Shown here one piece after another: positions 1 to 64,000 of a stretch of DNA of 64,000 nt. Position numbers and translations under genes: made by a program. Location of the stretch: positions 2,883,501 through 2,947,500 of the forward strand of contig NZ_CAHJXL010000001.1 in NCBI RefSeq assembly GCF_903645315.1, read 5' to 3'. The notes under the pieces are model-generated. The model had not been told where the DNA came from. It saw only the letters and a list, made by a program, of their open reading frames with translations, and did no database searches. This stretch comes from Victivallis sp. Marseille-Q1083 (GTDB taxonomy: Bacteria > Verrucomicrobiota > Lentisphaeria > Victivallales > Victivallaceae). Numbering within the stretch: position 1 is the first letter of the stretch; each line of letters begins with the position of its first letter.

Positions 1-267
1 ATGAATTTTCCGGCGATCACCATTCGCCAGGCGCTGGAACGTCCCGAAGCGATGGATGCCGGTACCATCATCCTCACCGGACTCGATCCCGAAATCGTCC
101 TTGATTCCATCGCGCTGGTGCTTGACGAATTCGAAGCCAACGGCGGCAAATATGACAAAATCTGTTCTGAATACCAGGTGACCAACACTTCCTGGCGCGT
201 TCTCAAGCTCATCCTCGGCACCGCCAGACTCGCCAATCGCTGGAGAGGCGTCGAACTGAAAAAATAA
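1..267 (+). CDS. UDP-N-acetylglucosamine 2-epimerase (WecB/WbjD/FnlC type), C-terminal fragment
   Basis: The window opens inside this gene; only about the last 88 residues are present, against roughly 370 for the family, so the ATG at base 1 is probably an internal methionine. The segment NFPAITIRQALERPEAMDAG followed by a TGLDP stretch matches the C-terminal UDP-binding part of non-hydrolysing C2 epimerases. The RQA-ERPEAMD wording is closest to the subgroup that makes UDP-N-acetyl-L-fucosamine (WbjD, FnlC, Cap5G) rather than classical WecB. The next gene, 11 bases downstream, resembles the WbuB sugar transferase, which fits an L-FucNAc-containing surface glycan. Family is well supported; the exact product sugar is inferred. 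Confidence 0.8.
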   Translation: MNFPAITIRQALERPEAMDAGTIILTGLDPEIVLDSIALVLDEFEANGGKYDKICSEYQVTNTSWRVLKLILGTARLANRWRGVELKK

Positions 268-278
268 CGGATGCAACC

Positions 279-1499
279 ATGGGTAAACGCAAAATTCTGA
301 TTCTGACGGAGCGCTTTTTCCCGGAAGAGTTTCTGATCAATGATCTGGCTGCCGAATGGAAAAAGCGCGGTTGGAACATTGAAGTGTTGACGCAAGTGCC
401 AAGTTATCCGCATGACCGGGTTTTTGACGGTTATTATAATCGTTGGTTTCAGACGACCAGGGAATACCGGGATATTCCGGTTCATCGGGTGAAAACTTTA
501 ACCGGCTACAATCGAAGCGTGGTCCGGAAAATCGTCAATTATTTGAATTTTGCGCTGCTGACTTCGCTGTGGAGCTTATTTCATGGTTGGCGGTATCAGC
601 AGATTTTTATTTACCACACCGGACCTCTGACGATGGCCGTTGCCGGAGTGGTACTGCATTATATCTGCCGGAAACCGTGTATGATCTGGACCCAGGATGT
701 CTGGCCGGATACCGTTTATGCTTACGGGTTCAAGCCCTGCTGGTGGAAACGGTTGCTGCTCGATAATTTCGTCCGCCTGATCTATTCAGCCTGCGGGACG
801 ATTGGCGTCAGTTCGCCCGGCTTCATTGAAAAATTACGGCCCTATACGGATAAAGAGATCCATTTTATCCCGCAGTGGACGACCCAGCGTCTGGCTATGG
901 CCTCCAAAGCTGTTTCCGGCAAAAGAATTTTCACTTTTGCCGGAAATATCGGTTCGGTTCAGAATCTGGAAATGGTAGTTGAAGCATTCGGCTCTTTGAA
1001 AAATGAGGAAGCGGAATTGCGGCTGGTTGGGGGAGGGGTGTTTCTTGAGCGTCTGCAGAAGCTCGTCCAGGCAAAACAATATCGGAACATTGTTTTTACC
1101 GGTCGACTGCCGCAGGAAAAAATGCCGGAAGTTTTTGCCCAGTCCGATGTAATGATCATTTCATTGAAAAGAGAATTTGCGATGACACTTCCGGCCAAAT
1201 TTCAAGCGTATATTGCAGCCGGGAAGCCGATTTTCGGCATCATTACCGGGGATACGGCGGAATTGATCGAACAATATGAACTCGGCATGATTGCGTTGCC
1301 GGAATTTGAATCGATCAGGAGCGGTTTTCAAACTTTGATGCAACAATCGTCCCGGCAATTGGAAGTGTGGGGCAATAATGCCCGAAATACCTCGAAGCGT
1401 TTATTTGACCGTACTAACATTGTCGGAATCATGAGCTGTTTGTGTGGCATGGAGGAATATGACCATTCTATCGAGCATTCGCCAAAATATACCGTGTAA
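279..1499 (+). CDS. Glycosyltransferase family 4, WbuB-like
   Basis: A 406-residue cytoplasmic glycosyltransferase for surface polysaccharide. The N-terminus (ILILTERFFPEEFLINDLA, then a TQVPSYPHDRVFDGY stretch) is typical of WbuB-like enzymes that move an amino-deoxy sugar such as L-FucNAc from UDP-sugar to the growing repeat unit. The acceptor-binding N-terminal Rossmann half covers about 1-200. The donor-binding half follows, with FAGNIGSVQNLEMVVEAF, a GGG turn and a P-E-VFAQSDVMIISLK loop, and ends with the SxPAKFQAYIAAGKPI-type segment of GT4 enzymes (here TLPAKFQAYIAAGKPI). It lies 11 bases after the epimerase and 28 bases before a lipoprotein gene, so it is probably in the same operon. 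The precise sugar is inferred from context. Confidence 0.82.
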   Translation: MGKRKILILTERFFPEEFLINDLAAEWKKRGWNIEVLTQVPSYPHDRVFDGYYNRWFQTTREYRDIPVHRVKTLTGYNRSVVRKIVNYLNFALLTSLWSLFHGWRYQQIFIYHTGPLTMAVAGVVLHYICRKPCMIWTQDVWPDTVYAYGFKPCWWKRLLLDNFVRLIYSACGTIGVSSPGFIEKLRPYTDKEIHFIPQWTTQRLAMASKAVSGKRIFTFAGNIGSVQNLEMVVEAFGSLKNEEAELRLVGGGVFLERLQKLVQAKQYRNIVFTGRLPQEKMPEVFAQSDVMIISLKREFAMTLPAKFQAYIAAGKPIFGIITGDTAELIEQYELGMIALPEFESIRSGFQTLMQQSSRQLEVWGNNARNTSKRLFDRTNIVGIMSCLCGMEEYDHSIEHSPKYTV

Positions 1500-1527
1500 T
1501 CTCAACCCAACCATCAGGAGGTAGAAA

Positions 1528-2433
1528 ATGGAATTATTAGGTCGCGTTATCATTGCCTGTAGTGTACTGGCGACAGGAGGTTGTATGACTTCTTCTCAAT
1601 CCGAAGAAAATGTTGTTGCCTCTTCGGAACTTGTCGCGCTCCAGTTCAATGACACGAAAACGGATGTCCGGATCGAATTCCCGGAGGATTGGTTGAACTG
1701 GAATTCGCAGACCGGAACTTTTGATGGAAAAAACGCCGGTTTTCAGGTAAGTGGGAAGGTGACCAATGTCTATAGCAGGGATATGCTGACAGTTGATCCG
1801 GCTCGACCGATTGAAATTTCAGGAAATTTTAAGAATTTATCTGCAGATTCAGAGGCGACAGTTTATTTGGGGTTCAAAGTTTATGATCAGAACGGTAATG
1901 AAATCCGGGATTGGACGGTGAAGGCACTTCCAGGCAGCGATACTGTTTTGAGCCGTAAATGCAATGAAGATTCGACGACGATTTACGTCAGAGATGCTTC
2001 TGCGTGGCAGGAAGGCGCCAGGGCCGTACCGGTATTTTTTACTGAAACTGATTACAGTGACTTGCCGAATAACCATTTGAAACAATCGTATTCTCAGTCA
2101 ATCAGGTCTGTAACAAAGTTGACAGATAATAATTTTGCAGTAGAATTCACTGAACCGGTTGGTTTCGACGCTGGAGTTGGGATTGGCGTACGGTTGCATA
2201 AACAGGGCGGCGCGTTGATGTATGCAGGAGGCAGCAAAACCCTTAAACCACAGGAAAGCGTAACACTAAGCGGAATAGTTCAGGGACAGGCAACAATGGG
2301 CATGCCGGCGGATGCCTGGTGTCCGGGAGCGGCGTATGCGCGGTTGATTGTACTGGTTCGCAGCAATTCAGAGGACTGCAAAGTTCAGTTCGATTCCATT
2401 GAGGCGGAGACGCTGACAGAAAATACGCTGTAA
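1528..2433 (+). CDS. Hypothetical lipoprotein at the end of the polysaccharide cluster
   Basis: A 301-residue protein I do not recognise. The ATG follows a strong AGGAGGT site by 6 bases. The N-terminus is a lipoprotein signal with lipobox ATGGC and lipidation Cys19, although the signal has only one short hydrophobic stretch and no strong positive cluster. The mature part is rich in beta-type sequence with two similar halves. The first runs from about residue 45 to 165 with phrases such as ISGNFKNLSADSEATVYLGF, and the second ends with VQFDSIEAE, which is reminiscent of jelly-roll carbohydrate-binding modules of glycosidases. A strong terminator follows. It may bind or anchor the glycan made by the upstream genes; this is inference only. 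Confidence 0.7.
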   Translation: MELLGRVIIACSVLATGGCMTSSQSEENVVASSELVALQFNDTKTDVRIEFPEDWLNWNSQTGTFDGKNAGFQVSGKVTNVYSRDMLTVDPARPIEISGNFKNLSADSEATVYLGFKVYDQNGNEIRDWTVKALPGSDTVLSRKCNEDSTTIYVRDASAWQEGARAVPVFFTETDYSDLPNNHLKQSYSQSIRSVTKLTDNNFAVEFTEPVGFDAGVGIGVRLHKQGGALMYAGGSKTLKPQESVTLSGIVQGQATMGMPADAWCPGAAYARLIVLVRSNSEDCKVQFDSIEAETLTENTL

Positions 2434-2460
2434 ACGGTCATTCGATTCAGCAATATTGTC

Positions 2461-2509
2461 AAACCGCTCCGGCAAATTCGTTTTTTGCCGGAGCGGTTTT
2501 TCTTTTTCG
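2461..2509 (+). terminator. Rho-independent terminator after the polysaccharide cluster
   Basis: A 16-bp perfect stem (AAACCGCTCCGGCAAA at 2461-2476 with its complement at 2484-2499) closes a 7-base loop and runs into TTTCTTTTTC. It sits 27 bases after the lipoprotein stop codon and between convergent genes, so it may also slow transcription arriving on the minus strand. Confidence 0.9.
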
Positions 2510-2522
2510 GTGCTTGGAAACA

Positions 2523-2554
2523 GATCGCCCGGCCGGTGAATTCCGGCCGGGCGA
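2523..2554 (-). terminator. Hairpin after the repeat-protein gene, possible terminator
   Basis: A 13-bp perfect stem (ATCGCCCGGCCGG at 2523-2535 with its complement at 2542-2554) lies 22 bases after the stop codon of the minus-strand gene. Read on the minus strand it is followed by CTGTTTCC rather than a clean T run, so it is a weak intrinsic terminator at best. It works back to back with the plus-strand terminator next to it. Confidence 0.55.
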
Positions 2555-2576
2555 TTTATTGGTCGAAATATCAACT

Positions 2577-3170
2577 TTAGAAACTGTAATTGAATAAAGG
2601 GAAGACCGGCAGGAAGCCGTCCGGATTGTAATTGATCGCACCGATCTGCAGCCCCTTGCCGCCTTCCACGCAGTTGATGGCGCCAAGCTGGAAATCGCAA
2701 TCTTCGGCGAGGTTGAAAGCGCCGATCTGGGCGCCGTCGGCCGTTTCGGTGATGTTGGTGATGCTCAACTGGCAGCCGGTAAACTGATAAGCCGAATTGC
2801 CGCCGACGCCGAGCTGCAGGCCGGTGAACTGATCGGTAATATTGCCGCAGGCCAGTTGGACGCCGCAGAAAGTATTGGCGATGTTGACGCAGGGTGCCAG
2901 TTGAAAACCGTTGACATCGGCTTCGCTGAACAGCAGGCCGAATTCCATGCCGTTGACTTCATCGTGGGCATGATACAAGTCCAATGAAAAACCGTTGACG
3001 ACATCCACCCACGGCCAGCCGAAGAAGGAGACCAACCCGCTGCTGCGGGTGGCGCAACTGCTTGCCGGACAGATTTGCGGCATCACTTCCGGCTCGGCCG
3101 GCGCTTCTTCCGCCGCCAGACCGAACGACAGCAGCGTAATCATCGAAAAACCCAGTGCCATTTTACCCAT
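2577..3170 (-). CDS. Secreted beta-repeat protein, LA_2272-like surface repeats
   Basis: A 197-residue secreted protein of unknown function. I place the start at the ATG at 3170, since GGAGG stands 7 bases upstream and a signal peptide (MGKMALGFSMITLLSFGLAA, cut before EEA) begins there; a longer in-frame ATG 18 codons upstream lacks a site. The mature region holds a run of about eight 18-20-residue repeats with a G-x-(Q/E)-(L/I/F)-(G/A/S) core, for example GLQLGVGGN, GAQIGAFN and GLQIGAIN. These resemble the surface repeats of Leptospira LA_2272-type proteins and predict a beta-solenoid or porin-like sheet. Pairs of cysteines occur along the repeats. It is convergent with the polysaccharide cluster and seems monocistronic. 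Confidence 0.75.
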   Translation of the reverse strand: MGKMALGFSMITLLSFGLAAEEAPAEPEVMPQICPASSCATRSSGLVSFFGWPWVDVVNGFSLDLYHAHDEVNGMEFGLLFSEADVNGFQLAPCVNIANTFCGVQLACGNITDQFTGLQLGVGGNSAYQFTGCQLSITNITETADGAQIGAFNLAEDCDFQLGAINCVEGGKGLQIGAINYNPDGFLPVFPLFNYSF

Positions 3171-3503
3171 TTTTTCCCTCCGTTGGAAGTTTGCTATGCT
3201 GTTTTTTTGAAAACTGTTCTTCATCTATATAATATCGTCTGTTCGGCAAAAGTAAAATACTTCCTCCATATTTCCGGCAAATTTTTGCCGGAGATCGCCG
3301 AGGATTTGCAAGGTTAAGCGATAATTGTTGTAATATTATATGTAAATAAAAATTCTATCAGAAAAAGGCTTTATTTTCAATATAGGTATTGACTTTTGCC
3401 CAAAAATATACTATACTTAGCTTTGTTGATATTAGTGGTAATGCAATCGTTCCGGCAAAAACGGCGAAATCAAAGCCGAAGTGACGGATCGGAATTGTAG
3501 CGG
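3171..3503. other. Divergent intergenic region between repeat protein and GntR gene
   Basis: This 333-base AT-rich stretch has no supported gene. It contains the leader of the minus-strand repeat protein, a near-perfect 20-bp palindrome built from TCCGGCAAA and its complement (3273-3292), and a good plus-strand promoter listed separately. The palindrome repeats the top of the terminator stem at 2467-2492, but no T run follows it here. Confidence 0.6.
3389..3417 (+). promoter_or_regulatory. Sigma-70-type promoter of the GntR-pseudopilin-glycosidase operon
   Basis: TTGACT at 3389-3394 and TATACT at 3412-3417 are separated by exactly 17 bases, one of the best consensus matches in the window. 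It lies about 85 bases upstream of the GntR start codon in an AT-rich region and would drive the three-gene operon that ends at 7412. Confidence 0.75.
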
Positions 3504-4616
3504 ATGAACAAATATATGAAGTTATATGAACAAATCACCGATGAGTTGAAGCGGCGCATCGAGTCGCAGGAGTTGCGGCCGGGCGACCGGGTGCCTTCCA
3601 TCAGGGAGCTGCGCGATCAATATGGGGTCAGCCATATCACCGTCATCCGCTCCTATAAGGAATTGGCGGCCCGGAATTATATTTGCCAGAACCACGGCAA
3701 AAACTATTCGGTGTGCGGACCGAAACCGGAAGAGCCGCGCCGGATTACCGGCAACATCGGATTTTTTATCCGTCCGCTGTCGCCGTTCAGTGTCCAGGAC
3801 AATTACTTCAACGATATTACGCTGGGGATTCAGGGGGAATGCGCGGTGCGGCGGGTCAATTTGCTGTGCAGTCATACGACGGCCCCGTTGAATCATCTGC
3901 CGATCAACACCAGTGCTTTCCGCGCGATTGCCGGAGCGATGCGGGAGTTGGCCGGCGAGGTCGACGGCTTTCTGGTCGATGAGCACATTCCCGACGGTGT
4001 GCTGGCGCCGTTGGTCGGCGAACTGACCAAGCCGATGGTGATCGTCAACCGGCGCAGTACGCTGGCGGTCAATACCGTGACGCCGGCGATTGAGAAAAAT
4101 TTTGCCACGGCGCTGGATTTTGCTTTGCGGATGGGATATGACGCGTTCCTTTACATGCGCGATGTGGTGCGCACCAGCAATTTCAATGACTTCCGGACGG
4201 CGTTTGAAGCATTTATGGCGCTTCACCGGATCGGCGAAGAGCGACAGCGGGTGGTCGGTAATTGCAATTTGGACCCCCATGAGGTTTCCTGCATGGCGGC
4301 GTTGGGTTATTTCAATGAACTCAAGGAAAAATACAACAAAATTTTGGTCGTCACCGAAAGCGACGCATTCGCCCGGGTACTGGTGGATACCCTGGCCGGC
4401 CGGAAGGTCGGCTTGAAGCAGCGAATCGGCGTGCTGGCGGCGGAGGGCCTGGGGTATTGCCGCTGGAAAGAGCCATTCATCACTTCCTTGTGTTCCAGGC
4501 CGATCGAGATGGGGCGGCTGGCGACGGAAGTGTTATTCAGTTGCATGGACGGCAATTACAAGGCGCCGGCCAATCATACGCCATCGGAAGAATTTTTCCT
4601 GGGAAATACGTTATAA
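3504..4616 (+). CDS. GntR-family transcriptional regulator with LacI-type sensor domain
   Basis: A 370-residue DNA-binding regulator. Residues 1-70 form a GntR winged helix (LYEQITDELKRRIESQELRPGD, then VPSIRELRDQYGVSHITVIRSYKEL). Residues 85-365 look like the periplasmic-binding-protein fold of LacI/AraR-type sensors (IGFFIRPLSPFSVQDNYFND at the start, AAEGLGYCRWKEPFITSLCSRPIEMGRLATEVLF at the end), so the likely effector is a sugar. It lies 42 bases upstream of the pseudopilin gene and is read in the same direction. It is therefore probably a local regulator of the glycosidase operon and of itself. Only a weak ribosome site precedes the ATG; an alternative ATG lies four codons in. Confidence 0.88.
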   Translation: MNKYMKLYEQITDELKRRIESQELRPGDRVPSIRELRDQYGVSHITVIRSYKELAARNYICQNHGKNYSVCGPKPEEPRRITGNIGFFIRPLSPFSVQDNYFNDITLGIQGECAVRRVNLLCSHTTAPLNHLPINTSAFRAIAGAMRELAGEVDGFLVDEHIPDGVLAPLVGELTKPMVIVNRRSTLAVNTVTPAIEKNFATALDFALRMGYDAFLYMRDVVRTSNFNDFRTAFEAFMALHRIGEERQRVVGNCNLDPHEVSCMAALGYFNELKEKYNKILVVTESDAFARVLVDTLAGRKVGLKQRIGVLAAEGLGYCRWKEPFITSLCSRPIEMGRLATEVLFSCMDGNYKAPANHTPSEEFFLGNTL

Positions 4617-4658
4617 CACTTTTGAACGACAAAAACAAGAACGGAAAGCAGGTGAAAA

Positions 4659-5366
4659 ATGAAGAGAAATTTTACATTGATAGAATTGCTGATCGTAATT
4701 GCAATTATTTCCATTTTATCTGGCATGTTGTTGCCGGCTCTGGGCAAAGCCAAAGCGAAAGCCGTCAGTATCAAATGTACCGGCAACCAGAAACAGCATG
4801 GCCTGGCATTGTTGATGTATGCCGATGACAACCGGAGTTTCATGCCGCCGACCTATGCGAATTGCGGCGTCAACATCGGCTGGTGGGTGGCGGACGGTCA
4901 TCCATCCGACCGGAGCAAATGGCGTTTTCGCGACGATGCCTACGGCAGTTACATCCCTTATATTTACGAGTACGCCGGCAGCGACGAACTGTTTCTCTGT
5001 CCGGCCGGCGGCCGCAGCTCCGATATGGCGACCAATATGCAGAATGACTATCCGTTGTCGCCGGTGTTCACTTTCGCAATGAAGAAAGTGGAAAATGTGC
5101 CGTCTCCTTCCGACATCATGTTGTGTCTGGAGGGATACACCGTTCCGGCGATGTGTGCCTATATGACGGAAGTACGCCATGACAAGGCAGCGAATATCCT
5201 GTTTGCCGACGGTCATGCCGAAACGGTCGGCCGCCGGCAACTGTTCAATGATTGGGAACGTTTTTATCCGGAAGAAATTGCCGGGGTAAACGATTACAGC
5301 TATGCCGGGCAGGGGGCCTGGCAGGCTTATGACCGGCTGCCGTTCCTGCCGGGTGAAGTGTGGTGA
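4659..5366 (+). CDS. Type II secretion-like pseudopilin with H-x9-DG tail motif (1)
   Basis: A 235-residue class III-signal protein. The N-terminus [20 protein letters not shown] carries the prepilin peptidase site (cut after the short leader, before Phe) and Glu at mature position 5, followed by the [15 protein letters not shown] helix. The C-terminal part has H-DKAANILFA-DG, the H-x9-DG motif of the pseudopilin-like proteins that are greatly expanded in Lentisphaerota and Planctomycetota. It is 42 bases after the GntR gene and only 12 bases before the glycosidase gene, so the three are an operon. These proteins are probably displayed at the inner membrane or periplasm by a T2SS-like machine; their individual roles are unknown. 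Confidence 0.9.
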   Translation: MKRNFTLIELLIVIAIISILSGMLLPALGKAKAKAVSIKCTGNQKQHGLALLMYADDNRSFMPPTYANCGVNIGWWVADGHPSDRSKWRFRDDAYGSYIPYIYEYAGSDELFLCPAGGRSSDMATNMQNDYPLSPVFTFAMKKVENVPSPSDIMLCLEGYTVPAMCAYMTEVRHDKAANILFADGHAETVGRRQLFNDWERFYPEEIAGVNDYSYAGQGAWQAYDRLPFLPGEVW

Positions 5367-5378
5367 GGAGTCCAGACG

Positions 5379-7412
5379 ATGGTGAACTGCGGTTGGAAAA
5401 ATGTTCTGGCCGGCGTGCTTTTTGCCGCCGGCTGGCTGTCGGCGGCAAAATGTGAATATGCTCCGCAACTGGCGCCCGGAATCCTGGCACGGGTGCAAGC
5501 GGCGGCGGAGCCGGCGGATATGCGGTCGAAAAACTTTGTGACGGCGGAGCCGGCCGGCGACGAACTGCTTCTGAAATCCGGCGAGGTTATCGTCAGCCTC
5601 AACCGGCGGAATCTGACGGTGACGGTCCGGCGCGCTGGGCAAATCTGGCGTTTGGCGGAACTGACGCCGTCGGTGGTTCGGTTCAATGGCGAGGATCATC
5701 AACTGGAATTGAAATCGGCTGGTCGGCGGCGGATCGAACCGGAACAATTCGCCGGAGTTCTCGGCTACAAAATTTATCTGGCCGGTTGGAAAGCCGCCGG
5801 AGTGGAGCTGGATTTGGCGATGGTTTTGTTCGTCGGGCTGGAATGGGAAACCGGCGATGTCATCTTCGAATTACGCCCGCAGGAAACCGGGGCGGTTTGG
5901 CGGCAATGCCGATGGCCCGGCGCACTGGAGGCCGGCGACGCCGACGGGACGGCGGTGCCGTTCATGCAGGGTCTGTACATTCCACGCCGCTGGCCGCAGG
6001 CCTTCGAGACGCCTTACGGCGACGGTCCGGGCTACGGGATGGCCTACGGCCGTACTCTGTATATGCCGTGGTGGGGAATCAGTCGGGGCGGTCAGTCGGC
6101 GATGTTGATATTGGAGACGCCCGACGATGCCGGTTGCACGTTGAAACATTCTCCGGAGTCCGGCACCGGCGTGGAGGTGCTGTGGCTGCATTCGCTCGGG
6201 AAAATGGGCTATGTCCGGCGGGCGCGGCTTTCCACGCTGGACGGTAACTACGTTCAGATGGCCAAACGTTACCGGCAGTACGCCAGGGAACATGGTAAAT
6301 TTGTCGGTTTGAACGAAAAAATCGCCCGGACGCCGGTACTGGAAAAGCTGCTCGGCAGCCCGATTCTGCATACGACGGTAATGTATACCAATATGCGGGC
6401 TGGCCGGGACAGGCCGGAAGGCGATACCTGGTGGATCGACTACCGGAAACACGCTGACAACATCCGCAGATTGAAGGAAGCCGGACTCGAACGGCTGTAC
6501 GTGCATTTCGACGGCATCGGTTACCGCGGTTATGACAATCTCGAACCGGACCAACTGCCGGTTGGACGGCAGCCCGGCGGCGTCGAGGGATTGAAACAAT
6601 TGCTGGCCGAATGCCGCCGGCTGGATGTCGTTACCGCCTTTCATCAGCAATATCGCGATTTCTACACCGATGCGCCGAGTTACGACCCGGAGTTGTTGGT
6701 CCGGAAGGAAGACGGCAGCCGGCCGATGGACGATATCTGGGCGGGCGGCAAAAACGGCATTCTCTGTCAGCATCGTTCGCTGGATTATGTCCGTCGCAAC
6801 AATCAGTTTCTGGCGATGCTGGGCGTCAGGGTCGACGGCTGTTATCTGGATGTGTTCGCGGCGGTACCGGCCGACGAATGCTACCACCCCGAACATCCGA
6901 TGAGCCGGACGCAGTGTTATCGGGCGCGCGGCGAATGTTTCCGCTTTATCAAGGAGCAATGGGGCATCGTCAGTTCGGAAGAGCCGGTGGATTGGGCGAT
7001 CCCTTATCTCGACCTGGCTCATCACGGACCGTGGCCGGTGATGGAGAATGATACGCCATTCGCGATTATGATTCCGTTGTTCAACCTGGTATATCATGAC
7101 GCGATTTTCCTGCCGTTCGAATCGAAGATGACCCGCGATTCCTATTATTATCCGGCGACGGAAATTCCGGGTCTGTACGGATTGCTGAATGCCGGCATGC
7201 CGTATGTCGCCGAAGAGCCGACCCCGGAGGAACTGGAAACGGTCAAGGCGATGGCGGCGCTGCATCGGCGGGTCGGCCTGCTGGAGATGACTGGCCATGA
7301 ATTGCTCGATGACGCCGGACGCCGGCAGCGCTCCACGTTTGCCGACGGTACGACGGTGACGATCGATCAGGAAAACGGCACTTACCGGATTGTTATACCG
7401 CCGGAGAATTGA
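5379..7412 (+). CDS. Secreted glycoside hydrolase-like protein (GH101/DUF5696-like)
   Basis: A 677-residue exported protein with a signal peptide (residues 1-22, ending LSAA). GAGGAG stands 9 bases before the ATG. Residues about 60-300 look like a beta-sandwich of galactose-mutarotase type; about 310-640 look like a TIM barrel. Phrases such as RLYVHFDGIGYRGYDN, TAFHQQYRDFY and VDGCYLDVFA match the barrel of DUF5696 and GH101 endo-alpha-N-acetylgalactosaminidase relatives. Asp491 in YLDVFA is a candidate nucleophile, and Glu534 or Glu535 in SSEEP a candidate acid/base. The substrate is not determinable from sequence; mucin-type O-glycans would fit GH101. It ends the regulator-pseudopilin operon. 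Confidence 0.72.
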   Translation: MVNCGWKNVLAGVLFAAGWLSAAKCEYAPQLAPGILARVQAAAEPADMRSKNFVTAEPAGDELLLKSGEVIVSLNRRNLTVTVRRAGQIWRLAELTPSVVRFNGEDHQLELKSAGRRRIEPEQFAGVLGYKIYLAGWKAAGVELDLAMVLFVGLEWETGDVIFELRPQETGAVWRQCRWPGALEAGDADGTAVPFMQGLYIPRRWPQAFETPYGDGPGYGMAYGRTLYMPWWGISRGGQSAMLILETPDDAGCTLKHSPESGTGVEVLWLHSLGKMGYVRRARLSTLDGNYVQMAKRYRQYAREHGKFVGLNEKIARTPVLEKLLGSPILHTTVMYTNMRAGRDRPEGDTWWIDYRKHADNIRRLKEAGLERLYVHFDGIGYRGYDNLEPDQLPVGRQPGGVEGLKQLLAECRRLDVVTAFHQQYRDFYTDAPSYDPELLVRKEDGSRPMDDIWAGGKNGILCQHRSLDYVRRNNQFLAMLGVRVDGCYLDVFAAVPADECYHPEHPMSRTQCYRARGECFRFIKEQWGIVSSEEPVDWAIPYLDLAHHGPWPVMENDTPFAIMIPLFNLVYHDAIFLPFESKMTRDSYYYPATEIPGLYGLLNAGMPYVAEEPTPEELETVKAMAALHRRVGLLEMTGHELLDDAGRRQRSTFADGTTVTIDQENGTYRIVIPPEN

Positions 7413-7636
7413 CGGCGGCGCGGAGGAAGGCAACGGCAAATTCATTGAAAGCAGGCGCGGAAACCGGAAGCGTCGGAGGGAACGGAATGGAAATCCGGGC
7501 GGAAAAACAGCGGCTGGCCGAAAAGATATTCTCGAACTGTTTCATCCTTTACGGCGCCGGGATCGGGGGAGGCGGGATGGCCGGTTGCGTTCGAGCGGCG
7601 AACGGTTGAATTGAATGAAGATGGTGAAAAACTTCG

Positions 7637-8233
7637 TTAGCTTTTCTGCTCTTTGCGTTTGTTGCGGTCCAGACGGTAATTGGTCAGGATTCCGCAGGCC
7701 AGCCGGGCGGCGGCCCAACTGCCGTTGCCGAGCTTTTTCATGCCGGCCGCCAGCAGATACTGGTGATTTTTCCGCATGTTGGTGTAGGATAAATCCTCGT
7801 TGCGCTTGAACAGCTCGATGATTTTCCGTTTGGTCTCTTCGGCAGTCATACTGCGCCGCAGCCGGATCTGTTTATAGGATATCCCGGCGCTCTGGACCGC
7901 TTTGCCCCAGTTGCCGAAACGTTTCAAGGCGGCCATATACAAGGATTTGTTGATCGTCTGGATATATTTGGAGTGCAGCGGTTCGCCGCGTTCGTCCATC
8001 GCCCGGATCTCTTCGAGGACGCCTTGCGATGTCCAGGTTTTATACTTGCGGATTTCATCGTAATCCAGCCCGCAGGCCTCGATGGTTTCGCCCCAGGAAC
8101 CGAACAGCCGTTCGGCGGCGGCGTAGACATCCGGATAATTGGTCGCATAATAATAGGAATTCAACGGTTCCTGCCCGTAACGCTGCAGAATATGCTGTTG
8201 AATCATTTCCGGATGCCAAAGTTTTTTGAACAT
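7637..8233 (-). CDS. Stand-alone protein of three HNH-associated (homing endonuclease) repeats
   Basis: A 198-residue cytoplasmic, basic protein made of three degenerate repeats of about 60 residues (roughly 5-65, 66-128 and 129-190). Each has a loop of small residues, then a hydrophobic helix and the signature (F/L)G-x-W-x-(E/K/A)A-x-x-(A/C)-(G)-(L/I). Examples are RLFGSWGETIEACGLDYDEI and RFGNWGKAVQSAGISYKQI. This matches the homing-endonuclease-associated repeat (HNH_repeat type), probably a DNA-binding helical module, but no HNH or other nuclease motif is present. AGGAGT lies 4 bases before the ATG. It is convergent with the glycosidase operon and has no obvious partner. Confidence 0.78.
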   Translation of the reverse strand: MFKKLWHPEMIQQHILQRYGQEPLNSYYYATNYPDVYAAAERLFGSWGETIEACGLDYDEIRKYKTWTSQGVLEEIRAMDERGEPLHSKYIQTINKSLYMAALKRFGNWGKAVQSAGISYKQIRLRRSMTAEETKRKIIELFKRNEDLSYTNMRKNHQYLLAAGMKKLGNGSWAAARLACGILTNYRLDRNKRKEQKS

Positions 8234-8793
8234 TTTACTCCTGTTTCCTACCCGTTAAAGACAAATTTACCTTGCTTTTCGGGCGATACTATACAGCATG
8301 ATCGGAAACCATGCAAATACAATTATACCCCAATCGGGTTAAAATTGTTCAGAAATCACCGGCTGTCGCCGGCAAGGATGAGTGCGTTTGATTCTTTTGG
8401 CGACATTTGCCGCAGTCGCTTTCAAGCCGGGCCGCGATAATCCGAAAAATAGCGTTCCCCAACTGAAACCGGTCAGCAGACAGTAAGGAGATTAATTCAT
8501 TGAAACGGACGGGAATGATTCCGGATCACTTTTCTGTACGGTCACATAAGATAATTGCAGTAGAAACCGTGTTCTTGTCAAGTGTGAAACGAATCGTTGC
8601 AGGGAGAGTTTTCAGGCCGGACCAGGATACCTTCAATGGTTTTTCCTGATGCACCGGCTCCTATTGCCCTTTCATTGATACCGTCTTCAACCGCGTTCCG
8701 GTTTGCCGAATCCGGGAAATTCAGCTATATTAACCGGATGCGGAAACGCATGGCCCAACTACAGTTCGTCAAGTAATATGGAGAGGAGTTTTC
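8234..8793. other. 560-base stretch without a supported gene
   Basis: The first 50 bases are the leader of the minus-strand repeat protein. The rest has short open frames only, none with a convincing start. One 44-codon stretch on the minus strand (8526-8660) looks like the decayed end of a protein and is listed separately. The last 30 bases hold the GGAGAGGAG ribosome site of the TauE gene. Confidence 0.55.
8526..8660 (-). pseudogene. Possible remnant of a beta-rich protein C-terminus
   Basis: Between an upstream in-frame TAG (8661-8663) and a TGA at 8526 the minus strand encodes 44 residues. They include KPLKVSWSGLKTLPATIRF and LDKNTVSTAIILCD, an alternating hydrophobic pattern like the last strands of a jelly roll in secreted hydrolases. 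There is no start codon or ribosome site. I cannot assign a family; it could equally be chance. Confidence 0.2.
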
Positions 8794-9570
8794 ATGGGGG
8801 CGGCTTATTTTTTCGGCGACATGTCCGGCTGGCAACTGGCCGCTTTGATTCTTTCGGCGATTCTGATCGGCATCAACAAAACCGGGGTGCCCGGCATCGG
8901 CACCTTGCCGGTCATCATTCTGGCCCTGAGTTTCGATGCCAGGCTTTCGACCGGTTTGCAATTGGTGATGCTCTGTACCGCCGATCTGATGGCGGTGGCC
9001 TATTACCGGCAATATGCCGACTGGAAACTGGTGCTCCGGCTATTGCCGTGGGCGCTGGGCGGCATCGGGATGGGGGCGGTGGCGCTGGAATACCTCGACG
9101 ACAGTTGGATGCGGCCGGTCATCGGCGGCATCATCCTGCTGATGGTGGCGATCCATTTCGGCCGGCAGTACTTGCTGCGCAACGACGACCGGGTGCCCCG
9201 GCATTGGGCCTTCACCGCATTTTTCGGCCTGATGGCCGGCTTCACCACCCAGATGGCCAACGCCGGCGGCCCGGTGATGGCCATCTATCTGCTGGCGATG
9301 CGGCTGCCGAAAAATAATTACATCGGCTGCTGCGCCTGGTACTTCCTGATCCTGAATTATTTGAAGCTGCCGATCTTCGTGCTGCAGGAGCGCATCACCT
9401 GGGCCTCTTTCCGGGCGGACCTGGCGATGCTGCCGGTGGTTTTGCTGGGCGCCTGGTGCGGGGTGTGGATTTTGAAGAAAATTCCGCAGCGCGGCTTCGA
9501 ATGGATCATTCAGATTCTGGCGGTCATCGGCGCGCTGGTGGTGATCTTCAAGGATCAGCTATTGCCTTGA
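8794..9570 (+). CDS. TauE/SafE-family sulfite/organosulfur permease
   Basis: A 258-residue inner-membrane protein with about eight hydrophobic segments and the two-fold TauE/SafE layout. The N-terminal repeat has GINKTGVPGIGTLPVIILAL; the second repeat has FGLMAGFTTQMANAGGPVMAIYLL, the classic family signature. These transporters move small anions such as sulfite, sulfoacetate or taurine breakdown products; with sulfatases elsewhere in the window a sulfur role is tempting but unproven. The ATG is 7 bases after GGAGAGGAG. It is alone on its strand and ends at a strong terminator. Confidence 0.88.
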   Translation: MGAAYFFGDMSGWQLAALILSAILIGINKTGVPGIGTLPVIILALSFDARLSTGLQLVMLCTADLMAVAYYRQYADWKLVLRLLPWALGGIGMGAVALEYLDDSWMRPVIGGIILLMVAIHFGRQYLLRNDDRVPRHWAFTAFFGLMAGFTTQMANAGGPVMAIYLLAMRLPKNNYIGCCAWYFLILNYLKLPIFVLQERITWASFRADLAMLPVVLLGAWCGVWILKKIPQRGFEWIIQILAVIGALVVIFKDQLLP

Positions 9571-9578
9571 GGATCGTA

Positions 9579-9631
9579 CGGCAAAAGCGCCATGGGAGCC
9601 TTTCGGCATCCCATGGCGCTTTTGCCGTTTT
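9579..9631. terminator. Strong bidirectional terminator between TauE and adiA
   Basis: A 19-bp perfect stem (CGGCAAAAGCGCCATGGGA at 9579-9597, complement at 9609-9627) with an 11-base loop is followed by TTTTC. It separates the convergent TauE-like and arginine decarboxylase genes, and lies 9 bases after the TauE stop codon. Confidence 0.88.
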
Positions 9632-9673
9632 CAGCCGCCGCGTCGACGGCGGCGACCGGACGGGAACGTCGGT

Positions 9674-11959
9674 TTACTTGACGCACATGACATGGTAAAT
9701 GCCGTCGATGACTTCCGTTCCTTCGGTGACGTGCTCGAAGCCCGGGAAGGAATGATCCCAGTCCTCCAGCGATTTGAGGTAACCGATCTGCGGGCTGTCG
9801 GCGCCGCCGAAATTTTCTCCGGACATCAGCATCGGAATGCCCGGCGGATACGGGATGATCGAGTTGGCGCTGATCCGGTTCATCAGCTTGCCGCTCGGCA
9901 CCATTTCCACTTCGTTGGCGACGATCTTTTCATAGGCCTGCCGCGGCGTCATCGCCATTTTCGGCAGCGTCGCAAAGGCGGCGTTGAGCTTGGCGCCGGG
10001 GTTTTCCTTCTGCAGGTATTCGAACATCCGGTTGCTCAAATCCCGGATGCCGACGTTGCCGTAAACCGCCGGGAAGGCGTCGGCCAGTTCCGGCAGCACT
10101 TCCGCCACCGGCACGTTTTTGTCATAGAACTGCTTGAAGGCCAGTAGCGTATTGATCAGCGTACCCCATTTCCCCTTGGTGATGCCCATTGAGAACAGGA
10201 ACATGATCTGGAAGTCGGTCGTCCGGGTCGGGACGATTCCTTCGTGGTACAGATAGCTGGAGACCAATGCCGCCGGCACGCCGCTCTGCAGCAATCTGCC
10301 GTCGTCGCCCATGCCGGGACCGAGGATGCTGACTTTGATCGGGTCGAGCATCACCCAGTTGTCCTCCAGGTCGGTGAAGCCGTGCCAGGTGTCTTTCGGA
10401 TCCATCCGCCAGCACTTCTGCTCGGTGATCAGCAGTTCCCGCGGCGCATCGGCGAAATCGTAGACTTTGCCGGTTGCCGGATCGGTGACTTTTTCCGCAT
10501 TCCACGGTTTGAAGAACCAGGAACCCTTTTTGGTGAAGTCGCGGTACAGCCGGGCCATCGCCTGGCGGAAATCGACCGCTTCCTCAATCACTTCGCGGGT
10601 CAACGAGGTACCGCTTTCGTTCATCATCGCCGTGGAGATGTCGTTGGAGGCGCAAATCGCGTACAGCGGCGAGGTCGTCGCATGCATCATGTAGGCCTGG
10701 TTGAACCGGTTGAAGTCGATCGAATCCTTGCCGTTGCGGATGTGGATGTAAGACGCCTGCGACAGTGCGTTGAGCAGTTTGTGGGTCGACTGGGTCGCGA
10801 AGACGGTCGGGCCGTCGTAATCGGCCGGAATTTCACCGCGCATCGCGAAATGGTCGGCGTACATCGGGTTGAACCGGGCGTAACCGTACCAGGCTTCGTC
10901 GAAATGGACCCGGTTGACGGTCAACGCCAGTTCATCCTGCACTTTGGCGGCGTTGTAGCACAGGCCGTCATAGGTGCAGTTGGTGACGACTGCATAGGCC
11001 GGTTTGTCGTATTTCGGCTTGAGGCCGGTGGCGGCGATTTTGGCCTTGATGGTGGCCGGGGTCATTTCCGAACGATGGATCGGTCCGATGATGCCGTAGC
11101 GGTTGCGGGTCGGGATCAGGTAAACCGGGATGGCGCCGGTCAGGATCAGGCCCTGTTCGATCGATTTGTGGCAATTGCGGTCGCAGATGGCGATATCGCC
11201 TTCGCGCAGACAGATCTGCATGACGGTCCGGTTGGAGCCGGAGGTGCCGACGACGACCGAATAGGATTGGTCGGACCCGAATACCTTGGCGGCGAATTTT
11301 TCGCTGACGCCGAAGGCGCCGGAGTGATCGAGCAGCGAACCGATGCTGGAACGTTCGATGCCGGTGTCGGTGCGGAAGAGGTTTTCCCCGTAAAAGTCGT
11401 AGAATTTCTTGCCGGCCGGACTTTTGGTGAAACCGACGCCGCCCTGGTGGCCCGGTGCCGCCCAGGAGTATTCGTGGCTGTCTTCGTTGTACTGCCAGAT
11501 CGCTTTCATCAACGGCGGCAGCAGGAGATCGCGGAACCGCTTGATGGCCGCTTCCACCCTGCCGGCGACGAAGACCGGGCTGTCCTCGAAGATCCAGACG
11601 AATTCGCTGACCAGCGCCATCAGTTTTTCCGACATTGCCTGGGCGGTTTTCGCCCGGTCAGCCAGCAGGAACACCGGTACTTTGGCTTGGCGGTCCTTGA
11701 TGAATTTCAACAGTTCGATCGCTTTGAGTTCACTCTTGGCGTCCAGTTCCATGTCGCTGGTGATCATGAAGCAATCGATGTCCATGTTATTGCCGACGAT
11801 CGGCCAGGCTTCCGCGTAGGAATCGGCCTGGATGACCCGGATGTTGTTGTCGAGCAGAACTTCGCTCAAATTGTCCAGCGCCATATTCATGGCGCCGTTG
11901 GCGGCGCTGCGTTCGTCGAGAACGATCAGAACCTGATAGGTGTCGATGTTGTTCGTCAT
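9674..11959 (-). CDS. adiA: Biodegradative arginine decarboxylase, AdiA-type
   Basis: A 761-residue PLP enzyme that turns arginine into agmatine and consumes a proton, used for acid resistance. It keeps the full AdiA layout: an N-terminal wing domain (1-130, with DIDCFMITSDME and VPVFLLADRAKT), a linker, the PLP domain with HEYSWAAPGHQGGVGFTKSP, VVVGTSGSNRTVMQ, HFDEAWYGYARFNPMYADH and the Schiff-base Lys394 in STHKLLNALSQ, and the C-terminal domain ending GIYHVMCVK. Length and wording are very close to Escherichia coli AdiA (755 residues). GAGGAG precedes the ATG. The gene is second in an operon, 39 bases after an antiporter gene that would exchange substrate and product. Confidence 0.95.
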   Translation of the reverse strand: MTNNIDTYQVLIVLDERSAANGAMNMALDNLSEVLLDNNIRVIQADSYAEAWPIVGNNMDIDCFMITSDMELDAKSELKAIELLKFIKDRQAKVPVFLLADRAKTAQAMSEKLMALVSEFVWIFEDSPVFVAGRVEAAIKRFRDLLLPPLMKAIWQYNEDSHEYSWAAPGHQGGVGFTKSPAGKKFYDFYGENLFRTDTGIERSSIGSLLDHSGAFGVSEKFAAKVFGSDQSYSVVVGTSGSNRTVMQICLREGDIAICDRNCHKSIEQGLILTGAIPVYLIPTRNRYGIIGPIHRSEMTPATIKAKIAATGLKPKYDKPAYAVVTNCTYDGLCYNAAKVQDELALTVNRVHFDEAWYGYARFNPMYADHFAMRGEIPADYDGPTVFATQSTHKLLNALSQASYIHIRNGKDSIDFNRFNQAYMMHATTSPLYAICASNDISTAMMNESGTSLTREVIEEAVDFRQAMARLYRDFTKKGSWFFKPWNAEKVTDPATGKVYDFADAPRELLITEQKCWRMDPKDTWHGFTDLEDNWVMLDPIKVSILGPGMGDDGRLLQSGVPAALVSSYLYHEGIVPTRTTDFQIMFLFSMGITKGKWGTLINTLLAFKQFYDKNVPVAEVLPELADAFPAVYGNVGIRDLSNRMFEYLQKENPGAKLNAAFATLPKMAMTPRQAYEKIVANEVEMVPSGKLMNRISANSIIPYPPGIPMLMSGENFGGADSPQIGYLKSLEDWDHSFPGFEHVTEGTEVIDGIYHVMCVK

Positions 11960-11998
11960 AATTACTACTCCTCTATGAGTTGATTGGGATATTCAGCG

Positions 11999-13477
11999 TT
12001 AAATTGCCAGCCAGCCGACGGAAAATGCGATGACTGAGCCGATTGCCACGACGGTGATTGCAATGGCACCGATCAATTCCGGTTTGGTGAAGATCGGCTG
12101 TCCTTTGGCGTTCGGATCCGATTCGATCGCCTTGCGCCGGGTGTAAATGTAGACCGGAATGCCGATCATCAGAAAGACGAAGGCCAGCGCCATATATTTC
12201 AGGCCGGCGGCGTAGATCATCCACACGCCATAGATGGAGCCGAGGATGCCGCAGGCATAGGCGAAGTGGAATTTGACCGGCATGTTGGCCGGATACTGCT
12301 TTTTCGCGCAGATTTCCCAAAGATAGGCGGTGCAGGCCAGGTAGGGCGGCAGGATCATCACGGCGGTGATGGTCAGCATGAAAATCCAGGCGGTGCTGTC
12401 GAAGTAAACCATGATCATCGTCACCTGCATGACCAGACTGGGGACCCACAGCGAAACGTTCGGCATGTTGTTTTTGTTTTCCCGGGTGAAAATTTTCGGG
12501 AAGGTTCCGTCCTGGGCGGCGGCGTACGGAATCTGGGCGATCATGATCGTGAAGGCCAGCCAGGAGGTCAGCAGCGCGACGATGACGCCGAGGTTCATCA
12601 GCCAGCCGCCCCAGTCGCCGACGACATCCTGCAGCAGCGGCGCGGTCGAAGGATTGGCCAGGCCGGCCAGTTCCGGCTGGTACATCTTGCCGAACGGCAG
12701 GATGGACAGCAATGCGTAAATCAACAGGCAGGCCAGAAAACCCAGCACGGTGGCTTTGCCGACCGCGCTCTGGCTTTTGGCTTTGCCGGAAACCACCACG
12801 GCGCCTTCGATGCCGATGAATGCCCAGAGGGTGACCGGCATCGTCGATTTGATCTGGTCGATCAGACTGCCCAGCGGTTTGATGCCGTGGGCCGGAATCG
12901 TCTCAGTGCCCATGACGTCGGTGCTGAAGAAGGTCCAGCGGAACACGTAGAGCATGATCAGGATAAACAGCAGGATCGGCACCAGTTTGCAGATCGTGCC
13001 GATCGTGTTGATGAAGGTCGCCTGCTGCATGCCGCGCAGCACGGCGAAATTCATCACCCAGATGATGATCGAACCGCCGATGATCGACCAGATGTTGTTG
13101 CCGCCAGTGAAAGTGCCCGGAAAGAAATAATTCATCGCATCCATCAGCAGCACGGCGAAGCCGACGTTGCCGAAAATATTGCAGAGCCAGTAGGCCCAGG
13201 CCATTTCGAAGCCGGCGAATTTGCCGAAACCCAACCGTGCGTAAGCGTAAATACCGGTCGTCGCATCCGGCCTGGCGTCGGCCAGCACCCGGAAGGTATT
13301 GGCCAGGAAGAACATGCCGATACCGGTGATCACCCAGGACAGGATGACCGCCGTCAATGCGGCGCTTTGGGCCATGTTTTGCGGCAGGCTGAAAATGCCG
13401 CCGCCGATCATTGCGCTGACGACCAGCGCCGCCAGTGGGATTACGCCAAGTTTTTTGCTGTCACTGCTGTCCGACAT
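11999..13477 (-). CDS. Basic amino acid / amine antiporter (APC superfamily, ArcD/YdgI-like)
   Basis: A 492-residue inner-membrane transporter with about 12-13 hydrophobic segments. The first segment has VVSAMIGGGIFSLPQN, the GxG(I/V) substrate motif of APC antiporters; later ones have YAYARLGFGKFAGFEMAWAY and LWAFIGIEGAVVVSG. Its wording is nearer the arginine:ornithine antiporters (ArcD, YdgI) than AdiC, but the following gene is an AdiA decarboxylase, so arginine:agmatine exchange is the likely duty. It is the first gene of the operon, preceded by GAGGAG and a leader of about 390 bases that contains a tiny open frame. A matching decarboxylase/antiporter pair is divergent from it. Confidence 0.88.
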   Translation of the reverse strand: MSDSSDSKKLGVIPLAALVVSAMIGGGIFSLPQNMAQSAALTAVILSWVITGIGMFFLANTFRVLADARPDATTGIYAYARLGFGKFAGFEMAWAYWLCNIFGNVGFAVLLMDAMNYFFPGTFTGGNNIWSIIGGSIIIWVMNFAVLRGMQQATFINTIGTICKLVPILLFILIMLYVFRWTFFSTDVMGTETIPAHGIKPLGSLIDQIKSTMPVTLWAFIGIEGAVVVSGKAKSQSAVGKATVLGFLACLLIYALLSILPFGKMYQPELAGLANPSTAPLLQDVVGDWGGWLMNLGVIVALLTSWLAFTIMIAQIPYAAAQDGTFPKIFTRENKNNMPNVSLWVPSLVMQVTMIMVYFDSTAWIFMLTITAVMILPPYLACTAYLWEICAKKQYPANMPVKFHFAYACGILGSIYGVWMIYAAGLKYMALAFVFLMIGIPVYIYTRRKAIESDPNAKGQPIFTKPELIGAIAITVVAIGSVIAFSVGWLAI

Positions 13478-13795
13478 AATTTTCTCCTCTTGATTGTAAT
13501 TCGGAACGCTATTGAAAATTTTATTTTTATTCGCCGTCGAACCTCCAAATTCAACGGAACGAAATCAACCCGGCCGTGGGGGTGACTTTCCGGCGACGAG
13601 TCTGTCAGGGCAATAAAATGCGATTCCGTCTTGTAATGCTATTCTCTTGTCGATTGACCCGCTCCAGCGGAATGTTCGAAAAATGTCACTGAATGACGGA
13701 ATGCTCCCGTTGCCGGAATTGATCGCGACAGCGGCGGCGGAAAACCGGAAAATGTTTCCGCGGCCGGTCGGACGACAAACTCCGCCCGGAAAAAA

Positions 13796-13825
13796 TCAGC
13801 CAAGAAAAAGATGGTAAGTCGGCAT
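13796..13825 (-). CDS. Candidate leader peptide upstream of the antiporter-adiA operon
   Basis: The minus strand has AGAGGAGG five bases before an ATG that opens the nine-residue frame MPTYHLFLG and then TGA. The ribosome site is one of the strongest in the window, and the frame starts 40 bases downstream of the shared bipartite motif, well inside the presumed leader RNA and about 320 bases before the antiporter start. It could be a regulatory leader peptide. No classical anti-terminator pair is obvious downstream, and the peptide has no run of arginine codons, so the mechanism is unknown. Confidence 0.4.
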   Translation of the reverse strand: MPTYHLFLG

Positions 13826-13864
13826 GGTTCCTCCTCTAATAATACGCTTCACTTCATTAAAATA

Positions 13865-13892
13865 AAATTACTCGCTCTCTGGTTTACCAATA
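13865..13892 (-). promoter_or_regulatory. Shared bipartite motif, copy facing the antiporter-adiA operon
   Basis: On the minus strand TATTGGTAAA (13892-13883), CC, then AGAGAGCGAGTAATTT (13880-13865). Both blocks recur exactly in front of the divergent decarboxylase gene, with a 4-base instead of a 2-base gap. TTGAAT lies 15 bases upstream of TATTGG, so this may be the promoter core plus an operator or the first bases of the leader RNA. Confidence 0.65.
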
Positions 13893-14081
13893 GCACGGTT
13901 TCGGAAGATTCAAAATAAAATTTATAAAAAAAGACGTATTTTTTTCACCGTCCGGGTTGGCTTGAGCGTATCGAAGCCATTGCGGCAGTTGAGTTCAACA
14001 TGTTCGGCGGGAAGCGGCTATACTTTGGATACGAAGAGCGTGGAAACATTTCCGCTCAGAAAATTTTTTTGAATTTTTTTC

Positions 14082-14134
14082 TTGACAGTTGATCGGATCA
14101 ATGGTATTGGTAAAAAATAGAGAGCGAGTAATTT
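14082..14134 (+). promoter_or_regulatory. Promoter and shared bipartite motif of the second decarboxylase operon
   Basis: A perfect TTGACA (14082-14087) is followed after 17 bases by TATTGG (14105-14110), a weak -10. TATTGGTAAA (14105-14114) and AGAGAGCGAGTAATTT (14119-14134) are identical to the copy facing the other way 210 bases off. The 16-base block would overlap the start of transcription, which suits a repressor or activator site or a common leader RNA element. Confidence 0.68.
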
Positions 14135-14240
14135 CCCCGAAATTCTTTAATAATTGTTTATTTTTTTTTCAGTCTGCCGTTTTGGTGTCGCCGGATTTCA
14201 GCGGCGCCGGGCGGAGAGCACTGGTCGCAGTCTGCCGGGA

Positions 14241-14267
14241 GATATTGTTCAGGAGTAAGACAATATC
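14241..14267 (+). promoter_or_regulatory. Leader hairpin before the second decarboxylase
   Basis: GATATTGT (14241-14248) and its complement ACAATATC (14260-14267) enclose an 11-base loop containing CAGGAG. It lies 44 bases upstream of the start codon in the leader RNA. No T run follows, so it is not a terminator; a control or stability role is possible. Confidence 0.35.
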
Positions 14268-14311
14268 GCAACAGCCGGCTTTAATGTCTATCAATGAAGA
14301 GGAGTAGAAAA

Positions 14312-16615
14312 ATGAAGACAGAAAAATCCCAATGGCCGATTCTGTTGGTATCCAAACAATTGGGAGCAGACAACGACGATGCGTTCCGGTTGCGCGAGCT
14401 GATCGCGGAGCTGGAAAATGTCCAGGATTGCACGGTGATCGTCTCTTGTTCCTATGAGGATGCGCTGGAAATTTCGGTTTCCCGTGCCGATTTGGGGACA
14501 ATCATCATCGATTGGGATCTGCCGTTGGAAAATCAATTGGAAGCGATGACGCCGGACGCGTTTGTCGCCGCGATCCGGCAGCGCAACCGGACCATTCCTT
14601 TGATCCTGCTGACCGACCGCCTGGAGACGGAAAATCTGCCGACCGATGCGCTCGCGGAGATTACCGATTGCCTGTGGAAAACCGCCGATCCCGTTCCGTT
14701 CCGGGCCGGTCGGTTCGTCGATGCGCTGGGGCGGTATCTGCAGAGCTTCTACCCGCCATTTTTCGGCGAACTGGTCAAATATGCCGAACAGTACAAATAC
14801 GCCTGGCATACGCCCGGGCACCTCGGCGGGCAGGGGTTCCTGCGCAGCCCCGCCGGCGTGGCGATGTACAAGTATTTCGGAGAAAATGTCTTCCGTTCCG
14901 ATCTGTCCATTTCGGTGCCGGAGCTGGGATCGCTGCTGGATCACGAAGGCGTCGTCTGTGATGCCGAACGCAATTCCGCCCGCGCTTTCGGCGCCGATCA
15001 GACCTATTACGTGCTGAACGGCACGTCGACGGTCAACCAGATTGTCTGGCGCAGCCAGTTGGTGCGCGACGACATCGCTTTCGTCGACCGCAACTGCCAC
15101 AAATCGTTGAATTATGCGATGGTCATCACCGAAGCGTTGCCGGTTTACATGATTCCGCGGCGCAACAAGCGCGGCATCATCGGTCCGGTCCGGCTGTCGG
15201 AGTTCACGCCGGCTTCCATCCGGCAGAAAATCGACGCCAGTACGCTGATTCCGGCGGAACTGAAAAAGAATCCGGTCAAAATGTCGGCGTTGACCAATTC
15301 CACCTACGACGGCGTCTGCTACAACGTCGTCAATATCAAGAAGCAGTTGGAAAAGAGCGTCGAGAATCTCCATTTCGACGAAGCGTGGTACGCCTACGCC
15401 TGCTTCAGTCCGATGTACAAGAACCATTACGGCATGGCCGAGGACGAACTCCAGGCCGATCATCCGCCGATCTTCTGTTCGCAGTCGACCCATAAACTGC
15501 TGACCGCCTTCTCGCAGGCGTCGATGCTGCACATCAAGAACGGCGGCAGCATCAGGATCAATCCGGACGAATTCAACGAGTCGTATATGATGCACGGTTC
15601 CACCTCGCCGCAGTACAGCATGATCGCGTCACTGGATGTGGCGACCAAGATGATGCAGGATAACGGCGGCGTGATGATGCGCGACATCATCCTTGAGGCG
15701 GTGCAGTTGCGCAAAAAAACCGCTTCGCTGAACCGGGAATTTGCCGCCAGGGGCGACTGGTTCTTCGATATGTGGCAGCCGCGCAAGGTCAAAGCCGACG
15801 GCCGGACCGTCGATTTCTGCGACGCCGAGACCGATTATCTGGCCGATCACCAGGAACCGTGGGTGATGCGCAGGGACAACAACTGGCACGGCTTCGACGA
15901 CATTGAGGACGATTATGTCATGCTCGACCCGATCAAGCTGACCTTTACGACGCCCGGACTGGACGACGACGGCCGGATGGGCAATCGCGGCATTCCGGCC
16001 GGTATCGTCACCAATTACCTGATCGATCGCAATATCGTCTGCGAAAAGACCGATTATTATTCCTTCCTGATGCTGAATTCGCTGGGAACCACCCGGGCGA
16101 AGCAGGGTTCGCTGCTTGCCGCGCTGCTGCAGTTCAAACGCGATTTCGACGGCAATACGCCGCTGGCCGACATCTTCCCGGCCCTGGTCGACGCGCATGG
16201 CGAACGCTATGCCGGCGTCGGATTGAAAGACCATTGCCTGAACATGCACCGCTATATCAAAGAGCACGACATGCTCGGCAAAATGCAGGCTGCCTTCCAG
16301 ATCATTCCGGACCAGGCCCTCAAACCGGCGGACGCCTATCACGAAGTGGTGCGCCGCAACGTCGAATATGTCTTCCTCGACGCTATGATGAACCGGATTC
16401 CGGCGGTGATGATGGTGCCGTATCCGCCCGGCATTCCGATCATGATGGGCGGGGAAAAGATGAATGAAAAGGCACGTCCGATTTTCGAATACCTCAAGGC
16501 CCGCGAAGATTTCGAAAACGAATTTCCGGGTTACGAAGGCGACATCCACGGCGTGGAACGCGAAGTCCGCGACGGCCGTACCTGCTTCAAAACCATGTGC
16601 ATCAAATCCAAATAA
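14312..16615 (+). CDS. Ornithine/lysine/arginine decarboxylase, LdcI-like paralogue
   Basis: A 767-residue PLP-dependent decarboxylase, paralogue of the neighbouring AdiA. I start at ATG 14312, 9 bases after GAGGAG, not at the in-frame ATG at 14294 whose codons overlap that site. A divergent wing domain fills 1-140, then HTPGHLGGQGFLRSPAG, SDLSISVPELGSLLDHEG and LNGTSTVNQIV, which resemble inducible lysine decarboxylase more than AdiA. Schiff-base Lys395 is in STHKLLTAFSQ, and the C-terminus has MVPYPPGIPIMMGGEKM. The substrate could be lysine, ornithine or another amino acid and cannot be fixed by eye. It is followed by a GadC-like antiporter gene. Confidence 0.88.
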   Translation: MKTEKSQWPILLVSKQLGADNDDAFRLRELIAELENVQDCTVIVSCSYEDALEISVSRADLGTIIIDWDLPLENQLEAMTPDAFVAAIRQRNRTIPLILLTDRLETENLPTDALAEITDCLWKTADPVPFRAGRFVDALGRYLQSFYPPFFGELVKYAEQYKYAWHTPGHLGGQGFLRSPAGVAMYKYFGENVFRSDLSISVPELGSLLDHEGVVCDAERNSARAFGADQTYYVLNGTSTVNQIVWRSQLVRDDIAFVDRNCHKSLNYAMVITEALPVYMIPRRNKRGIIGPVRLSEFTPASIRQKIDASTLIPAELKKNPVKMSALTNSTYDGVCYNVVNIKKQLEKSVENLHFDEAWYAYACFSPMYKNHYGMAEDELQADHPPIFCSQSTHKLLTAFSQASMLHIKNGGSIRINPDEFNESYMMHGSTSPQYSMIASLDVATKMMQDNGGVMMRDIILEAVQLRKKTASLNREFAARGDWFFDMWQPRKVKADGRTVDFCDAETDYLADHQEPWVMRRDNNWHGFDDIEDDYVMLDPIKLTFTTPGLDDDGRMGNRGIPAGIVTNYLIDRNIVCEKTDYYSFLMLNSLGTTRAKQGSLLAALLQFKRDFDGNTPLADIFPALVDAHGERYAGVGLKDHCLNMHRYIKEHDMLGKMQAAFQIIPDQALKPADAYHEVVRRNVEYVFLDAMMNRIPAVMMVPYPPGIPIMMGGEKMNEKARPIFEYLKAREDFENEFPGYEGDIHGVEREVRDGRTCFKTMCIKSK

Positions 16616-16625
16616 CAACCCTCGA

Positions 16626-16673
16626 CGGCGAATGCCCGGCTGCCCGGAAAGGCGGCGGCCGGCGCATTCGCCG
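16626..16673 (+). repeat. Intercistronic hairpin between decarboxylase and antiporter
   Basis: CGGCGAATGC (16626-16635) pairs with GCATTCGCCG (16664-16673), with further GC-rich pairing inside. It is followed by GTATTTCC, not a T run, so it more likely tunes transcript stability or partial read-through between the two genes than ends transcription. Confidence 0.45.
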
Positions 16674-16717
16674 GTATTTCCGATCGAATTACAACAGCTT
16701 TTTTCTGGAGGTATCGT

Positions 16718-18148
16718 ATGGCTGCTACCAATGGCTCGAAAGGTACGATGAGTGTCTTTACGATGGCAATGCTGACCGTGGCGGCGGTATTGTCACTGCG
16801 GAATCTGCCGAGTCAGGCGGATTACGGCTACAGTATTATTTTCTATATCACGGCGGCGGCGGTCTGCTTTTTCCTGCCGTCGGCGCTGGTGTCGGCGGAG
16901 CTGGCGTCCGGCTGGCCGCAGGACGGCGGCGTTTATTTGTGGGTGAAGGAGGCGTTCGGGCCGAAATGGGGGTTTGTCGCCATTTTCATGCAATGGGTGG
17001 AGAACCTTCCCTGGTTCCCGGCGGTGTTGACCTTCGTCGCCTCGGCGATCGCCTATGTGTTCAATCCGGAATTGGCTACCAGCCGCTGGTTCGTCTTCAT
17101 CACCATCCTGGTGATGCTGTGGCTGGCCACCTGGCTGAACTTCCACGGCATGAAGCTTTCGGCGTTTCTGAGCAGTTCCGGCGCGCTGGCCGGGACGGTG
17201 ATTCCGGGGATCGGCATCATTCTGCTGGCGGCGGGTTATCTGATCGCCGGCAATCCGCCGAGCATTCAATTCTCGGTCGGCGCCATTTTCCCGGAAATGA
17301 ACAACCTCAATCAGTTGATGCTGCTTTCCGGCATGATGGTGGCGCTTGCCGGGATGGAAATGTCGGCGATCCACGTCACCGAGATGTCGAACCCGACCAA
17401 ACAGTTTCCGAAAGCGATTTTCAGCGCCTGCGCCGTGGTGATTTTGTTGAGCGTGTTCGGCGCGCTGGCCATCGCATTGGTGATTCCGGAGAATGACATC
17501 AGCCTGGCAGCCGGCGCCTGTCAGGCTTTCGACAAGATTTTCCAGATCTTTCACATCGAGTGGATGACGCCGATCATGTGCTTCCTGCTGGCTTACGGCG
17601 CCTTGACGATGGTGGTCACCTGGGTGCTCGGTCCGTCCAAGGGAGTACTGGAAGTCGCCAGGGAAGGTTATCTGCCGCAGTACTGGCAGAAGCGCAACAA
17701 GAACGGCATGCCGACCCGGATTCTGATCGTCCAGGCGACGATTTCCTCGCTGTTGGCGACAGTGGTGTTGTTCATGCCGACCATCAGCGGCGCGTTCTGG
17801 ATCATGTCGGCGCTGACCGCCCAGTTGTATATGATCATGTATCTGCTGATGTTCGCCGCGGCGATCAAATTGCGTTATTCCAGGCCGGATGTGCCGCGTC
17901 CCTACCGCATTCCCGGCGGAAAGCTCGGCATGTGGATCGTTTCCGGCATCGCTTTTCTGACCGCGTTGCTGGCGATTTTCGTCGGTTTCATCCCGACCGG
18001 CGGGGTTCGTGAAAAAGGTATCGAAGCGCAATTCATCTATATCGCGTTTCTGTTCTTCGGTTCGGCGATCTTCGTGCTCATTCCGTTGTTGTTCTATCAT
18101 ATCTATGAAAAGGAACAGGCGAAAAAGGGCAAGGCGAAAGCCAGATGA
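16718..18148 (+). CDS. Amino acid antiporter, GadC-like (APC superfamily)
   Basis: A 476-residue inner-membrane transporter with about 12 hydrophobic segments. AVLSLRNLPSQADYGYSIIFY, the FFLPSALVSAELASGWPQDGGVYLWVKEAFG stretch and ALAGMEMSAIHVTEMSNPTKQFPKA match the glutamate:GABA antiporter branch (GadC, YjeM-like). GGAGG stands 8 bases before the ATG. It follows the LdcI-like gene by 102 bases on the same strand, so it probably exchanges that enzyme's substrate for its amine product. The antiporter branch (GadC) and the decarboxylase branch (LdcI) do not normally pair, which leaves the real substrate open. A C-terminal basic tail ends the protein. Confidence 0.87.
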   Translation: MAATNGSKGTMSVFTMAMLTVAAVLSLRNLPSQADYGYSIIFYITAAAVCFFLPSALVSAELASGWPQDGGVYLWVKEAFGPKWGFVAIFMQWVENLPWFPAVLTFVASAIAYVFNPELATSRWFVFITILVMLWLATWLNFHGMKLSAFLSSSGALAGTVIPGIGIILLAAGYLIAGNPPSIQFSVGAIFPEMNNLNQLMLLSGMMVALAGMEMSAIHVTEMSNPTKQFPKAIFSACAVVILLSVFGALAIALVIPENDISLAAGACQAFDKIFQIFHIEWMTPIMCFLLAYGALTMVVTWVLGPSKGVLEVAREGYLPQYWQKRNKNGMPTRILIVQATISSLLATVVLFMPTISGAFWIMSALTAQLYMIMYLLMFAAAIKLRYSRPDVPRPYRIPGGKLGMWIVSGIAFLTALLAIFVGFIPTGGVREKGIEAQFIYIAFLFFGSAIFVLIPLLFYHIYEKEQAKKGKAKAR

Positions 18149-18185
18149 ACAGATAATGCCGGAGGAATTTGAGACGACAGGCGGA

Positions 18186-18220
18186 AAACGCCGGAACCCG
18201 ATCGGTTCCGGCGTTTCTGC
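18186..18220 (+). terminator. Terminator-like hairpin after the GadC-like gene
   Basis: AAACGCCGGAACC (18186-18198) pairs with its exact complement (18204-18216) around a 5-base loop. Only TTTC follows, so termination may be partial, but the position just after the operon fits. Confidence 0.65.
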
Positions 18221-18336
18221 TGGTTGTAGAAAAAATCGTGCTGAATGGCTTTGGGGTGATTGATAATCAACGAAATGAAGATGATTTGGTTGACAATTTT
18301 CCTGACCGTCGAACCTGTCGCGGGTGAGGTTTGTCA

Positions 18337-18798
18337 ATGAAAATAAGTCAGGAAAGGTTGGTGCGCATGAGAGCGAAGGAACGTCAGAACGAAAATCGGG
18401 AAATCGGCGATATCTGGTTCGGGACGCTTATCTGGCTGGGGGTCGTCACCGGATTTGTCGCCCTCGCTGCTTTGCTGGGCGGTTGTGAGGGGCTGCAGGA
18501 CAAAGCGGTCGGAATCGGCTCCGGGGTCGATGCGTTCAAAGTGGAGACCTCCGGCTCGGTGTCCAGCGGGACGGTGCTGCCGAACATCATCGCCGGCGGC
18601 GCCGTCAACGCGATGGGCACCAGTCCGGCGATGGCGGAAGGCGCGACAGCGGCGCCGGTCTATGTGCATTCCAGGCGCGGCTCATTGTTCGGTCAACTGC
18701 TCGGTTTGAATGCCGATACGGAAGCGGTGGTCTACATCGGGGTGCCGGGCGAATCGGCGACGGAAACCACCGCCCGGCTGGCCGCCATCCGGCAGTGA
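18337..18798 (+). CDS. Small membrane-anchored hypothetical protein
   Basis: A 153-residue protein I cannot assign. The ATG at 18337 lies 8 bases after GGTGAGG. Residues 1-25 are strongly charged, 27-49 form one hydrophobic segment that ends LLGGC (Cys50), and the rest is small, polar and Gly/Ser/Ala-rich. Cys50 looks like a lipobox after an unusually long cytoplasmic leader; it could instead be a plain signal anchor with the C-terminus outside. The second half resembles no domain I know. Neighbours are unrelated genes on both sides. Confidence 0.6.
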   Translation: MKISQERLVRMRAKERQNENREIGDIWFGTLIWLGVVTGFVALAALLGGCEGLQDKAVGIGSGVDAFKVETSGSVSSGTVLPNIIAGGAVNAMGTSPAMAEGATAAPVYVHSRRGSLFGQLLGLNADTEAVVYIGVPGESATETTARLAAIRQ

Positions 18799-18906
18799 AC
18801 ATTTTTTCTCGGGATATTTTACGGTAGCGGACTGCAATTGAAACGCCCCGGCCGGCGGCATCGCCGGGCCGGGGCGGATAAGTTCAGTTTGACATGAGGG
18901 GACGGT

Positions 18907-19449
18907 TTACCACAGCGAATCGGTGGACGGATTGAAATGCGCGTAATTGGTCGGCGCGTTTTTGACGATGTTGTTGGCGGTATCCGTGTCGAGTTCCGCG
19001 TTGAGCAGGACCCAGTTTTCGTCGCCGATATCGTCGATTTTGCCGTCACAGATAAAGCTGGTATAATGGCGGCTGTCGATGCACAATGCCATATAATCGC
19101 CGCGGAAGCGGCCGATCATCTGCGCCCAGCGCTGCCGTCCGTGGCGGCTGAGTTTCAATTCCACCTTGAAGAAATCCGGTTTGTCCGGGATCGGCACCAG
19201 CCGCGCTTCGCTGAAATCTTTGGAATCGAGATAGCCGTGCCGGTTGATCCACAGAGTGCGTCCGTCGAAAGTTTCCAGCGGCACTTCCATCTCTTCGGCT
19301 TTTTCGTTGCCGGGATATTTGACGATGTGATAGATGTTGACCGTATAGACCGGTTCCGTCTTCAATTTGGATAAATCAAGCGTTTCGCAGCCGGCGGAAA
19401 ACAGACCGAGAATCAGTGTCGCAAGAAAAAGAAACAGAACGCGAAACAT
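18907..19449 (-). CDS. Lipoprotein with a SecD-P1-head-like domain
   Basis: A 180-residue lipoprotein. The ATG at 19449 has AGGAGT upstream and begins a signal MFRVLFLFLATLILGLFSAG with lipidation Cys21; longer in-frame extensions upstream lack such features. The mature part contains VELKLSRHGRQRWAQMIGRF, then G-DYMALCIDSRHYTSFICDGKIDD. This wording parallels the first periplasmic (P1 head) domain of SecD, where an extended strand, a helix ending in a G, and an ALxxDG stretch occur in the same order. It may therefore be a stray SecD-like peptide-binding domain on a lipid anchor; that is inference from motif order only. Confidence 0.68.
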   Translation of the reverse strand: MFRVLFLFLATLILGLFSAGCETLDLSKLKTEPVYTVNIYHIVKYPGNEKAEEMEVPLETFDGRTLWINRHGYLDSKDFSEARLVPIPDKPDFFKVELKLSRHGRQRWAQMIGRFRGDYMALCIDSRHYTSFICDGKIDDIGDENWVLLNAELDTDTANNIVKNAPTNYAHFNPSTDSLW

Positions 19450-19613
19450 GGGGCCACTCCTAACAGTTACTGAATTTGATTCCTGAAAACCGCTCATACT
19501 ATAATCTGCATTGTGCCGAACTGCAAGTCGAAGGACGGAAAAGCATTCGGTTGTTCGTCCGGGCGCTCCGGCGGTCCGGATGATATTGTACATCAGATTG
19601 GTCGTTTTATCCA

Positions 19614-19666
19614 TTGCCAAAACCGGCGGCCGATGATATAATATATCCCGGTCGATTTGCCGACCG
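19614..19666 (+). promoter_or_regulatory. Promoter and inverted repeat before the glutaminase gene
   Basis: TTGCCA (19614-19619), 17 bases, then a perfect TATAAT (19637-19642). Seven bases downstream the inverted repeat CGGTCG-N6-CGACCG (19649-19666) covers the likely transcription start, a usual place for a repressor operator. The start codon is at 19697. Confidence 0.7.
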
Positions 19667-19696
19667 TTGAAACGAATTGCTATAAGGAACGCAACA

Positions 19697-21724
19697 ATGA
19701 CCGAACAGTATCGATTCCCCCGTTATCCGGCGGTGCCGCTGGTGGTGCACGACCCTTATTTCAGCCTCTGGTCGTTTGCCGACAAATTGACCGACAACTG
19801 GAGTTCTCACTGGACCGGAGCGATTCAGTCGTTGTGCGGGATGCTGCGCATCGATGGCGTCGCCTGGCGGTTTGCCGGGATCTGGGGCGATCTGCAGCCG
19901 ATGGAGCAAATCGGTCTGGAAGTTTGGCCGACCCGGACGGTTTACCGGTTCGCCGCTGCCGGCGTTGAACTGACGTTGACTTTTCTGACGCCGGCTTTGC
20001 TGCATAAGCTGGAGATTCTGTCGCGGCCGGTGAGCTATGTGGAATTCCGCATTCGGTCGCTCGACGGGAAAGCGCACGACGTGGCGTTGTATTTCGACGC
20101 CGGCGGCGAATTGTGTCTCGACAATGTTTATCAGGCGGCGACCTGGGGGCGGCTGCGGCTGGAAGGGCTGGAAGTGATGACGGTTGCCGCGGCGGAACAG
20201 CGGCCGTTGCACCGGGCCGGTGACGACCACCGCATCGATTGGGGACGGTTCTACCTGGCGGTTCCGCAACAGTACCGGCCGATGACGGCGATCCGGTCGA
20301 ATTTTGAATTGCGCGGCTGTTTCGTCGCCGGCGCCGCGTTGCCGGACAGCGACGATTTTCAACCGCAACGCATGCAGTTTGACGGCTGGGTGAGCCCCGG
20401 TATGGCGGTGGAACTCGGAACCGTGGAGCGCGAACCGGCCGAAGTGATGCTGATGCTGGCATACGACGATGTCTGGAGCGTCGAATATCTCGGCCGCAAA
20501 CTGGCGGCCTACTGGCGGCGGAATGGGCGGGATTTCGGTGAAATGCTGCGGCAGGCCTGGCGGGAATATCCGGCGCTGCGGCAGGAATGCGCCGCCTATG
20601 ACCGGGAATGGATGAACGATTGCCGTCAAAGCGGCGGCGAAGCTTATGCGCATTTGTGCGCGTTGGCGTTCCGGCAGGCGATCGGCGCTCACAAGCTGGT
20701 GGCCGATGAACAGGACCGGCCGTTGTTCTTTTCGAAGGAAAATTTTTCCAACGGCTGCATTGCGACGGTGGATATCACTTATCCGTCCGCTCCGCTGTTT
20801 TTGCTGGCCCAGCCGACACTGCTCAAGGGCATGCTGCTGCCGATTCTGGATTACGCCGAAACCCGGCGCTGGAAATTTCCGTTCGCGCCGCATGACCTGG
20901 GAACTTATCCGCTGGCCAACGGCCAGGTGTATGGCGGCGGCGAACGCGACGAGCTGGATCAGATGCCGGTCGAGGAGTGCGGCAACCTGTTGCTGCTGGC
21001 TGCTGCGCTGGTCAAATTTGCCGATGAATTGGAATTTGCCCGCCGCTATTATCCGACGCTGAAGCAGTGGGCCGATTATTTGAATGAAAAAGGTTATGAT
21101 CCGGAGAACCAGCTTTGCACCGACGACTTCGCCGGCCATCTGGCGCACAATACCAATTTGTCTTTGAAGGCGATTCTGGCCCTGGCGGCGTTCGCGCAGT
21201 TGGCCGGACGGCTGGGTGAAGATGCGGCGGCGGTCGCCGTCTACCGGCAAAGCGCGGAAACTTTTGCGGCGCACTGGCGGCGGGACGCCTGGGCCGGCGA
21301 CCACTATAAACTGGCGTTCGACCGCGAGGTTTCCTGGAGCCAGAAGTACAATCTGGTCTGGGACCGGCTGCTGGAGCTGGAGTTGTTTCCGGCGGAAGTG
21401 GCGGAGACGGAGCTGGCCTGGTACCGTGTCAGGCAGGAGCGTTACGGCCTGCCGCTGGATAACCGGAAAAGTTATACCAAATTGGACTGGATCATCTGGT
21501 CGGCGACGCTGACCGGCCGTGACGAGGATTTCCAGGCGCTGCTGCAGCCGGTTGCCCGCTGGCTTGCCGAGACGCCGAGCCGGGTGCCGCTGACCGATTG
21601 GTATGATACGCTGGACGGCCGCCAGGTCGGTTTTCAGGCCCGGTCGGTGGTCGGCGGCGTTTTCATCAAATTGCTGGCCGATGCGGCGATGCGCTCAAAG
21701 TGGCGGGCCGGGCTGGCGGAGTGA
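19697..21724 (+). CDS. GtaA-type glutaminase family protein (DUF4965/DUF5127/DUF1793)
   Basis: A 675-residue protein of the fungal-type glutaminase A family. The start at 19697 is 8 bases after AAGGAA; an in-frame ATG ten codons earlier lacks a site. The opening PAVPLVVHDPYFSLWSFADKL and HWTGAIQSLCGMLRIDG are diagnostic of the N-terminal domain. The central and C-terminal six-hairpin-like parts have FSKENFSNGCIATVDITYPSAPLFL, APHDLGTYPLANGQ and CTDDFAGHLAHNTNLSLKAILAL. I see no signal peptide, unlike most secreted fungal relatives. Substrate could be glutamine or a glycan, since the fold resembles (alpha/alpha)6 glycosidases. It stands alone between its own promoter and a strong terminator. 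Confidence 0.85.
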   Translation: MTEQYRFPRYPAVPLVVHDPYFSLWSFADKLTDNWSSHWTGAIQSLCGMLRIDGVAWRFAGIWGDLQPMEQIGLEVWPTRTVYRFAAAGVELTLTFLTPALLHKLEILSRPVSYVEFRIRSLDGKAHDVALYFDAGGELCLDNVYQAATWGRLRLEGLEVMTVAAAEQRPLHRAGDDHRIDWGRFYLAVPQQYRPMTAIRSNFELRGCFVAGAALPDSDDFQPQRMQFDGWVSPGMAVELGTVEREPAEVMLMLAYDDVWSVEYLGRKLAAYWRRNGRDFGEMLRQAWREYPALRQECAAYDREWMNDCRQSGGEAYAHLCALAFRQAIGAHKLVADEQDRPLFFSKENFSNGCIATVDITYPSAPLFLLAQPTLLKGMLLPILDYAETRRWKFPFAPHDLGTYPLANGQVYGGGERDELDQMPVEECGNLLLLAAALVKFADELEFARRYYPTLKQWADYLNEKGYDPENQLCTDDFAGHLAHNTNLSLKAILALAAFAQLAGRLGEDAAAVAVYRQSAETFAAHWRRDAWAGDHYKLAFDREVSWSQKYNLVWDRLLELELFPAEVAETELAWYRVRQERYGLPLDNRKSYTKLDWIIWSATLTGRDEDFQALLQPVARWLAETPSRVPLTDWYDTLDGRQVGFQARSVVGGVFIKLLADAAMRSKWRAGLAE

Positions 21725-21750
21725 AACAAAATTGCCGGCCGGACCTCGTG

Positions 21751-21793
21751 AAGTTCCGATTGCCGTTTTTTCAACGGCAATCGGAACTTTTCC
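21751..21793 (+). terminator. Rho-independent terminator after the glutaminase gene
   Basis: AAGTTCCGATTGCCGTT (21751-21767) pairs perfectly with 21773-21789 around a 5-base loop and is followed by TTTCC. It stands 26 bases after the stop codon. Confidence 0.85.
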
Positions 21794-21874
21794 GCTGCCG
21801 CTCCGGTCTATTGTTCTTGGAACAGTGTAAATGACAAAAAAATGTTTTTTTTGAAAGAATCCGGAAAAAAAGAG

Positions 21875-21905
21875 TTGCAAAAGCGGCGGGAAGGCAGTAT
21901 ATAAT
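21875..21905 (+). promoter_or_regulatory. Promoter of the second pseudopilin gene
   Basis: TTGCAA (21875-21880) is followed by TATATAAT: TATATA begins after 17 bases and TATAAT (21900-21905) after 19. The pseudopilin ATG is at 21971. Confidence 0.6.
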
Positions 21906-21970
21906 ATTGTGATGTATTATATAAGTTCCAAAAGTGTTTGGGTCATTTCTCTAGTGTAAGGAGCGGAAAA

Positions 21971-22681
21971 ATGAGAAAGAGTCGTTTTACCTTGATCGAA
22001 CTGTTGGTCGTGATCGCGATCATCTCCATTCTCGCCAGCATGCTGCTGCCGGCGCTGGGCAAGGCGAAAAGCACTGCGCTTAGGGCTGCTTGCAGCAACA
22101 ACTTGCGTCAGGTGGCGATTGGTGCCAGTATTTACGGACAGGAAAATAAAAACTGGGTTTCGCCGGTTGCGGACGGTTTCGCCTGGTCGGTCTTGCTGAC
22201 CGGCAAACATGCGAATGGCGCCAATGCCGATAAAGTCGGCGGTAATTATCTGGAAGGCGGCGTATTCGTCTGTCCGATGAGTATGGATGATGAATGGACC
22301 GAGGATACGGCCACTTATGCGATGTATGATGCTCTTAACGACGGAAATTACGACAACAAAGTAAAGAATTGTGGCGATTTTGTCAATCATAAAGTATTTA
22401 ATGACAATAATATTGCCTATCGGACGACGAAAATTAAAATGCCGAGTACGATGGTGATGTTCAGCGAGTCGTTGAATCCGAAAGAACAGTCGATGTATTA
22501 CCGGTTTTCACCGAACGCCGTTGTGAACGGTGCCTCGATCCATACCTATCATGACAATTTTACCAATGCGGTATTTTTCGACAGCCACGTCGCCAGCATG
22601 CGGCCGGGTGAGTTGAGCCAGACTGCGACGGAGATTACCAACGTCATTGATGACCAGGGAAATCAAATCGGAATGAAGTAA
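21971..22681 (+). CDS. Type II secretion-like pseudopilin (2), H-x9-DS variant
   Basis: A 236-residue pseudopilin. ATG 21971 is 6 bases after GGAGCGG and opens [20 protein letters not shown], followed by [14 protein letters not shown]. The C-terminal motif reads [12 protein letters not shown], so the usual H-x9-DG has become H-x9-DS. The middle carries [12 protein letters not shown], the cysteine segment seen in this protein class. Unlike the other two pseudopilins in the window it has no glycosidase partner: it lies between its own promoter and its own terminator. Function is unknown beyond display by a pseudopilus-like system. Confidence 0.88.
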
Positions 22682-22696
22682 GATAGCGGATTCTGG

Positions 22697-22725
22697 GGCC
22701 GGGAGTTTTTCCCGGCCTTTTTTTT
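22697..22725 (+). terminator. Rho-independent terminator after pseudopilin 2
   Basis: GGCCGGGA (22697-22704) and TCCCGGCC (22710-22717) with a 5-base loop run into an eight-T tract, a textbook intrinsic terminator 15 bases after the stop codon. Confidence 0.92.
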
Positions 22726-22831
22726 GTCTATGCCCGGGAAAAAATAGAACCGGGGATTGAGTTTCAGAAAAATTCCGTCACCGCTTGCGGAATTTTACCG
22801 GATGGAGACAATTTTTTCAGTGAAAACCGCA

Positions 22832-22867
22832 AATATTGTTGCAATTGCAACAATATTGTGATATAGT
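22832..22867 (+). promoter_or_regulatory. Palindromic MarR-type operator on the efflux operon promoter
   Basis: A perfect 26-bp palindrome (22832-22857): AATATTGTTGCAA followed directly by its reverse complement. Its middle supplies a -35 (TTGCAA, 22839-22844), and TATAGT (22862-22867) stands 17 bases on as the -10. Binding here would block RNA polymerase. MarR-family sites are palindromes of this TTGnnnnCAA kind, and a marR gene is third in the operon that starts at 22908, so autoregulation is likely. Confidence 0.82.
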
Positions 22868-22907
22868 AAACGCACGTTTTTTGAGAAAACCGATTCGGAG
22901 GAATCTC

Positions 22908-23975
22908 ATGCGAATGAAATTGTCACTGCGGTTGATTTATCTGGGCTTGCTGGTCTTGTTCGTCGTCGTCCTGCTGCTGACGGTGGGAACGGCCAACTAC
23001 GCGCCATATTCAGGCCGGGCTTATGTCGAATACGGTGAAGCGCCGGTATTCAGCAAGGTTTCCGCTGTCATTGAGGAACTTTATTGCCGGGACGGCCAGC
23101 AGGTCGAGAAGGGCGATCCGCTGTTTCGGCTGGATGACCGGAATTTTCGGGCCGAAGTGGAACGGCTCGAGGCGCTCTATGAAACTACCGTCAATAAACT
23201 AGCCGCGCTGGACTGCCAGATTGCCGAACAGGAGGAGGATATCCGCAGGCAGGAAAAAACCTGTGAAAAGTGCCGGATCGATTTCGAGCGCGATCGCACT
23301 CTGCTGGACAAACAGGCGGTCGCGGCCAAAACCTTCGAGAATTCCCGGTTGCAATTCGACATTGCCGCCGGCGAGTTGGCGGCGATGCGCAGCCGACTGA
23401 ATGCCTTGACGCGTCAGCGGGGACGTGCCGGCGACGACAACAGCGAACTCAAACAGCTCCGGGCGGAACTCGCCGTCGCCCGCAACCGGCTTGATGACAC
23501 CGTCATTCGCGCGCCGATTGCCGGCTTGCTCAGTTGCCACCAGCTCCATCATGGCCAGATGATCCTGACGGCGGAGCGCTATGCGGTAATCCATGAAACC
23601 GGCAATCTGACGATCAACGCCGATTTGATGGAGAAGAGCGTGGGACGGCTGCAGATCGGTCAGAAAGCCCTGGTCGCTTTTGATGCGATTCCGGGACGGG
23701 TGTTTCAGGCTTCGCTGAAAGGCGTGGTGCGGGAATTGCGTTCCGGCTACGTCGCTCCGAATGAGTTCCACGAAATCGCCGAGGATACCCGCTGGATTCG
23801 CACCGTCGGCCGCAATCGGATTCAACTGTCGCTCGAGGAACCAATGCCGCCGGAGGTATTGTTGACGTCCGGTTCCAAGGCCGCCGTTTCGCTGCAGAAT
23901 CCGGCCCATGCCGTTTTCAGCGGCTTGAGCAATGCCTGGATCCGGTTGATTAGCGTCTGCAACTATCTTTACTGA
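22908..23975 (+). CDS. HlyD-family membrane fusion protein of an efflux system
   Basis: A 355-residue periplasmic adaptor. The ATG at 22908 is 7 bases after GGAGGA; the frame continues upstream through the operator, which is not coding. Residues 8-30 form one membrane anchor (LIYLGLLVLFVVVLLLTVGT). Then come the first lipoyl half (VSAVIEELYCRDGQQVEKGDPLFRLD), a coiled-coil hairpin of about 100 residues rich in E, R and Q, the second lipoyl half (DTVIRAPIAGLLSCHQLHHGQ) and a beta-barrel domain (VGRLQIGQKALVAFDAIPG). It resembles EmrA and AaeA adaptors. The next gene, 11 bases on, encodes the membrane partner, and marR ends the operon. Confidence 0.9.
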   Translation: MRMKLSLRLIYLGLLVLFVVVLLLTVGTANYAPYSGRAYVEYGEAPVFSKVSAVIEELYCRDGQQVEKGDPLFRLDDRNFRAEVERLEALYETTVNKLAALDCQIAEQEEDIRRQEKTCEKCRIDFERDRTLLDKQAVAAKTFENSRLQFDIAAGELAAMRSRLNALTRQRGRAGDDNSELKQLRAELAVARNRLDDTVIRAPIAGLLSCHQLHHGQMILTAERYAVIHETGNLTINADLMEKSVGRLQIGQKALVAFDAIPGRVFQASLKGVVRELRSGYVAPNEFHEIAEDTRWIRTVGRNRIQLSLEEPMPPEVLLTSGSKAAVSLQNPAHAVFSGLSNAWIRLISVCNYLY

Positions 23976-23986
23976 CGGAGCGGAGC

Positions 23987-25084
23987 ATGCGGCGTTATGA
24001 CCGGGCGCTGGCGGAATTCCGGCGCGATAAATTCCGGCGGCTGGTGCTGGCCGCCGTGGCCGGCGTGATGCTGGCCCATCTGCTGCCGATGAATAGTACG
24101 GTTTTCATCGGTTTGTATCCGGCCAGCATCCTGCTCGGCATGGACCGGTTTTCCGTCGGCGCGCTGCTGCTGCGCTGCGCTACATTGCTGGCCGGTATGG
24201 TCGTCGGAACTTTGATCATCGAAGCTTTCATGAATGCTCCGATCCTTTCGGTCATGATTACTTATGGCGTATTTCTGGTGATTCTGAAACTCTTTGCGAT
24301 CCAGTTTGAAATGGGCAATGCGTACAGTTTCATGTTCGCTTATTCGTTGAGCACCATCTATGCGAGCTATCCGGATTCCACGATGGAGGCATCCATCACC
24401 GAACCCTATCTGATTCAGGCGGTGTTGATCTTTTTCGTGGTATGGGGATGTTTTGCACTGTTTCCGGCCCAGCCGCCGACCATTCGCAGGGCTTCGCCGC
24501 CGCCGCCGGAAATACAGGTCGGAAACGGCGAATTGATGATTTATGCTTTGATCTGGCTTGGCATCTGGTTGTTTTTCCTATTTTTCGAATGGCGTTTCGC
24601 CCTGTTCGCCTTCCTCAGTTTTGCCGGAGCGTTCCGCTGCTTTGACCGGAACGTGCTGAAAAAGATCACCCGGGAGAATATCATTGCCCATGTATTCTGC
24701 TGTTCGGTGGCGGCGTTGTTCAGTTTGCTGCTGCCGGGAACCGGCGGGAATATCCTGGTACTGCTCGCCGGCTTGATCGTGCTGGTACTGCCTTTTCTGC
24801 ATGCGGCGGTCTTTCCGCCGAAGCCAGAACTCGCTTATCGTTGCAGTACGATGCTTTCGGGGCTGCTGGTGCCGCTGATCCTCTACCTCGGCACCGATCA
24901 CGCGGCGGTTTATCAGAGTGCGCTCCGGGCGGCTTTGATCGTTTTTCTGATGGTAATCCTGTATCTGGTGATTGAATCTCTTTATCATGGCGGTACAGTA
25001 GTGAAAAAAGTTTCCCGGTGCTGGCGGCAGCATGCCGAGCCGGACCGGCAACCGGAGGATCAGTCATGTACCAGCCGAATCTGA
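23987..25084 (+). CDS. Inner-membrane efflux protein, DUF2955/FUSC-like
   Basis: A 365-residue protein with two blocks of hydrophobic segments (about residues 18-155 and 180-330), the layout of the AaeB/YccS/FUSC group and of DUF2955. AAVAGVMLAHLLPMNSTVFI and ALFAFLSFAGAFRCFDRN are typical of the two repeats. With the HlyD adaptor it should form an exporter, probably of aromatic acids or similar toxic compounds. GGAGCGG lies 5 bases upstream. The stop codon overlaps the marR start by 19 bases, which argues for coupled translation. No outer-membrane factor gene is nearby. Confidence 0.82.
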   Translation: MRRYDRALAEFRRDKFRRLVLAAVAGVMLAHLLPMNSTVFIGLYPASILLGMDRFSVGALLLRCATLLAGMVVGTLIIEAFMNAPILSVMITYGVFLVILKLFAIQFEMGNAYSFMFAYSLSTIYASYPDSTMEASITEPYLIQAVLIFFVVWGCFALFPAQPPTIRRASPPPPEIQVGNGELMIYALIWLGIWLFFLFFEWRFALFAFLSFAGAFRCFDRNVLKKITRENIIAHVFCCSVAALFSLLLPGTGGNILVLLAGLIVLVLPFLHAAVFPPKPELAYRCSTMLSGLLVPLILYLGTDHAAVYQSALRAALIVFLMVILYLVIESLYHGGTVVKKVSRCWRQHAEPDRQPEDQSCTSRI

Positions 25085-25521
25085 TCGCCCGCGCGGTCTG
25101 GGCGGTCTGCCGCCATCAGCAGGCCGGCTTGAGCCGTCTGCTTGCTCCATACCGTCTCGGCGGCGGTTCTTACGTTTATCTGCTGATCATTGCGGAGAAT
25201 CCGGGTATTACCCAGATCGAATTGAGCAGCCGCCTGGCCATCGACCGGGCGACGGTCAGCAAAATGTTGGCGATTCTAGAACGGGAAAATCTGATTCGCC
25301 GGTTCCCGCACCCGGACGACCGCCGTTCCGCCAAACTCGAAGCGACGCCGCAGGGGATGGAAACTTTCGACCGTCTGGCCAGGACCGTGACCGGTTTCCG
25401 CCTGAAGATGCTGGAGGGCATTGCGCCGGAGGAGCAGGAAGTCACCCTCCGTACCTTGCGAAAGATTCTTGCCAACATCCGGGAACCCGGCGACGGTGAA
25501 TCCGATTTTTTCCGGCAGTAG
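25066..25521 (+). CDS. MarR-family transcriptional regulator
   Basis: A 151-residue winged-helix regulator. The ATG at 25066 overlaps the end of the exporter gene and follows GGAGGA by 7 bases. The winged helix covers about 35-105, with ITQIELSSRLAIDRATVSKMLAILERENLIRRFPHPDDRRSAKLEATPQG, in which the D-RR of the wing is conserved. As last gene of an HlyD/FUSC operon whose promoter carries a perfect palindrome, it most likely represses the operon until an aromatic or phenolic ligand binds. The ligand is unknown. Confidence 0.92.
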   Translation: MYQPNLIARAVWAVCRHQQAGLSRLLAPYRLGGGSYVYLLIIAENPGITQIELSSRLAIDRATVSKMLAILERENLIRRFPHPDDRRSAKLEATPQGMETFDRLARTVTGFRLKMLEGIAPEEQEVTLRTLRKILANIREPGDGESDFFRQ

Positions 25522-25723
25522 TGCCGCGAATCGTTTTTGCGGAGTATTCAAGGTGCTCCAACGCGGGGAGTTGAAATTTTTTCTGGATGATCTGGACGGC
25601 GCCAAGGTCGATTTTTCTGCCGATGGCCGGTCTGGCGCCGGGGAACGGCCGGCGCTTTCCGGATGCCTTGCCGGAGGCGCTTGGCTGGCTGTCTGCCGGT
25701 CAAGCGAATGCGAATTGGTTTTT

Positions 25724-26974
25724 TCAGTTGGCCAGCAGTTGGTGAATCAGTGCACAGAACCGGTCGCCGCGTTCCTGATAGTTGCGAAACAGATCCATGC
25801 TGGCGCAGGCCGGGGACAGCAGGATGATTTCACCGTCCACCGCCGCATTGGCTGCTGCGACGACCGCGGTGTCGAAATCGTCGAATTCCCGGCAGAACAG
25901 GTGCGCTTCGAGCGTTCGGTAAATCTTGTGCCGGCACTCGCCGAACAGATAAGCCGCCCGGATTGCCGGCCCGTATTTGGCCAGCAGCGCAAAATCCATC
26001 GCTTTGTCCAGGCCGCCGAGCAGCAGGTGGACGTTGCGCACGCCGGGCGTGATCAGACTGTCGAGGGCGGCCGCGACAGCGGCCGGATTGGTCGCTTTCG
26101 AGTCGTTGATGCAGAGGAGATTGCCGGTACCGGGAATTCGTTCCATCCGGTGGCGCCCGGTTTGGAATTCCCGCAGCGCCGCCTGAAAAACCGGTTCGAA
26201 GCAGCGTTCCGGCGGGACGACCCGGCCGATCAATTCGAGCGCGGCCAGCAGATTTTCCCGGTTGTGTGCGGCGTTCAAATGGGTGTCCGCCGGATTGATC
26301 AGGCATTTTCCCTGCCGGAAAATACCGTCGCCGCGCAATTCGAACAACGCCGGATAAGGCTGGTGCATCGCCAGGCCGAAAATACGATTTTCCGGCGGCA
26401 CGTGATCGAAGATGCGGTATTTGGCGGCCGTGTAGAGTTCCATGCTGTTGTTGTAGCGGTCGAGGTGATCCGATTCGATGTTCAGAATGACTGCGGCCAG
26501 CGGCGCGAAATCGCGGCAGTGTTCGAGCTGGAAGGAACTGACTTCGATGACCGGCAGCGTCGCTGCCGGCCGCAGGCCGGATTGCACATCGGCGGCGAGG
26601 TCGGACAACGGCAGCCCGATGTTGCCGGCGGCGCAGGCCGGCACTCCCAGCGCCGTCAGGAGATGGGCCGTCAGCTCGGTGGTGGTCGTTTTGCCGTTGG
26701 TGCCGGTGATGGCCAGGCAGGGGCCGGTGAAATGCCGGGCGGCGAATTCCAGTTCGCTGATCAGTTCGACGCCGCTTTGCCGGGCGGCGGCGTATAAGCC
26801 GGAACGCTGCGGCACCACGCCGGGGCTGATCACCGCCAGGTCGGCGTCGCCGAAACAGGATTGCGGTGATGCGGCGCTGTCGTCGGTGACGATTTGCTGG
26901 GAATATCCGAGTAGAGCGGCGAGACGGGCGGCGGCCTGGCCGCTTTTGCCGTTGCCGATGATGACGATTTTCAT
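25724..26974 (-). CDS. murD: UDP-N-acetylmuramoylalanine--D-glutamate ligase
   Basis: A 416-residue cytoplasmic Mur ligase that adds D-glutamate to UDP-MurNAc-L-Ala in peptidoglycan synthesis. The start at 26974 opens MKIVIIGNGKSGQAAARLA, the N-terminal UDP-binding fold. The central ATPase has ITGTNGKTTTTELTAHLL, then NIGLPLSD and a HLDRY motif. The C-terminal fold has INDSKATNPAAVAAAL and LLLGGLDKAMDF, both standard MurD signatures. Slightly short for the family (about 430-450). It is outside any dcw cluster here: its neighbours are a marR operon in convergence and an MlaA fusion in divergence. Confidence 0.95.
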   Translation of the reverse strand: MKIVIIGNGKSGQAAARLAALLGYSQQIVTDDSAASPQSCFGDADLAVISPGVVPQRSGLYAAARQSGVELISELEFAARHFTGPCLAITGTNGKTTTTELTAHLLTALGVPACAAGNIGLPLSDLAADVQSGLRPAATLPVIEVSSFQLEHCRDFAPLAAVILNIESDHLDRYNNSMELYTAAKYRIFDHVPPENRIFGLAMHQPYPALFELRGDGIFRQGKCLINPADTHLNAAHNRENLLAALELIGRVVPPERCFEPVFQAALREFQTGRHRMERIPGTGNLLCINDSKATNPAAVAAALDSLITPGVRNVHLLLGGLDKAMDFALLAKYGPAIRAAYLFGECRHKIYRTLEAHLFCREFDDFDTAVVAAANAAVDGEIILLSPACASMDLFRNYQERGDRFCALIHQLLAN

Positions 26975-27133
26975 AATGCTGCAATGCTCCGGTTCAAGTG
27001 ATGATGACATCAATATAATCTATCGGCGGCGACAGTGCAACCGCCAAAATGCCGATATTGGACCGGAAGGAGGAGCCGGGGAGGAAAATGATGGAAACGC
27101 GGCCCGATTCGGCGGCAAATTTGGCCGGTAACC

Positions 27134-27161
27134 TTGAATGTCGTAAAAACGGCGTTATCAT
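27134..27161 (+). promoter_or_regulatory. Promoter of the MlaA-hydrolase gene
   Basis: TTGAAT (27134-27139), a 16-base spacer and TATCAT (27156-27161) precede the ATG at 27202 by about 40 bases. CAGGAG lies 5 bases before the ATG. Confidence 0.65.
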
Positions 27162-27201
27162 AAATAATGTTGAAATTGCAATTGAATATGCAGGAGACGC
27201 A

Positions 27202-29262
27202 ATGAATTTCAAACGGTGCTTATTGAGCTGGTCCGGCGCTTTGCTGCTGGCCGGCGGCTGCCATTCGGCGGTGGAGGGAAAAATTGACGCCATGAAGGAA
27301 TCCGGGGTTGTCAAGCTGAACGAAGCCGGAGTGATTGATTATGCCGACCTGTCGCCGATGGACGATCTGCCGACCGAAATCGGCGGCCGGGATCCGGTCG
27401 AAGGGTTCAACCGGGCGATGTTTGCCACCAACGATGTGTTCATGCGTTATTTGTTCCGGCCGGTCGGCTACGTCTACGGTTCGATCTTTCCGGAACCGGC
27501 GGTGATGGCGTTCAACCGTTTTACCGACAACCTGGGGTTTCCGGCCCGGATGATCAGCGCTTTCTGCCAGGCCCGTTTCCAGGCCGGCGGTATCGAATTT
27601 GTCCGTTTCCTCGGCAATACGACGATCGGAATTGTCGGATTTTTCGATCCGGCGACGGCCTGGTTCGATCTGCCGCGGCAGGATTCCGATTTCGGGCAGG
27701 CGTTCGCCAGTTGGGGGATTGGGCCGGGCTGTTATCTGTTCCTGCCGGGCGCCGGCCCGACGAACGTGCGTGACGGAGTCGGTAAAATTTTCGACTATGC
27801 GCTGGACCCGAAAACCTATTTCTACGGCGGCCAGGCTTTTACGATGCTGAACAAGGGGATGACCTCCTATCGGGATTACGAAACGCTGGTTTACGCCAAC
27901 TTCGACCCCTATCTGCAGATGCGCGATCTGTCGCTTCTGACCCGGCGCATGCAGTTGGAGCGCTGGAAGCCGGAAACGACGGCTCTGCCGGAAGCGCAGC
28001 CGGCCCCGGCCGGTCCGGTCCAACTGGCGGATTATCCGGAGCAGGGCGGCGATGTCAACACGTTGCGGGCGGCGCTGTTCGATTTCACCGACCCGAGCGC
28101 CTGGACCTACCTTTCGGTATTCAACGGTTCGTTCGGCGCGGCCGGGTTGATCCGCGACGTTCAGGTGCTGCCGGGCAAACCGGCGATGGAATTTAAATTC
28201 TGGCCGGTCGCCGACAACCGGCGGGCGCCGCTGCTGATCATCCTGCCGGGGCTGGGCAGCCACTACACGGCGGCGACGGCGGCCGGTTTGGCAGAACTGG
28301 CCCACCAGCAGGGGTATGCCGTCGTCGTGCTCAGCAATGCGATGCACTGGGCTTTCGCCACCACGGCGACCGACAATTTCATGCCGGGATTCACGCCGGC
28401 CGATGCCAGGGCGATCCGCCAGGCGATCAATGCGGTGGTCAGGGATTTGAACGAGACGGAGCGCTGTTTCCCGGCGGATATCAGCTTGCTGGGCTATTCG
28501 CTCGGCGGCCTGGAAACGCTATTCATCGCTTCACAGCCGTCCGACGATCAGCCGTTTCAATTCCGCCGTTATATTGCGATCAATCCGCCGGTCGACCTGT
28601 TGCGCGGTTTGCAGTGCCTGGATGATTATTACGCTTCGATGCCGGCGCCGGATGCCGATGCGGCGGCGGACAATATGGTCGATGCCGCCGGAAATTTCAT
28701 GATGACGCTGCGCAACAAAAACGCCGAGGTCGGCTACTGGGGCGTGAAGACCGATTTGACGAACAACGGCGATACGCTGTTGTTCACCGACGAGGCGCAG
28801 GCGCGGTTCCTGATCGGCTACAGTTTCCGGCGTTCGCTGCAGGAGCTGCTGATCGCGCTGCACAAACAGCAGCCGCTGCCGGTGCTGCAGATTCCGTACA
28901 GTTGGTGGAACCGCCACGAATTGTACCGGGAAATTTCCCGCTTCGGTTACGAACAGTATTTGAACGAAGTGCTGCTGCCGTTTTACGAGCGGAAAGTCGG
29001 CGACAAAATTTCGCTGCCGAAGTTCAATGAGCTGGCCGGTTTGCACGCCGTTGAAGAGACGCTGCGCGACAACCCGAAAATCCGGGTACTGCACAACGGC
29101 GATGATTTTCTGACTGACGCCGCAGACCGGACTTTTCTGCAGCGGACGCTCGGCAGCCGGCTGACGCTTTTTAACACCGGCGGGCATCTGGGGAATTTTT
29201 TCCATCCGACCGTGCAGCAGGCGTTGCGCGACGCGTTGTCCCGGCAGCCGGCGGCGAAATGA
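27202..29262 (+). CDS. Fusion lipoprotein: MlaA (VacJ) domain plus alpha/beta hydrolase
   Basis: A 686-residue outer-membrane lipoprotein candidate with lipidation Cys20 (LLLAGGC). Residues about 55-270 are an MlaA/VacJ domain: DPVEGFNRAMFATNDVFMRY, then GNTTIGIVGFFDPAT and DFGQAFASWGIGPGCYLFLPG. Such proteins remove phospholipid from the outer leaflet and pass it to MlaC. Residues about 320-680 are a serine hydrolase: LLIILPGLGSH, nucleophile Ser433 in GYSLGG, a plausible His662 in TGGHLGNFF and an acid near HNGDDFLTD. MlaA is usually alone at about 250 residues, so the enzyme is joined to the lipid-handling domain. The start is fixed by CAGGAG and the lipobox. Confidence 0.85.
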   Translation: MNFKRCLLSWSGALLLAGGCHSAVEGKIDAMKESGVVKLNEAGVIDYADLSPMDDLPTEIGGRDPVEGFNRAMFATNDVFMRYLFRPVGYVYGSIFPEPAVMAFNRFTDNLGFPARMISAFCQARFQAGGIEFVRFLGNTTIGIVGFFDPATAWFDLPRQDSDFGQAFASWGIGPGCYLFLPGAGPTNVRDGVGKIFDYALDPKTYFYGGQAFTMLNKGMTSYRDYETLVYANFDPYLQMRDLSLLTRRMQLERWKPETTALPEAQPAPAGPVQLADYPEQGGDVNTLRAALFDFTDPSAWTYLSVFNGSFGAAGLIRDVQVLPGKPAMEFKFWPVADNRRAPLLIILPGLGSHYTAATAAGLAELAHQQGYAVVVLSNAMHWAFATTATDNFMPGFTPADARAIRQAINAVVRDLNETERCFPADISLLGYSLGGLETLFIASQPSDDQPFQFRRYIAINPPVDLLRGLQCLDDYYASMPAPDADAAADNMVDAAGNFMMTLRNKNAEVGYWGVKTDLTNNGDTLLFTDEAQARFLIGYSFRRSLQELLIALHKQQPLPVLQIPYSWWNRHELYREISRFGYEQYLNEVLLPFYERKVGDKISLPKFNELAGLHAVEETLRDNPKIRVLHNGDDFLTDAADRTFLQRTLGSRLTLFNTGGHLGNFFHPTVQQALRDALSRQPAAK

Positions 29263-29327
29263 GAAAACTGAAATCATTGCGACTTTGATTTCGTGCGATA
29301 ATCCAATTGTTCAAGGAGGATACGGTT

Positions 29328-30539
29328 ATGTGGGAACAAGGTGTCGACATTCATGAAGTTCGGGAATTGCGGGTCAATTCGCTGGTCTATCTCGGCGTTG
29401 GCGCGATTCACAAGATTGAGGAGATTGCCGCGCAGTTGAAGGCGCGCGAGATCGCCAGCGTGCTGGTGGTTTCCGGCCGGAACGCCTACAAAGCGACCGG
29501 CGCCTGGGATATTATCCGGGCGGCGCTGGACAAGAACGGCATCAAATACGTCAATTACGACCGGGTGTCGGCCAATCCGACCGTCGACCAGGTGGACGAA
29601 GCGGCGGCGATGGGCCGCGCCGCGTTGGCGACGGCGGTGATCGCCATCGGCGGCGGCAGTCCGATCGATGCCGGCAAAAGTGCGGCGATTCTGCTGAAAT
29701 ATCCGGATCGGACCGCCCGCGATATTTATGAATACAGTTTTTCGCCGTCGGAAGCCGTGCCGATCGTCGCGGTGAATCTGACCCATGGCACCGGGACGGA
29801 AGCCGACCGGTTTGCCGTCGTCACGGTGCCGGAAAAGGAATTCAAACCGGTGGTCGCCTATGACTGCCTCTATCCGACCTGGTCGATCGACGATCCGGCG
29901 TTGACGGTCGGCCTGCCGCCGAACCAGACCCGTTATGTCAGTATCGATGCGGTCAACCACGTCGTCGAAGCGGCGACCAGCAAAGGGGCCAGCCCGTATT
30001 CGATCATGCTGGCCAAGGAGACGATCCGGCTGGTGGCCGCCTATTTGCCGGCGGCGCTGGCGGACGGCAAGGACCTGACCGCCCGTTATTTCCTGCATTA
30101 CGCTTCCCTGATCGCCGGGGTGGCGTTCGACAACGCTCTGTTGCATTATACCCATGCTTTGGAGCATCCGCTGAGTGCGGTCAAGCCGGATTTGACGCAC
30201 GGCCTGGGGCTGGCGATGCTGCTGCCGGCGGTCGTCAAGAATATCTATCCGGCGGAAGCGGCGGTGCTGGCGGATATTTTAAGCCCGATCGTGCCCGGGC
30301 TGAGCGCCGATGTCGAGGACGGCAGCGTGGCCGCCCGCGGCGTGGAAAAATGGTTGTGTTCGGTCGGGGCCGATCATAAACTGGCCGACGAGGGCTTTGG
30401 CGAGAAGGATATTCCGCGGCTGGTGGAACTGACCTTCACGACGCCGTCGCTGTCGCTGCTGCTGAGCATGGCGCCGACGCTGGCCGACCGCCAGGCGGTG
30501 GAGGAAATCTACCGGGAATCGTTGCGGCCGATGCGCTGA
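29328..30539 (+). CDS. Iron-containing alcohol dehydrogenase
   Basis: A 403-residue cytoplasmic oxidoreductase of the group III (Fe-type) alcohol dehydrogenases. The ATG at 29328 is 7 bases after AAGGAGGA. The NAD(P)-binding N-terminal half includes AIGGGSPIDAGKSAAIL. The all-helical half holds the metal ligands: Asp and His in SIDAVNHVVEAATS, then two His in HYTHALEHPLSAVKPDLTHG. It would reduce aldehydes to alcohols (or the reverse) in fermentation, but the substrate cannot be told. It stands between the MlaA fusion and a terminator, convergent with an AraC gene. Confidence 0.92.
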   Translation: MWEQGVDIHEVRELRVNSLVYLGVGAIHKIEEIAAQLKAREIASVLVVSGRNAYKATGAWDIIRAALDKNGIKYVNYDRVSANPTVDQVDEAAAMGRAALATAVIAIGGGSPIDAGKSAAILLKYPDRTARDIYEYSFSPSEAVPIVAVNLTHGTGTEADRFAVVTVPEKEFKPVVAYDCLYPTWSIDDPALTVGLPPNQTRYVSIDAVNHVVEAATSKGASPYSIMLAKETIRLVAAYLPAALADGKDLTARYFLHYASLIAGVAFDNALLHYTHALEHPLSAVKPDLTHGLGLAMLLPAVVKNIYPAEAAVLADILSPIVPGLSADVEDGSVAARGVEKWLCSVGADHKLADEGFGEKDIPRLVELTFTTPSLSLLLSMAPTLADRQAVEEIYRESLRPMR

Positions 30540-30561
30540 CGGGAGTTCGGTGAACGAAAGG

Positions 30562-30600
30562 AAGCGCTCCGCCCTGACCGGCGGGGCGCTTTTTCATTTT
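30562..30600 (+). terminator. Rho-independent terminator after the alcohol dehydrogenase
   Basis: AAGCGCTCCGCC (30562-30573) pairs with GGCGGGGCGCTT (30580-30591) with one G-T pair and a 6-base loop; TTTCATTTTCC follows. It lies 22 bases after the stop codon and before the convergent AraC gene. Confidence 0.85.
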
Positions 30601-30606
30601 CCGGCG

Positions 30607-31437
30607 TCAAAAAACGGTCGGCGGCTGGCGCCGGAATGCCGCCGGCGTGACGCCGAAACGTTTTTTGAAACATTTGATGAAGTGAAAGACATCGTAAAAC
30701 CCCAGCTCCGCCGCCGTCTCCTCCGAATTGTATTGGCCGGTACTCAGTAATTGATGGGCTCGATCCAGCCGCAGGTTCTGCCAATAAGCCAACGGCGAAA
30801 CTCCGATGGTCGCTTTGAACAGCGCGGCAAAACGCGATTCCGAAAGGTGGACGGTTCCGGCCAGTGCCGCCAGTGTCGGCCGTGCCGCCAGATGACTGTG
30901 CAGTTGCCGCAGCGCCGGTGCCAGCCGGTGCAGGTCGTCGACTCGTTCCAGTTTCTCCGGCCGGGGCGTGCCATGCCTGATGAGTTCGCCGACCAGCGCC
31001 AAACCGGCGCTTTGCCGGTGCAGCGAACTTGCCAATGGCGACAGCCCCGCCGGCGGCCGCAGCAGCTTGAGCAGGGACTTCCGGAGCGGGCCGACGGTGG
31101 CGGCCGGAAAAAAATCCGGCAGGTCGAAGAAGTCCAGCAAATCCAGCCGGTGGAAAATGCTGACTTGAAAATGGCACCAGATCGAGATGCCGTTCTTCAG
31201 CATTTCTCTTGTGATGAAGCGGTGCCGGGTTTGCGCCCGGACCAGGATGCCGGTCTGCGGCAGGAAATGCACGGCCGGGGAGGCGGCCCGCTCGCAGCGG
31301 CCGCGATGGTCGCCGGCGTTGATCACCAGTACATGCTGCGGAAATTGCCGCCAGCCGGTGTGGTGTCCCGGTTCGACGACGGTGACATCGCCGCAGGCGA
31401 ATTCGAAAACAATCGGTGTGTCAAGCGATATTTCCAT
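30607..31437 (-). CDS. AraC-family transcriptional regulator
   Basis: A 276-residue regulator. The N-terminal 150 residues form a cupin-like sensor (EPGHHTGWRQFPQHVLVINAGD). The C-terminal 95 residues carry the two helix-turn-helix units of AraC proteins, including LAALAGTVHLSESRFAALFKATIGVSPLAYWQNLRLDRAHQLL and ETAAELGFYDVFHFIKCFKKRFGVTPAAFRR. It is divergent from the GH36 alpha-galactosidase gene, 129 bases away, and so is the likely controller of that gene in response to a sugar. AraC-galactosidase pairs of this kind are usual in glycan users; the ligand is inferred. Confidence 0.9.
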   Translation of the reverse strand: MEISLDTPIVFEFACGDVTVVEPGHHTGWRQFPQHVLVINAGDHRGRCERAASPAVHFLPQTGILVRAQTRHRFITREMLKNGISIWCHFQVSIFHRLDLLDFFDLPDFFPAATVGPLRKSLLKLLRPPAGLSPLASSLHRQSAGLALVGELIRHGTPRPEKLERVDDLHRLAPALRQLHSHLAARPTLAALAGTVHLSESRFAALFKATIGVSPLAYWQNLRLDRAHQLLSTGQYNSEETAAELGFYDVFHFIKCFKKRFGVTPAAFRRQPPTVF

Positions 31438-31500
31438 TGATATTTCCGCTGAATTTATGACGAACAGTGATTTCTTACATAAAAAAGACTATATCGTACA

Positions 31501-31529
31501 TTGGCGGAAAAACAAGTTTCTGCTATACT
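31501..31529 (+). promoter_or_regulatory. Promoter of the alpha-galactosidase gene
   Basis: TTGGCG (31501-31506), 17 bases, then TATACT (31524-31529), 38 bases before the ATG at 31567. AraC-type activators bind next to such weak -35 boxes; the AraC gene is divergent from here. Confidence 0.65.
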
Positions 31530-31566
31530 TTATAGTATCACAATTCCAAAGAACGGAGAAGAATTT

Positions 31567-33519
31567 ATGAATGAAATGTGGAATGTCATCGGTTTTCCGG
31601 CGTTCCGTTACGACGGCGAAGCGTTCGATCCGGCCCGCTGTGAGGTGATGGAGCGATTGCTGGCCGAGACCGCTGGATATCGGCGCTGGCAGCTCTGCTG
31701 CACGCTGCCGGACCGGAAGCTGATGCTGCGGCTGACCCGGACCGAATATCGCGACTATCCGGTGGCGGAGTACCTGCCGGAACTGTTGGGAATCGGTGAC
31801 GAAGCCAGCGGGCTGGTCGAGGATTTTCAAGCCTTGGCGTTTGTTCTGCCGCTGCCGCGTTCGGAACGCTGGGATGAGTATCCTTATCGTGAGGTACGGG
31901 TGCGGCGGAATCTGGGCAGCAAAAATGCGCAGGATGATTTCGTCGCCGCCGATGCGGTCCTGCGCGACCGTTATCCGGTCGATCGGTTGACCATGGATAC
32001 CGACGAAGGCCGTTCTTCGGCGGCTTTTCTGCCGTTTTTCGGCGTCGATTTGTCGCCGGAAGAGGGATACAATTTCGGATTGGGCTGGAGCGGAGCGTGG
32101 CGGGCGGATTTTCATCTGGATACCGCGCTGCGGATCACTGCCGGCCAGCGGAAAACCTGTTTCCGGGTATTGCCGGGGGAAACCATCCGCCAGATGTCGG
32201 TTGCCGTGCAGCACCGTTCCGGCCTCTCTGCCGCCGCCGGCCGGAATCAGTGGCGGCGTTTTCTCCTGGAATATCATTCGCCGCGCGACCGCGCCGGAAA
32301 TTTGCTGCTGCCGCCGCTGCCGTTGTGCGCCTGGGGCGGTATGTCCAACCGGGCGTTGCAGGAGATGGTCCGGATACGGGAGGAACATCTCCTGCCTTAT
32401 GACACCTTCTGGGTGGATGCCGGCTGGTTCGGCCCGGCCCGGGAAGTGGCCGACAGTGAATACGACGGCAGCGACTGGTACAGGACCGTCGGCGACTGGC
32501 GGATCAATCCGGTGCCGCATCCCGACGGGCTGAAACCGGTTGCCGATACGGTTCATGCCGCCGGCATGAAGTTTCTGCTCTGGGTTGAAATCGAGCGGGT
32601 GATGCCCGACGCGCCGGTGGCGCAGGAGCATCCGGACTGGCTGCTGCATGCCGGCGACGATGTCGGCAATTTGCTGCTCGACCTGGGCAATCCGGCGGCC
32701 TGGCAGTGGGCGTTCGAGACGGTTGCCGGCTTGATCCGGAGCCAGGGGGTCGACATTTACCGGCAGGATTTCAATTTCAATACCATTCCTTTCTGGACGG
32801 AGGCCGATGCGCCCGACCGGCAGGGGATCTGCGAAGCGAAATATATTGCCGGACTGTACCGGCTGTGGGATGCTTTGCGGACGGAGTTCCCGGATTTGCT
32901 GATCGACAACTGCGCCTCCGGCGGCCGGCGGCTGGACCTGGAGACGGTATCGCGCAGCATCTGCCTCTGGCGGTCGGATCTGCTGGGGCGGCCGTGGTTC
33001 GACTGCAGCGAATGCAATCACACCGAGAACGGCTATCTGAGCGGCTGGCTGCCGCTGCATGCCGGCGGGGTGACGATGAATCCGCTGGATGATTACGCTT
33101 TGTTGAGCGGCGTTGGCACCGGCGGTTCTTTCAGCGGTTTCGGTGCGCTCGAACTTGCTCCGGCGGAATGGGAGTGGCTGCGGTCCCGGCTGGAATTGGT
33201 ACAGCGGGTCAGGCGGTATTTTCTCGCTGATTTCTACCTGTTGACCCCGCAGCCGGAAAATCGGCGGAATTTCTATGCGGTGCAATGCCATGATCCGGAG
33301 ACCGATTCCGGGGTGGTGCTGGCGTTCCGCCGTCCGGAATCCCCGGAAGCTTCGTTGAAGTTGTCATGCCACGCGGTGGTTCCGGCGGCCCGTTACCGGC
33401 TGGAACGGTGGGAAGGGGACGAATCGGATGTCGGCGGCGAAACTCTGCAGCAGTGGCATCTGGAATTTCCGGCGCCGCGCAGCGTACAGCTCTATTTCTA
33501 CCGGCGAATCCAGGCGTGA
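31567..33519 (+). CDS. GH36-family alpha-galactosidase
   Basis: A 650-residue enzyme without a clear signal peptide, so probably cytoplasmic. ATG 31567 follows GGAGAAG by 5 bases. The N-terminal beta-sandwich covers about 1-220; the catalytic barrel has YDTFWVDAGWFGPAREVADS. The nucleophile Asp401 is in IYRQDFNF, the substrate-binding stretch DNCASGGRRLDLETVSRS follows, and the acid/base Asp471 is in LWRSDLLG. A C-terminal sandwich ends at residue 650. It would cleave alpha-1,6-galactosides such as melibiose, raffinose or galactomannan side chains. Slightly shorter than typical GH36 enzymes (about 700-730). The divergent AraC gene is its likely regulator. Confidence 0.9.
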   Translation: MNEMWNVIGFPAFRYDGEAFDPARCEVMERLLAETAGYRRWQLCCTLPDRKLMLRLTRTEYRDYPVAEYLPELLGIGDEASGLVEDFQALAFVLPLPRSERWDEYPYREVRVRRNLGSKNAQDDFVAADAVLRDRYPVDRLTMDTDEGRSSAAFLPFFGVDLSPEEGYNFGLGWSGAWRADFHLDTALRITAGQRKTCFRVLPGETIRQMSVAVQHRSGLSAAAGRNQWRRFLLEYHSPRDRAGNLLLPPLPLCAWGGMSNRALQEMVRIREEHLLPYDTFWVDAGWFGPAREVADSEYDGSDWYRTVGDWRINPVPHPDGLKPVADTVHAAGMKFLLWVEIERVMPDAPVAQEHPDWLLHAGDDVGNLLLDLGNPAAWQWAFETVAGLIRSQGVDIYRQDFNFNTIPFWTEADAPDRQGICEAKYIAGLYRLWDALRTEFPDLLIDNCASGGRRLDLETVSRSICLWRSDLLGRPWFDCSECNHTENGYLSGWLPLHAGGVTMNPLDDYALLSGVGTGGSFSGFGALELAPAEWEWLRSRLELVQRVRRYFLADFYLLTPQPENRRNFYAVQCHDPETDSGVVLAFRRPESPEASLKLSCHAVVPAARYRLERWEGDESDVGGETLQQWHLEFPAPRSVQLYFYRRIQA

Positions 33520-33630
33520 CTTGTCTGGAAAGGAAGCGGCCGGAGCGTCGGTGCGAATACTCCCGGAACCGGCTTGCAAATCCGCCGGCTCCGGGTAAGG
33601 GCGCGGAAGCTTAGAAAACGCCGGACCGCT

Positions 33631-34770
33631 TCAGTCCTTCAGAATATCGCGAATGGTTTTTTCCCATGCCTCGGCCATCAGGAAAAAACCGTAGTCGTTC
33701 GGGTGGGCGCCGTCGACTGTGGCTTCATCGCAGTAACGCGAGCCCCACACCTTGCCGCCGTCCATGAAATAGAGATTGGTATCGCCGGCTTCACGCAGCT
33801 TGCGGACGCGTTCGGCCTGTTCCCGGACGATATCGCTCCAGCGCCGATTACGGGGATTGGCGCCGTCAACACGAGGTTTGTCGTAGGATTCGAAGCTGTA
33901 AGGTGTGCCGGAAACCCAGAGAATCGGCGTGGTCGGATGCGTTTTGCGCAATTCCGCAATGCAGGCGGCAACATTCCCGGTCACCGCTTCGCCGGCATTG
34001 GCTTCGCAGTCGAAAATGAACATGGCGGGATCTTTGATTTGGGCGAGATGCCGGGCGACGGCAACCTCGCCGCCGCCGCAGGACGAAAAGCCGAAGTTGA
34101 GCACCGGCCGTCCCAGCCGGCGGCTGAGAATATTGCTGACGGCACTGCCCGGCCGCGAGGCGCAGGCGCCCTGGGTGATCGAGGTTCCGTAGATTGCGAT
34201 CGGGCGGGAATCCGCTCCGGCGGCCGGCGTCAGCAGCTTTGCGCCGGGAGTCAAGCCGATCCGCACGGTTTTTACGGGATTATAAAGCGGGAAATTGATG
34301 ATGAAGGAGCGCATTTTCCGCTCGGCAGGATCGGAAAAAGGAAAGAGCCGCCGGGTATATTGGGCTTCTGACAACGGCGGCGGCGCAACCGCGACAAAAC
34401 GTTCTTCGCCGGGCGGTCCGGCATAGAGATCGAAGCCGCTGCTGCCGGTTGGCGCCATATGTCCCATCAGTTTCAATTGGCCCAGATCCACGTCGATCCA
34501 CACTTCGGCGCTGTCCGTTTGAAAGTGCAACTGCCCGCCCGCCGTGTCCCAGGCGAGGTCGGAAACGAGGTAATAGACTGCGGGGTTCGGTTCTGCCGGC
34601 AGGCGGCGGAAGAGTTTCTCCTGGTCATACCAGTAGAAACCTTCCACTGAGAATCCCGGCTCGTCGACTTCATGCCATTCGATTGGCTCGCCGGCCGCCC
34701 GAACCGGCTTCGGCGCAATGCCGGATAGTGCCATGAACAGCAACAGCAATATGATTTTTCTGGTTTTCAT
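33631..34770 (-). CDS. Secreted SGNH/GDSL hydrolase (putative carbohydrate esterase)
   Basis: A 379-residue exported esterase with signal peptide 1-25 (ending PVRA or VRAA). Residues about 28-180 are an N-terminal beta-domain typical of two-domain SGNH esterases; the catalytic flavodoxin-like domain starts near 185. Block I is IYGTSITQGA with nucleophile Ser197, block II has NFGFSSCGGGE, and block V is VDGAHPND with Asp353 and His356. These proteins remove acetyl or other acyl groups from glycans; the acyl group cannot be told. It follows the DUF2059 gene by 62 bases on the same strand and is convergent with the GH36 gene, so it may act on the same glycan. Confidence 0.88.
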   Translation of the reverse strand: MKTRKIILLLLFMALSGIAPKPVRAAGEPIEWHEVDEPGFSVEGFYWYDQEKLFRRLPAEPNPAVYYLVSDLAWDTAGGQLHFQTDSAEVWIDVDLGQLKLMGHMAPTGSSGFDLYAGPPGEERFVAVAPPPLSEAQYTRRLFPFSDPAERKMRSFIINFPLYNPVKTVRIGLTPGAKLLTPAAGADSRPIAIYGTSITQGACASRPGSAVSNILSRRLGRPVLNFGFSSCGGGEVAVARHLAQIKDPAMFIFDCEANAGEAVTGNVAACIAELRKTHPTTPILWVSGTPYSFESYDKPRVDGANPRNRRWSDIVREQAERVRKLREAGDTNLYFMDGGKVWGSRYCDEATVDGAHPNDYGFFLMAEAWEKTIRDILKD

Positions 34771-34832
34771 CCCTCTGCCTTTCCTTCAACATAAACGCTT
34801 GCGGCATGCCGCGTTTTCCGCCGGAACTGCGG

Positions 34833-35318
34833 TTATTGTTCTTCCGCCGCCGCCGCCAGTTGCTGCTGCAATTCCGGCAGGTGCGCCTGAATTTGAGCCT
34901 GGCCCAGGGCGGCGCTCTGCCGGGAAAGCAGCGCCTGCCTGGCGGCTAACTTCTGACCGAGGGGCGTCTGGTAGAAGGCGATCAATTCCTGCAGCTCCGG
35001 TACGGTGAATTCGGCCAGGTAGATGTCGGCGAATCCCTGCTTCAAAAGGTCGAACGAAAGATATTTCCGAAAAAAGTTTTCGAAAATCTGCCGTTGCGCC
35101 GCGTTGGCATTGCTGTGTTCCAATTGCATTTTCAGCATTGCCGCCAGCGAATCGTCGAGCATTTCACGGGTTTTCAGGACGTCGAGCAATTGATAGGCGG
35201 TTTCGTAGGCTGCCGCCGGATAGACCGGTTGGGCCGGCGCGGCCGGTTCCGCGGCCGGGAGCCGGCCGGTCAGGCTCAGCAGCAGGGCGAGGCTGCAAAG
35301 GCGGAAGAACTTTTTCAT
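34833..35318 (-). CDS. DUF2059-like secreted protein
   Basis: A 161-residue exported protein with signal peptide 1-22 (ending LPAA). The mature part is helical: YETAYQLLDVLKTREMLDDSL, then a stretch ending KYLSFDLLKQGFADIYLAEFTVPELQELIAFYQTPLGQKL. That F(T/S)xxEL-xxLIAFYxTPxGQK wording is the signature of DUF2059, found in many Gram-negative periplasmic proteins of unknown role. The C-terminus is a Gln/Ala-rich helix. AAGGAA stands upstream of the ATG. It is first in a possible two-gene operon with the SGNH hydrolase. Confidence 0.88.
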   Translation of the reverse strand: MKKFFRLCSLALLLSLTGRLPAAEPAAPAQPVYPAAAYETAYQLLDVLKTREMLDDSLAAMLKMQLEHSNANAAQRQIFENFFRKYLSFDLLKQGFADIYLAEFTVPELQELIAFYQTPLGQKLAARQALLSRQSAALGQAQIQAHLPELQQQLAAAAEEQ

Positions 35319-35524
35319 CGTTTGGGTTCCTTACTGGTTTGGGGTTGACGAAGTTCCTCATACTGTAATCATTCGACCGGAGCAATGCAAATGGCGGGCG
35401 GCGGATGGCAGACAAAAAATTTACAGACGGCTAAAAAAATAAAATTGATAATCGTTCCTTTATTTGAACCCGCCTGGACAATTGTTTGTCTTGAACAATA
35501 AACGATCAAGGAGTCTGTGAAACC

Positions 35525-35821
35525 ATGAAAATGATTCAATTGAAAAAGCCGGTCGCCGGCAGCAGGCGGGTTGCTTTCCGGGTCAAGGCCGCGACCGGGC
35601 GACGGGTTCGGCTGATCGGTTCGTTCAACGGTTGGAATGAGCCGGCGCGGCCGATGGTCGATTGGCGGCACGATGGCATTTATCGCGGGATGTTGTCCCT
35701 GCTGCCGGGCGTCTATGAATATAATTTCATCATCGACGGGCAATGGTACAGCGACGCGGCCAACCCGAACCGGAAAAGCTGGCAGCCCGGCAAAAGCCGG
35801 AGTATTTTGAAAGTCTCCTGA
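35525..35821 (+). CDS. Stand-alone CBM48 / glycogen-binding domain protein
   Basis: A 98-residue protein that is nothing but one early-set domain of CBM48 type: RVAFRVKAATGRRVRLIGSF, then NGWNEPARPM, the YRGMLSLLPGVYEYNFIIDG strand pair and a W-SD-ANPNR loop. In enzymes this domain binds glycogen or starch and sits before isoamylase, branching enzyme or AMPK catalytic parts. Here no catalytic gene adjoins it: upstream is 200 bases of intergenic DNA and downstream a phosphodiester glycosidase. AAGGAG lies 13 bases before the ATG. A role as a glycogen-binding adaptor is inference. Confidence 0.88.
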   Translation: MKMIQLKKPVAGSRRVAFRVKAATGRRVRLIGSFNGWNEPARPMVDWRHDGIYRGMLSLLPGVYEYNFIIDGQWYSDAANPNRKSWQPGKSRSILKVS

Positions 35822-36070
35822 AACTGACCGAGGAACGGCCCGGAAATGCCGGCGGTTGAGGTGCCCTTTGAATGTTGGATCACTTTCGGAGGACAGTTTG
35901 GACGCTGGCGTTTTTGTTTTTGGGGATGACCAAAACACATGCCGGATGCTGCGCTGATACCGTCTTTTCTGGTGATATTGCCCGGTTGGATGCTTGACAA
36001 AAGAAAACTGTCGACGTTTATTAATGAAACTTACGGAAATCATTCAATCGTTCAAATCAAGGAGAAAACG

Positions 36071-37024
36071 ATGATGAAAATGTGGCGCAGGTTGGGGATG
36101 CTGCTGGCGTTTGCCGGTTGTTTCGGCTTGACTGCCGGGGCTGCTGAAATCGCGGTGCCGGGAGAGGTGCTCGCTCCGGGACAGGGGATTGCGGAAAGCA
36201 CCCAGCATCTCTGGCCGGGATACGGCTTGTTCACTTACAGCTACGAGGACCTCTACGGCGGACCGCAGACCGTTTCGATCCTGAAAGTGGATCTGAACGA
36301 TCCGGCTCTGGAGCTCGGCATTGGCGTCTGCCCGGACGACAACCGCCAGACGGTCAGCGCGTTGGGGAAACGATACCATGCCCTGGCCGCCGTCAATGCC
36401 GGTTATTTCAACTTCAGCCCCTCGTCGGCGGTGGGGTTGCTGAAAGTCAACGGCGAAATGTTGTGTGACGCTCTGGGCGGAGTCGACTCTTCCGGCTACT
36501 TGTATTTTACCGGCAGCCGGGTCGGCGTGGCGACGCCGGAGGAGGTGAATACCGGATTGGGCGACAATATGCGCTGGAGTTTCCCGCTGCTGGTGAAGGA
36601 TGGGGAAATTTACGACCGCATCGGCGATTATGACCATACGCTGCAGCGTCACAACCGTACCGCAGTCGGCGTCACGGCCGACAACCAGTTGTTCCTGGTG
36701 GTTTTCGACGGCCGGACGCCCGGCCGGGCAATCGGCGTAACCTGTCCGCAGTTGGCCGATTTCATGAAGCGGCTCGGCTGTGTCGACGCGATCAATATGG
36801 ACGGCGGCGGTTCGACGACGATGTGGGTGGAATCGCTCGGCGTCGTCAACCATCCGACCGACAACCGGAAGTTCGACCATGCGGGGGAACGGCGGGTCTA
36901 CGATATTCTGTATGTCCGGCTGAAATCGGCGGCGGAATTGCCGCTGGAGCCGTCCGCCGAGGAGGCGCCGGATTCCCTGGACCAGACCGACCCGGACAAT
37001 GAGGCGTTTACCGCCGCGGCGTGA
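36071..37024 (+). CDS. Secreted phosphodiester glycosidase family protein (NAGPA-like)
   Basis: A 317-residue exported protein. ATG 36071 is 5 bases after GGAG, and the signal peptide runs to about 25 (ending TAGA). The domain of about 60-290 has AAVNAGYFNFSPSSAVGLLKVNG, RTAVGVTADNQLFLVVFDGR and DAINMDGGGSTTMWV, the hallmarks of the phosphodiester alpha-GlcNAcase (uncovering enzyme) family, also known as DUF2233. These enzymes cut sugar-phosphate-sugar diesters, for example in capsules, teichoic acids or phosphorylated host glycans. An acidic tail ends the protein. It is probably monocistronic, with a hairpin about 105 bases downstream. Confidence 0.9.
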   Translation: MMKMWRRLGMLLAFAGCFGLTAGAAEIAVPGEVLAPGQGIAESTQHLWPGYGLFTYSYEDLYGGPQTVSILKVDLNDPALELGIGVCPDDNRQTVSALGKRYHALAAVNAGYFNFSPSSAVGLLKVNGEMLCDALGGVDSSGYLYFTGSRVGVATPEEVNTGLGDNMRWSFPLLVKDGEIYDRIGDYDHTLQRHNRTAVGVTADNQLFLVVFDGRTPGRAIGVTCPQLADFMKRLGCVDAINMDGGGSTTMWVESLGVVNHPTDNRKFDHAGERRVYDILYVRLKSAAELPLEPSAEEAPDSLDQTDPDNEAFTAAA

Positions 37025-37128
37025 AAAAGCGGCAATTCCCGGCAGAATCTCTGGAATGGGGCCGGTTCGTCGGTATTATGATCTTTCATCATAAATCCGG
37101 AGATTGATCATGGGCTTCGGGATTCTGT

Positions 37129-37165
37129 GCGGACTGCTTTCGGCTGTATTGCAGTCCGCTTCTTA
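37129..37165 (+). terminator. Terminator-like hairpin downstream of the phosphodiester glycosidase
   Basis: GCGGACTGC (37129-37137) pairs with GCAGTCCGC (37151-37159) around a 13-base loop, followed by TTCTTA. The T run is broken, so efficiency is uncertain. The same bases form part of an 18-codon frame (37110-37166) that I do not consider a gene. Confidence 0.55.
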
Positions 37166-37294
37166 GGTATTTTCCGGCGTTTCATGGCGCATTGTCACCG
37201 GCACTGACGGCGCCGTGCGTGAAATCGAAGCGTCGCGCCTTTCCACGCGGCCCGGCCGTTGAGCGTCCGGGCGGCGAGGAGACTGGCCGCGGCG

Positions 37295-38128
37295 TCAGAC
37301 TTCGATGGTCAGGCCGTCATAACCGACTTGGATGCGGTGCGGTTCATAAAAGGCGCAGAGCTCTTCGTGGTTGAAAATGCCGTTGTGGGAAAAATGGTTG
37401 GCGTACACCGGCGTATCGCGGTCGATGACCTCCAGTTCGAGCAGCCGGTCGCGGAAGGCGACCACCGTGTTGCAGCCCATGTGGTTGTCCCGGGCGTCCG
37501 GATATTTGATGCCGCAGGTGCTGTCCAGTATCACCGCGTCGGCGTGCCGGCGGCGGATCAAGTCCCAACTGCTCTCCTTCCAGTAGCCGCTGTCGTTGAC
37601 GATCAGCAGGCTGCGGCCGTTGCGCTGCAGCAGATAGTTCAATGCCTCTTCGTGGTGGGTATGGTTGGCGGCGATCGGCAACAGTTCCAAGTCGTCGTCG
37701 CGGATTTCCCGGCCGGAACAGGCGACCGCCGGATTGATTTTCAACGTATCCAATCCGGTTTCCTCGACGCCGAATATCATCGCCTGGACCAGCCGGTTGA
37801 AGACCCACCGGTTGCCGAAGACGTTGATGGGATGATGGACGACGCTGTAGCCGGCATGCCGCCACAGCAGGTCGACCGCGTTGAGGTGGTCTTCGTGGGA
37901 ATGGGTGAAAATCAGCCGCTTGATGGTTCGCAGGTCGATTTTGAAGTGGGTCATCTGCCAGAAAGCGTCCGGGCCGAAATCGATCATCGTATCGCGGTCG
38001 AGCAGATAGGAGCAGCGGCGTCTGAGGTCTTTGCCGCCGTGTTCGAGGGCATGGCGGCAGGCCTCGCATTCGCACCACAGCGCCGGAACGCCTTCCGCTG
38101 CGGCGGAACCGAGAATGGTCAGTTGCAT
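37295..38128 (-). CDS. Metallo-beta-lactamase-fold hydrolase, PhnP-like
   Basis: A 277-residue cytoplasmic metallohydrolase. The start at 38128 has AAGGAG about 10 bases upstream; the frame open further upstream is non-coding. MQLTILGSAAAEGVPALWCECEAC opens the fold, with a CxCxxC set (Cys19, 21, 24) as in PhnP and its relatives, which bind an extra zinc there. The active site THSHEDHLNAVD gives His76, His78, Asp80 and His81; later ligands are in ANHTHHEEALNYL, DSTCG and ANHFSHNG. PhnP acts on cyclic phosphodiesters; no phn genes are seen, so the substrate is open. It is divergent from the ilvN/ilvH-like gene. Confidence 0.88.
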   Translation of the reverse strand: MQLTILGSAAAEGVPALWCECEACRHALEHGGKDLRRRCSYLLDRDTMIDFGPDAFWQMTHFKIDLRTIKRLIFTHSHEDHLNAVDLLWRHAGYSVVHHPINVFGNRWVFNRLVQAMIFGVEETGLDTLKINPAVACSGREIRDDDLELLPIAANHTHHEEALNYLLQRNGRSLLIVNDSGYWKESSWDLIRRRHADAVILDSTCGIKYPDARDNHMGCNTVVAFRDRLLELEVIDRDTPVYANHFSHNGIFNHEELCAFYEPHRIQVGYDGLTIEV

Positions 38129-38172
38129 GATGAATATCTCCTTAGACAGGGTAATTTTTTCGGAACGGCAGC

Positions 38173-38201
38173 AACATAATCTTTCAACGGCCAAAATGCA
38201 A
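38173..38201 (-). promoter_or_regulatory. Promoter of the PhnP-like gene
   Basis: On the minus strand TTGCAT (38201-38196), 17 bases, then TATGTT (38178-38173), 45 bases upstream of the ATG at 38128. Confidence 0.55.
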
Positions 38202-38297
38202 TTCTTCTTGGCTGAAAAAGGAGTTGTTACTTGAAAAAACGGTAAAACACGGCAAAGTATAAAAGAAGTGTGATGTAACAGCAGGAGACGGACAGCG

Positions 38298-38807
38298 ATG
38301 AGCGAAGCAAAGCGGCATACGATTTCGGTATTGGTTGAAAACAAATTCGGAGTTCTGGCGCGGGTGGCCGGATTGTTCAGCGGGCGCGGTTACAATATCT
38401 GTTCGCTGACGGTCAACCAGACGCATGATCCGCAGGTGTCGAAGATGACGATTGTCACTGTCGGCGATGCCGCCGTGCTGGAGCAGATTGAAAAACAGTT
38501 GAACAAATTGATTGATGTCATCAAGGTCGACGACTTGACCGAAGGCCGGTTTATCGAGCGGGAACTGGTGCTGGTGAAAATCAGGGCGGCGACACCGGAA
38601 GTGCGTTCCCAGATCATGCAGCTGGTCGAAATTTTCGACGGCAAGATCGTAACGGTGCGCAAGGAGGAACTCGGGGTGGAAATCTCCGGCCGTTCGGACC
38701 AGCTGGACAATTTCATCGATCTGGCGCGCGATTTCGGCATCATCGAGACGGCGCGTTCCGGCCGGGTGGCCATCGCCCGGGAAGCGGGAGTCGCCCAGGA
38801 ATATTGA
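38298..38807 (+). CDS. ilvN: Acetolactate synthase small (regulatory) subunit
   Basis: A 169-residue regulatory subunit of acetohydroxyacid synthase, for branched-chain amino acid synthesis with valine feedback. The N-terminal ACT domain is HTISVLVENKFGVLARVAGLFSGRGYNICSLTV (about 6-40 and on to 80); the second half, ERELVLVKIRAATPEVRSQIMQLVEIFDGKIV, binds the catalytic subunit. The large subunit is not in the window, which is unusual because the two are commonly adjacent. GGAG lies 10 bases before the ATG. It ends at its own terminator, so it is monocistronic here. The name ilvH would fit as well. Confidence 0.95.
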   Translation: MSEAKRHTISVLVENKFGVLARVAGLFSGRGYNICSLTVNQTHDPQVSKMTIVTVGDAAVLEQIEKQLNKLIDVIKVDDLTEGRFIERELVLVKIRAATPEVRSQIMQLVEIFDGKIVTVRKEELGVEISGRSDQLDNFIDLARDFGIIETARSGRVAIAREAGVAQEY

Positions 38808-38837
38808 TGGCGGCCGGTGAAGCATGAAAAAATAGAC

Positions 38838-38877
38838 AGGCGATTGGGAGGCATTGATGCGTCCGATCGCCTTTTTC
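38838..38877 (+). terminator. Rho-independent terminator after ilvN
   Basis: AGGCGATTGGGAGGC at 38838 pairs, with two mismatched positions, with GCGTCCGATCGCCT ending at 38872, and TTTTTCG follows. It stands 30 bases after the stop codon. Confidence 0.82.
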
Positions 38878-38891
38878 GTGGGAAGTGATTG

Positions 38892-39623
38892 ATGCGGGTG
38901 AAGAGAAAAACATGGATGACGGCCGGTTTGCTGGCCGGATTGACCCTGCTGGCCGGCTGCTGGACGGTGCGCGGCCGGGGCGGGGCGGTGCTCTCGGAAG
39001 CGGAAAAGCAGGCGATGGCGCAGGAAATTGCCGGCTTGCGCGCCAGGGCCGACCGGGGCGACGCGCCGGCCGCCCGTCGGCTCGGTGAGATTTACGCGTC
39101 CGGCGAGGCGGGCGATTTCGATTATCCGGCGGCGTTGAAATATTCGCGCCAGGCGGCGGAAGGCGGCGAACCGGAGGGCTATTATCAGTTGGCGCTGCTC
39201 TATTTGTATGGCGACGGCGTCGAACAGAGTTATCCGGAAGCGGTCCGTTATCTGGAATTGGCGAATACGCCGTCGGCCTGGAATGCGTTGGGCGTGATTG
39301 CCCAGCAGGGGTATCGGGGGGAAGCGGATCTGGCGGCGGCGGCGGAATGGTATCGCCGGGCGGCGGAGGCCGGCTTGCCGGTGGCGCAGTGCAATTACGC
39401 GGCCTGTCTTTTCTCCGGTAGCGGCGTCGCAGCGGACCGTGGTGCCGCGATGGAATGGTTTGAGAAGGCCTGGCGGAACGGGGATTCGACCGCCGGAGAG
39501 TGGTTGGGGATGATCTATTTGAAAGGACTGGGCGTGCCGGTCGATCGCGGGAAGGCGCAGGAGTATTTGCAGTGCTCCGGGACTGAATTGGAAGAATTGG
39601 CGCGCCGTCCGGTGAACAATTGA
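38892..39623 (+). CDS. Sel1-repeat lipoprotein
   Basis: A 243-residue lipoprotein (LTLLAGC, lipidation Cys23). The mature part holds five to six Sel1-like repeats from about residue 50, for example YYQLALLYLYGDGVEQSYPEAVRYLELA and WLGMIYLKGLGVPVDRGKAQEYL. These form a right-handed superhelix for protein contacts. The ATG at 38892 is preceded by GGGAAG; a TTG just before it is also in frame. It is 69 bases upstream of a second, longer Sel1 protein on the same strand, so the two may be functionally linked. The partner is unknown. Confidence 0.88.
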   Translation: MRVKRKTWMTAGLLAGLTLLAGCWTVRGRGGAVLSEAEKQAMAQEIAGLRARADRGDAPAARRLGEIYASGEAGDFDYPAALKYSRQAAEGGEPEGYYQLALLYLYGDGVEQSYPEAVRYLELANTPSAWNALGVIAQQGYRGEADLAAAAEWYRRAAEAGLPVAQCNYAACLFSGSGVAADRGAAMEWFEKAWRNGDSTAGEWLGMIYLKGLGVPVDRGKAQEYLQCSGTELEELARRPVNN

Positions 39624-39692
39624 ACGTGGAACCGGGTCTATTTTTAAATGACTTTACCGGGATGAATATGAATTTTTTGGTGAATTCCTCAA

Positions 39693-41177
39693 ATGATGAA
39701 GCGTTGTAACTGCGGGCAGGCAGCCGGGATTGGTTGGAAATGGCTGGTGCTTGAGGCGGTGATCTGCTGTGCGGCCCCGACGGTGCTGCCGGCGGCGGTG
39801 TCTCCTTCGGCTGCCGGCCGGCAGGACGGCGTGATCGTCGATCCGGCCGTTTCCTCTCCGGGAGCCAGGCTGCAGCAAACCAGCGAACTTTTCAAGAAAG
39901 ACGCCTCGCCGGAGCGGGTGGAACAATTGTTGAAAGCCAACGAACTGTTCAACCGGGGGGTCTGTTATTTTGTCGGCCGGGACGGCGAACGCGATTTGCC
40001 GGCGGCGATTGCCGCTTTCAAGGCGGCGGCCGATCTGGGGTCGGTATTCGCCCGGTACAACCTCGGCGTCATCTATTCCGAGGGACTTGACGTGCCGGTC
40101 GATTACGCCGCGGCCAGACATTATTATGAATTGGCGGCCGACAGCAATTTCGCCGATGCCCAGTACAACCTTGGGGTAATGTGCGGCCAGGGACTGGGCG
40201 GCGAACCGGATTTCACGGCGGCGGCCGGCTATTATCAAGCGGCTGCCGAACAGGGACATTTGCGGGCCTGTCACAATCTCGGCGTGTTGTATTATTATGG
40301 CCGCGGGGTCCCGCAGAGTTACGAAAAGGCCAGGGAATATTACCAGATTGCCGCGGAGAATGGCGACCCGCGGGCGCAATATAAGCTGGGGCAGTTGTTT
40401 CGCTACGGCAAGGGGGGACCGGCCGACGATACCGCCGCGTTTCACTGGTATATGCAAAGCGCCCGCCAGAATGAAGTCTGCGCCCAGGTGGCGCTGGGAC
40501 AGATGTGCTGCAGCGATGTGTTCGGCAAACCGGACTATGAACAGGCGCGGCAGTGGTATGAGCTGGCGGCGAAACAGGGTTGCGGCGAGGGCTGGTACGG
40601 TCTCGGGGTGATTTATTTGAACGGTCTGGGCGTCGAGGTCGATATGCCGCAGGCGCGGCGCTGCTTCGAACAGGCGGCTTTGCTCGATGAACCGGTGGCG
40701 CAGTACAACCTCGGGGTGATGAATCTGACCGGCGACGGCGGGGACGTGGACCGGAAGCGCGGCGTGGATTTGCTGAAACTGGCGGCGGAAAGCGGTTGTG
40801 CAGCGGCGCAATATGCGCTGGGCTGCTATTATTATAATCTCACCGAGGGCGAACCGGATTACGAACAGGCGTTCCGGTATTACCGGCAGGCGGCGGAGCA
40901 GGGGCATGCCAATGCGCAGTATCACCTCGGTCTGTTGTTTTTCGATGGTCACGGAGTCGGCCAGGATACCGGCAAGGCGCTGGAATTGTTTGAAGCCGCC
41001 GCCGGCCAGTCTTTGACCCAGGCGCAATTCACGCTCGGAGTGATTTACGCCAAGGGGATGTGCGTCGCGCCGGACCGGGACCGCGCACTGGGATATTTCA
41101 ATGCGGCGCTGGGGCCGGACCGCGGCCGTGAAGCGTTCGAACATTGTCTGCAAAGTCCCCGGGAAGCGGCCCGCTGA
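39693..41177 (+). CDS. Secreted Sel1-repeat protein
   Basis: A 494-residue protein with a signal peptide to about residue 35 (ending LPAA) and about eleven Sel1 repeats from 85 to 480, each of the 36-residue form ARYNLGVIYSEGLDVPVDYAAARHYYELA. The repeats are unusually regular, with LGV-Y(Y)-GxGVxxD-xKAxxYYxxAAExGxxxA. It lacks a lipobox, so it is probably periplasmic. A clear ribosome site is missing before the ATG; a second ATG follows directly. It comes after the Sel1 lipoprotein gene and is convergent with the FetB-like gene, whose stop lies 7 bases away. Confidence 0.88.
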   Translation: MMKRCNCGQAAGIGWKWLVLEAVICCAAPTVLPAAVSPSAAGRQDGVIVDPAVSSPGARLQQTSELFKKDASPERVEQLLKANELFNRGVCYFVGRDGERDLPAAIAAFKAAADLGSVFARYNLGVIYSEGLDVPVDYAAARHYYELAADSNFADAQYNLGVMCGQGLGGEPDFTAAAGYYQAAAEQGHLRACHNLGVLYYYGRGVPQSYEKAREYYQIAAENGDPRAQYKLGQLFRYGKGGPADDTAAFHWYMQSARQNEVCAQVALGQMCCSDVFGKPDYEQARQWYELAAKQGCGEGWYGLGVIYLNGLGVEVDMPQARRCFEQAALLDEPVAQYNLGVMNLTGDGGDVDRKRGVDLLKLAAESGCAAAQYALGCYYYNLTEGEPDYEQAFRYYRQAAEQGHANAQYHLGLLFFDGHGVGQDTGKALELFEAAAGQSLTQAQFTLGVIYAKGMCVAPDRDRALGYFNAALGPDRGREAFEHCLQSPREAAR

Positions 41178-41184
41178 AAAATCG

Positions 41185-41988
41185 TTATCCCTTGGGTTTA
41201 CGGCGGAAGACATCTTCGCGCAGCCGGTCGTTGGGCAGGAACGCCAGCGGCCGGGTGAAGAGAATGAGCAGCAGCGACGTGCACAAAATCACGCTGAAGC
41301 CGCCGATCATCGTTGCAATCTGATATTTGATCGCCAGAACCGGCTCGGTCCCGCCAAGCAACTGGCCGGTGATGACGCCGGGCAGCGTGACGATGCCGAC
41401 CGTGGCCATCACTGCCAGGAACGGCGTGGCGGAGGCGTGCAGCGCATCGCGGAGGAACGGCAGCAGCGCTTCGAGACGGGTGGCGCCGAGCATCAGCCGG
41501 CAGAGGTATTCATTTTCCCGGTCGCGGCAGGCCCGGTAAAAGCGGTCGACGGCCGTTACATTGCCGCGCATCACATTGCCGAGCAGCACGCCGGTGATCG
41601 GAATGGTGATGGAGGCGTCGGCGAAGGGACGCCGGGCGACCAGATAGAGGAAATAGAGCAGCAGCGGCAGGAAGCTGAGCGCCAGTGCCGCCACCGTCGG
41701 CAGCAGGAAGCGCCGCCAGTTCAATTCGGTCTGCCGCATGGTCGACAAGTTGGCGGCGAGCATCGTCAATACAACCCACAATAAATTGATGGAAAAAGAG
41801 TTGTATAGAAAGATATAGCGCAGGTACAAACCGACCAGCAGCAGTTGAAGCGTCATGCGTATCAATGCCCCGACCGCCTGCCGGAACAGTTTCAGCCGAT
41901 AATAGAGCACGATGGCCAAGCCGGGCAGGAACAACCCGTAAGCCATGATCATGCCGACGGTGTCGATGTCAATATTTGGTTTGGGCAT
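41185..41988 (-). CDS. ABC exporter permease, FetB/UPF0014 family
   Basis: A 267-residue inner-membrane protein with about seven hydrophobic segments. RLKLFRQAVGALIRMTLQLLLVGLYL opens it; ITGVLLGNVMRGNVTAVDRF and TLPGVITGQLLGGTEPVLAIKYQIATM are the family signature of UPF0014 (FetB, YbbM). With the ATPase encoded just upstream it forms a FetAB-type exporter, in E. coli linked to iron export and peroxide resistance. The ATG overlaps the end of the ATPase gene by 20 bases, so translation is coupled. Metal specificity is inferred. Confidence 0.9.
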   Translation of the reverse strand: MPKPNIDIDTVGMIMAYGLFLPGLAIVLYYRLKLFRQAVGALIRMTLQLLLVGLYLRYIFLYNSFSINLLWVVLTMLAANLSTMRQTELNWRRFLLPTVAALALSFLPLLLYFLYLVARRPFADASITIPITGVLLGNVMRGNVTAVDRFYRACRDRENEYLCRLMLGATRLEALLPFLRDALHASATPFLAVMATVGIVTLPGVITGQLLGGTEPVLAIKYQIATMIGGFSVILCTSLLLILFTRPLAFLPNDRLREDVFRRKPKG

Positions 41989-42643
41989 CTTTGATTTCCT
42001 TCGGGGTGCGGACGATCAGTTGTCGGTTGGAAATGACGTAAATGCGGTCGTATTGGGCGAGCACTTCGAGATCGTGGGAGACGGCCAGCAGCGGCTGCGG
42101 CATTTTCAGAAAAATATGGGTGACGCGGGTGCTGTTGCGGTTGTCCAGTTCCGATGCCGCTTCGTCGGTGAGAAAAATTTTTTTCTCGAACAACAGACTG
42201 CGGGCGACCGAAATGCGCTGCCTTTCACCGCCGGAAAGTGCCGCCGGCGCCGCCTCCAGCAGCGTTTCCGGCAAATTGACCTGATTCAGGATGGCTTTCA
42301 GCACTTCCGGGGTCGGCCGGGGATGGCGGCGGTTGGCGCGGAAGCTGTAGGGATAGAGCAGCACCTCCCGGACGGTCGGTTCGCATAACACCGGCGTCTG
42401 TTGGATATAGGCGATGCGGCTGCGGAACTCCGCCAGCGTTTCCGGCTTCAGTTCCAGGTCGCCCAGCGCGACGGAGCCGGCCTGAAACGGCAGCCAGCCG
42501 ACGATGGCCTGCAGCAGCGCGGTTTTACCGCTGCCGGAAGGTCCGGTCAGCGCCACTTTTTCGGTGTCGCCGACTTCCAGGGCGGCGTGCTCCAGCAAGG
42601 TCCGGCCTTCCACTGTCAAAGTGAAATTGCGAATGGTCAACAT
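41969..42643 (-). CDS. ABC exporter ATPase, FetA-like
   Basis: A 224-residue ATPase. I start it at the ATG at 42643, 8 bases after AGAGGAG; the frame stays open for 5 kb upstream but only as a shadow of the kinase gene. Walker A is GPSGSGKTALL, the signature LSGGERQRISVARSLL, and Walker B IFLTDEAASELD, where the usual DEPT/DEAT is DEAA; the H-loop is in AVSHDLE. It belongs to the group that pairs with UPF0014 permeases (FetA, YbbL). It is first in the operon with the permease and has its own promoter, divergent from the hybrid kinase. Confidence 0.9.
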   Translation of the reverse strand: MLTIRNFTLTVEGRTLLEHAALEVGDTEKVALTGPSGSGKTALLQAIVGWLPFQAGSVALGDLELKPETLAEFRSRIAYIQQTPVLCEPTVREVLLYPYSFRANRRHPRPTPEVLKAILNQVNLPETLLEAAPAALSGGERQRISVARSLLFEKKIFLTDEAASELDNRNSTRVTHIFLKMPQPLLAVSHDLEVLAQYDRIYVISNRQLIVRTPKEIKDAQTKY

Positions 42644-42666
42644 TGTAAAAATTCTCCTCTTCAGAC

Positions 42667-42695
42667 AATATAATTCGCTGGAGGAGATTTCGCAA
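42667..42695 (-). promoter_or_regulatory. Promoter of the FetAB-like operon
   Basis: On the minus strand TTGCGA (42695-42690), 17 bases, then TATATT (42672-42667), 24 bases before the ATG at 42643. Confidence 0.65.
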
Positions 42696-42730
42696 CAGAA
42701 ATGCGGCAGAAAAGCCGTTTCTCCGGCTGG

Positions 42731-42776
42731 TCGAAAATATTTCGAACATTGAAGTATCCGAATTGCGGTGTATAGT
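42731..42776 (+). promoter_or_regulatory. Promoter with inverted repeat before the hybrid kinase gene
   Basis: TTGAAG (42749-42754), 16 bases, then TATAGT (42771-42776). Just upstream stands the inverted repeat TCGAAA-ATA-TTTCGA (42731-42745), a possible regulator site between the two divergent promoters. The kinase ATG is at 42881. Confidence 0.6.
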
Positions 42777-42880
42777 AGCAACGCCCAGCAACATGGAAAA
42801 TCGTATGCCGTCCGGGCGTGCGTGCGGTTGGCAAGGCTCCGCAGATTTGGCGGACAAAAAAAGGCAGATTCATCGCGTCT

Positions 42881-45800
42881 ATGAAAAAAGTTTGGCTCAT
42901 CCTGTTCCTGTCCGTGTTGGTTTGGGGCCGGTCTTCGGCGGCGGCGGAAGGTCCGGCCGCCGGACGAATTCTGTATTTGAATTCCTATGCGGTTTCCAGC
43001 CGTTGGAACGACGATGTTCTGGCCGGCTTCCGGGCGTATTGCCGTACCGGGGCGCAGCCGGTTTACCTCGATACTCTCGATCTGAACGGCATGGACTCGG
43101 AGTCGGCTGGCGGCTGGCTGCGGCAGCGGCTGACCGACGGCGCGTATGATCTGGTGGTCGCCGGCGGCAATCCGGCCGTGGAACTGTTTCTGCGGGAAAC
43201 GGCGACTTTGCCGCGCCGGCTGCCGCTGGTGTTCTGCGGTGAATTCGATCCGGCCTGGCGGGACATCTGTCCGGCGTTGACCGGGATCGACTGCCGCGAT
43301 ACCCGTTTGCCGACTTTGACGTTGGGCCGACGGTTGCTGCCGCGGGCCGCGGCGGCAGTTTGCCTCGGAGATGGCGCGGCCGGCGGGAACGTTCCGCTTC
43401 CGGAACGGGATTTTCAGATTTTGTCGGTGAAGGCGGCGGAAACGCGGCCGGAAGAGATTCGGAAAGAGCTCGGCGGTTTGCCGCCGGGCTCTTTTATCAT
43501 TTGCGACGACAGCTGGAGTGCTTTGCCGGCATCGGACCGGCGGGAAATCGCCGCGCTGGCTCCGGTGCTGGCGACGACGGAAACGGCATTCGACGCCGGT
43601 GCCGTCGGCGGCGTGATGGGTGACGGCGTGATGACGGGACGCCGGCTGGCCGAACTGGCCTGCCGGATTCTGGCCGGTGAAGTGGCCGGGGCGCTGCCGG
43701 TTCGGCCGGCAGCGGTCAAGACGGTTTTCGACTGGAACGGATTGCGGCGGTGGCACCTTGAGGCCGCGTCGCTTCCGCCGGAGGCCGTCCTGCTTCACTG
43801 GCCGTCGCCATTCTGGTATCGTCATGGCGGCTGGCTGCTGCTGGTTGGCTCGATCGGCGGAATTGCTGTGATGCTGCTGGTGTTGCTGTGGTGCGGCCGC
43901 CGGAAAGACAGAAAATATAAGATACTGCTCGATTCGCTGCCGGTCAGAATGGGGGCAGTCGATGCTGCCGGCAGGGTGCGTTTTTTTCAGGCCGGGGATG
44001 CCTATATGCAGTGTCACCCGGCGGAATTGGGCGGCCGGCTGGACTCGTTCGTGCCCGGCGTTCAGAAGCCGTTCCGGAAATGTATCCGGCAGGTATTCCG
44101 CCGCAACCGGAAAGCATTTTGCGAATACGATTTCGAAGGCCGGCGGCGGCGGGCGGTGTTCACGCCGTTGCCGGGAAAAATTTTCGGCGTTCCGACGGTG
44201 CTGTGGGTTTCGGTCGATGTCGATGAACTGCATCGCGCCAGGCGGAAGATGACCGAACTGGCCGAACGGTTCCGGATGACCCTGCGGTCGATCGGCGACG
44301 GCGTGATCGCCACCGATGAGCGGGCCGTCGTCACGATGGCCAACAATGTGGCGGCGCGGATGACTGGCTGCAGGCATGAGGAGCTGATCGGTCGGAAACT
44401 GAGCGAGGTGGTTCAACTGGTCCGTATCCGGGATGGCGGCGCCGTCGCTCCGCCGCTGGAAAGCGCGTTGCAGACCGGCAGAATCGTCGAATTGCCGGAA
44501 CCGGTCGATTTGATTTCGCGGGACGGCACGATGCGCCATACGGCGAGCAGCGCTTCGCCGATCCGCAGCCGCAACGGTGGAATCATCGGTGCGGTGCTGG
44601 TGATCCGCGATGTGACCGAGGAGTATGAAAAAGACGATGAAATGCGGCGGCAGAATGCCGTTTTGAACAAGACCGCGATGAGTGCCGATCTGACTTATTT
44701 CCGGTGCGACGGCGACGGCCGGGTACAGGAGCCGGTCGATGGGAAATGGTGGGGCGTGCGCGACGGCGAACCGGTGCCGGTCGAGGAGTGGGTGTGCGAG
44801 GCGGACCGGCCGGCGTTTCTGGCCGGCTGGCGCCGGCTGCTGGGCGGAGAACTGGATGAACTCGAACTCAACTACCGTTCCCTGTCCGGCGGCCGGTGCC
44901 GTTATTTTGAAATGCGGGTGGAAAGGGGTTGTCCGGCCGCCGGCCGCCGGGCCGGATATTGCGGCACCATTCAGGAGGTGACCGCCAGGCATGAAACCGA
45001 GTCGAATTATTATGATACCTCGGTGTTGCTGCAGAACATCATGGATAACTTGCCCTGTTATATTTTCGTCAAGGATGTCGATGACGATTTGCGCTATGTG
45101 ATGTGCAACCGGGATTTTGCCCGGATGACCGGCTGCCGCGATACGGATATCGTCGGTAAGACCGATGCCGACTTTTTCCGGCGCATGGAGGATGCCGAAC
45201 GGTTCCGCAACGATGACCGGCAGGTGGTGAAGGGCGGGCGGAAGATTCGTTACAAAGAGTCTTTCCTGCGCGGCGACGGGACGGTTGCCTGTGCGCAGAT
45301 GTACAAGAACGTCATTGTCGGCGCCAACGGCCACCGGCTGTTGATCGGCATGGGCATCGATATCACCCGGCAGGAGTCGACGGAGCAGGAGCTGAGGAAC
45401 AGCAACGCCCTGTTGCAGGGGTTGATGGATCATTTGCCGGCGGCGGCGGTAGCCAAGGAGGCCGGAAACGGTTTCCGTTATGTGCTCTGGAACAAGATGG
45501 CCGAGCGGTGGTCCGGCATCCCGTCGGCGGAAGCGCTCGGTAAAAATAATTTCGAGCTCGACTGGCTGAAGCAGCGGGCGGTGGCGCTGGAAGAGGAAGA
45601 TCAACTGGTTTGTGCCGGCGACGGCCGGAACAAAGTGGAAGCGGTGCGGTTTCCGGACGGGGAAACCCGCGTGCTGCATACGTTCAAGACGTTGATCAAG
45701 CGGGAGCAAAACACGCCTTTGCTGTTGACGCTGAGCATCGATGTGACCGAAGAGAAACGGCTGGAACAGGAACGGCAGCGGCTGAACGACGTCTTGAAAA

Positions 45801-47845
45801 TTTACGCCGACCAGGAGCGGACGGTCAATGCCTGCCTGGAGAACATCATTTTGAATCCGGATTCCGAGTCGGCCGTTTTTGAGGTGTTGCGGCTGGTCGG
45901 CGAACAGACCGGCGCCGATCGTTGTTATATCTTTGAAAACGATTACAGGCAGCGGAAGTGCCGCAATACTTACGAATGGACGGCGGCGAGCGTCCCGGCG
46001 CTCAAGGAGCATTTGCAGAATCTGGCCCTGGAATTTTCGCCGGAATGGGACCGGGCGCTCCGGAATCGCCAGTTGATCTGTTCCTCCGACCCGGCGGCCG
46101 CTGAATCGCCGGCGGTTTTGCCGGAAGTGGCCGACAGGTTGCACCGCCGGGACGTCAAGGCGCTGATGGTCGCCGGAATCTGGGCGGAAGGGGTGCTGTG
46201 GGGCTTTATCGGGCTGGATTACGTCGGCCGTCCGCACGTATTTTCCGAAACCGAGTGGAATATCGTGCCGGCGGCGGCCCATCTCATCGAAATAGCCCTG
46301 GCGCGGCGGCGCAGCCAGTTCGAACTGGAACGGAAGGAATATGAGAAGCGCTTGATTCTGGATACCATCCAGATTCCGATTCTGCTCTTTGATGCGCAGA
46401 TGAAGCTGGTGTGGGTGAATGCGATGGCCGGTCGGCTCTGCGGCCGCCGGCCGGAGGCGATCTACCGGGAACCGTGTCATTGCAGTTTCTGCCGCGGCAG
46501 TGTGCCGCTGGAACGGTGCCCGGTCCATCTGGCGCTGCGGGAAGGCCGGCCGCATACCGCCGCCGTCCGGGTCTGCGAGCGCGATTTCTTCGTTTCCGCC
46601 TATCCGATCTGGCAGGACGGGGTGTTGGTCAACGTCCTGGAAAGTTGTATCGACATGACCGAATTCAACGAGAGTCAGCGCCGGCTGGAAGAGGCGCTTG
46701 AGGCCGCCCGCGCCGCCGACCGGGCGAAGAGTTATTTCCTGGCGACGATGAGCCATGAATTGCGGACGCCGCTGAATGCGGTGATCGGCTTCAGCGAGCT
46801 GATGCAGGCCCGGCACCAGACGGAAGCGGAACGCCGGGAAAATTTGAGCGCGATCAATTTTGCCGGCAATACGCTGCTGACGCTGCTCAACGACGTCCTG
46901 GATTTGTCCAAGCTGGAAGCCGGGCAGATGGATATCGTCAAGGCGCCGATGGACTTGCGGGAACTGATCACCGAAACGGTCCGGACGTTTCAGGCCGGCT
47001 GCCGGAAGCGGGACAACGTCATCGCAACCGACATTCCGGAGCGGCTGCCGCTGTTGTCGCTCGACCAGATGCGGTTGCGCCAGGTGTTGTTCAATCTGCT
47101 CGGCAACGCGGTCAAATTCACCGAACACGGCACGATCCGGATTCAGGTGGCGTTCGATATGGACGCCGCCGCGGCGGCCGGTACTTTGAAAATAGCCGTC
47201 AGCGATACCGGCATCGGCATTGCGCCGGAAGCGCAGCGGACGATTTTCGAGCCGTTCCGGCAGGAGAGCAACCGGATCCGGGGCAACCAGGTCTACCAGG
47301 GGACCGGGTTGGGGCTTTCGATTTCCCGACGGATGGTGGCCCGGATGGGAGGACGCATTGAATTGGAGAGCGAACTGGGGCGCGGCAGTACCTTTACGGT
47401 GATTTTGCAGGACGTGGAGCCGGCGCAACCGCCGGCGGCTACGCCGGTTGCCAACGGGAAAATTCCGGAGAAACTCGCCTGGCACGGCCGGGTGATGCTG
47501 GTTGACGATGTGCCGATGAACCTGCGGGTACTGGAGGCGATGCTGACGCAGTTGGAGGTGCCGTTCATTTCCTGCGTTTCCGGCGAGGAGGTGCTGCGGC
47601 AGTTCGCTGTCGAGGCGCCGTCGGCGGTGCTGACCGATTTGTGGATGCCGGGGATGAGCGGCGAGGAGTTGGCGGCGCGGTTGAAAGCGAATCCGGACTG
47701 GGCGAAAGTGCCGGTGGTGGCGGTGACGGCGGACACCCAGTTGAATTACAGGGCCGGGGTGTTCGACGGTGTGTTGTTCAAACCGCTGACGCTGGAAAAA
47801 TTGGGGAATTTGTTGCATTCCCTGGCATCCGGCGGCGAAAAATGA
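42881..47845 (+). CDS. Large hybrid sensor histidine kinase (periplasmic sensor, PAS x5-6, GAF, HisKA, HATPase, REC)
   Basis: A 1654-residue membrane sensor. Signal peptide 1-22; a periplasmic domain to about 310 with RILYLNSYAVSSRWNDDVLAG, like ABC-type sugar-binding sensors; one membrane segment at about 316-338. Inside follow PAS-like domains near 347-450, 457-590, 713-830 and 843-960, a less clear one near 600-700, a GAF domain at about 978-1135 and a last PAS near 1157-1260 with four cysteines in CHCSFCRGSVPLERC. HisKA has His1292 in SHELRTPLNAV, then HATPase boxes NAVKFTE, DTGIGIAPE and GTGLGLSISRRM. The C-terminal receiver has phosphoacceptor Asp1586 in LTDLWMPGM. No DNA-binding output is attached, so a separate regulator must exist. 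The ribosome site is weak. Confidence 0.9.
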   Translation: MKKVWLILFLSVLVWGRSSAAAEGPAAGRILYLNSYAVSSRWNDDVLAGFRAYCRTGAQPVYLDTLDLNGMDSESAGGWLRQRLTDGAYDLVVAGGNPAVELFLRETATLPRRLPLVFCGEFDPAWRDICPALTGIDCRDTRLPTLTLGRRLLPRAAAAVCLGDGAAGGNVPLPERDFQILSVKAAETRPEEIRKELGGLPPGSFIICDDSWSALPASDRREIAALAPVLATTETAFDAGAVGGVMGDGVMTGRRLAELACRILAGEVAGALPVRPAAVKTVFDWNGLRRWHLEAASLPPEAVLLHWPSPFWYRHGGWLLLVGSIGGIAVMLLVLLWCGRRKDRKYKILLDSLPVRMGAVDAAGRVRFFQAGDAYMQCHPAELGGRLDSFVPGVQKPFRKCIRQVFRRNRKAFCEYDFEGRRRRAVFTPLPGKIFGVPTVLWVSVDVDELHRARRKMTELAERFRMTLRSIGDGVIATDERAVVTMANNVAARMTGCRHEELIGRKLSEVVQLVRIRDGGAVAPPLESALQTGRIVELPEPVDLISRDGTMRHTASSASPIRSRNGGIIGAVLVIRDVTEEYEKDDEMRRQNAVLNKTAMSADLTYFRCDGDGRVQEPVDGKWWGVRDGEPVPVEEWVCEADRPAFLAGWRRLLGGELDELELNYRSLSGGRCRYFEMRVERGCPAAGRRAGYCGTIQEVTARHETESNYYDTSVLLQNIMDNLPCYIFVKDVDDDLRYVMCNRDFARMTGCRDTDIVGKTDADFFRRMEDAERFRNDDRQVVKGGRKIRYKESFLRGDGTVACAQMYKNVIVGANGHRLLIGMGIDITRQESTEQELRNSNALLQGLMDHLPAAAVAKEAGNGFRYVLWNKMAERWSGIPSAEALGKNNFELDWLKQRAVALEEEDQLVCAGDGRNKVEAVRFPDGETRVLHTFKTLIKREQNTPLLLTLSIDVTEEKRLEQERQRLNDVLKIYADQERTVNACLENIILNPDSESAVFEVLRLVGEQTGADRCYIFENDYRQRKCRNTYEWTAASVPALKEHLQNLALEFSPEWDRALRNRQLICSSDPAAAESPAVLPEVADRLHRRDVKALMVAGIWAEGVLWGFIGLDYVGRPHVFSETEWNIVPAAAHLIEIALARRRSQFELERKEYEKRLILDTIQIPILLFDAQMKLVWVNAMAGRLCGRRPEAIYREPCHCSFCRGSVPLERCPVHLALREGRPHTAAVRVCERDFFVSAYPIWQDGVLVNVLESCIDMTEFNESQRRLEEALEAARAADRAKSYFLATMSHELRTPLNAVIGFSELMQARHQTEAERRENLSAINFAGNTLLTLLNDVLDLSKLEAGQMDIVKAPMDLRELITETVRTFQAGCRKRDNVIATDIPERLPLLSLDQMRLRQVLFNLLGNAVKFTEHGTIRIQVAFDMDAAAAAGTLKIAVSDTGIGIAPEAQRTIFEPFRQESNRIRGNQVYQGTGLGLSISRRMVARMGGRIELESELGRGSTFTVILQDVEPAQPPAATPVANGKIPEKLAWHGRVMLVDDVPMNLRVLEAMLTQLEVPFISCVSGEEVLRQFAVEAPSAVLTDLWMPGMSGEELAARLKANPDWAKVPVVAVTADTQLNYRAGVFDGVLFKPLTLEKLGNLLHSLASGGEK

Positions 47846-47992
47846 TGAATGGTTCCTTGATCCGATTTTATCGATTCCGCGGCAAATGCCGCTTGTAAAT
47901 CATCCATATTCGATATATATTTAATGAATTTAATTCGGAAATTTGAAATAATGTCCGTAAACGGGATTCTAACCTAAATGGAGGCAAAATTC

Positions 47993-49822
47993 ATGGTTAA
48001 GTACCTGAACGAAATCCCCACGAAGAATGAAAAACTCATCAAGTGGGTTGAGAACTGGGCTGAAATCTGCAAGCCCACCGGGGTCTATTGGTGCGATGGC
48101 TCCAAAGCCGAATACGACCGGCTGTGCGACGAACTGGTCGCTAGCGGCCTGGCGACCCGCCTGAACAGCAAGAAGCGTCCGAACAGCCTGCTGTTCCGCT
48201 CCGATCCGTCCGACGTCGCCCGGGTGGAAAACCGTACTTATATCGCTTCCGAAAAGCAGGAGGATGCCGGTCCGACCAACAATTGGATCGATCCGAAAGA
48301 ACTGAAAAAGACGATGCTGGATCTGTACAGCGGCTGCATGGCCGGCCGGATTATGTACGTCATCCCGTTCTCGATGGGACCGATCGGTTCGAACATCGCC
48401 AAGATCGGCGTGGAAATCACCGATTCCGCTTACGTCGTCATCAATATGGAAATCATGACCCGCGTCGGCAGCAAAGTGCTCGACGTGCTCGGCGACAAGG
48501 GTGAATTCGTGCCGTGCGTTCATTCCGTCGGCAAACCGCTGGCCGAAGGCGAATGCGACAACGGCATCTGGCCGTGCGCGCCGCTCGACAAGAAATATAT
48601 CGCTCACTTCCCGGAAACCCGCGAAATCTGGTCGTTCGGTTCCGGTTACGGCGGCAACGCATTGCTCGGCAAGAAATGCCTGGCGTTGCGCATCGCTTCG
48701 GTCCAGGCCCGCGACGAAGGCTGGCTGGCCGAGCACATGCTGATCCTGAAGCTGACCAATCCGAAGGGCGAAGTCAAATACGTCACCGGCGCGTTCCCGT
48801 CCGCTTGCGGCAAGACCAACCTGGCGATGCTGATCCCGACCATTCCGGGCTGGAAAGTCGAAACCATCGGCGACGATATCGCCTGGATGAAGTTCGGCAA
48901 GGACGGCCGTTTGTATGCGATCAATCCGGAAGCCGGTTTCTTCGGCGTGGCGCCCGGCACCAGCCGCGACTCCAATCCGAACGCGATGGATTCCTGCAGC
49001 AAGGATACCATTTTCACCAACGTGGCGTTGACCGAAGACGGCGACGTCTGGTGGGAAGGCATCGGCTACGATGCGCCGGGAACCCTGATCGACTGGAAAG
49101 GCAACAAGTGGAACAAGGAAACCGCGACGGAAAAGGCGGCGCATCCGAATGCCCGTTTCACCGCTCGCGCCTGCAACTGCCCGGTGATCGCTTCCGAATG
49201 GGAAGATCCGGCCGGCGTGCCGATCTCCGCGTTCCTGTTCGGCGGTCGCCGTCCGAACACGGTGCCGTTGGTCCATCAGTCCACCTCCTGGGAACATGGT
49301 GTGTTCCTCGGTTCGATCGTCGGCTCCGAAGTGACCGCTGCGGCGCTTGACCTCAAGGCCGGCACGGTCCGCCGCGACCCGTTCGCCATGCTGCCGTTCT
49401 GCGGTTACCATATGGGCGAATATTTCCAGCACTGGCTGGATATCGGCAAGAAAACCCCGGCGGACAAACTGCCGAAGATTTTCTATGTCAACTGGTTCCG
49501 CAAAACTGCCGATGGCAAGTGGCTGTGGCCGGGATTCGGCGAAAACAGCCGCGTGCTGGAGTGGATTTTCAACCGTTGCGACAATGCGGTCGAGGCGGTG
49601 GAAACCCCGATCGGCCTGATGCCGAAGTCCAGCGACATCAACCGCGCCGGAATCGAAAATGAAGTGACCGCCGCCGATATGGAAGAACTGTTGTCGATCG
49701 ATATCGAAGGCTGGAAGAAGGAAGTGGAGATGATCAAGACGCATTACGCCCGTTTCGGCAATAAATTGCCGAAGGCGCTCGAAGAGCAGCTTGCGGCGTT
49801 GGAAGCGCGCTTGAACAAGTAA
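47993..49822 (+). CDS. pckG: Phosphoenolpyruvate carboxykinase (GTP)
   Basis: A 609-residue cytoplasmic enzyme interconverting oxaloacetate and phosphoenolpyruvate with GTP/GDP. ATG 47993 is 9 bases after GGAGG; the ATG at 47978 lies in front of that site. Family features are [31 protein letters not shown], the active-site Cys272 in the P-loop [13 protein letters not shown], the metal site DDIAWMKF and the guanine-binding region ending with [13 protein letters not shown]. In anaerobes it often runs toward oxaloacetate, fixing CO2 on the way to succinate; direction here is inferred. Codon use is very regular (strong C-ending bias), as for a highly expressed gene. It has its own terminator. Confidence 0.96.
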
Positions 49823-49846
49823 TTCCGATTCCGTATTTTTGATTCG

Positions 49847-49889
49847 AACCGCCGAAGCGAAAGTCAATTCCGCTTCGGCGGTTTTCTTT
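49847..49889 (+). terminator. Rho-independent terminator after pckG
   Basis: AACCGCCGAAGCG (49847-49859) pairs perfectly with CGCTTCGGCGGTT (49871-49883), followed by TTCTTTG. It lies between the pckG stop and the apbE start. Confidence 0.88.
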
Positions 49890-49904
49890 GTTAAGGATGT
49901 TGAA

Positions 49905-50951
49905 ATGAGGGTGAAAAAAAACGGAACGACAGTGAACCGTTGGCAGGGGTGGATTTTTTTCTGTATTGGTCTGATCGGGCTGGCGGTCGGTTGCTGGTAT
50001 CGTCATGCCGGACTTCGGAAGGACGCGTCGCCGGAAGTGGCGGAGAGTTTTGGCGTGATGGGGACGGTGGCGTCGCTGGAGTTGGCCGGCAATGCGGAGA
50101 CGGCCGGGGCGGCGCAGCAGCGGATTCACCGGATTTTCGAAGATGTGGAGGCGCGTTGGAGCCTGTTCCGGCCGGAGAGTGAATTGAGTCGCCTGAACGC
50201 TTCGGCGGCGGAACAGCCTTTTGCCTGTTCGGAGGAATTGTGGCGGGTGCTGCGGCTGGCGCGTGAGGCGTGGCAGGCGTCGGATGGGGCGTTCGACATT
50301 TCGGCCAAGCCGTTGATGGATCTGTGGGGATTTTACCGCAAACGCGGCACCATGCCGACCGAAAAGGAAATCGCCGCGGTGCTGCCGCGGGTCGGATTGG
50401 ATAAAATTCAGTTCGACGATGAGCAGCATTCGGTGAAATTCACGGTGCCGGGGATGGCTTTGGACCTGGGCGGTATTGCCAAAGGGGTGGCGGTCGATTG
50501 GGCGAAAGAGGCTGCCGTGGCGTGCGGCGTCAAGGCCGGAGTGATCAATCTGGGCGGCAATCTGGCGTTGCTGCCGGAGCCGTTGCCGAACCGGGAGTCC
50601 TACCGGATCGGCGTGCGTCATCCGCTGCGGGCGGAACAGTGTTTGGAAGTGCTGGAATTGCAGAACTGCGCGACGGCGACCAGCGGCGGTTATGAACGCT
50701 TCGTCGAGCTGGAAGGCAGACGTTATGCGCATATCATGGACCCGCGCACCGGCCGGCCGGCGGAACAGATGCTGGCGGTGACGGTCATTGCGCCGTCAGC
50801 CGGCCAGGCGGATTGGATGTCGACGGCGGTTTTTGTCGGCGGCGAAGCCATCGGCCGGCGTTTGGCGGAGCGTTATCCGGATACCCGGATGTTGTTATGC
50901 TTCGAAGACGGCAACGGCGGGGTGCGCGTCGTGCGCCTGCCGGTTGAGTAA
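49905..50951 (+). CDS. apbE: FAD:protein FMN transferase (ApbE), lipoprotein
   Basis: A 348-residue flavin transferase that attaches FMN to threonine of Rnf/Nqr subunits and other periplasmic flavoproteins. ATG 49905 is 8 bases after AAGGA. The N-terminus is an anchor with lipobox LAVGC (Cys30). Domain features are GTVASLEL, FRPESELSRLNA, ALDLGGIAKGVAVD, GVINLGGNLAL, HIMDPRTGRPAE and TVIAPSAGQADWMSTAVFV with the acidic metal site Asp-x-x-Ser-Thr. The last 21 codons and the stop are copied once more downstream by a tandem duplication. No flavin-acceptor gene is in the window. Confidence 0.94.
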   Translation: MRVKKNGTTVNRWQGWIFFCIGLIGLAVGCWYRHAGLRKDASPEVAESFGVMGTVASLELAGNAETAGAAQQRIHRIFEDVEARWSLFRPESELSRLNASAAEQPFACSEELWRVLRLAREAWQASDGAFDISAKPLMDLWGFYRKRGTMPTEKEIAAVLPRVGLDKIQFDDEQHSVKFTVPGMALDLGGIAKGVAVDWAKEAAVACGVKAGVINLGGNLALLPEPLPNRESYRIGVRHPLRAEQCLEVLELQNCATATSGGYERFVELEGRRYAHIMDPRTGRPAEQMLAVTVIAPSAGQADWMSTAVFVGGEAIGRRLAERYPDTRMLLCFEDGNGGVRVVRLPVE

Positions 50952-51219
50952 ACGTCTCATTGTCGGGATTGCAGTCTGCCGCCGCTGGGTTCCGGCCCGG
51001 CTTTATTCGACGTTCTGCACCTGTTCGCGGATTTTTTCCAGTTCGGCCTTGAAGATGTTGTTATGCTTCGAAGACGGCAACGGCGGGGTGCGCGTCGTGC
51101 GCCTGCCGGTTGAGTAAACGTCTCATTGTCGGGATTGCAGTCTGCCGCCGCTGGATTCCGGCCCGGCTTTATTCGACGTTCTGCACCTGTTCGCGGATTT
51201 TTTCCAGTTCGGCCTTGAA
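50888..51219. repeat. Tandem 166-bp direct duplication spanning the apbE/yicC ends
   Basis: Bases 50888-51053 and 51054-51219 are the same 166-base unit head to tail, differing only at 50989 (G) versus 51155 (A). The unit holds the last 21 codons and stop of apbE, the short gap between the genes and the last 17 codons plus stop of the convergent yicC. As a result the functional yicC end is in copy 2 and the functional apbE end is in copy 1; the other two pieces are orphan fragments. A one-base G at both joins is the only junction homology. Confidence 0.95.
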
Positions 51220-52050
51220 GCGGACGATCTGGGACGTGATGGCGCTGCCGCCGGCCTTGTTGCCCAGCGTGGTGATTTCCCGGAACATCTCCTGGAGCAG
51301 AAAGTCCAGGCTGCGGCCGGTCGGCTCGGCGGCGGCCAGAAAACTTTCGAACTGCTGAAAATGACTGTTCAGCCGGGTCAGCTCTTCGGTCACGTCCGCT
51401 TTGTCGGCATAAAACAACACCTCTTTGAGCAAACGCTCGTCGTTGAGGTCGACCGGCAGATTTTCCGCCGTCAGTTTGTCCAGCAGCCGCTGCTTCTGCA
51501 ATTGCGGAATTTCCCGGGTGTAAGGGGTGATTTCGGCCAGTAGCGTTTTCAACAGGTTCAAACGGTTCCGCAGATCTTCGTAGAGGGAGCGCCCTTCCTG
51601 TTCCCGCATGTGCAGCAACCGGTCCAGCGCCTTCGCCGTCGCCTGGCGGACCGCGTCGAGCAGTGCCGGATTGTCGGCATCCGGCGGCGCGTTGTCGACG
51701 ACGCCGGGGAGGGCAAGCAGTTCGCCGGCGGTCGGCAGCGCCGGCAACGAATAACGCCGCTGCATGGTCTGCGCGGCGGCGACCAGGGCGTCCGCCAGCG
51801 GCCAGTTGATTCTGGCCTGGGTCAGTTCGCTGCCGGCCTGGGCGGTAATGGTCAGGCGGACGGTAACGCTGCCGCGGCTCAGGCGGGCGGCGAGCTGCTG
51901 GCGGATGGCCGGTTCCAGCATCGCCAGTTCGCGCGGCAGGTTCAGGCGGATTTCAAGCTGTTTGCGGTTGACGGTGCTGATTTCCACGGCGAAGGCGGCG
52001 CCGTTGAATTGAACTTCGCCTTTGCCGAAGCCGGTCATGCTGCGGATCAT
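51169..52050 (-). CDS. yicC: YicC-family endoribonuclease
   Basis: A 293-residue cytoplasmic protein. MIRSMTGFGKGEVQFNGAAFAVEISTVNRKQLEI is the conserved YicC N-terminus; the C-terminal DUF1732 part has EQEGRSLYEDLRNR, ADKADVTEELTRLNSHFQQF and GRSLDFLLQEMFREITTLGNKA. Family members are ribonucleases or RNA-turnover adaptors that affect stationary-phase growth. The ATG overlaps the stop of the upstream lipoprotein gene in an ATGA-like arrangement, so the two are coupled. The 3' end lies in the second copy of a 166-base duplication, leaving an orphan copy of its last 17 codons nearby. Confidence 0.94.
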   Translation of the reverse strand: MIRSMTGFGKGEVQFNGAAFAVEISTVNRKQLEIRLNLPRELAMLEPAIRQQLAARLSRGSVTVRLTITAQAGSELTQARINWPLADALVAAAQTMQRRYSLPALPTAGELLALPGVVDNAPPDADNPALLDAVRQATAKALDRLLHMREQEGRSLYEDLRNRLNLLKTLLAEITPYTREIPQLQKQRLLDKLTAENLPVDLNDERLLKEVLFYADKADVTEELTRLNSHFQQFESFLAAAEPTGRSLDFLLQEMFREITTLGNKAGGSAITSQIVRFKAELEKIREQVQNVE

Positions 52051-52760
52051 TGGGCCGCTTCCTCGGTTGAACGGTAATGGTTGAATTCTTCCGCGGTGAA
52101 CAAGCCGCCGAAGTTGACATTCCAGTTGGTCAGTTGGTCATCCTGGGCGTAGCCGCAGATGACGACCAGACGTTCGCCGGCCGGCCAGACCATCGAAAAC
52201 TGCTGCAGCCTGGACAAATCGGATTGCGGTTCATCGCTCGGCAATGGGGTTTTGAATTCCGGCGGGAAGGTGGTTTTGACGATTTCCGGATTGGCGAAAC
52301 GCGCCGAATTCGCTTCCGCCGAACTCAGTTGATTGAACAGATTGTTCCACAGATAGGTTCTGGCCTTCTGCACAGCGCTGATCCATTTGCGGTCGACCGG
52401 TTCGAATTTCTTGCGAATCAACCGGTTTGGGGACCAGTTATACATATTTTTGTTGCTGACGCCATAGACGAGATAGGCTTCCTCTTGCCCGGGAATCAAC
52501 CAGGTGATGCAAACCTGGCTCAGCTCGGAGGACAACTGCATTTCGCCGACCAGGTTGTTCTGGGCGAGAATGTTGCCGAACAGGAAAACCGGCGGATTGA
52601 AGGTGACGAATTCCCGCTGATCCCGGGTCAGCTCCGGCGATTCTTCCAGCAGGAATTCGCGGGCGCGCCGGGCCGCCTGGTTCTGGTAATATAAATTGGA
52701 TTGACAGCCGGCGGCCAGACCGACCGCCATTGTCAGCAGCAACCACGACAGTATTTTCAT
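52047..52760 (-). CDS. Hypothetical lipoprotein coupled to yicC
   Basis: A 237-residue lipoprotein of unknown function. MKILSWLLLTMAVGLAAGC gives lipidation Cys19. The mature part, with YYQNQAARRAREFLLEESPELT, EFVTFNPPVFLFGNILAQNN and WPAGERLVVICGYAQDDQL, has alternating strands and no motif I recognise. No good ribosome site is visible before the ATG. It overlaps yicC by four bases, so the two form an operon, although a link between an envelope lipoprotein and an RNase is not obvious. Confidence 0.75.
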   Translation of the reverse strand: MKILSWLLLTMAVGLAAGCQSNLYYQNQAARRAREFLLEESPELTRDQREFVTFNPPVFLFGNILAQNNLVGEMQLSSELSQVCITWLIPGQEEAYLVYGVSNKNMYNWSPNRLIRKKFEPVDRKWISAVQKARTYLWNNLFNQLSSAEANSARFANPEIVKTTFPPEFKTPLPSDEPQSDLSRLQQFSMVWPAGERLVVICGYAQDDQLTNWNVNFGGLFTAEEFNHYRSTEEAAQ

Positions 52761-53058
52761 AACTAATTTGATCCAATGCGTTGATGTCAGTCAATAACGA
52801 TTGCAAAATATAGTCTTGAATTGAAAGCTTGTCAATGAGGATCGCCGGGCAACTCACCGTTATTTTCGCCGGGCGGCGGCAAAAAATGACGGAATCGGAT
52901 TGTAAAATGGAAATTCGGCATTACATTTTTCCCAATCCTGGAATTCCGTGCGGTGCCGACAGGCATCGATTGATTCCTGCCGCGGCCCGGCTGGCAGCCG
53001 AAGCGGATTGGCCGGGATCCCAACCCGATACAAATACAACTGGAAAGCTGGAAACAAT

Positions 53059-54150
53059 ATGCCTTTTGAACATGGATCTTTCACCGTCAGCATTTTTGAA
53101 TTGCGCGATGCGTTGCCGGACAACTATCTGGAACTGTTCGCCGCCCAGACGGCCGGCATGCTGGACAATGTCAAGGACGAGCCGCAAATCGGCTGGGTCA
53201 GCGGCCGCCATCTGCTGGAGAACAACATCGAGGAAAAGACCGCTTTGCGCGGCGGCTGCCTGTATTTGAACCTGCGCAAGGCGGAGCGCAAGATGCCGGC
53301 TTCGCTGCTGAATGCGATCTGCAAGCGTGAAGAGCTGATCTACCTGCAGGCGAACAACGCGCAGTTCGTTTCCGGCAAAGTGAAAAAACAGATTCGCGAG
53401 GAGGCGCTGGAAAAACACCTGATGAAGATGCCGCCGCAGATTGCCGGGGTGCCGCTGGTCGTCGACCTGGCGACCAGGAGCATGTACGTCGGCGCTTCTT
53501 CGCCGACGCAGATCGACGATTTCATCGGTTTCTTTTTCAAGACCACCAACGTCGAGCCGCTGCAGTTGACTCCGGCGTCGCTGCTGGAAACGATGTTTCA
53601 GACGACGCTGAGTTCCTTTCCGTCGATCCGCTTTGCGGAGGAGTGCGACGACGAGCCGGCGCCGGGCCGGGATTTTCTGACCTGGCTGTGGTATTACAGC
53701 GAAACGGCCGGCAAATTGTCGCATCCGCAGTATGGCGAATTCGATCTGTTGATCGAAGCGCCGGCGACTTTCGCCTTTACCGCCGAGGCGCGCGGTGCGG
53801 CGGAAACTTCGATCAAAAAAGGCGGCAGTCCGTTGCGCAGCGCGGAAGCCAAAGCGGCGCTGACGGTCGGAAAAAAAGTGAAGAAGGCGAAATTTTCGCT
53901 GACGCGCGGTGACGATATCTGGAGCGGCGTCTTCGATGCCGACCGCTTCTCGTTCAGTTCTTTCAATCTGCCGGAAGGGGAAAACCTGGAGCCGGAGAGC
54001 CGTTTTGCCGAGCGGATGCTCAATTTGTTCATTTTTCAGGAAGCGTTGAAGCTCTATTTTCATAAATTTGCCGAATCGCTGTTGTCGATGAGCTGGCCGG
54101 AGGAGGAGAAAAACATCCGGCGCTGGGTTAAAGAACGCGATTCGATTTGA
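53059..54150 (+). CDS. RdgC-like recombination-associated protein
   Basis: A 363-residue cytoplasmic protein. The start at 53059 opens MPFEHGSFTVSIFELRDALPD; the frame is open further upstream without a site. GWVSGRHLLENNI, LYLNLRKAERKMPASLLNAI and the helix K-QIREEALEKHLMKMPPQIAGVPLVVDLATRSMYVGASSPTQIDDF follow the layout of RdgC, the ring-shaped DNA-binding protein that limits RecA. The C-terminal half is divergent and about 60 residues longer than in E. coli (303 residues). RdgC is best known in Proteobacteria, so this is a distant member. It is followed after 10 bases by a DUF486 gene. Confidence 0.72.
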   Translation: MPFEHGSFTVSIFELRDALPDNYLELFAAQTAGMLDNVKDEPQIGWVSGRHLLENNIEEKTALRGGCLYLNLRKAERKMPASLLNAICKREELIYLQANNAQFVSGKVKKQIREEALEKHLMKMPPQIAGVPLVVDLATRSMYVGASSPTQIDDFIGFFFKTTNVEPLQLTPASLLETMFQTTLSSFPSIRFAEECDDEPAPGRDFLTWLWYYSETAGKLSHPQYGEFDLLIEAPATFAFTAEARGAAETSIKKGGSPLRSAEAKAALTVGKKVKKAKFSLTRGDDIWSGVFDADRFSFSSFNLPEGENLEPESRFAERMLNLFIFQEALKLYFHKFAESLLSMSWPEEEKNIRRWVKERDSI

Positions 54151-54160
54151 GGCGGGTCCG

Positions 54161-54541
54161 ATGTTGGAGAGTTTGAAAGCAATCTGGTTTTCGCCGGTGA
54201 CGCGGACGGTCCTGCTGCTGGTCATGAGCAATGTTTTCATGACTTTCGCCTGGTACGGCCATCTGAAAAATCTCAGCCAGAAACCGTGGTACATCGCCGC
54301 CGTCATCAGTTGGGGAATCGCCTTTTTCGAATACATGCTGCAGGTGCCGGCCAACCGTATCGGCCATCAGCCGGGCGTCCTGACCCTGCCGCAGTTGAAG
54401 ATTTTGCAGGAGGTCATTACCCTCAGCGTTTTCGTGCCGTTCGCGCTGCTTTATATGGGCGAATCGATCCGCTGGAATCATATCTGCGCCGGAATCTGCC
54501 TGATTCTGGCGGTGATTTTCATCTTCGCGTTTAAAAATTGA
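54161..54541 (+). CDS. DUF486-family small membrane protein (DMT-like)
   Basis: A 126-residue inner-membrane protein with four hydrophobic segments. SNVFMTFAWYGHLKNLSQKPWYIAAVISWGIAFFEYMLQVPANRIG and QLKILQEVITLSVFVPFA are characteristic of DUF486, small relatives of drug/metabolite transporters. It probably acts as a dimer; the substrate is unknown. It begins 10 bases after the RdgC-like stop codon, preceded by GAGGCGGG, and so is in one operon with it. Confidence 0.92.
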   Translation: MLESLKAIWFSPVTRTVLLLVMSNVFMTFAWYGHLKNLSQKPWYIAAVISWGIAFFEYMLQVPANRIGHQPGVLTLPQLKILQEVITLSVFVPFALLYMGESIRWNHICAGICLILAVIFIFAFKN

Positions 54542-54592
54542 TTCATCGTTTTTAGCGGTCGGGAAAACGGCCCGGCGCCGGCCTGTCATTTT

Positions 54593-56140
54593 TCAGGCAC
54601 CGCAGATGCGGGGCATCGGCATCGGTTCGATAGCCATATCCGCCTGCAGGAATTCCAGCAGCAGTTGCTGCTTCAGCATCTGGCATTCCGGCTTGTCCCA
54701 GAGATTTGTCAACTCGCCGGGATCGTCCCGCAAATCGAACAGTTCGCCATAGGACGCATTCAAATAAACGGTGATTTTGTAACGGTCGTTGACGAGTGTT
54801 TTGGCGTAGAACGTCGTCGGGTTGTGATGGTTTTCGATGATCACATGGCGGCGGGCCTGCGCATGGTCGCCGCACCAGTTGCCATAGCGGTTCAGTCCGG
54901 TCATGAACCGGGGGACCGGCAGGCCGGCGAACGCGAGCATCGTCGGCGCCAGGTCGACGGTCGATTGCAAATCGGCGCTGGTTGCGCCGGACGGAATGAC
55001 GCCGGGCAGCGCGGCGATCAGCGGAACGCGCAGCAGATCGTCGTAATGGTGCATCGCTTTGTAGACCAGGCCGTGCTGGCCGAGAAAATCGCCGTGGTCG
55101 GTGGTGAAAATCACCAGCGTGCTTTCGGTCAGGCCGCGTGCGTCGAGCTGGTCGAGAATTTTACCGATATAGGCGTCGAGCATCGTCACCATGCCATACA
55201 TGGTGGCGATATTTTTCGCTCTGGTTTCCCGGTCGAGCAGGTGGGAGCCGGCGCCGTGCAGCGCGTTGCAGCCTTCGTCGGTCCGGTAGGCGCTGAAATC
55301 CGGATTTTCCTGCCGGGTCATCGCGAAATGCGGCGGTTTGTCGTCGAATTCGCCCGGCGTGAATTCCGGGACGGTGACCTGTGCCGGATCGTACAGGCTG
55401 GCATAGGGCTCCGGCACCATATAGGGCGGGTGCGGATCGAAGAAACTGGCCCACAGGAAGAACGGTTTCCGGTTGGCGGAGAATTCATCGAGCATTGCGT
55501 TGGTGCGTTCGGCAATCCAGGCGTTGTAATGAATTTCCTCCGGGATATCCCAGGGCGCGCCGGGAAGGGGAGAGCGATGCGAGGAGTTGCGCAGCGGATC
55601 TTCCGGCAACTGGTAGCAGGGCACGTTCGGCGAAAAATATTCCCGCCAGTCCGGGTAGCCTTTTTCTGCCATCCAGAGTGCGTAGTGCTGGCCGGCGTGG
55701 CCCTCGTCGGTATGGTTGCGGGCCAGCTCGACATGGTCGAAACCGTAGAACGGCCCGTGGAAGCTCCGCCAGAAATCAAGGTTGTGGAGAAGCGGATAGG
55801 ATTCCAGCGAAGGATATTCCGGCGGCGACAGCAACGGTTGGAAGTGCGCTTTGCCGATCAGAGCGGTCCGGTAGCCGGCTTTCTGGAATTCAGCGTTGAC
55901 GGTCGGCTGATTTTCCATCAATTTGGTGCCGAGGCTGTAGGCTCCATGCTGGCTCGGATAGGTGCCGGTGATCCAACTGCAGCGGGTCGGCGTACAGGTC
56001 GGATTGACGGTATAGGCACGGGAAAAATAACAGCCCCGGGCGGCCAGCCGGTCGAGGTTGGGAGTCCGTACTTCGTCATTGAGAAAGCCGAGGGTGTTCC
56101 AATGCTGCTGGTCGGTGGTGATCAGGAGAATATTTTTCAT
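54593..56140 (-). CDS. Sulfatase with CxPxR active site
   Basis: A 515-residue type I sulfatase. The start at 56140 is 7 bases after AAGGAG; the frame open beyond is a shadow. ILLITTDQQHWNTLGFL with the metal Asp opens it, and the formylglycine Cys49 is in C-T-P-T-R. Other metal and substrate residues are in LIGKAHFQP, ASFFDPHPPYMVPEPY and FTTDHGDFLGQHGL. No signal peptide is seen, so it may be cytoplasmic. It is last in a three-gene operon in which each stop overlaps the next ATG by 4 bases; the gene before it encodes the activating maturase. The sulfated sugar is unknown. Confidence 0.95.
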   Translation of the reverse strand: MKNILLITTDQQHWNTLGFLNDEVRTPNLDRLAARGCYFSRAYTVNPTCTPTRCSWITGTYPSQHGAYSLGTKLMENQPTVNAEFQKAGYRTALIGKAHFQPLLSPPEYPSLESYPLLHNLDFWRSFHGPFYGFDHVELARNHTDEGHAGQHYALWMAEKGYPDWREYFSPNVPCYQLPEDPLRNSSHRSPLPGAPWDIPEEIHYNAWIAERTNAMLDEFSANRKPFFLWASFFDPHPPYMVPEPYASLYDPAQVTVPEFTPGEFDDKPPHFAMTRQENPDFSAYRTDEGCNALHGAGSHLLDRETRAKNIATMYGMVTMLDAYIGKILDQLDARGLTESTLVIFTTDHGDFLGQHGLVYKAMHHYDDLLRVPLIAALPGVIPSGATSADLQSTVDLAPTMLAFAGLPVPRFMTGLNRYGNWCGDHAQARRHVIIENHHNPTTFYAKTLVNDRYKITVYLNASYGELFDLRDDPGELTNLWDKPECQMLKQQLLLEFLQADMAIEPMPMPRICGA

Positions 56141-57273
56141 GAACCGTACTCCTTGGAGGTTTTTCGGGATGAATGCGCGACGGCGGTCTGTCCAGCACGT
56201 TCGGCCAGCAGTTCGAAGCGGCCGATGGTATGGGAATAGAACAGTTGCCAGTCTTCGCACAACGCGCTGCGGCCGTCGGGAAGGCGGTTTTTGGGACAAT
56301 CGCCCAGGCAGAGCGGCAGGAACCGGCAGGACGGACAATGCGGGTTGTGCGGCTCTTTGCGCTGTCCGAAAGCGGCATGGGAGGGCGAACGGAACAACGC
56401 GGCGAAGCCGGTTTCCTGGATGTTGCCGAGGCGCAATTCCGGCCGGACGAAGAAATCGCAGGGGAACAGGTCGCCGTTGCATTCGACGACGAAATAATTG
56501 CGGCAATCGCTGTTCATCGGACAGACGGTGGGAATGCCGGTGGCCAGCCGGGAAATGATCGAGTCGAACAGCCGGATGGAGATGCGTCCGCAATCGCGCG
56601 GATACCATTCGTTGAACAGCCGGCAGAGAAATTCTCCCCATTGACCGGGCGCGAGGGCATACGGCTGTCGCCGGCCGTTCGAGTCGAACTCCACGCAGTC
56701 GATATATTGTTGAAACCGCATGCCCTGATCGCCGAGATAACGGTAAATTTCAACCGGCGAGGCGGCATTGGCGGCGGAAACCAGTGTCAGGATATTGGTT
56801 TCGACCCGATGCCGTTTCAAAATGGCCAGGCCGCGCATCACTTCGGCATGGCTGCCGTTGCCGTTGCCGCTTTTGCGGAAACGGTTGTGCAGCCTGGCCG
56901 GCCCGTCGAGGCTGAGGCCGACCAGAAAGCGATGGGCGGCCAGAAACCTGCCCCAACCGTCGTCGAGCAGGGTGCCGTTGGTCTGCAACGCATTGCTGAT
57001 GGCGCGATTGCCGCCGTATTGCCGCTGCAGCTTCACGGCCAGCTCGAAAAAGGCCCGCCCCGCCAGCGTCGGTTCGCCGCCCTGCCAGCCGAACTGGTGC
57101 AGCGGCAATGGTTCGGCCAGATAGCGGCGGATCACCGTTTCCAGCGTCGTCTTGCTCATCCGCCGCCCGTCGGCCGGGAACAATTCCCGTTTCGGCAGGT
57201 AAAAACAGTACGCGCAACGCAGATTGCAGTCGCCGGAAACCGGTTTGATCAACAAGGAATAGGACGGCGTCAT
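56137..57273 (-). CDS. Anaerobic sulfatase-maturating radical SAM enzyme (anSME)
   Basis: A 378-residue oxygen-independent enzyme that turns the active-site Cys or Ser of sulfatases into formylglycine. The start at 57273 is preceded by GGGCGGG. The radical SAM cluster is C-NLR-C-AY-C at about residues 16-23, followed by QFGWQGGEPTLAG, TNGTLLDDGWGRFL and GLSLDGP. The C-terminal SPASM region has CPMNSDCRNYFVVECNG, DLFPCDFFV and CPSCRFLPLCLGDCPKNR, enough for two more Fe-S clusters. It lies between two sulfatase genes with 4-base overlaps on both sides, which is direct evidence for its targets. Confidence 0.96.
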   Translation of the reverse strand: MTPSYSLLIKPVSGDCNLRCAYCFYLPKRELFPADGRRMSKTTLETVIRRYLAEPLPLHQFGWQGGEPTLAGRAFFELAVKLQRQYGGNRAISNALQTNGTLLDDGWGRFLAAHRFLVGLSLDGPARLHNRFRKSGNGNGSHAEVMRGLAILKRHRVETNILTLVSAANAASPVEIYRYLGDQGMRFQQYIDCVEFDSNGRRQPYALAPGQWGEFLCRLFNEWYPRDCGRISIRLFDSIISRLATGIPTVCPMNSDCRNYFVVECNGDLFPCDFFVRPELRLGNIQETGFAALFRSPSHAAFGQRKEPHNPHCPSCRFLPLCLGDCPKNRLPDGRSALCEDWQLFYSHTIGRFELLAERAGQTAVAHSSRKTSKEYGS

Positions 57274-58685
57274 TTGCCTTTTCCCGCCCAGGGCAGCGAT
57301 GGAACCGGCGTCCGGCCGTTGACCAGTTGGCCGGCTTCGACGTAACCTTCCGGCCGTCCGGCCAATTCCTGAACCAGTCTGTTCCGCCAGAATGCCGTCC
57401 GTTCCGGCCGGGCGGCCGAGAGGTCGTGCCGTTCCTGCGGATCGCCGACGAGATCGAACAACAATTCGCGGCCGCTCTGGCTGAACCAGCAATATTTTTC
57501 GCGGCCGTCGGTCAGCCAGTGGTTGGACCATTCGCCGTAACAGTGTTCTCCGTGCAGGCTGTCGCGCCGGAAGGTTTCATCGAGCAGGCTGTGGCCGTCC
57601 AGGCCGGCCGGAACCGGAATGCCGCAGACCTCGCAGATCGTCGGAAAAATGTCGCATAGTTCAGCGAGCCGCCCGTCGGTCCGGCCGGAGCGGTCCTGCA
57701 ATGGCGGCGGCAAACGCAGCAGGAGCGGGATGCCGGCGCAGCCTTCGAACGGCAGCGCCTTGCGAACCAGCCGGTGATCGTAAAGCAGATCGCCGTGATC
57801 GGAGACGAAAACGATCAGCAAATTGTCCCACAACCGCAGGTCGCCGAGCGCGATGAACAGCCGGTTGAGTTCGTAATCGATGTGGGAAACCGAGGCGTGA
57901 TAAGCCTTTCTGGCCCGGTCGCGGAACGGCGGCTGCGACGGGACCGGATTTTCCACGTTGCCGGCGGTCGACAGAAAACCGCTCCAATCGCTTTCGATTG
58001 GTTCCGGCAGTTCGATCGCATCGTACAGCCGGAGAAACTCCGGCGGCGGGTCCAGCGGCGTGTGCGGCCGGTGGTAGGATACTTTCAGGAAAAATGGTCT
58101 GGTCGGATCGCGCCGTTTCAGAAATTCGATGCTTCTGGAGGTGACCCAGGAGGTCGGATGGTACCGGACATCCCACGGCCAGGGCCGGACCGCATAGCCG
58201 TTGCAGCCGACGCCGCAATCGCCGATATCGGCGTCCGGCCCGAGATGCCGGCGAATGTCCGGCAGATAATCGTCGTATTCGATCGCATCGCGGTATTGCT
58301 GCCGCTTGTCGTGCAGGAAACCGTCATGCAGCACGACGTGGTGAAAACCCAGCAGATTCCGGGCCGGTTCGACGTGCATTTTGCCGACGCATTGGGTGTG
58401 ATACCCGGCGGCGGCCAGCGTGCCGGCCAGCGTGGTCGGATAGCGCCATTCCACCCGGGAGTCGTAACCGGTAAAGCCGTGACGGTCCGGCCGCAGGCCG
58501 GTCATCAGGGCCGCCCGGGCGGCAATGCAGCTCGGACAGGCGGAATAGGCCCGGGAAAAGTTGATGCCTTCCCGGGCCAGTTGGTCGAGGTGCGGCGTGT
58601 GAAGGTCGTCCGAACCGTTGACGCCCAGCGCGTCGCGCCGCATCTGGTCGACGACGATCAATAGGACATTGGGGCGGTTGTTCAT
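57270..58685 (-). CDS. Sulfatase with CxAxR active-site variant
   Basis: A 471-residue type I sulfatase, first of the three-gene operon. NVLLIVVDQMRRDALGVNG opens it. The motif aligned with the usual C-x-P-x-R is C-I-A-A-R with Cys53 as formylglycine precursor, a less common C-x-A-x-R form. Other conserved parts are CVGKMHVEP, SYHRPHTPLDPPPEF and VFVSDHGDLLYDHRLV. No signal peptide is visible. The stop overlaps the maturase start by 4 bases. AAGGAACC precedes the ATG. The target sugar sulfate is unknown; the pair of different sulfatases suggests stepwise desulfation of one glycan. Confidence 0.94.
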   Translation of the reverse strand: MNNRPNVLLIVVDQMRRDALGVNGSDDLHTPHLDQLAREGINFSRAYSACPSCIAARAALMTGLRPDRHGFTGYDSRVEWRYPTTLAGTLAAAGYHTQCVGKMHVEPARNLLGFHHVVLHDGFLHDKRQQYRDAIEYDDYLPDIRRHLGPDADIGDCGVGCNGYAVRPWPWDVRYHPTSWVTSRSIEFLKRRDPTRPFFLKVSYHRPHTPLDPPPEFLRLYDAIELPEPIESDWSGFLSTAGNVENPVPSQPPFRDRARKAYHASVSHIDYELNRLFIALGDLRLWDNLLIVFVSDHGDLLYDHRLVRKALPFEGCAGIPLLLRLPPPLQDRSGRTDGRLAELCDIFPTICEVCGIPVPAGLDGHSLLDETFRRDSLHGEHCYGEWSNHWLTDGREKYCWFSQSGRELLFDLVGDPQERHDLSAARPERTAFWRNRLVQELAGRPEGYVEAGQLVNGRTPVPSLPWAGKGK

Positions 58686-58884
58686 AGCGAAGGTTCCTTG
58701 AAAATTTTCAGTGTCCGAGGCGGGTGGCTCCGGCCCGCCGCGGCCGGTCCCGCTGTTGGAAAAAATCTTGGCCGGGATTTGTCCTCCGGAGCATTTCCGC
58801 CATCGTCAGGCCGATACGGCGGTCGAAAATGCCGGACCGGAGGAGTGGTTTCAAGTTTATTGTCCGGATGCCGTTTTTACCGGG

Positions 58885-60204
58885 TCAGTCGGCGTGTTGC
58901 GACATCGCCTTTTCGATCCGCTGCGGGATGTCGCTGTTTTCAAGCGGTTCGGCGAAGAGTTCGCACCCCGGTCCGGCGGCGTTGGTGATGATCTTGGCGC
59001 CCGAGTGACCGCCGGTCGTATAAGCGATGCCGAGCCGGGCGTCCCGGCAACGGAATGCCGCCCGCAAACCGTCGTCGAGGTGTTCGGCCAACCCGCTTTG
59101 ATCGGCATCGGTTCCGCCGAGCGCGGTGATGACCGTCTGGCGTTCCACGGCGGTGAACGGCTGCTGCGCCAGCCCCAATTGGTCTTCGAAAAATTCGACC
59201 AATCCGGCGGCGGTGGTCAATTTGCTGTCCTTCAGCCGTTGCCTGGCTTCCCCGGCGATTGCGCCGATTTCCTGTTTTTGAAGCCGCAGCAGCGGCAGCA
59301 GCGCCGCTTTCATCTGGTCGATGTTCAGGCCGCCGGTTTCATGGTCGGCGGTGACGATCAGCAGGGTTTCCTGCGGGTGCAGCGCCTGAAAGGCCAATCC
59401 GGCCTGGACGGCTTCGTCCAGCGCCACCACTTCGTGGATCAGTTTGCCGGCGTCGTTGCTGTGCCCGGCGTAATCGGTGTGGCCATTTTCCACCATCAGA
59501 AAGAAGCCGTCCGGATTGTATAATTGCGCGATGGCCGCCCGGGTGTGTTCGGCCAGCGTCGGGCGGGAGGATGCCTGTTCGGTCGTCCAGCGGGTGAACG
59601 GCTGGGCGACGGCGTAAACCTTATCGCTGTCCGGCAATCGGGTTAGCGCGTCGTTGGCGGCGATGACCGTGTAACCGTTGTCTTGCAGCATTGCGTAACT
59701 GGCTTCGGCGTTGCCGGCCAGCGCCGCGCCGCCGAGGTAATCGACGCCGGTGGCCGGAATTTCGGCGGCGATCTCATCGAGCATCGAACGGGACGGCTGG
59801 TGGGCGTAATGCGCCGCCGGCGTGGCGTCGTTGAGCGGGCTGGAGGAGACCAGGCCGACTTTGAAGCCGCGTTCTTTCAGGCGGGCCGCCAGGCTTGCGA
59901 CCGGCCGGAGTTCATGGTCCATGCCGATAACGCCGTTGTTGGTTTTGACGCCGCAGGCGATTGCCGTGCCGCTGGCGGCGGAATCGGTGACCGTCCCTCC
60001 GTAATTGTCGGTGCCGGTCCGCGCCGCAGTCGGCAATGTGCTCATCATCAGCTTCCGGCCCAGCAGCGTTTCGGTCAACTCCCGTTGCGCCGGTCCGAAG
60101 CCGTCGCCGATAAACAGCAGCACATACTTGATTTCCGCCTGCGCGCCGGCGGCGACCAGCAGCAGCAACAGCGCCAGTCCGAATTTATGAAACCGTGTAC
60201 TCAT
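58885..60204 (-). CDS. Secreted alkaline phosphatase
   Basis: A 439-residue periplasmic phosphomonoesterase with signal peptide 1-23 (ending AQA). AAGGAGGAAAAC stands directly before the ATG. LLFIGDGFG gives the first metal Asp34. The nucleophile Ser75 is in VTDSAASGTA; FLMVENGHTDYAGHSND, VTADHETGG and AYTTGGHSG complete the metal sites. It lacks the Arg of the E. coli S-A-R-x-x motif, having Ser-Ala-Ala-Ser, so it belongs to a different subgroup. It may free phosphate from sugars made by neighbouring glycosidases. No pho box was recognised. Confidence 0.94.
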   Translation of the reverse strand: MSTRFHKFGLALLLLLVAAGAQAEIKYVLLFIGDGFGPAQRELTETLLGRKLMMSTLPTAARTGTDNYGGTVTDSAASGTAIACGVKTNNGVIGMDHELRPVASLAARLKERGFKVGLVSSSPLNDATPAAHYAHQPSRSMLDEIAAEIPATGVDYLGGAALAGNAEASYAMLQDNGYTVIAANDALTRLPDSDKVYAVAQPFTRWTTEQASSRPTLAEHTRAAIAQLYNPDGFFLMVENGHTDYAGHSNDAGKLIHEVVALDEAVQAGLAFQALHPQETLLIVTADHETGGLNIDQMKAALLPLLRLQKQEIGAIAGEARQRLKDSKLTTAAGLVEFFEDQLGLAQQPFTAVERQTVITALGGTDADQSGLAEHLDDGLRAAFRCRDARLGIAYTTGGHSGAKIITNAAGPGCELFAEPLENSDIPQRIEKAMSQHAD

Positions 60205-60437
60205 GTTTTCCTCCTTGAAATTAAATTTGTCTTGAAAGAAAATTCAATCTATGCAGTTCCGGCGGCGGCTTCGGCACGATCTTCTTCCGCGGCGCCATCC
60301 CAGACTGCCGCCGCGAATACCGCTTCATCTTCCAAGGTGCATTTCATGATCGTCCGATCCGATTTCCGGGATATGCTCCGCATCCAAGAATACCATCTTT
60401 TCGGCCGGGTTGCAAATTCAGTCGGGTATTTTTGACG

Positions 60438-60475
60438 ATAAAAAAAGATCCGGATCCTGCCAACGGATCCGGATC
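60438..60475 (-). terminator. Rho-independent terminator after the DUF4091 gene
   Basis: On the minus strand GATCCGGATCC (60475-60465) pairs with GGATCCGGATC (60457-60447) around a 7-base loop and runs into TTTTTTATC. It lies 20 bases after the stop codon. Confidence 0.9.
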
Positions 60476-60495
60476 GAATCGCGGGACGGCAGATG

Positions 60496-62940
60496 TCAGC
60501 GGGAATTGCCGTAACGGGCCAGCAGTTCGCCGATCTGCTGCCGCCGCCGCAGTATTTCCCGGCTGTCGCGGGTATATTCGGTATCCGAGCGGATGAAATC
60601 CCAATCGGGAGCCAGCAACTTCTCCGCCTGTTCGAGATCGCCGTCCGCCATCTTCACCGCGCCGGCTTTCGCTTGGGCGACCAGCGATTCCAGCAGTTGC
60701 AGATATTCATAATCTTCGAGTCCGTCGCGGAGGAATTTGAGCCGCAGCGACGGCACCGCGCCGCCCGGTACCGGATAGAGCAACATGCCGTCGCCGTTGA
60801 AATCGGCCCAGCTTTTGCCGTTCATATTGGTATACGGTCCGCCCCGGAGCGGTTCCGGCCACGGATGGTTTTCCAATATTTCAGTAGTGCCGTCCGCCCC
60901 GGTCCGGGTCTGGTTGGTCCGCCAGAAGGTCAACTGGTAGTAGAGCAGGCCGTCGCTGTGGAATTGGCGCGCCATGAAGCCGGGCAGCAGCCGGGTGCCG
61001 GTCGCCGGACATTCGATCATGAAATTGGCGCTCGGCGGCACCGGGAAGCAGCAGACGTAGTACCAGATTTCCCGGCCGCGCTGCCGGGCGGCTTCCGCTT
61101 CCGCCGTCGTATCCAGGTAAACCGGCGTCAGCGGCACCCAGATGTCGATCAACTCGTCCAACCGGCTGTCCGGCCCGAAGGAGTGGTCGTAGGCGGTGGT
61201 CATCGTCCGCAGTTTCGGATATTCGGCCCGGATTGCCCCGAATACGTCGTGCATCAGCGCGAAGCCTTCCGGCGAAACCTCGTCGAAGCCGTAGATATAA
61301 ACGTTGTCCCACCAGTCGTTGCGCTCGACGGCCGGCAGGATTTTCCGCAGTTTGGGCAGAGCGTCCAGGCCGTGGACGTAGAGCAGATTGACCATCGTAT
61401 TGCGGTTGTCCAGCCGCTCCTGCAATTCCCGTTCGGTCGGCACCGTATTGCGGTACAGATTGTCGGTCGGGACGCGATGGGCGGCAATGATCGCTTCGCA
61501 GTTTTCGACGGCCAGCCGGATTTGCTCGGCGTTGCCGTCCAGTTCCGGCCGGTCGCCGGCCACATATTCCAGATACGCCTGATAGTCTTCCGGCGTCGCT
61601 TCCGGCGCCACCAGCGAATAAACGAAGTCGCCGTAACTGATCTCGTTGAACGCCAGCGGGAAGGAGTTCTTCTCCGGCAGGACGAACGGCCAGACTTCGA
61701 TGGTCAGCGGGATTTGCAGCGGTTCGGCCAGCTGGTCGGCGGTGACGGTGATGATGCCGTCATAGAGGCCGGGCGGCTGGTCGGCCGGGGCGCGGACATC
61801 CAGCCAGACCGGCTGCCAGCGCTGTTTTTTGACCTCGAATTGCGGCAGGTAGTCGAGAAAGATATCCGGCGTCCAGCCGGTGTATTCCACCGGATAACAC
61901 GGCTGGACCGTGTTGACGAAGCCGACCGGCGCAATGGCGATATTTCCGGCGTCCAGCACCGTGCCGTCGGCCTGCCGGAAGCTGTCCGCCCGTACCGATA
62001 CGTTGGTCCAGTCTTCCTGCGGCATCAGGCAGAGTTGAATGCCTTCGGTCTCATTGGCGGCCAGGCTGAGCCGCCCCGGCGTCTTGCCGTCCAGGCCCTG
62101 TTCGGGGAACACCCGGGTGATGCCGTCCGCCCAGGCGGTCAATACGCCATCCGGCGAAGCGGCCAGTTCCGCCTGCGCGGCGATCAGGCCGCGCAGCCGT
62201 TCCAACTGCGGCAGCAATGACTGCAGCGCCACCTGCGCGGTATAACGCGGCGACGGCGCCCCGGCCTGTTTGAAGTCCGCCAGCGCCTCGGCATAGGCGG
62301 TTTCCACCGCTTCCCGGCGCTGCTGCAGTCCGGCGTCCGGACTGGCCGGCTGCCGGAGTGATTTTTCATAAGGGGTTTGCCATTCCGCCGCGGTTTTCAG
62401 GCGCTCCAGGTGCAATGGACCGTGCAGCGTCAGGTCGGCGAAACCGTATTGGCGCGGTTCTTTCGGGTCGGTCAGGAAGAAATGAAGCTCTTCGACCGGC
62501 AGCTCGGTGGTCAGGCGCCGATTGACCGGCAATGTCACGGTATTCCAGCCGGGGGATAATTTCAATGGCAGGTATGAACGGCTGCCGCCCTGGTTCAGGA
62601 CGCACAATTGCAGGGTGTTGTCTTCGGTTGCCGCCGGGTTGTAAATTTTTACCGTCAGGCGGTCGTACAGAATCCAATTCTTCTCCGGCAGCGCTTCCCC
62701 GCGCAGAATCAGCGCCGGCCAGCGCTCTTCCCCGGCCTCGTAATCGACCAGGAAGCCGGCCGGCGCCTGATCGTCGTCCGTTGCCATCAATTCGCCCTTC
62801 GCCGCCCGCAGCGAAAGTTTTTCAATTGCGCCCGGCGACCGGAAATCATTGAGCACCAACGGATCTTCCGCCTGCAAAGCTCGCAGGGACACTGCCCCGG
62901 CAATCATCGTCAGCAACACCGCCAACCACCATCGTTTCAT
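60496..62940 (-). CDS. Secreted DUF4091 glycoside hydrolase (GH123-like)
   Basis: An 814-residue exported protein with signal peptide 1-24 (ending LQA). Residues about 25-170 form a beta-sandwich; 260-420 a second one (GRLSLAANETEGIQLCLMP, FEVKKQRWQPVWLDVRAPADQPPG); about 425-780 a barrel. The pair Asp553-Glu554 in IYGFDEVSPEG is placed like the catalytic D-E of GH123 N-acetyl-beta-galactosaminidases, and the end (FLRDGLEDYEYLQLLE) is the DUF4091 signature. It may act on GalNAc-containing glycans. It lies 153 bases after a pseudopilin gene on the same strand, with a hairpin between them. Confidence 0.86.
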   Translation of the reverse strand: MKRWWLAVLLTMIAGAVSLRALQAEDPLVLNDFRSPGAIEKLSLRAAKGELMATDDDQAPAGFLVDYEAGEERWPALILRGEALPEKNWILYDRLTVKIYNPAATEDNTLQLCVLNQGGSRSYLPLKLSPGWNTVTLPVNRRLTTELPVEELHFFLTDPKEPRQYGFADLTLHGPLHLERLKTAAEWQTPYEKSLRQPASPDAGLQQRREAVETAYAEALADFKQAGAPSPRYTAQVALQSLLPQLERLRGLIAAQAELAASPDGVLTAWADGITRVFPEQGLDGKTPGRLSLAANETEGIQLCLMPQEDWTNVSVRADSFRQADGTVLDAGNIAIAPVGFVNTVQPCYPVEYTGWTPDIFLDYLPQFEVKKQRWQPVWLDVRAPADQPPGLYDGIITVTADQLAEPLQIPLTIEVWPFVLPEKNSFPLAFNEISYGDFVYSLVAPEATPEDYQAYLEYVAGDRPELDGNAEQIRLAVENCEAIIAAHRVPTDNLYRNTVPTERELQERLDNRNTMVNLLYVHGLDALPKLRKILPAVERNDWWDNVYIYGFDEVSPEGFALMHDVFGAIRAEYPKLRTMTTAYDHSFGPDSRLDELIDIWVPLTPVYLDTTAEAEAARQRGREIWYYVCCFPVPPSANFMIECPATGTRLLPGFMARQFHSDGLLYYQLTFWRTNQTRTGADGTTEILENHPWPEPLRGGPYTNMNGKSWADFNGDGMLLYPVPGGAVPSLRLKFLRDGLEDYEYLQLLESLVAQAKAGAVKMADGDLEQAEKLLAPDWDFIRSDTEYTRDSREILRRRQQIGELLARYGNSR

Positions 62941-62998
62941 AGTCTTCTCCCATGTTTCATGAAAATTACCGTCGGAAACGAGTCCGACTGTATTGTAT

Positions 62999-63049
62999 TG
63001 CCAATTCGGACGAAAGCAAGAACGATCTCTTGCGATGTCCGAATTGGCA
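62999..63049 (-). repeat. Long intercistronic hairpin between pseudopilin 3 and the DUF4091 gene
   Basis: TGCCAATTCGGAC (62999-63011) and its exact complement (63037-63049) form a 13-bp stem. Inside, GCAAGA (63016-63021) pairs with TCTTGC (63028-63033), giving a two-tier hairpin. Neither side has a T run, so it is probably not an intrinsic terminator. It could protect the upstream pseudopilin message or bind a regulator. Confidence 0.7.
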
Positions 63050-63093
63050 TTTAGAATTCTGAAAAGGCATTCTGCCCGTTTATCCGGCTCCGG

Positions 63094-63795
63094 TCAATTG
63101 GTGTATTCCCTGACGACGCCGTCGACCACCAGCGTTGTGAAGTCGAGGTCGCGGAATTGTCCGACGCTCTGGGCTTCGGCGTGGCCGTCGGCGAAAGCGA
63201 TATTGCCGGTGCTGCCGTGATTGAGGCTGGCCGCCGCATTTTCCGACGTGGCATAGGGATAGAAATTGAAGTGTCCTCTGCCTTGCTCCGCCCCGGAAGC
63301 GATGAGGGTATCGGCGAGAAGCGGAGTTTTGGTCGGCTGTTTCATCCGGGAAAGAGCGTAAAAAGCGTAATACCAGCTTGGATTGCCGAACATGGCGAAA
63401 TCACCCCAGTTTTCCTTGTATTTGTTATAGAAAGTCAAATCGTCCTTCAAATTGAGGACGCCGTAAGTCCGGAAGGGTCCCCGCCAGTCGTTCTCGTAAT
63501 CGACTTTCTGAACCGAAGGACAGAAAAAAACCGACTGGTCGACGTACTTGTTCTCATTCAGCGCCTGGTTCCAGGTCAATTCGATTTTTTTGTCGTAGAA
63601 ATAGACCAGCATGATGTCCTGGCTGTCGTTGGCATAAAGTTGAGTGCCGAGCATGTTCTGCTTCAGATTGTTGAGGCAGGTGATGCTCAAAGCCTTCTGT
63701 TTGGCCTTGCCCAAGGCCGGCAGCAGCATGCTGGCAAGAATCGCAATGATCGCAATTACAACCAGCAACTCGATCAGCGTAAACCTCTTCTTCAT
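63094..63795 (-). CDS. Type II secretion-like pseudopilin with H-x9-DG tail motif (3)
   Basis: A 233-residue pseudopilin. AAGGAG stands 7 bases before the [23 protein letters not shown] and then [13 protein letters not shown] give the prepilin-type cleavage and helix. The tail has [12 protein letters not shown], the H-x9-DG motif. It is upstream of the DUF4091 glycosidase gene on the same strand, the same order as pseudopilin 1 and the GH101-like gene at 4.7-7.4 kb. The 205 bases before it, to the window end, hold no other gene I can support, only its leader and presumed promoter. Confidence 0.9.
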
Positions 63796-64000
63796 CTGGT
63801 TCTCCTTGGATAGTTTGTCCTTTTACGATTTATCGACCCGCCGGTTAAATAGCCGGCAACAATCCGGAACGGCAAAATATTCTCCTCGGTACATGGCGGC
63901 GGATCGGGACACGAAGTCAATTTCGAAATCGCATTGTAAATCCGGTTTCGATTTTCCTGTAACGAACTGTTCCGATACAGCATCCATATAGATAGTATAT

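Follow-up and report, generated by a model that had tools for sequence, protein, structure and literature searches.

Genes at the locus

The window analysed here is a stretch of 64,000 nucleotides from the genome of Victivallis sp. Marseille-Q1083 (4.82 Mb, 5 contigs). It contains two divergent operons, each of which pairs an amino-acid decarboxylase with an antiporter (Table 1). A sequence-only reading had labelled the minus-strand pair ArcD-like/AdiA-like and the plus-strand pair LdcI-like/GadC-like. The AdiA label is upheld by the NCBIfam equivalog (NF011603, 1263.7 bits against a cut-off of 1167), and the ArcD-like protein passes the broad family TIGR00905 only. The proteins of the plus operon exceed their Pfam family cut-offs, yet they fall below every NCBIfam cut-off listed. 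The decarboxylase scored 602.2 against 968 (PRK15399) and 561.7 against 1056 (PRK15400) as LdcI/LdcC, and the antiporter scored 512.8 against 650, 457.4 against 640 and 285.4 against 673.5 as a GadC equivalog. Because this pair passes no curated LdcI, AdiA or GadC cut-off, LdcI-like and GadC-like are loose names. The genes are called ldc and gadC here. The best solved chain for ldc, 6q6i, is named biodegradative arginine decarboxylase in its structure entry; we take it to be Pseudomonas LdcA.

Decarboxylase/antiporter systems of acid resistance are familiar from enteric bacteria (AdiA-AdiC, LdcI-CadB and GadB-GadC). The window resembles them in its decarboxylase and exchanger pairs and in having AdiA as the minus-strand decarboxylase. 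It differs in its second pair, which joins an Orn/Lys/Arg-type decarboxylase with a GadC-like exchanger that scores below the curated cut-offs.

Six neighbouring proteins in the window were scanned with Pfam (an HNH-repeat protein, TauE, a glutaminase A-like protein, N_methyl, and two with no match), and no regulator was recognised among these six. The glutaminase A-like protein (PF16335) is encoded at 19667-21724 (+), 1.5 kb past the GadC-like exchanger. By eye, an ORF that lies 7 kb past gadC (25066-25521, +) resembles a MarR-type regulator.

Table 1. Features of the two divergent operons, and the R1 leaders of relatives. Unless a locus is named, positions are those of the window.
Feature	Position	Strand	Remarks
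AdiA, arginine decarboxylase	9674..11959	-	NF011603, cut-off passed
arcD, basic amino acid/polyamine antiporter	11999..13477	-	TIGR00905 (broad), cut-off passed
arcD-adiA mRNA leader, predicted extent	13478..13880	-	
Leader ORF MPTYHLFLG*, predicted	13796..13825	-	read from sequence
Strong Shine-Dalgarno of leader ORF, AGAGGAGG	13830-13837	-	read from sequence
16-base block AGAGAGCGAGTAATTT	13865..13880	-	exact match; putative start of arcD-adiA leader
10-base block TATTGGTAAA	13883..13892	-	exact; putative -10 region, TATTGG 13887-13892, extended -10 TG 13894-13895
TTGAAT, weak candidate -35	13908..13913	-	15-nt spacer (short); read from sequence
TTGACA, -35 of plus promoter	14082..14087	+	17 nt ahead of TATTGG
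10-base block TATTGGTAAA	14105..14114	+	exact; putative -10 region, TG at 14102-14103
16-base block AGAGAGCGAGTAATTT	14119..14134	+	exact match; putative start of ldc-gadC leader
ldc-gadC mRNA leader, predicted extent	14119..14311	+	
ldc, Orn/Lys/Arg decarboxylase	14312..16615	+	best solved chain 6q6i; no curated subfamily cut-off passed
GadC-like antiporter	16718..18148	+	scores under curated GadC cut-offs
R1 leaders	L253:1374-1503; L250:1374-1503; L252:1371-1503; L254:3790-3920(-); nine others		directly upstream of ldc

Two mirrored blocks between the operons

The same 10-base and 16-base blocks stand before both operons, mirrored, as had been claimed; the matches are exact at all four positions. 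The 10-mer and the 16-mer are separated by 2 bases on the minus strand and by 4 on the plus strand. The stretch from one 10-mer to the other measures 212 bases (about 210 in the sequence-only reading). A search of the whole genome returned two exact 16-mers, both at the window operons, and no unrelated exact copies, so the objection that many copies would have raised falls away. With up to three mismatches there are 36 matches: the 2 exact ones, 1 with two mismatches and 33 with three. One identical word, AGAGAGCGACTGATTA, accounts for 21 of these 33. Its flanks are identical over 150 bases in 18 of the 21 copies, the 18 being those whose loci were examined, and the copies thus appear to be copies of one repeated sequence, probably a mobile element. 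On this genome search, descent of the exact 16-mer from a repeat family was rejected. Outside the genome itself, the 16-mer with at most one mismatch was found in 3 of 99 relatives (G020, G051 and G054). The near matches in G051 and G054 lie on contigs other than those with decarboxylase matches, and G020 has no decarboxylase match.

The longest word common to the two upstream halves is 16 bases, a length reached by none of 3000 dinucleotide shuffles. Lone 16-base inverted repeats are nevertheless common: six shuffled windows each held 2 to 4 of them, and 28 inverted and 146 direct repeated 16-mers were counted in the real one. Since a single 16-base inverted repeat is ordinary, the weight rests on two blocks standing in register before both operons.

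The surroundings of the blocks have diverged, with 9 of 30 bases identical just downstream and 7 of 16 just upstream of TATTGG, as is expected if the blocks alone are constrained. These counts also bear on recent local copying, in which a short promoter segment would have been duplicated and inverted within the 210-base region, so that age and not function would explain the identity. All 26 bases are exact, the T-rich upstream stretches align loosely, and the genomes searched included no second one of the genus, all of which suits such an event. A copy should, however, be continuous, yet the flanks and the -35/-10 spacer have diverged, a 2-base indel lies between the blocks, and a distant gene set of the same history has a shortened block (see below). 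We consider local copying very unlikely.

The blocks as probable promoter elements

On both strands TGn stands before TATTGG, and on the plus strand TTGACA precedes it at 17 nt. Promoters of the main sigma factor may have an extended -10 of the TGn-TATAAT type, and these need little of a -35. Given TTGACA-17-TATTGG on the plus side and TGn on both, the best reading is that the 10-mer is a promoter -10 and that the transcript begins with the 16-mer. What the sequence-only reading termed a bipartite control motif would then be a -10 and a transcript start rather than a free-standing bipartite operator. With its TTGACA, 17-nt spacer and TGn, the plus side resembles extended -10 main-sigma promoters in part, but TATTGG departs from TATAAT/TATATT (3 of 6 positions agree with TATAAT) and is not a consensus -10, and a strict promoter scan listed no promoter at either block. 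The minus site has no main-sigma -35 at 16-18 nt; TTGAAT stands at 15 nt, and TGn-TATTGG is present. To our knowledge, extended -10 main-sigma promoters carry no fixed 16-base word downstream.

The pattern TTGACA-N16-18-TATNTT has 48 matches in the genome, against 4 for the same pattern read backwards, and this enrichment indicates a promoter type of the genome. Thirty of the 48, those with loci, were read. Their purine content 6-22 nt past the -10 averages 0.49, compared with 0.75 and 0.69 at the window sites; GAGAG occurs within 30 nt of the -10 in 1 of the 30, and GAGG or GGAG in 5. A general purine-rich promoter start was therefore rejected, as it is absent from these 30 promoters as a class. 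A third decarboxylase/antiporter pair lies at about 3.74 Mb in the genome. Within 400 nt upstream of it neither AGAGAG nor TATTGG is found, and GAGAG occurs once.

A third site upstream of secretin genes

The one promoter with GAGAG among the 30 lies on the minus strand at G000:C1:468676, 2.43 Mb from the window blocks, and reads TTGACA-17-TATTTT-TAGTTTTA-AGAGAGTAATTATG, with AGAGAGTAATT 8 nt past the -10. It was noticed during the reading of the 30 promoters, without prior prediction. Downstream of it are three genes (secA-secB-lipo, L366:132-3703, -), of which two encode secretins and the third, a small one, a putative lipoprotein. Both secretin domains exceed the PF00263 cut-off of 27.5 bits (42.1 and 64.5), and the small third protein looks like a lipoprotein by eye.

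The pattern AGAGAGN{0,5}TAATT has 5 matches in the genome, of which 3 stand before pieces of the decarboxylase/secretin gene set; the other two are upstream of an HlyD-like gene (131,887) and at 1,741,396. The count of 5 equals that of the backwards control, so it is the location of the matches and not their number that is informative. For one of the three matches outside the window operons to lie upstream of secA at a distance of no more than 600 nt, the chance is 1.9e-4, and the location of the third site does not look like an accidental placement. At the HlyD-like gene (L367:2888-4318, contig 1 near 131,887; HlyD_3 21.7 bits, narrowly below the 22.2 cut-off), AGAGAGTAATT stands 8 nt past TAAATT. 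This gene is possibly a further member of the regulon, or a chance match.

Beyond the block, no likeness above shuffles was found among the three leaders of the genome, and the stretch compared for the secretin genes ran into an insertion element. This transposase-bearing element of ~1.6 kb (L366:3724-5320), with 12-bp terminal repeats (TTCTGCGAAATA), lies directly before the first secretin gene. Given this position, the promoter may no longer reach the secretin genes in this genome.

Gene order in relatives

Unlike the enteric systems, relatives combine the decarboxylase/antiporter pairs with genes for two secretin-domain proteins and, often, for a small putative lipoprotein. The most complete set, in G024, is ldc-gadC-secA-secB-lipo-arcD-adiA, seven genes in one direction. 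Parts of it occur as ldc-gadC-secA-secB-lipo (G023), secA-secB-lipo-arcD-adiA (G095), secA-secB-lipo-arcD (G039) and, with no lipoprotein match, secA-secB-arcD (G033, G042 and G007). In G049, ldc-gadC and arcD-adiA lie in one direction on one contig. Secretins were seen beside decarboxylase/antiporter operons at L065:7761-11405 (G024), L238, L239, L248, L237, L072 and L083. It would be unusual for an acid-resistance operon to include an outer-membrane channel. A search of the window gave no match to the secretin or lipoprotein proteins.

The union of the modules in relatives and the shortened block before the third piece fit one control over all pieces. Co-regulation of the two operons, as first proposed, is thus supported by the unique block, by the unions in relatives and by the third site, which adds a target, and we infer it from these. 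No support was found for a specific regulator among the six neighbours scanned, nor for a leader-RNA structure in the window (see below).

Promoters of relatives

Ten arcD/ldc promoters were picked by eye from relatives. Their alignment shows TTGAxx, a spacer of 16-17 nt and a TAxxTT-like -10, mostly followed by a purine-rich start. One such start, AGAGAGAAGAAATTGC, belongs to the arcD promoters of G052 and G113. When it was searched with up to two mismatches in 78 family genomes, including that of Marseille-Q1083, these two, both upstream of arcD, were the exact ones among the matches listed; a further 23 matches with up to two mismatches lie outside those listed. In G106, AGAGAGAGGAAATTGC at a contig end was taken as the arcD promoter because the flanking sequence resembles that of G052. 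The starts before ldc are AGAGGAAGAAATTGC in G024 and AGAGAGAAGAGTTGC in G033. One relative with the divergent layout was found, G021, in which the ldc side has AGAGAGGGAAAATTGC and the arcD side AAGAGGAAAATTGC; its shared word of 10 nt is reached by 154 of 3000 shuffles. Between the promoter and arcD, G021 encodes a small protein, putatively a lipoprotein, in which an NCPMKAEA-like unit is repeated (L064:6600-7000, -).

The window -10s were set beside those of the relatives by eye. A profile HMM of the ten promoters ranked the plus site seventh in the window (E 27) and placed the minus site outside the best 12. A two-part weight matrix from 16 eye-picked sites of relatives ranked the plus site ahead of 28 of the 29 control promoters and the minus site ahead of only 17; 162 and 521 of 2558 window tiles, respectively, score as high, and 3 of the 16 training sites fall below zero when left out. 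In the secretin and HlyD-like leaders its best scores fall on a different stretch from AGAGAG-TAATT. Since neither method recovers both window sites and the G021 word is matched by shuffles, the tie between the exact sequence of the window and the sequences of relatives is weak.

A structured ldc leader in relatives

The ldc leader of 13 relatives is a covarying structured RNA of about 120-145 nt, which we call R1. An AG-rich tail (often AGAGGAG) follows a TATATTG-like sequence and leads into a long hairpin. The closing helix of this hairpin stops a few bases short of the Shine-Dalgarno sequence. In 10 sequences (G055, G051 and G111 were omitted for poor alignment) there are 29 predicted pairs, 15 of them with changes on both sides; in all 13 sequences the numbers are 18 and 10. 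Paired cells make up 94.8%, compared with 38-51% when one strand is slid, a test that favours R1 in that the structure was derived from the same alignment. None of 500 shuffles reaches any of five measures. R1 is convincing as an RNA structure.

The 13 leaders come from 23 loci that were read. Those left out were contig duplicates (L100, L102 and L103), leaders at contig ends (L251 and L104) and leaders unlike the rest by eye (L262 and its duplicate L107, L263, L090 and L084). Nine of the 12 labelled host genomes belong to genus g16, and two duplicates of R1 genomes are from yak and sheep colon. A covariance model built from the 13 sequences gave 12 strong matches in 78 family genomes (E <=6.2e-13, strict filters). 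All 12 are leaders used for building, each directly upstream of ldc, and the next best match has an E of 0.0022. R1 thus looks specific to ldc in the family, within the reach of the search. At the gathering score, Rfam yielded no leader or riboswitch match in the window and only two tRNAs in 15 relative loci.

The leaders of the window

R1 leaders are like the window in having an AG-rich tail directly after the putative -10 of an orthologous gene. It could be that the 16-mer is the 5′ tail of a structured leader akin to R1 that controls translation of each operon. The shared position and AG-rich character, the strength of R1 itself, and the long leaders and leader ORF of the window speak for this. 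The window leaders, however, do not match the R1 model: the search gave no full match, and the best hits in 13400-14400 scored at most 10.3 bits and skipped most of the model. They fold no better than shuffled sequences (z -0.81 for ldc and -1.74 for arcD). Pairing between the leader start and the region before the Shine-Dalgarno sequence is likewise no better than shuffled (p 0.66 for ldc and 0.47 for arcD). In the same test, 5 of 7 R1-type ldc leaders gave p <=0.05; among 17 other tests only that of G113 arcD fell below 0.05, with six more at 0.053 to 0.091, and the five tests on Marseille-Q1083 ranged from 0.20 to 0.66. The leader-RNA element that the sequence-only reading had offered as an option is therefore unsupported as a structure in the window, and we regard an R1-like leader there as unlikely.

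In the secretin leaders a hairpin that bears GAGGAG in its loop was suggestive by eye, but it was not significant in the 5 leaders tested (p 0.12 to 0.32).

Regulators and the operator alternative

The 16-mer might instead be a DNA operator at which a transcription factor binds over the transcript start of both promoters. Its position from +1 to +16 and its identity within the genome would suit an operator, and a lineage-specific word would be explained by co-evolution of factor and site. G021 has a different but internally similar word. Regulator genes also adjoin the operons in two relatives. In G049 a GntR-type gene lies beyond adiA (L066:588-1775, -), with a second gene that has a sensor domain only, and in G033 a LacI-type gene is divergent from secA (L238:6306-7334, +). 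These belong to different families, so no common regulator is indicated, and by eye no regulator gene recurs across 11 relative loci. Against an operator stand also the six window neighbours, none recognised as a regulator, the 2-base variation in distance from the -10, and the 16-mer itself, in which no dyad is seen. On balance an operator as the primary explanation seems rather unlikely.

Proposed reading

The reading that we favour, and hold to be probable, takes the mirrored blocks to be parts of two divergent promoters served by the main sigma factor: in each, an extended -10 (TGn-TATTGG) and the bases with which the transcript would begin (AGAGAGCGAGUAAUUU). The second block would be a regulon-specific leader-start element for three gene sets, placing arcD-adiA, ldc-gadC and the distant secretin/lipoprotein genes under one control. 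The gene sets may be pieces of one ancestral acid-response operon that have kept a common leader start. The element would act in the transcribed leader, by RNA pairing or binding, or through a protein over +1, and not upstream of the promoter. It lies downstream of the -10, tolerates changes in spacing and sits at the place of the AG-rich tail of relatives, and these features suggest action in or on the transcript. If the favoured reading holds, action on the nascent or finished RNA has a slightly better than even chance; a DNA operator at +1 is possible within it and clearly less likely. Acid pH as the sensed signal is a guess from the genes.

A broader idea can be built on these observations. 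The purine-rich leader start would mark an undescribed cis-regulatory leader-RNA family of Victivallaceae, with acid, an amino acid or a polyamine as its signal, which switches a dispersed regulon derived from an ancestral seven-gene operon (two decarboxylase/antiporter modules and a secretin-like channel pair), with R1 as its best-conserved form. We offer it as speculation and think it doubtful.

If the favoured reading is correct, it defines, from sequence alone, a small candidate acid-response regulon in Lentisphaerota and ties two secretin-domain proteins to amino-acid decarboxylation. R1 would be a new structured leader RNA with a directly testable signal. The case would also show how rearrangement may break up a long operon whose pieces go on sharing a leader start. 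Among the matches listed in a literature search of partial coverage (titles and abstract starts), there was nothing on regulation of these operons in Lentisphaerota, and nothing on this element for secretin, arginine decarboxylase and antiporter or for decarboxylase leaders. The element is not treated in the available portions of PMC2864571 and PMC10407285, and the relevant terms have no mention in the main text of PMC8040213, so far as it was accessible.

Short leader ORFs

In the literature searched, the closest in kind, judging from the accessible part of that paper, is the Salmonella speF leader with orf34, a long mRNA leader of a basic-amino-acid decarboxylase with a short ORF (PMC6386406). 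The window likewise has a long decarboxylase-operon leader with a short ORF, the nine codons of MPTYHLFLG in the arcD leader. Control of the speF/orf34 type involves consecutive arginine codons in the leader ORF, and this ORF has no arginine codon. Short leader ORFs with a TTG start codon inside AAATTGCG had been suggested by eye; they were dropped because the window has no such TTG and the lengths are not conserved. In the arcD leaders of several relatives, too, the first ORF is short and stands behind a strong Shine-Dalgarno sequence, and the sequences of these ORFs are not conserved. In G049, ldc is preceded by a lysine- and arginine-rich leader ORF (MKSCSRKSYDPG...; L066, about 12000-12190, -).
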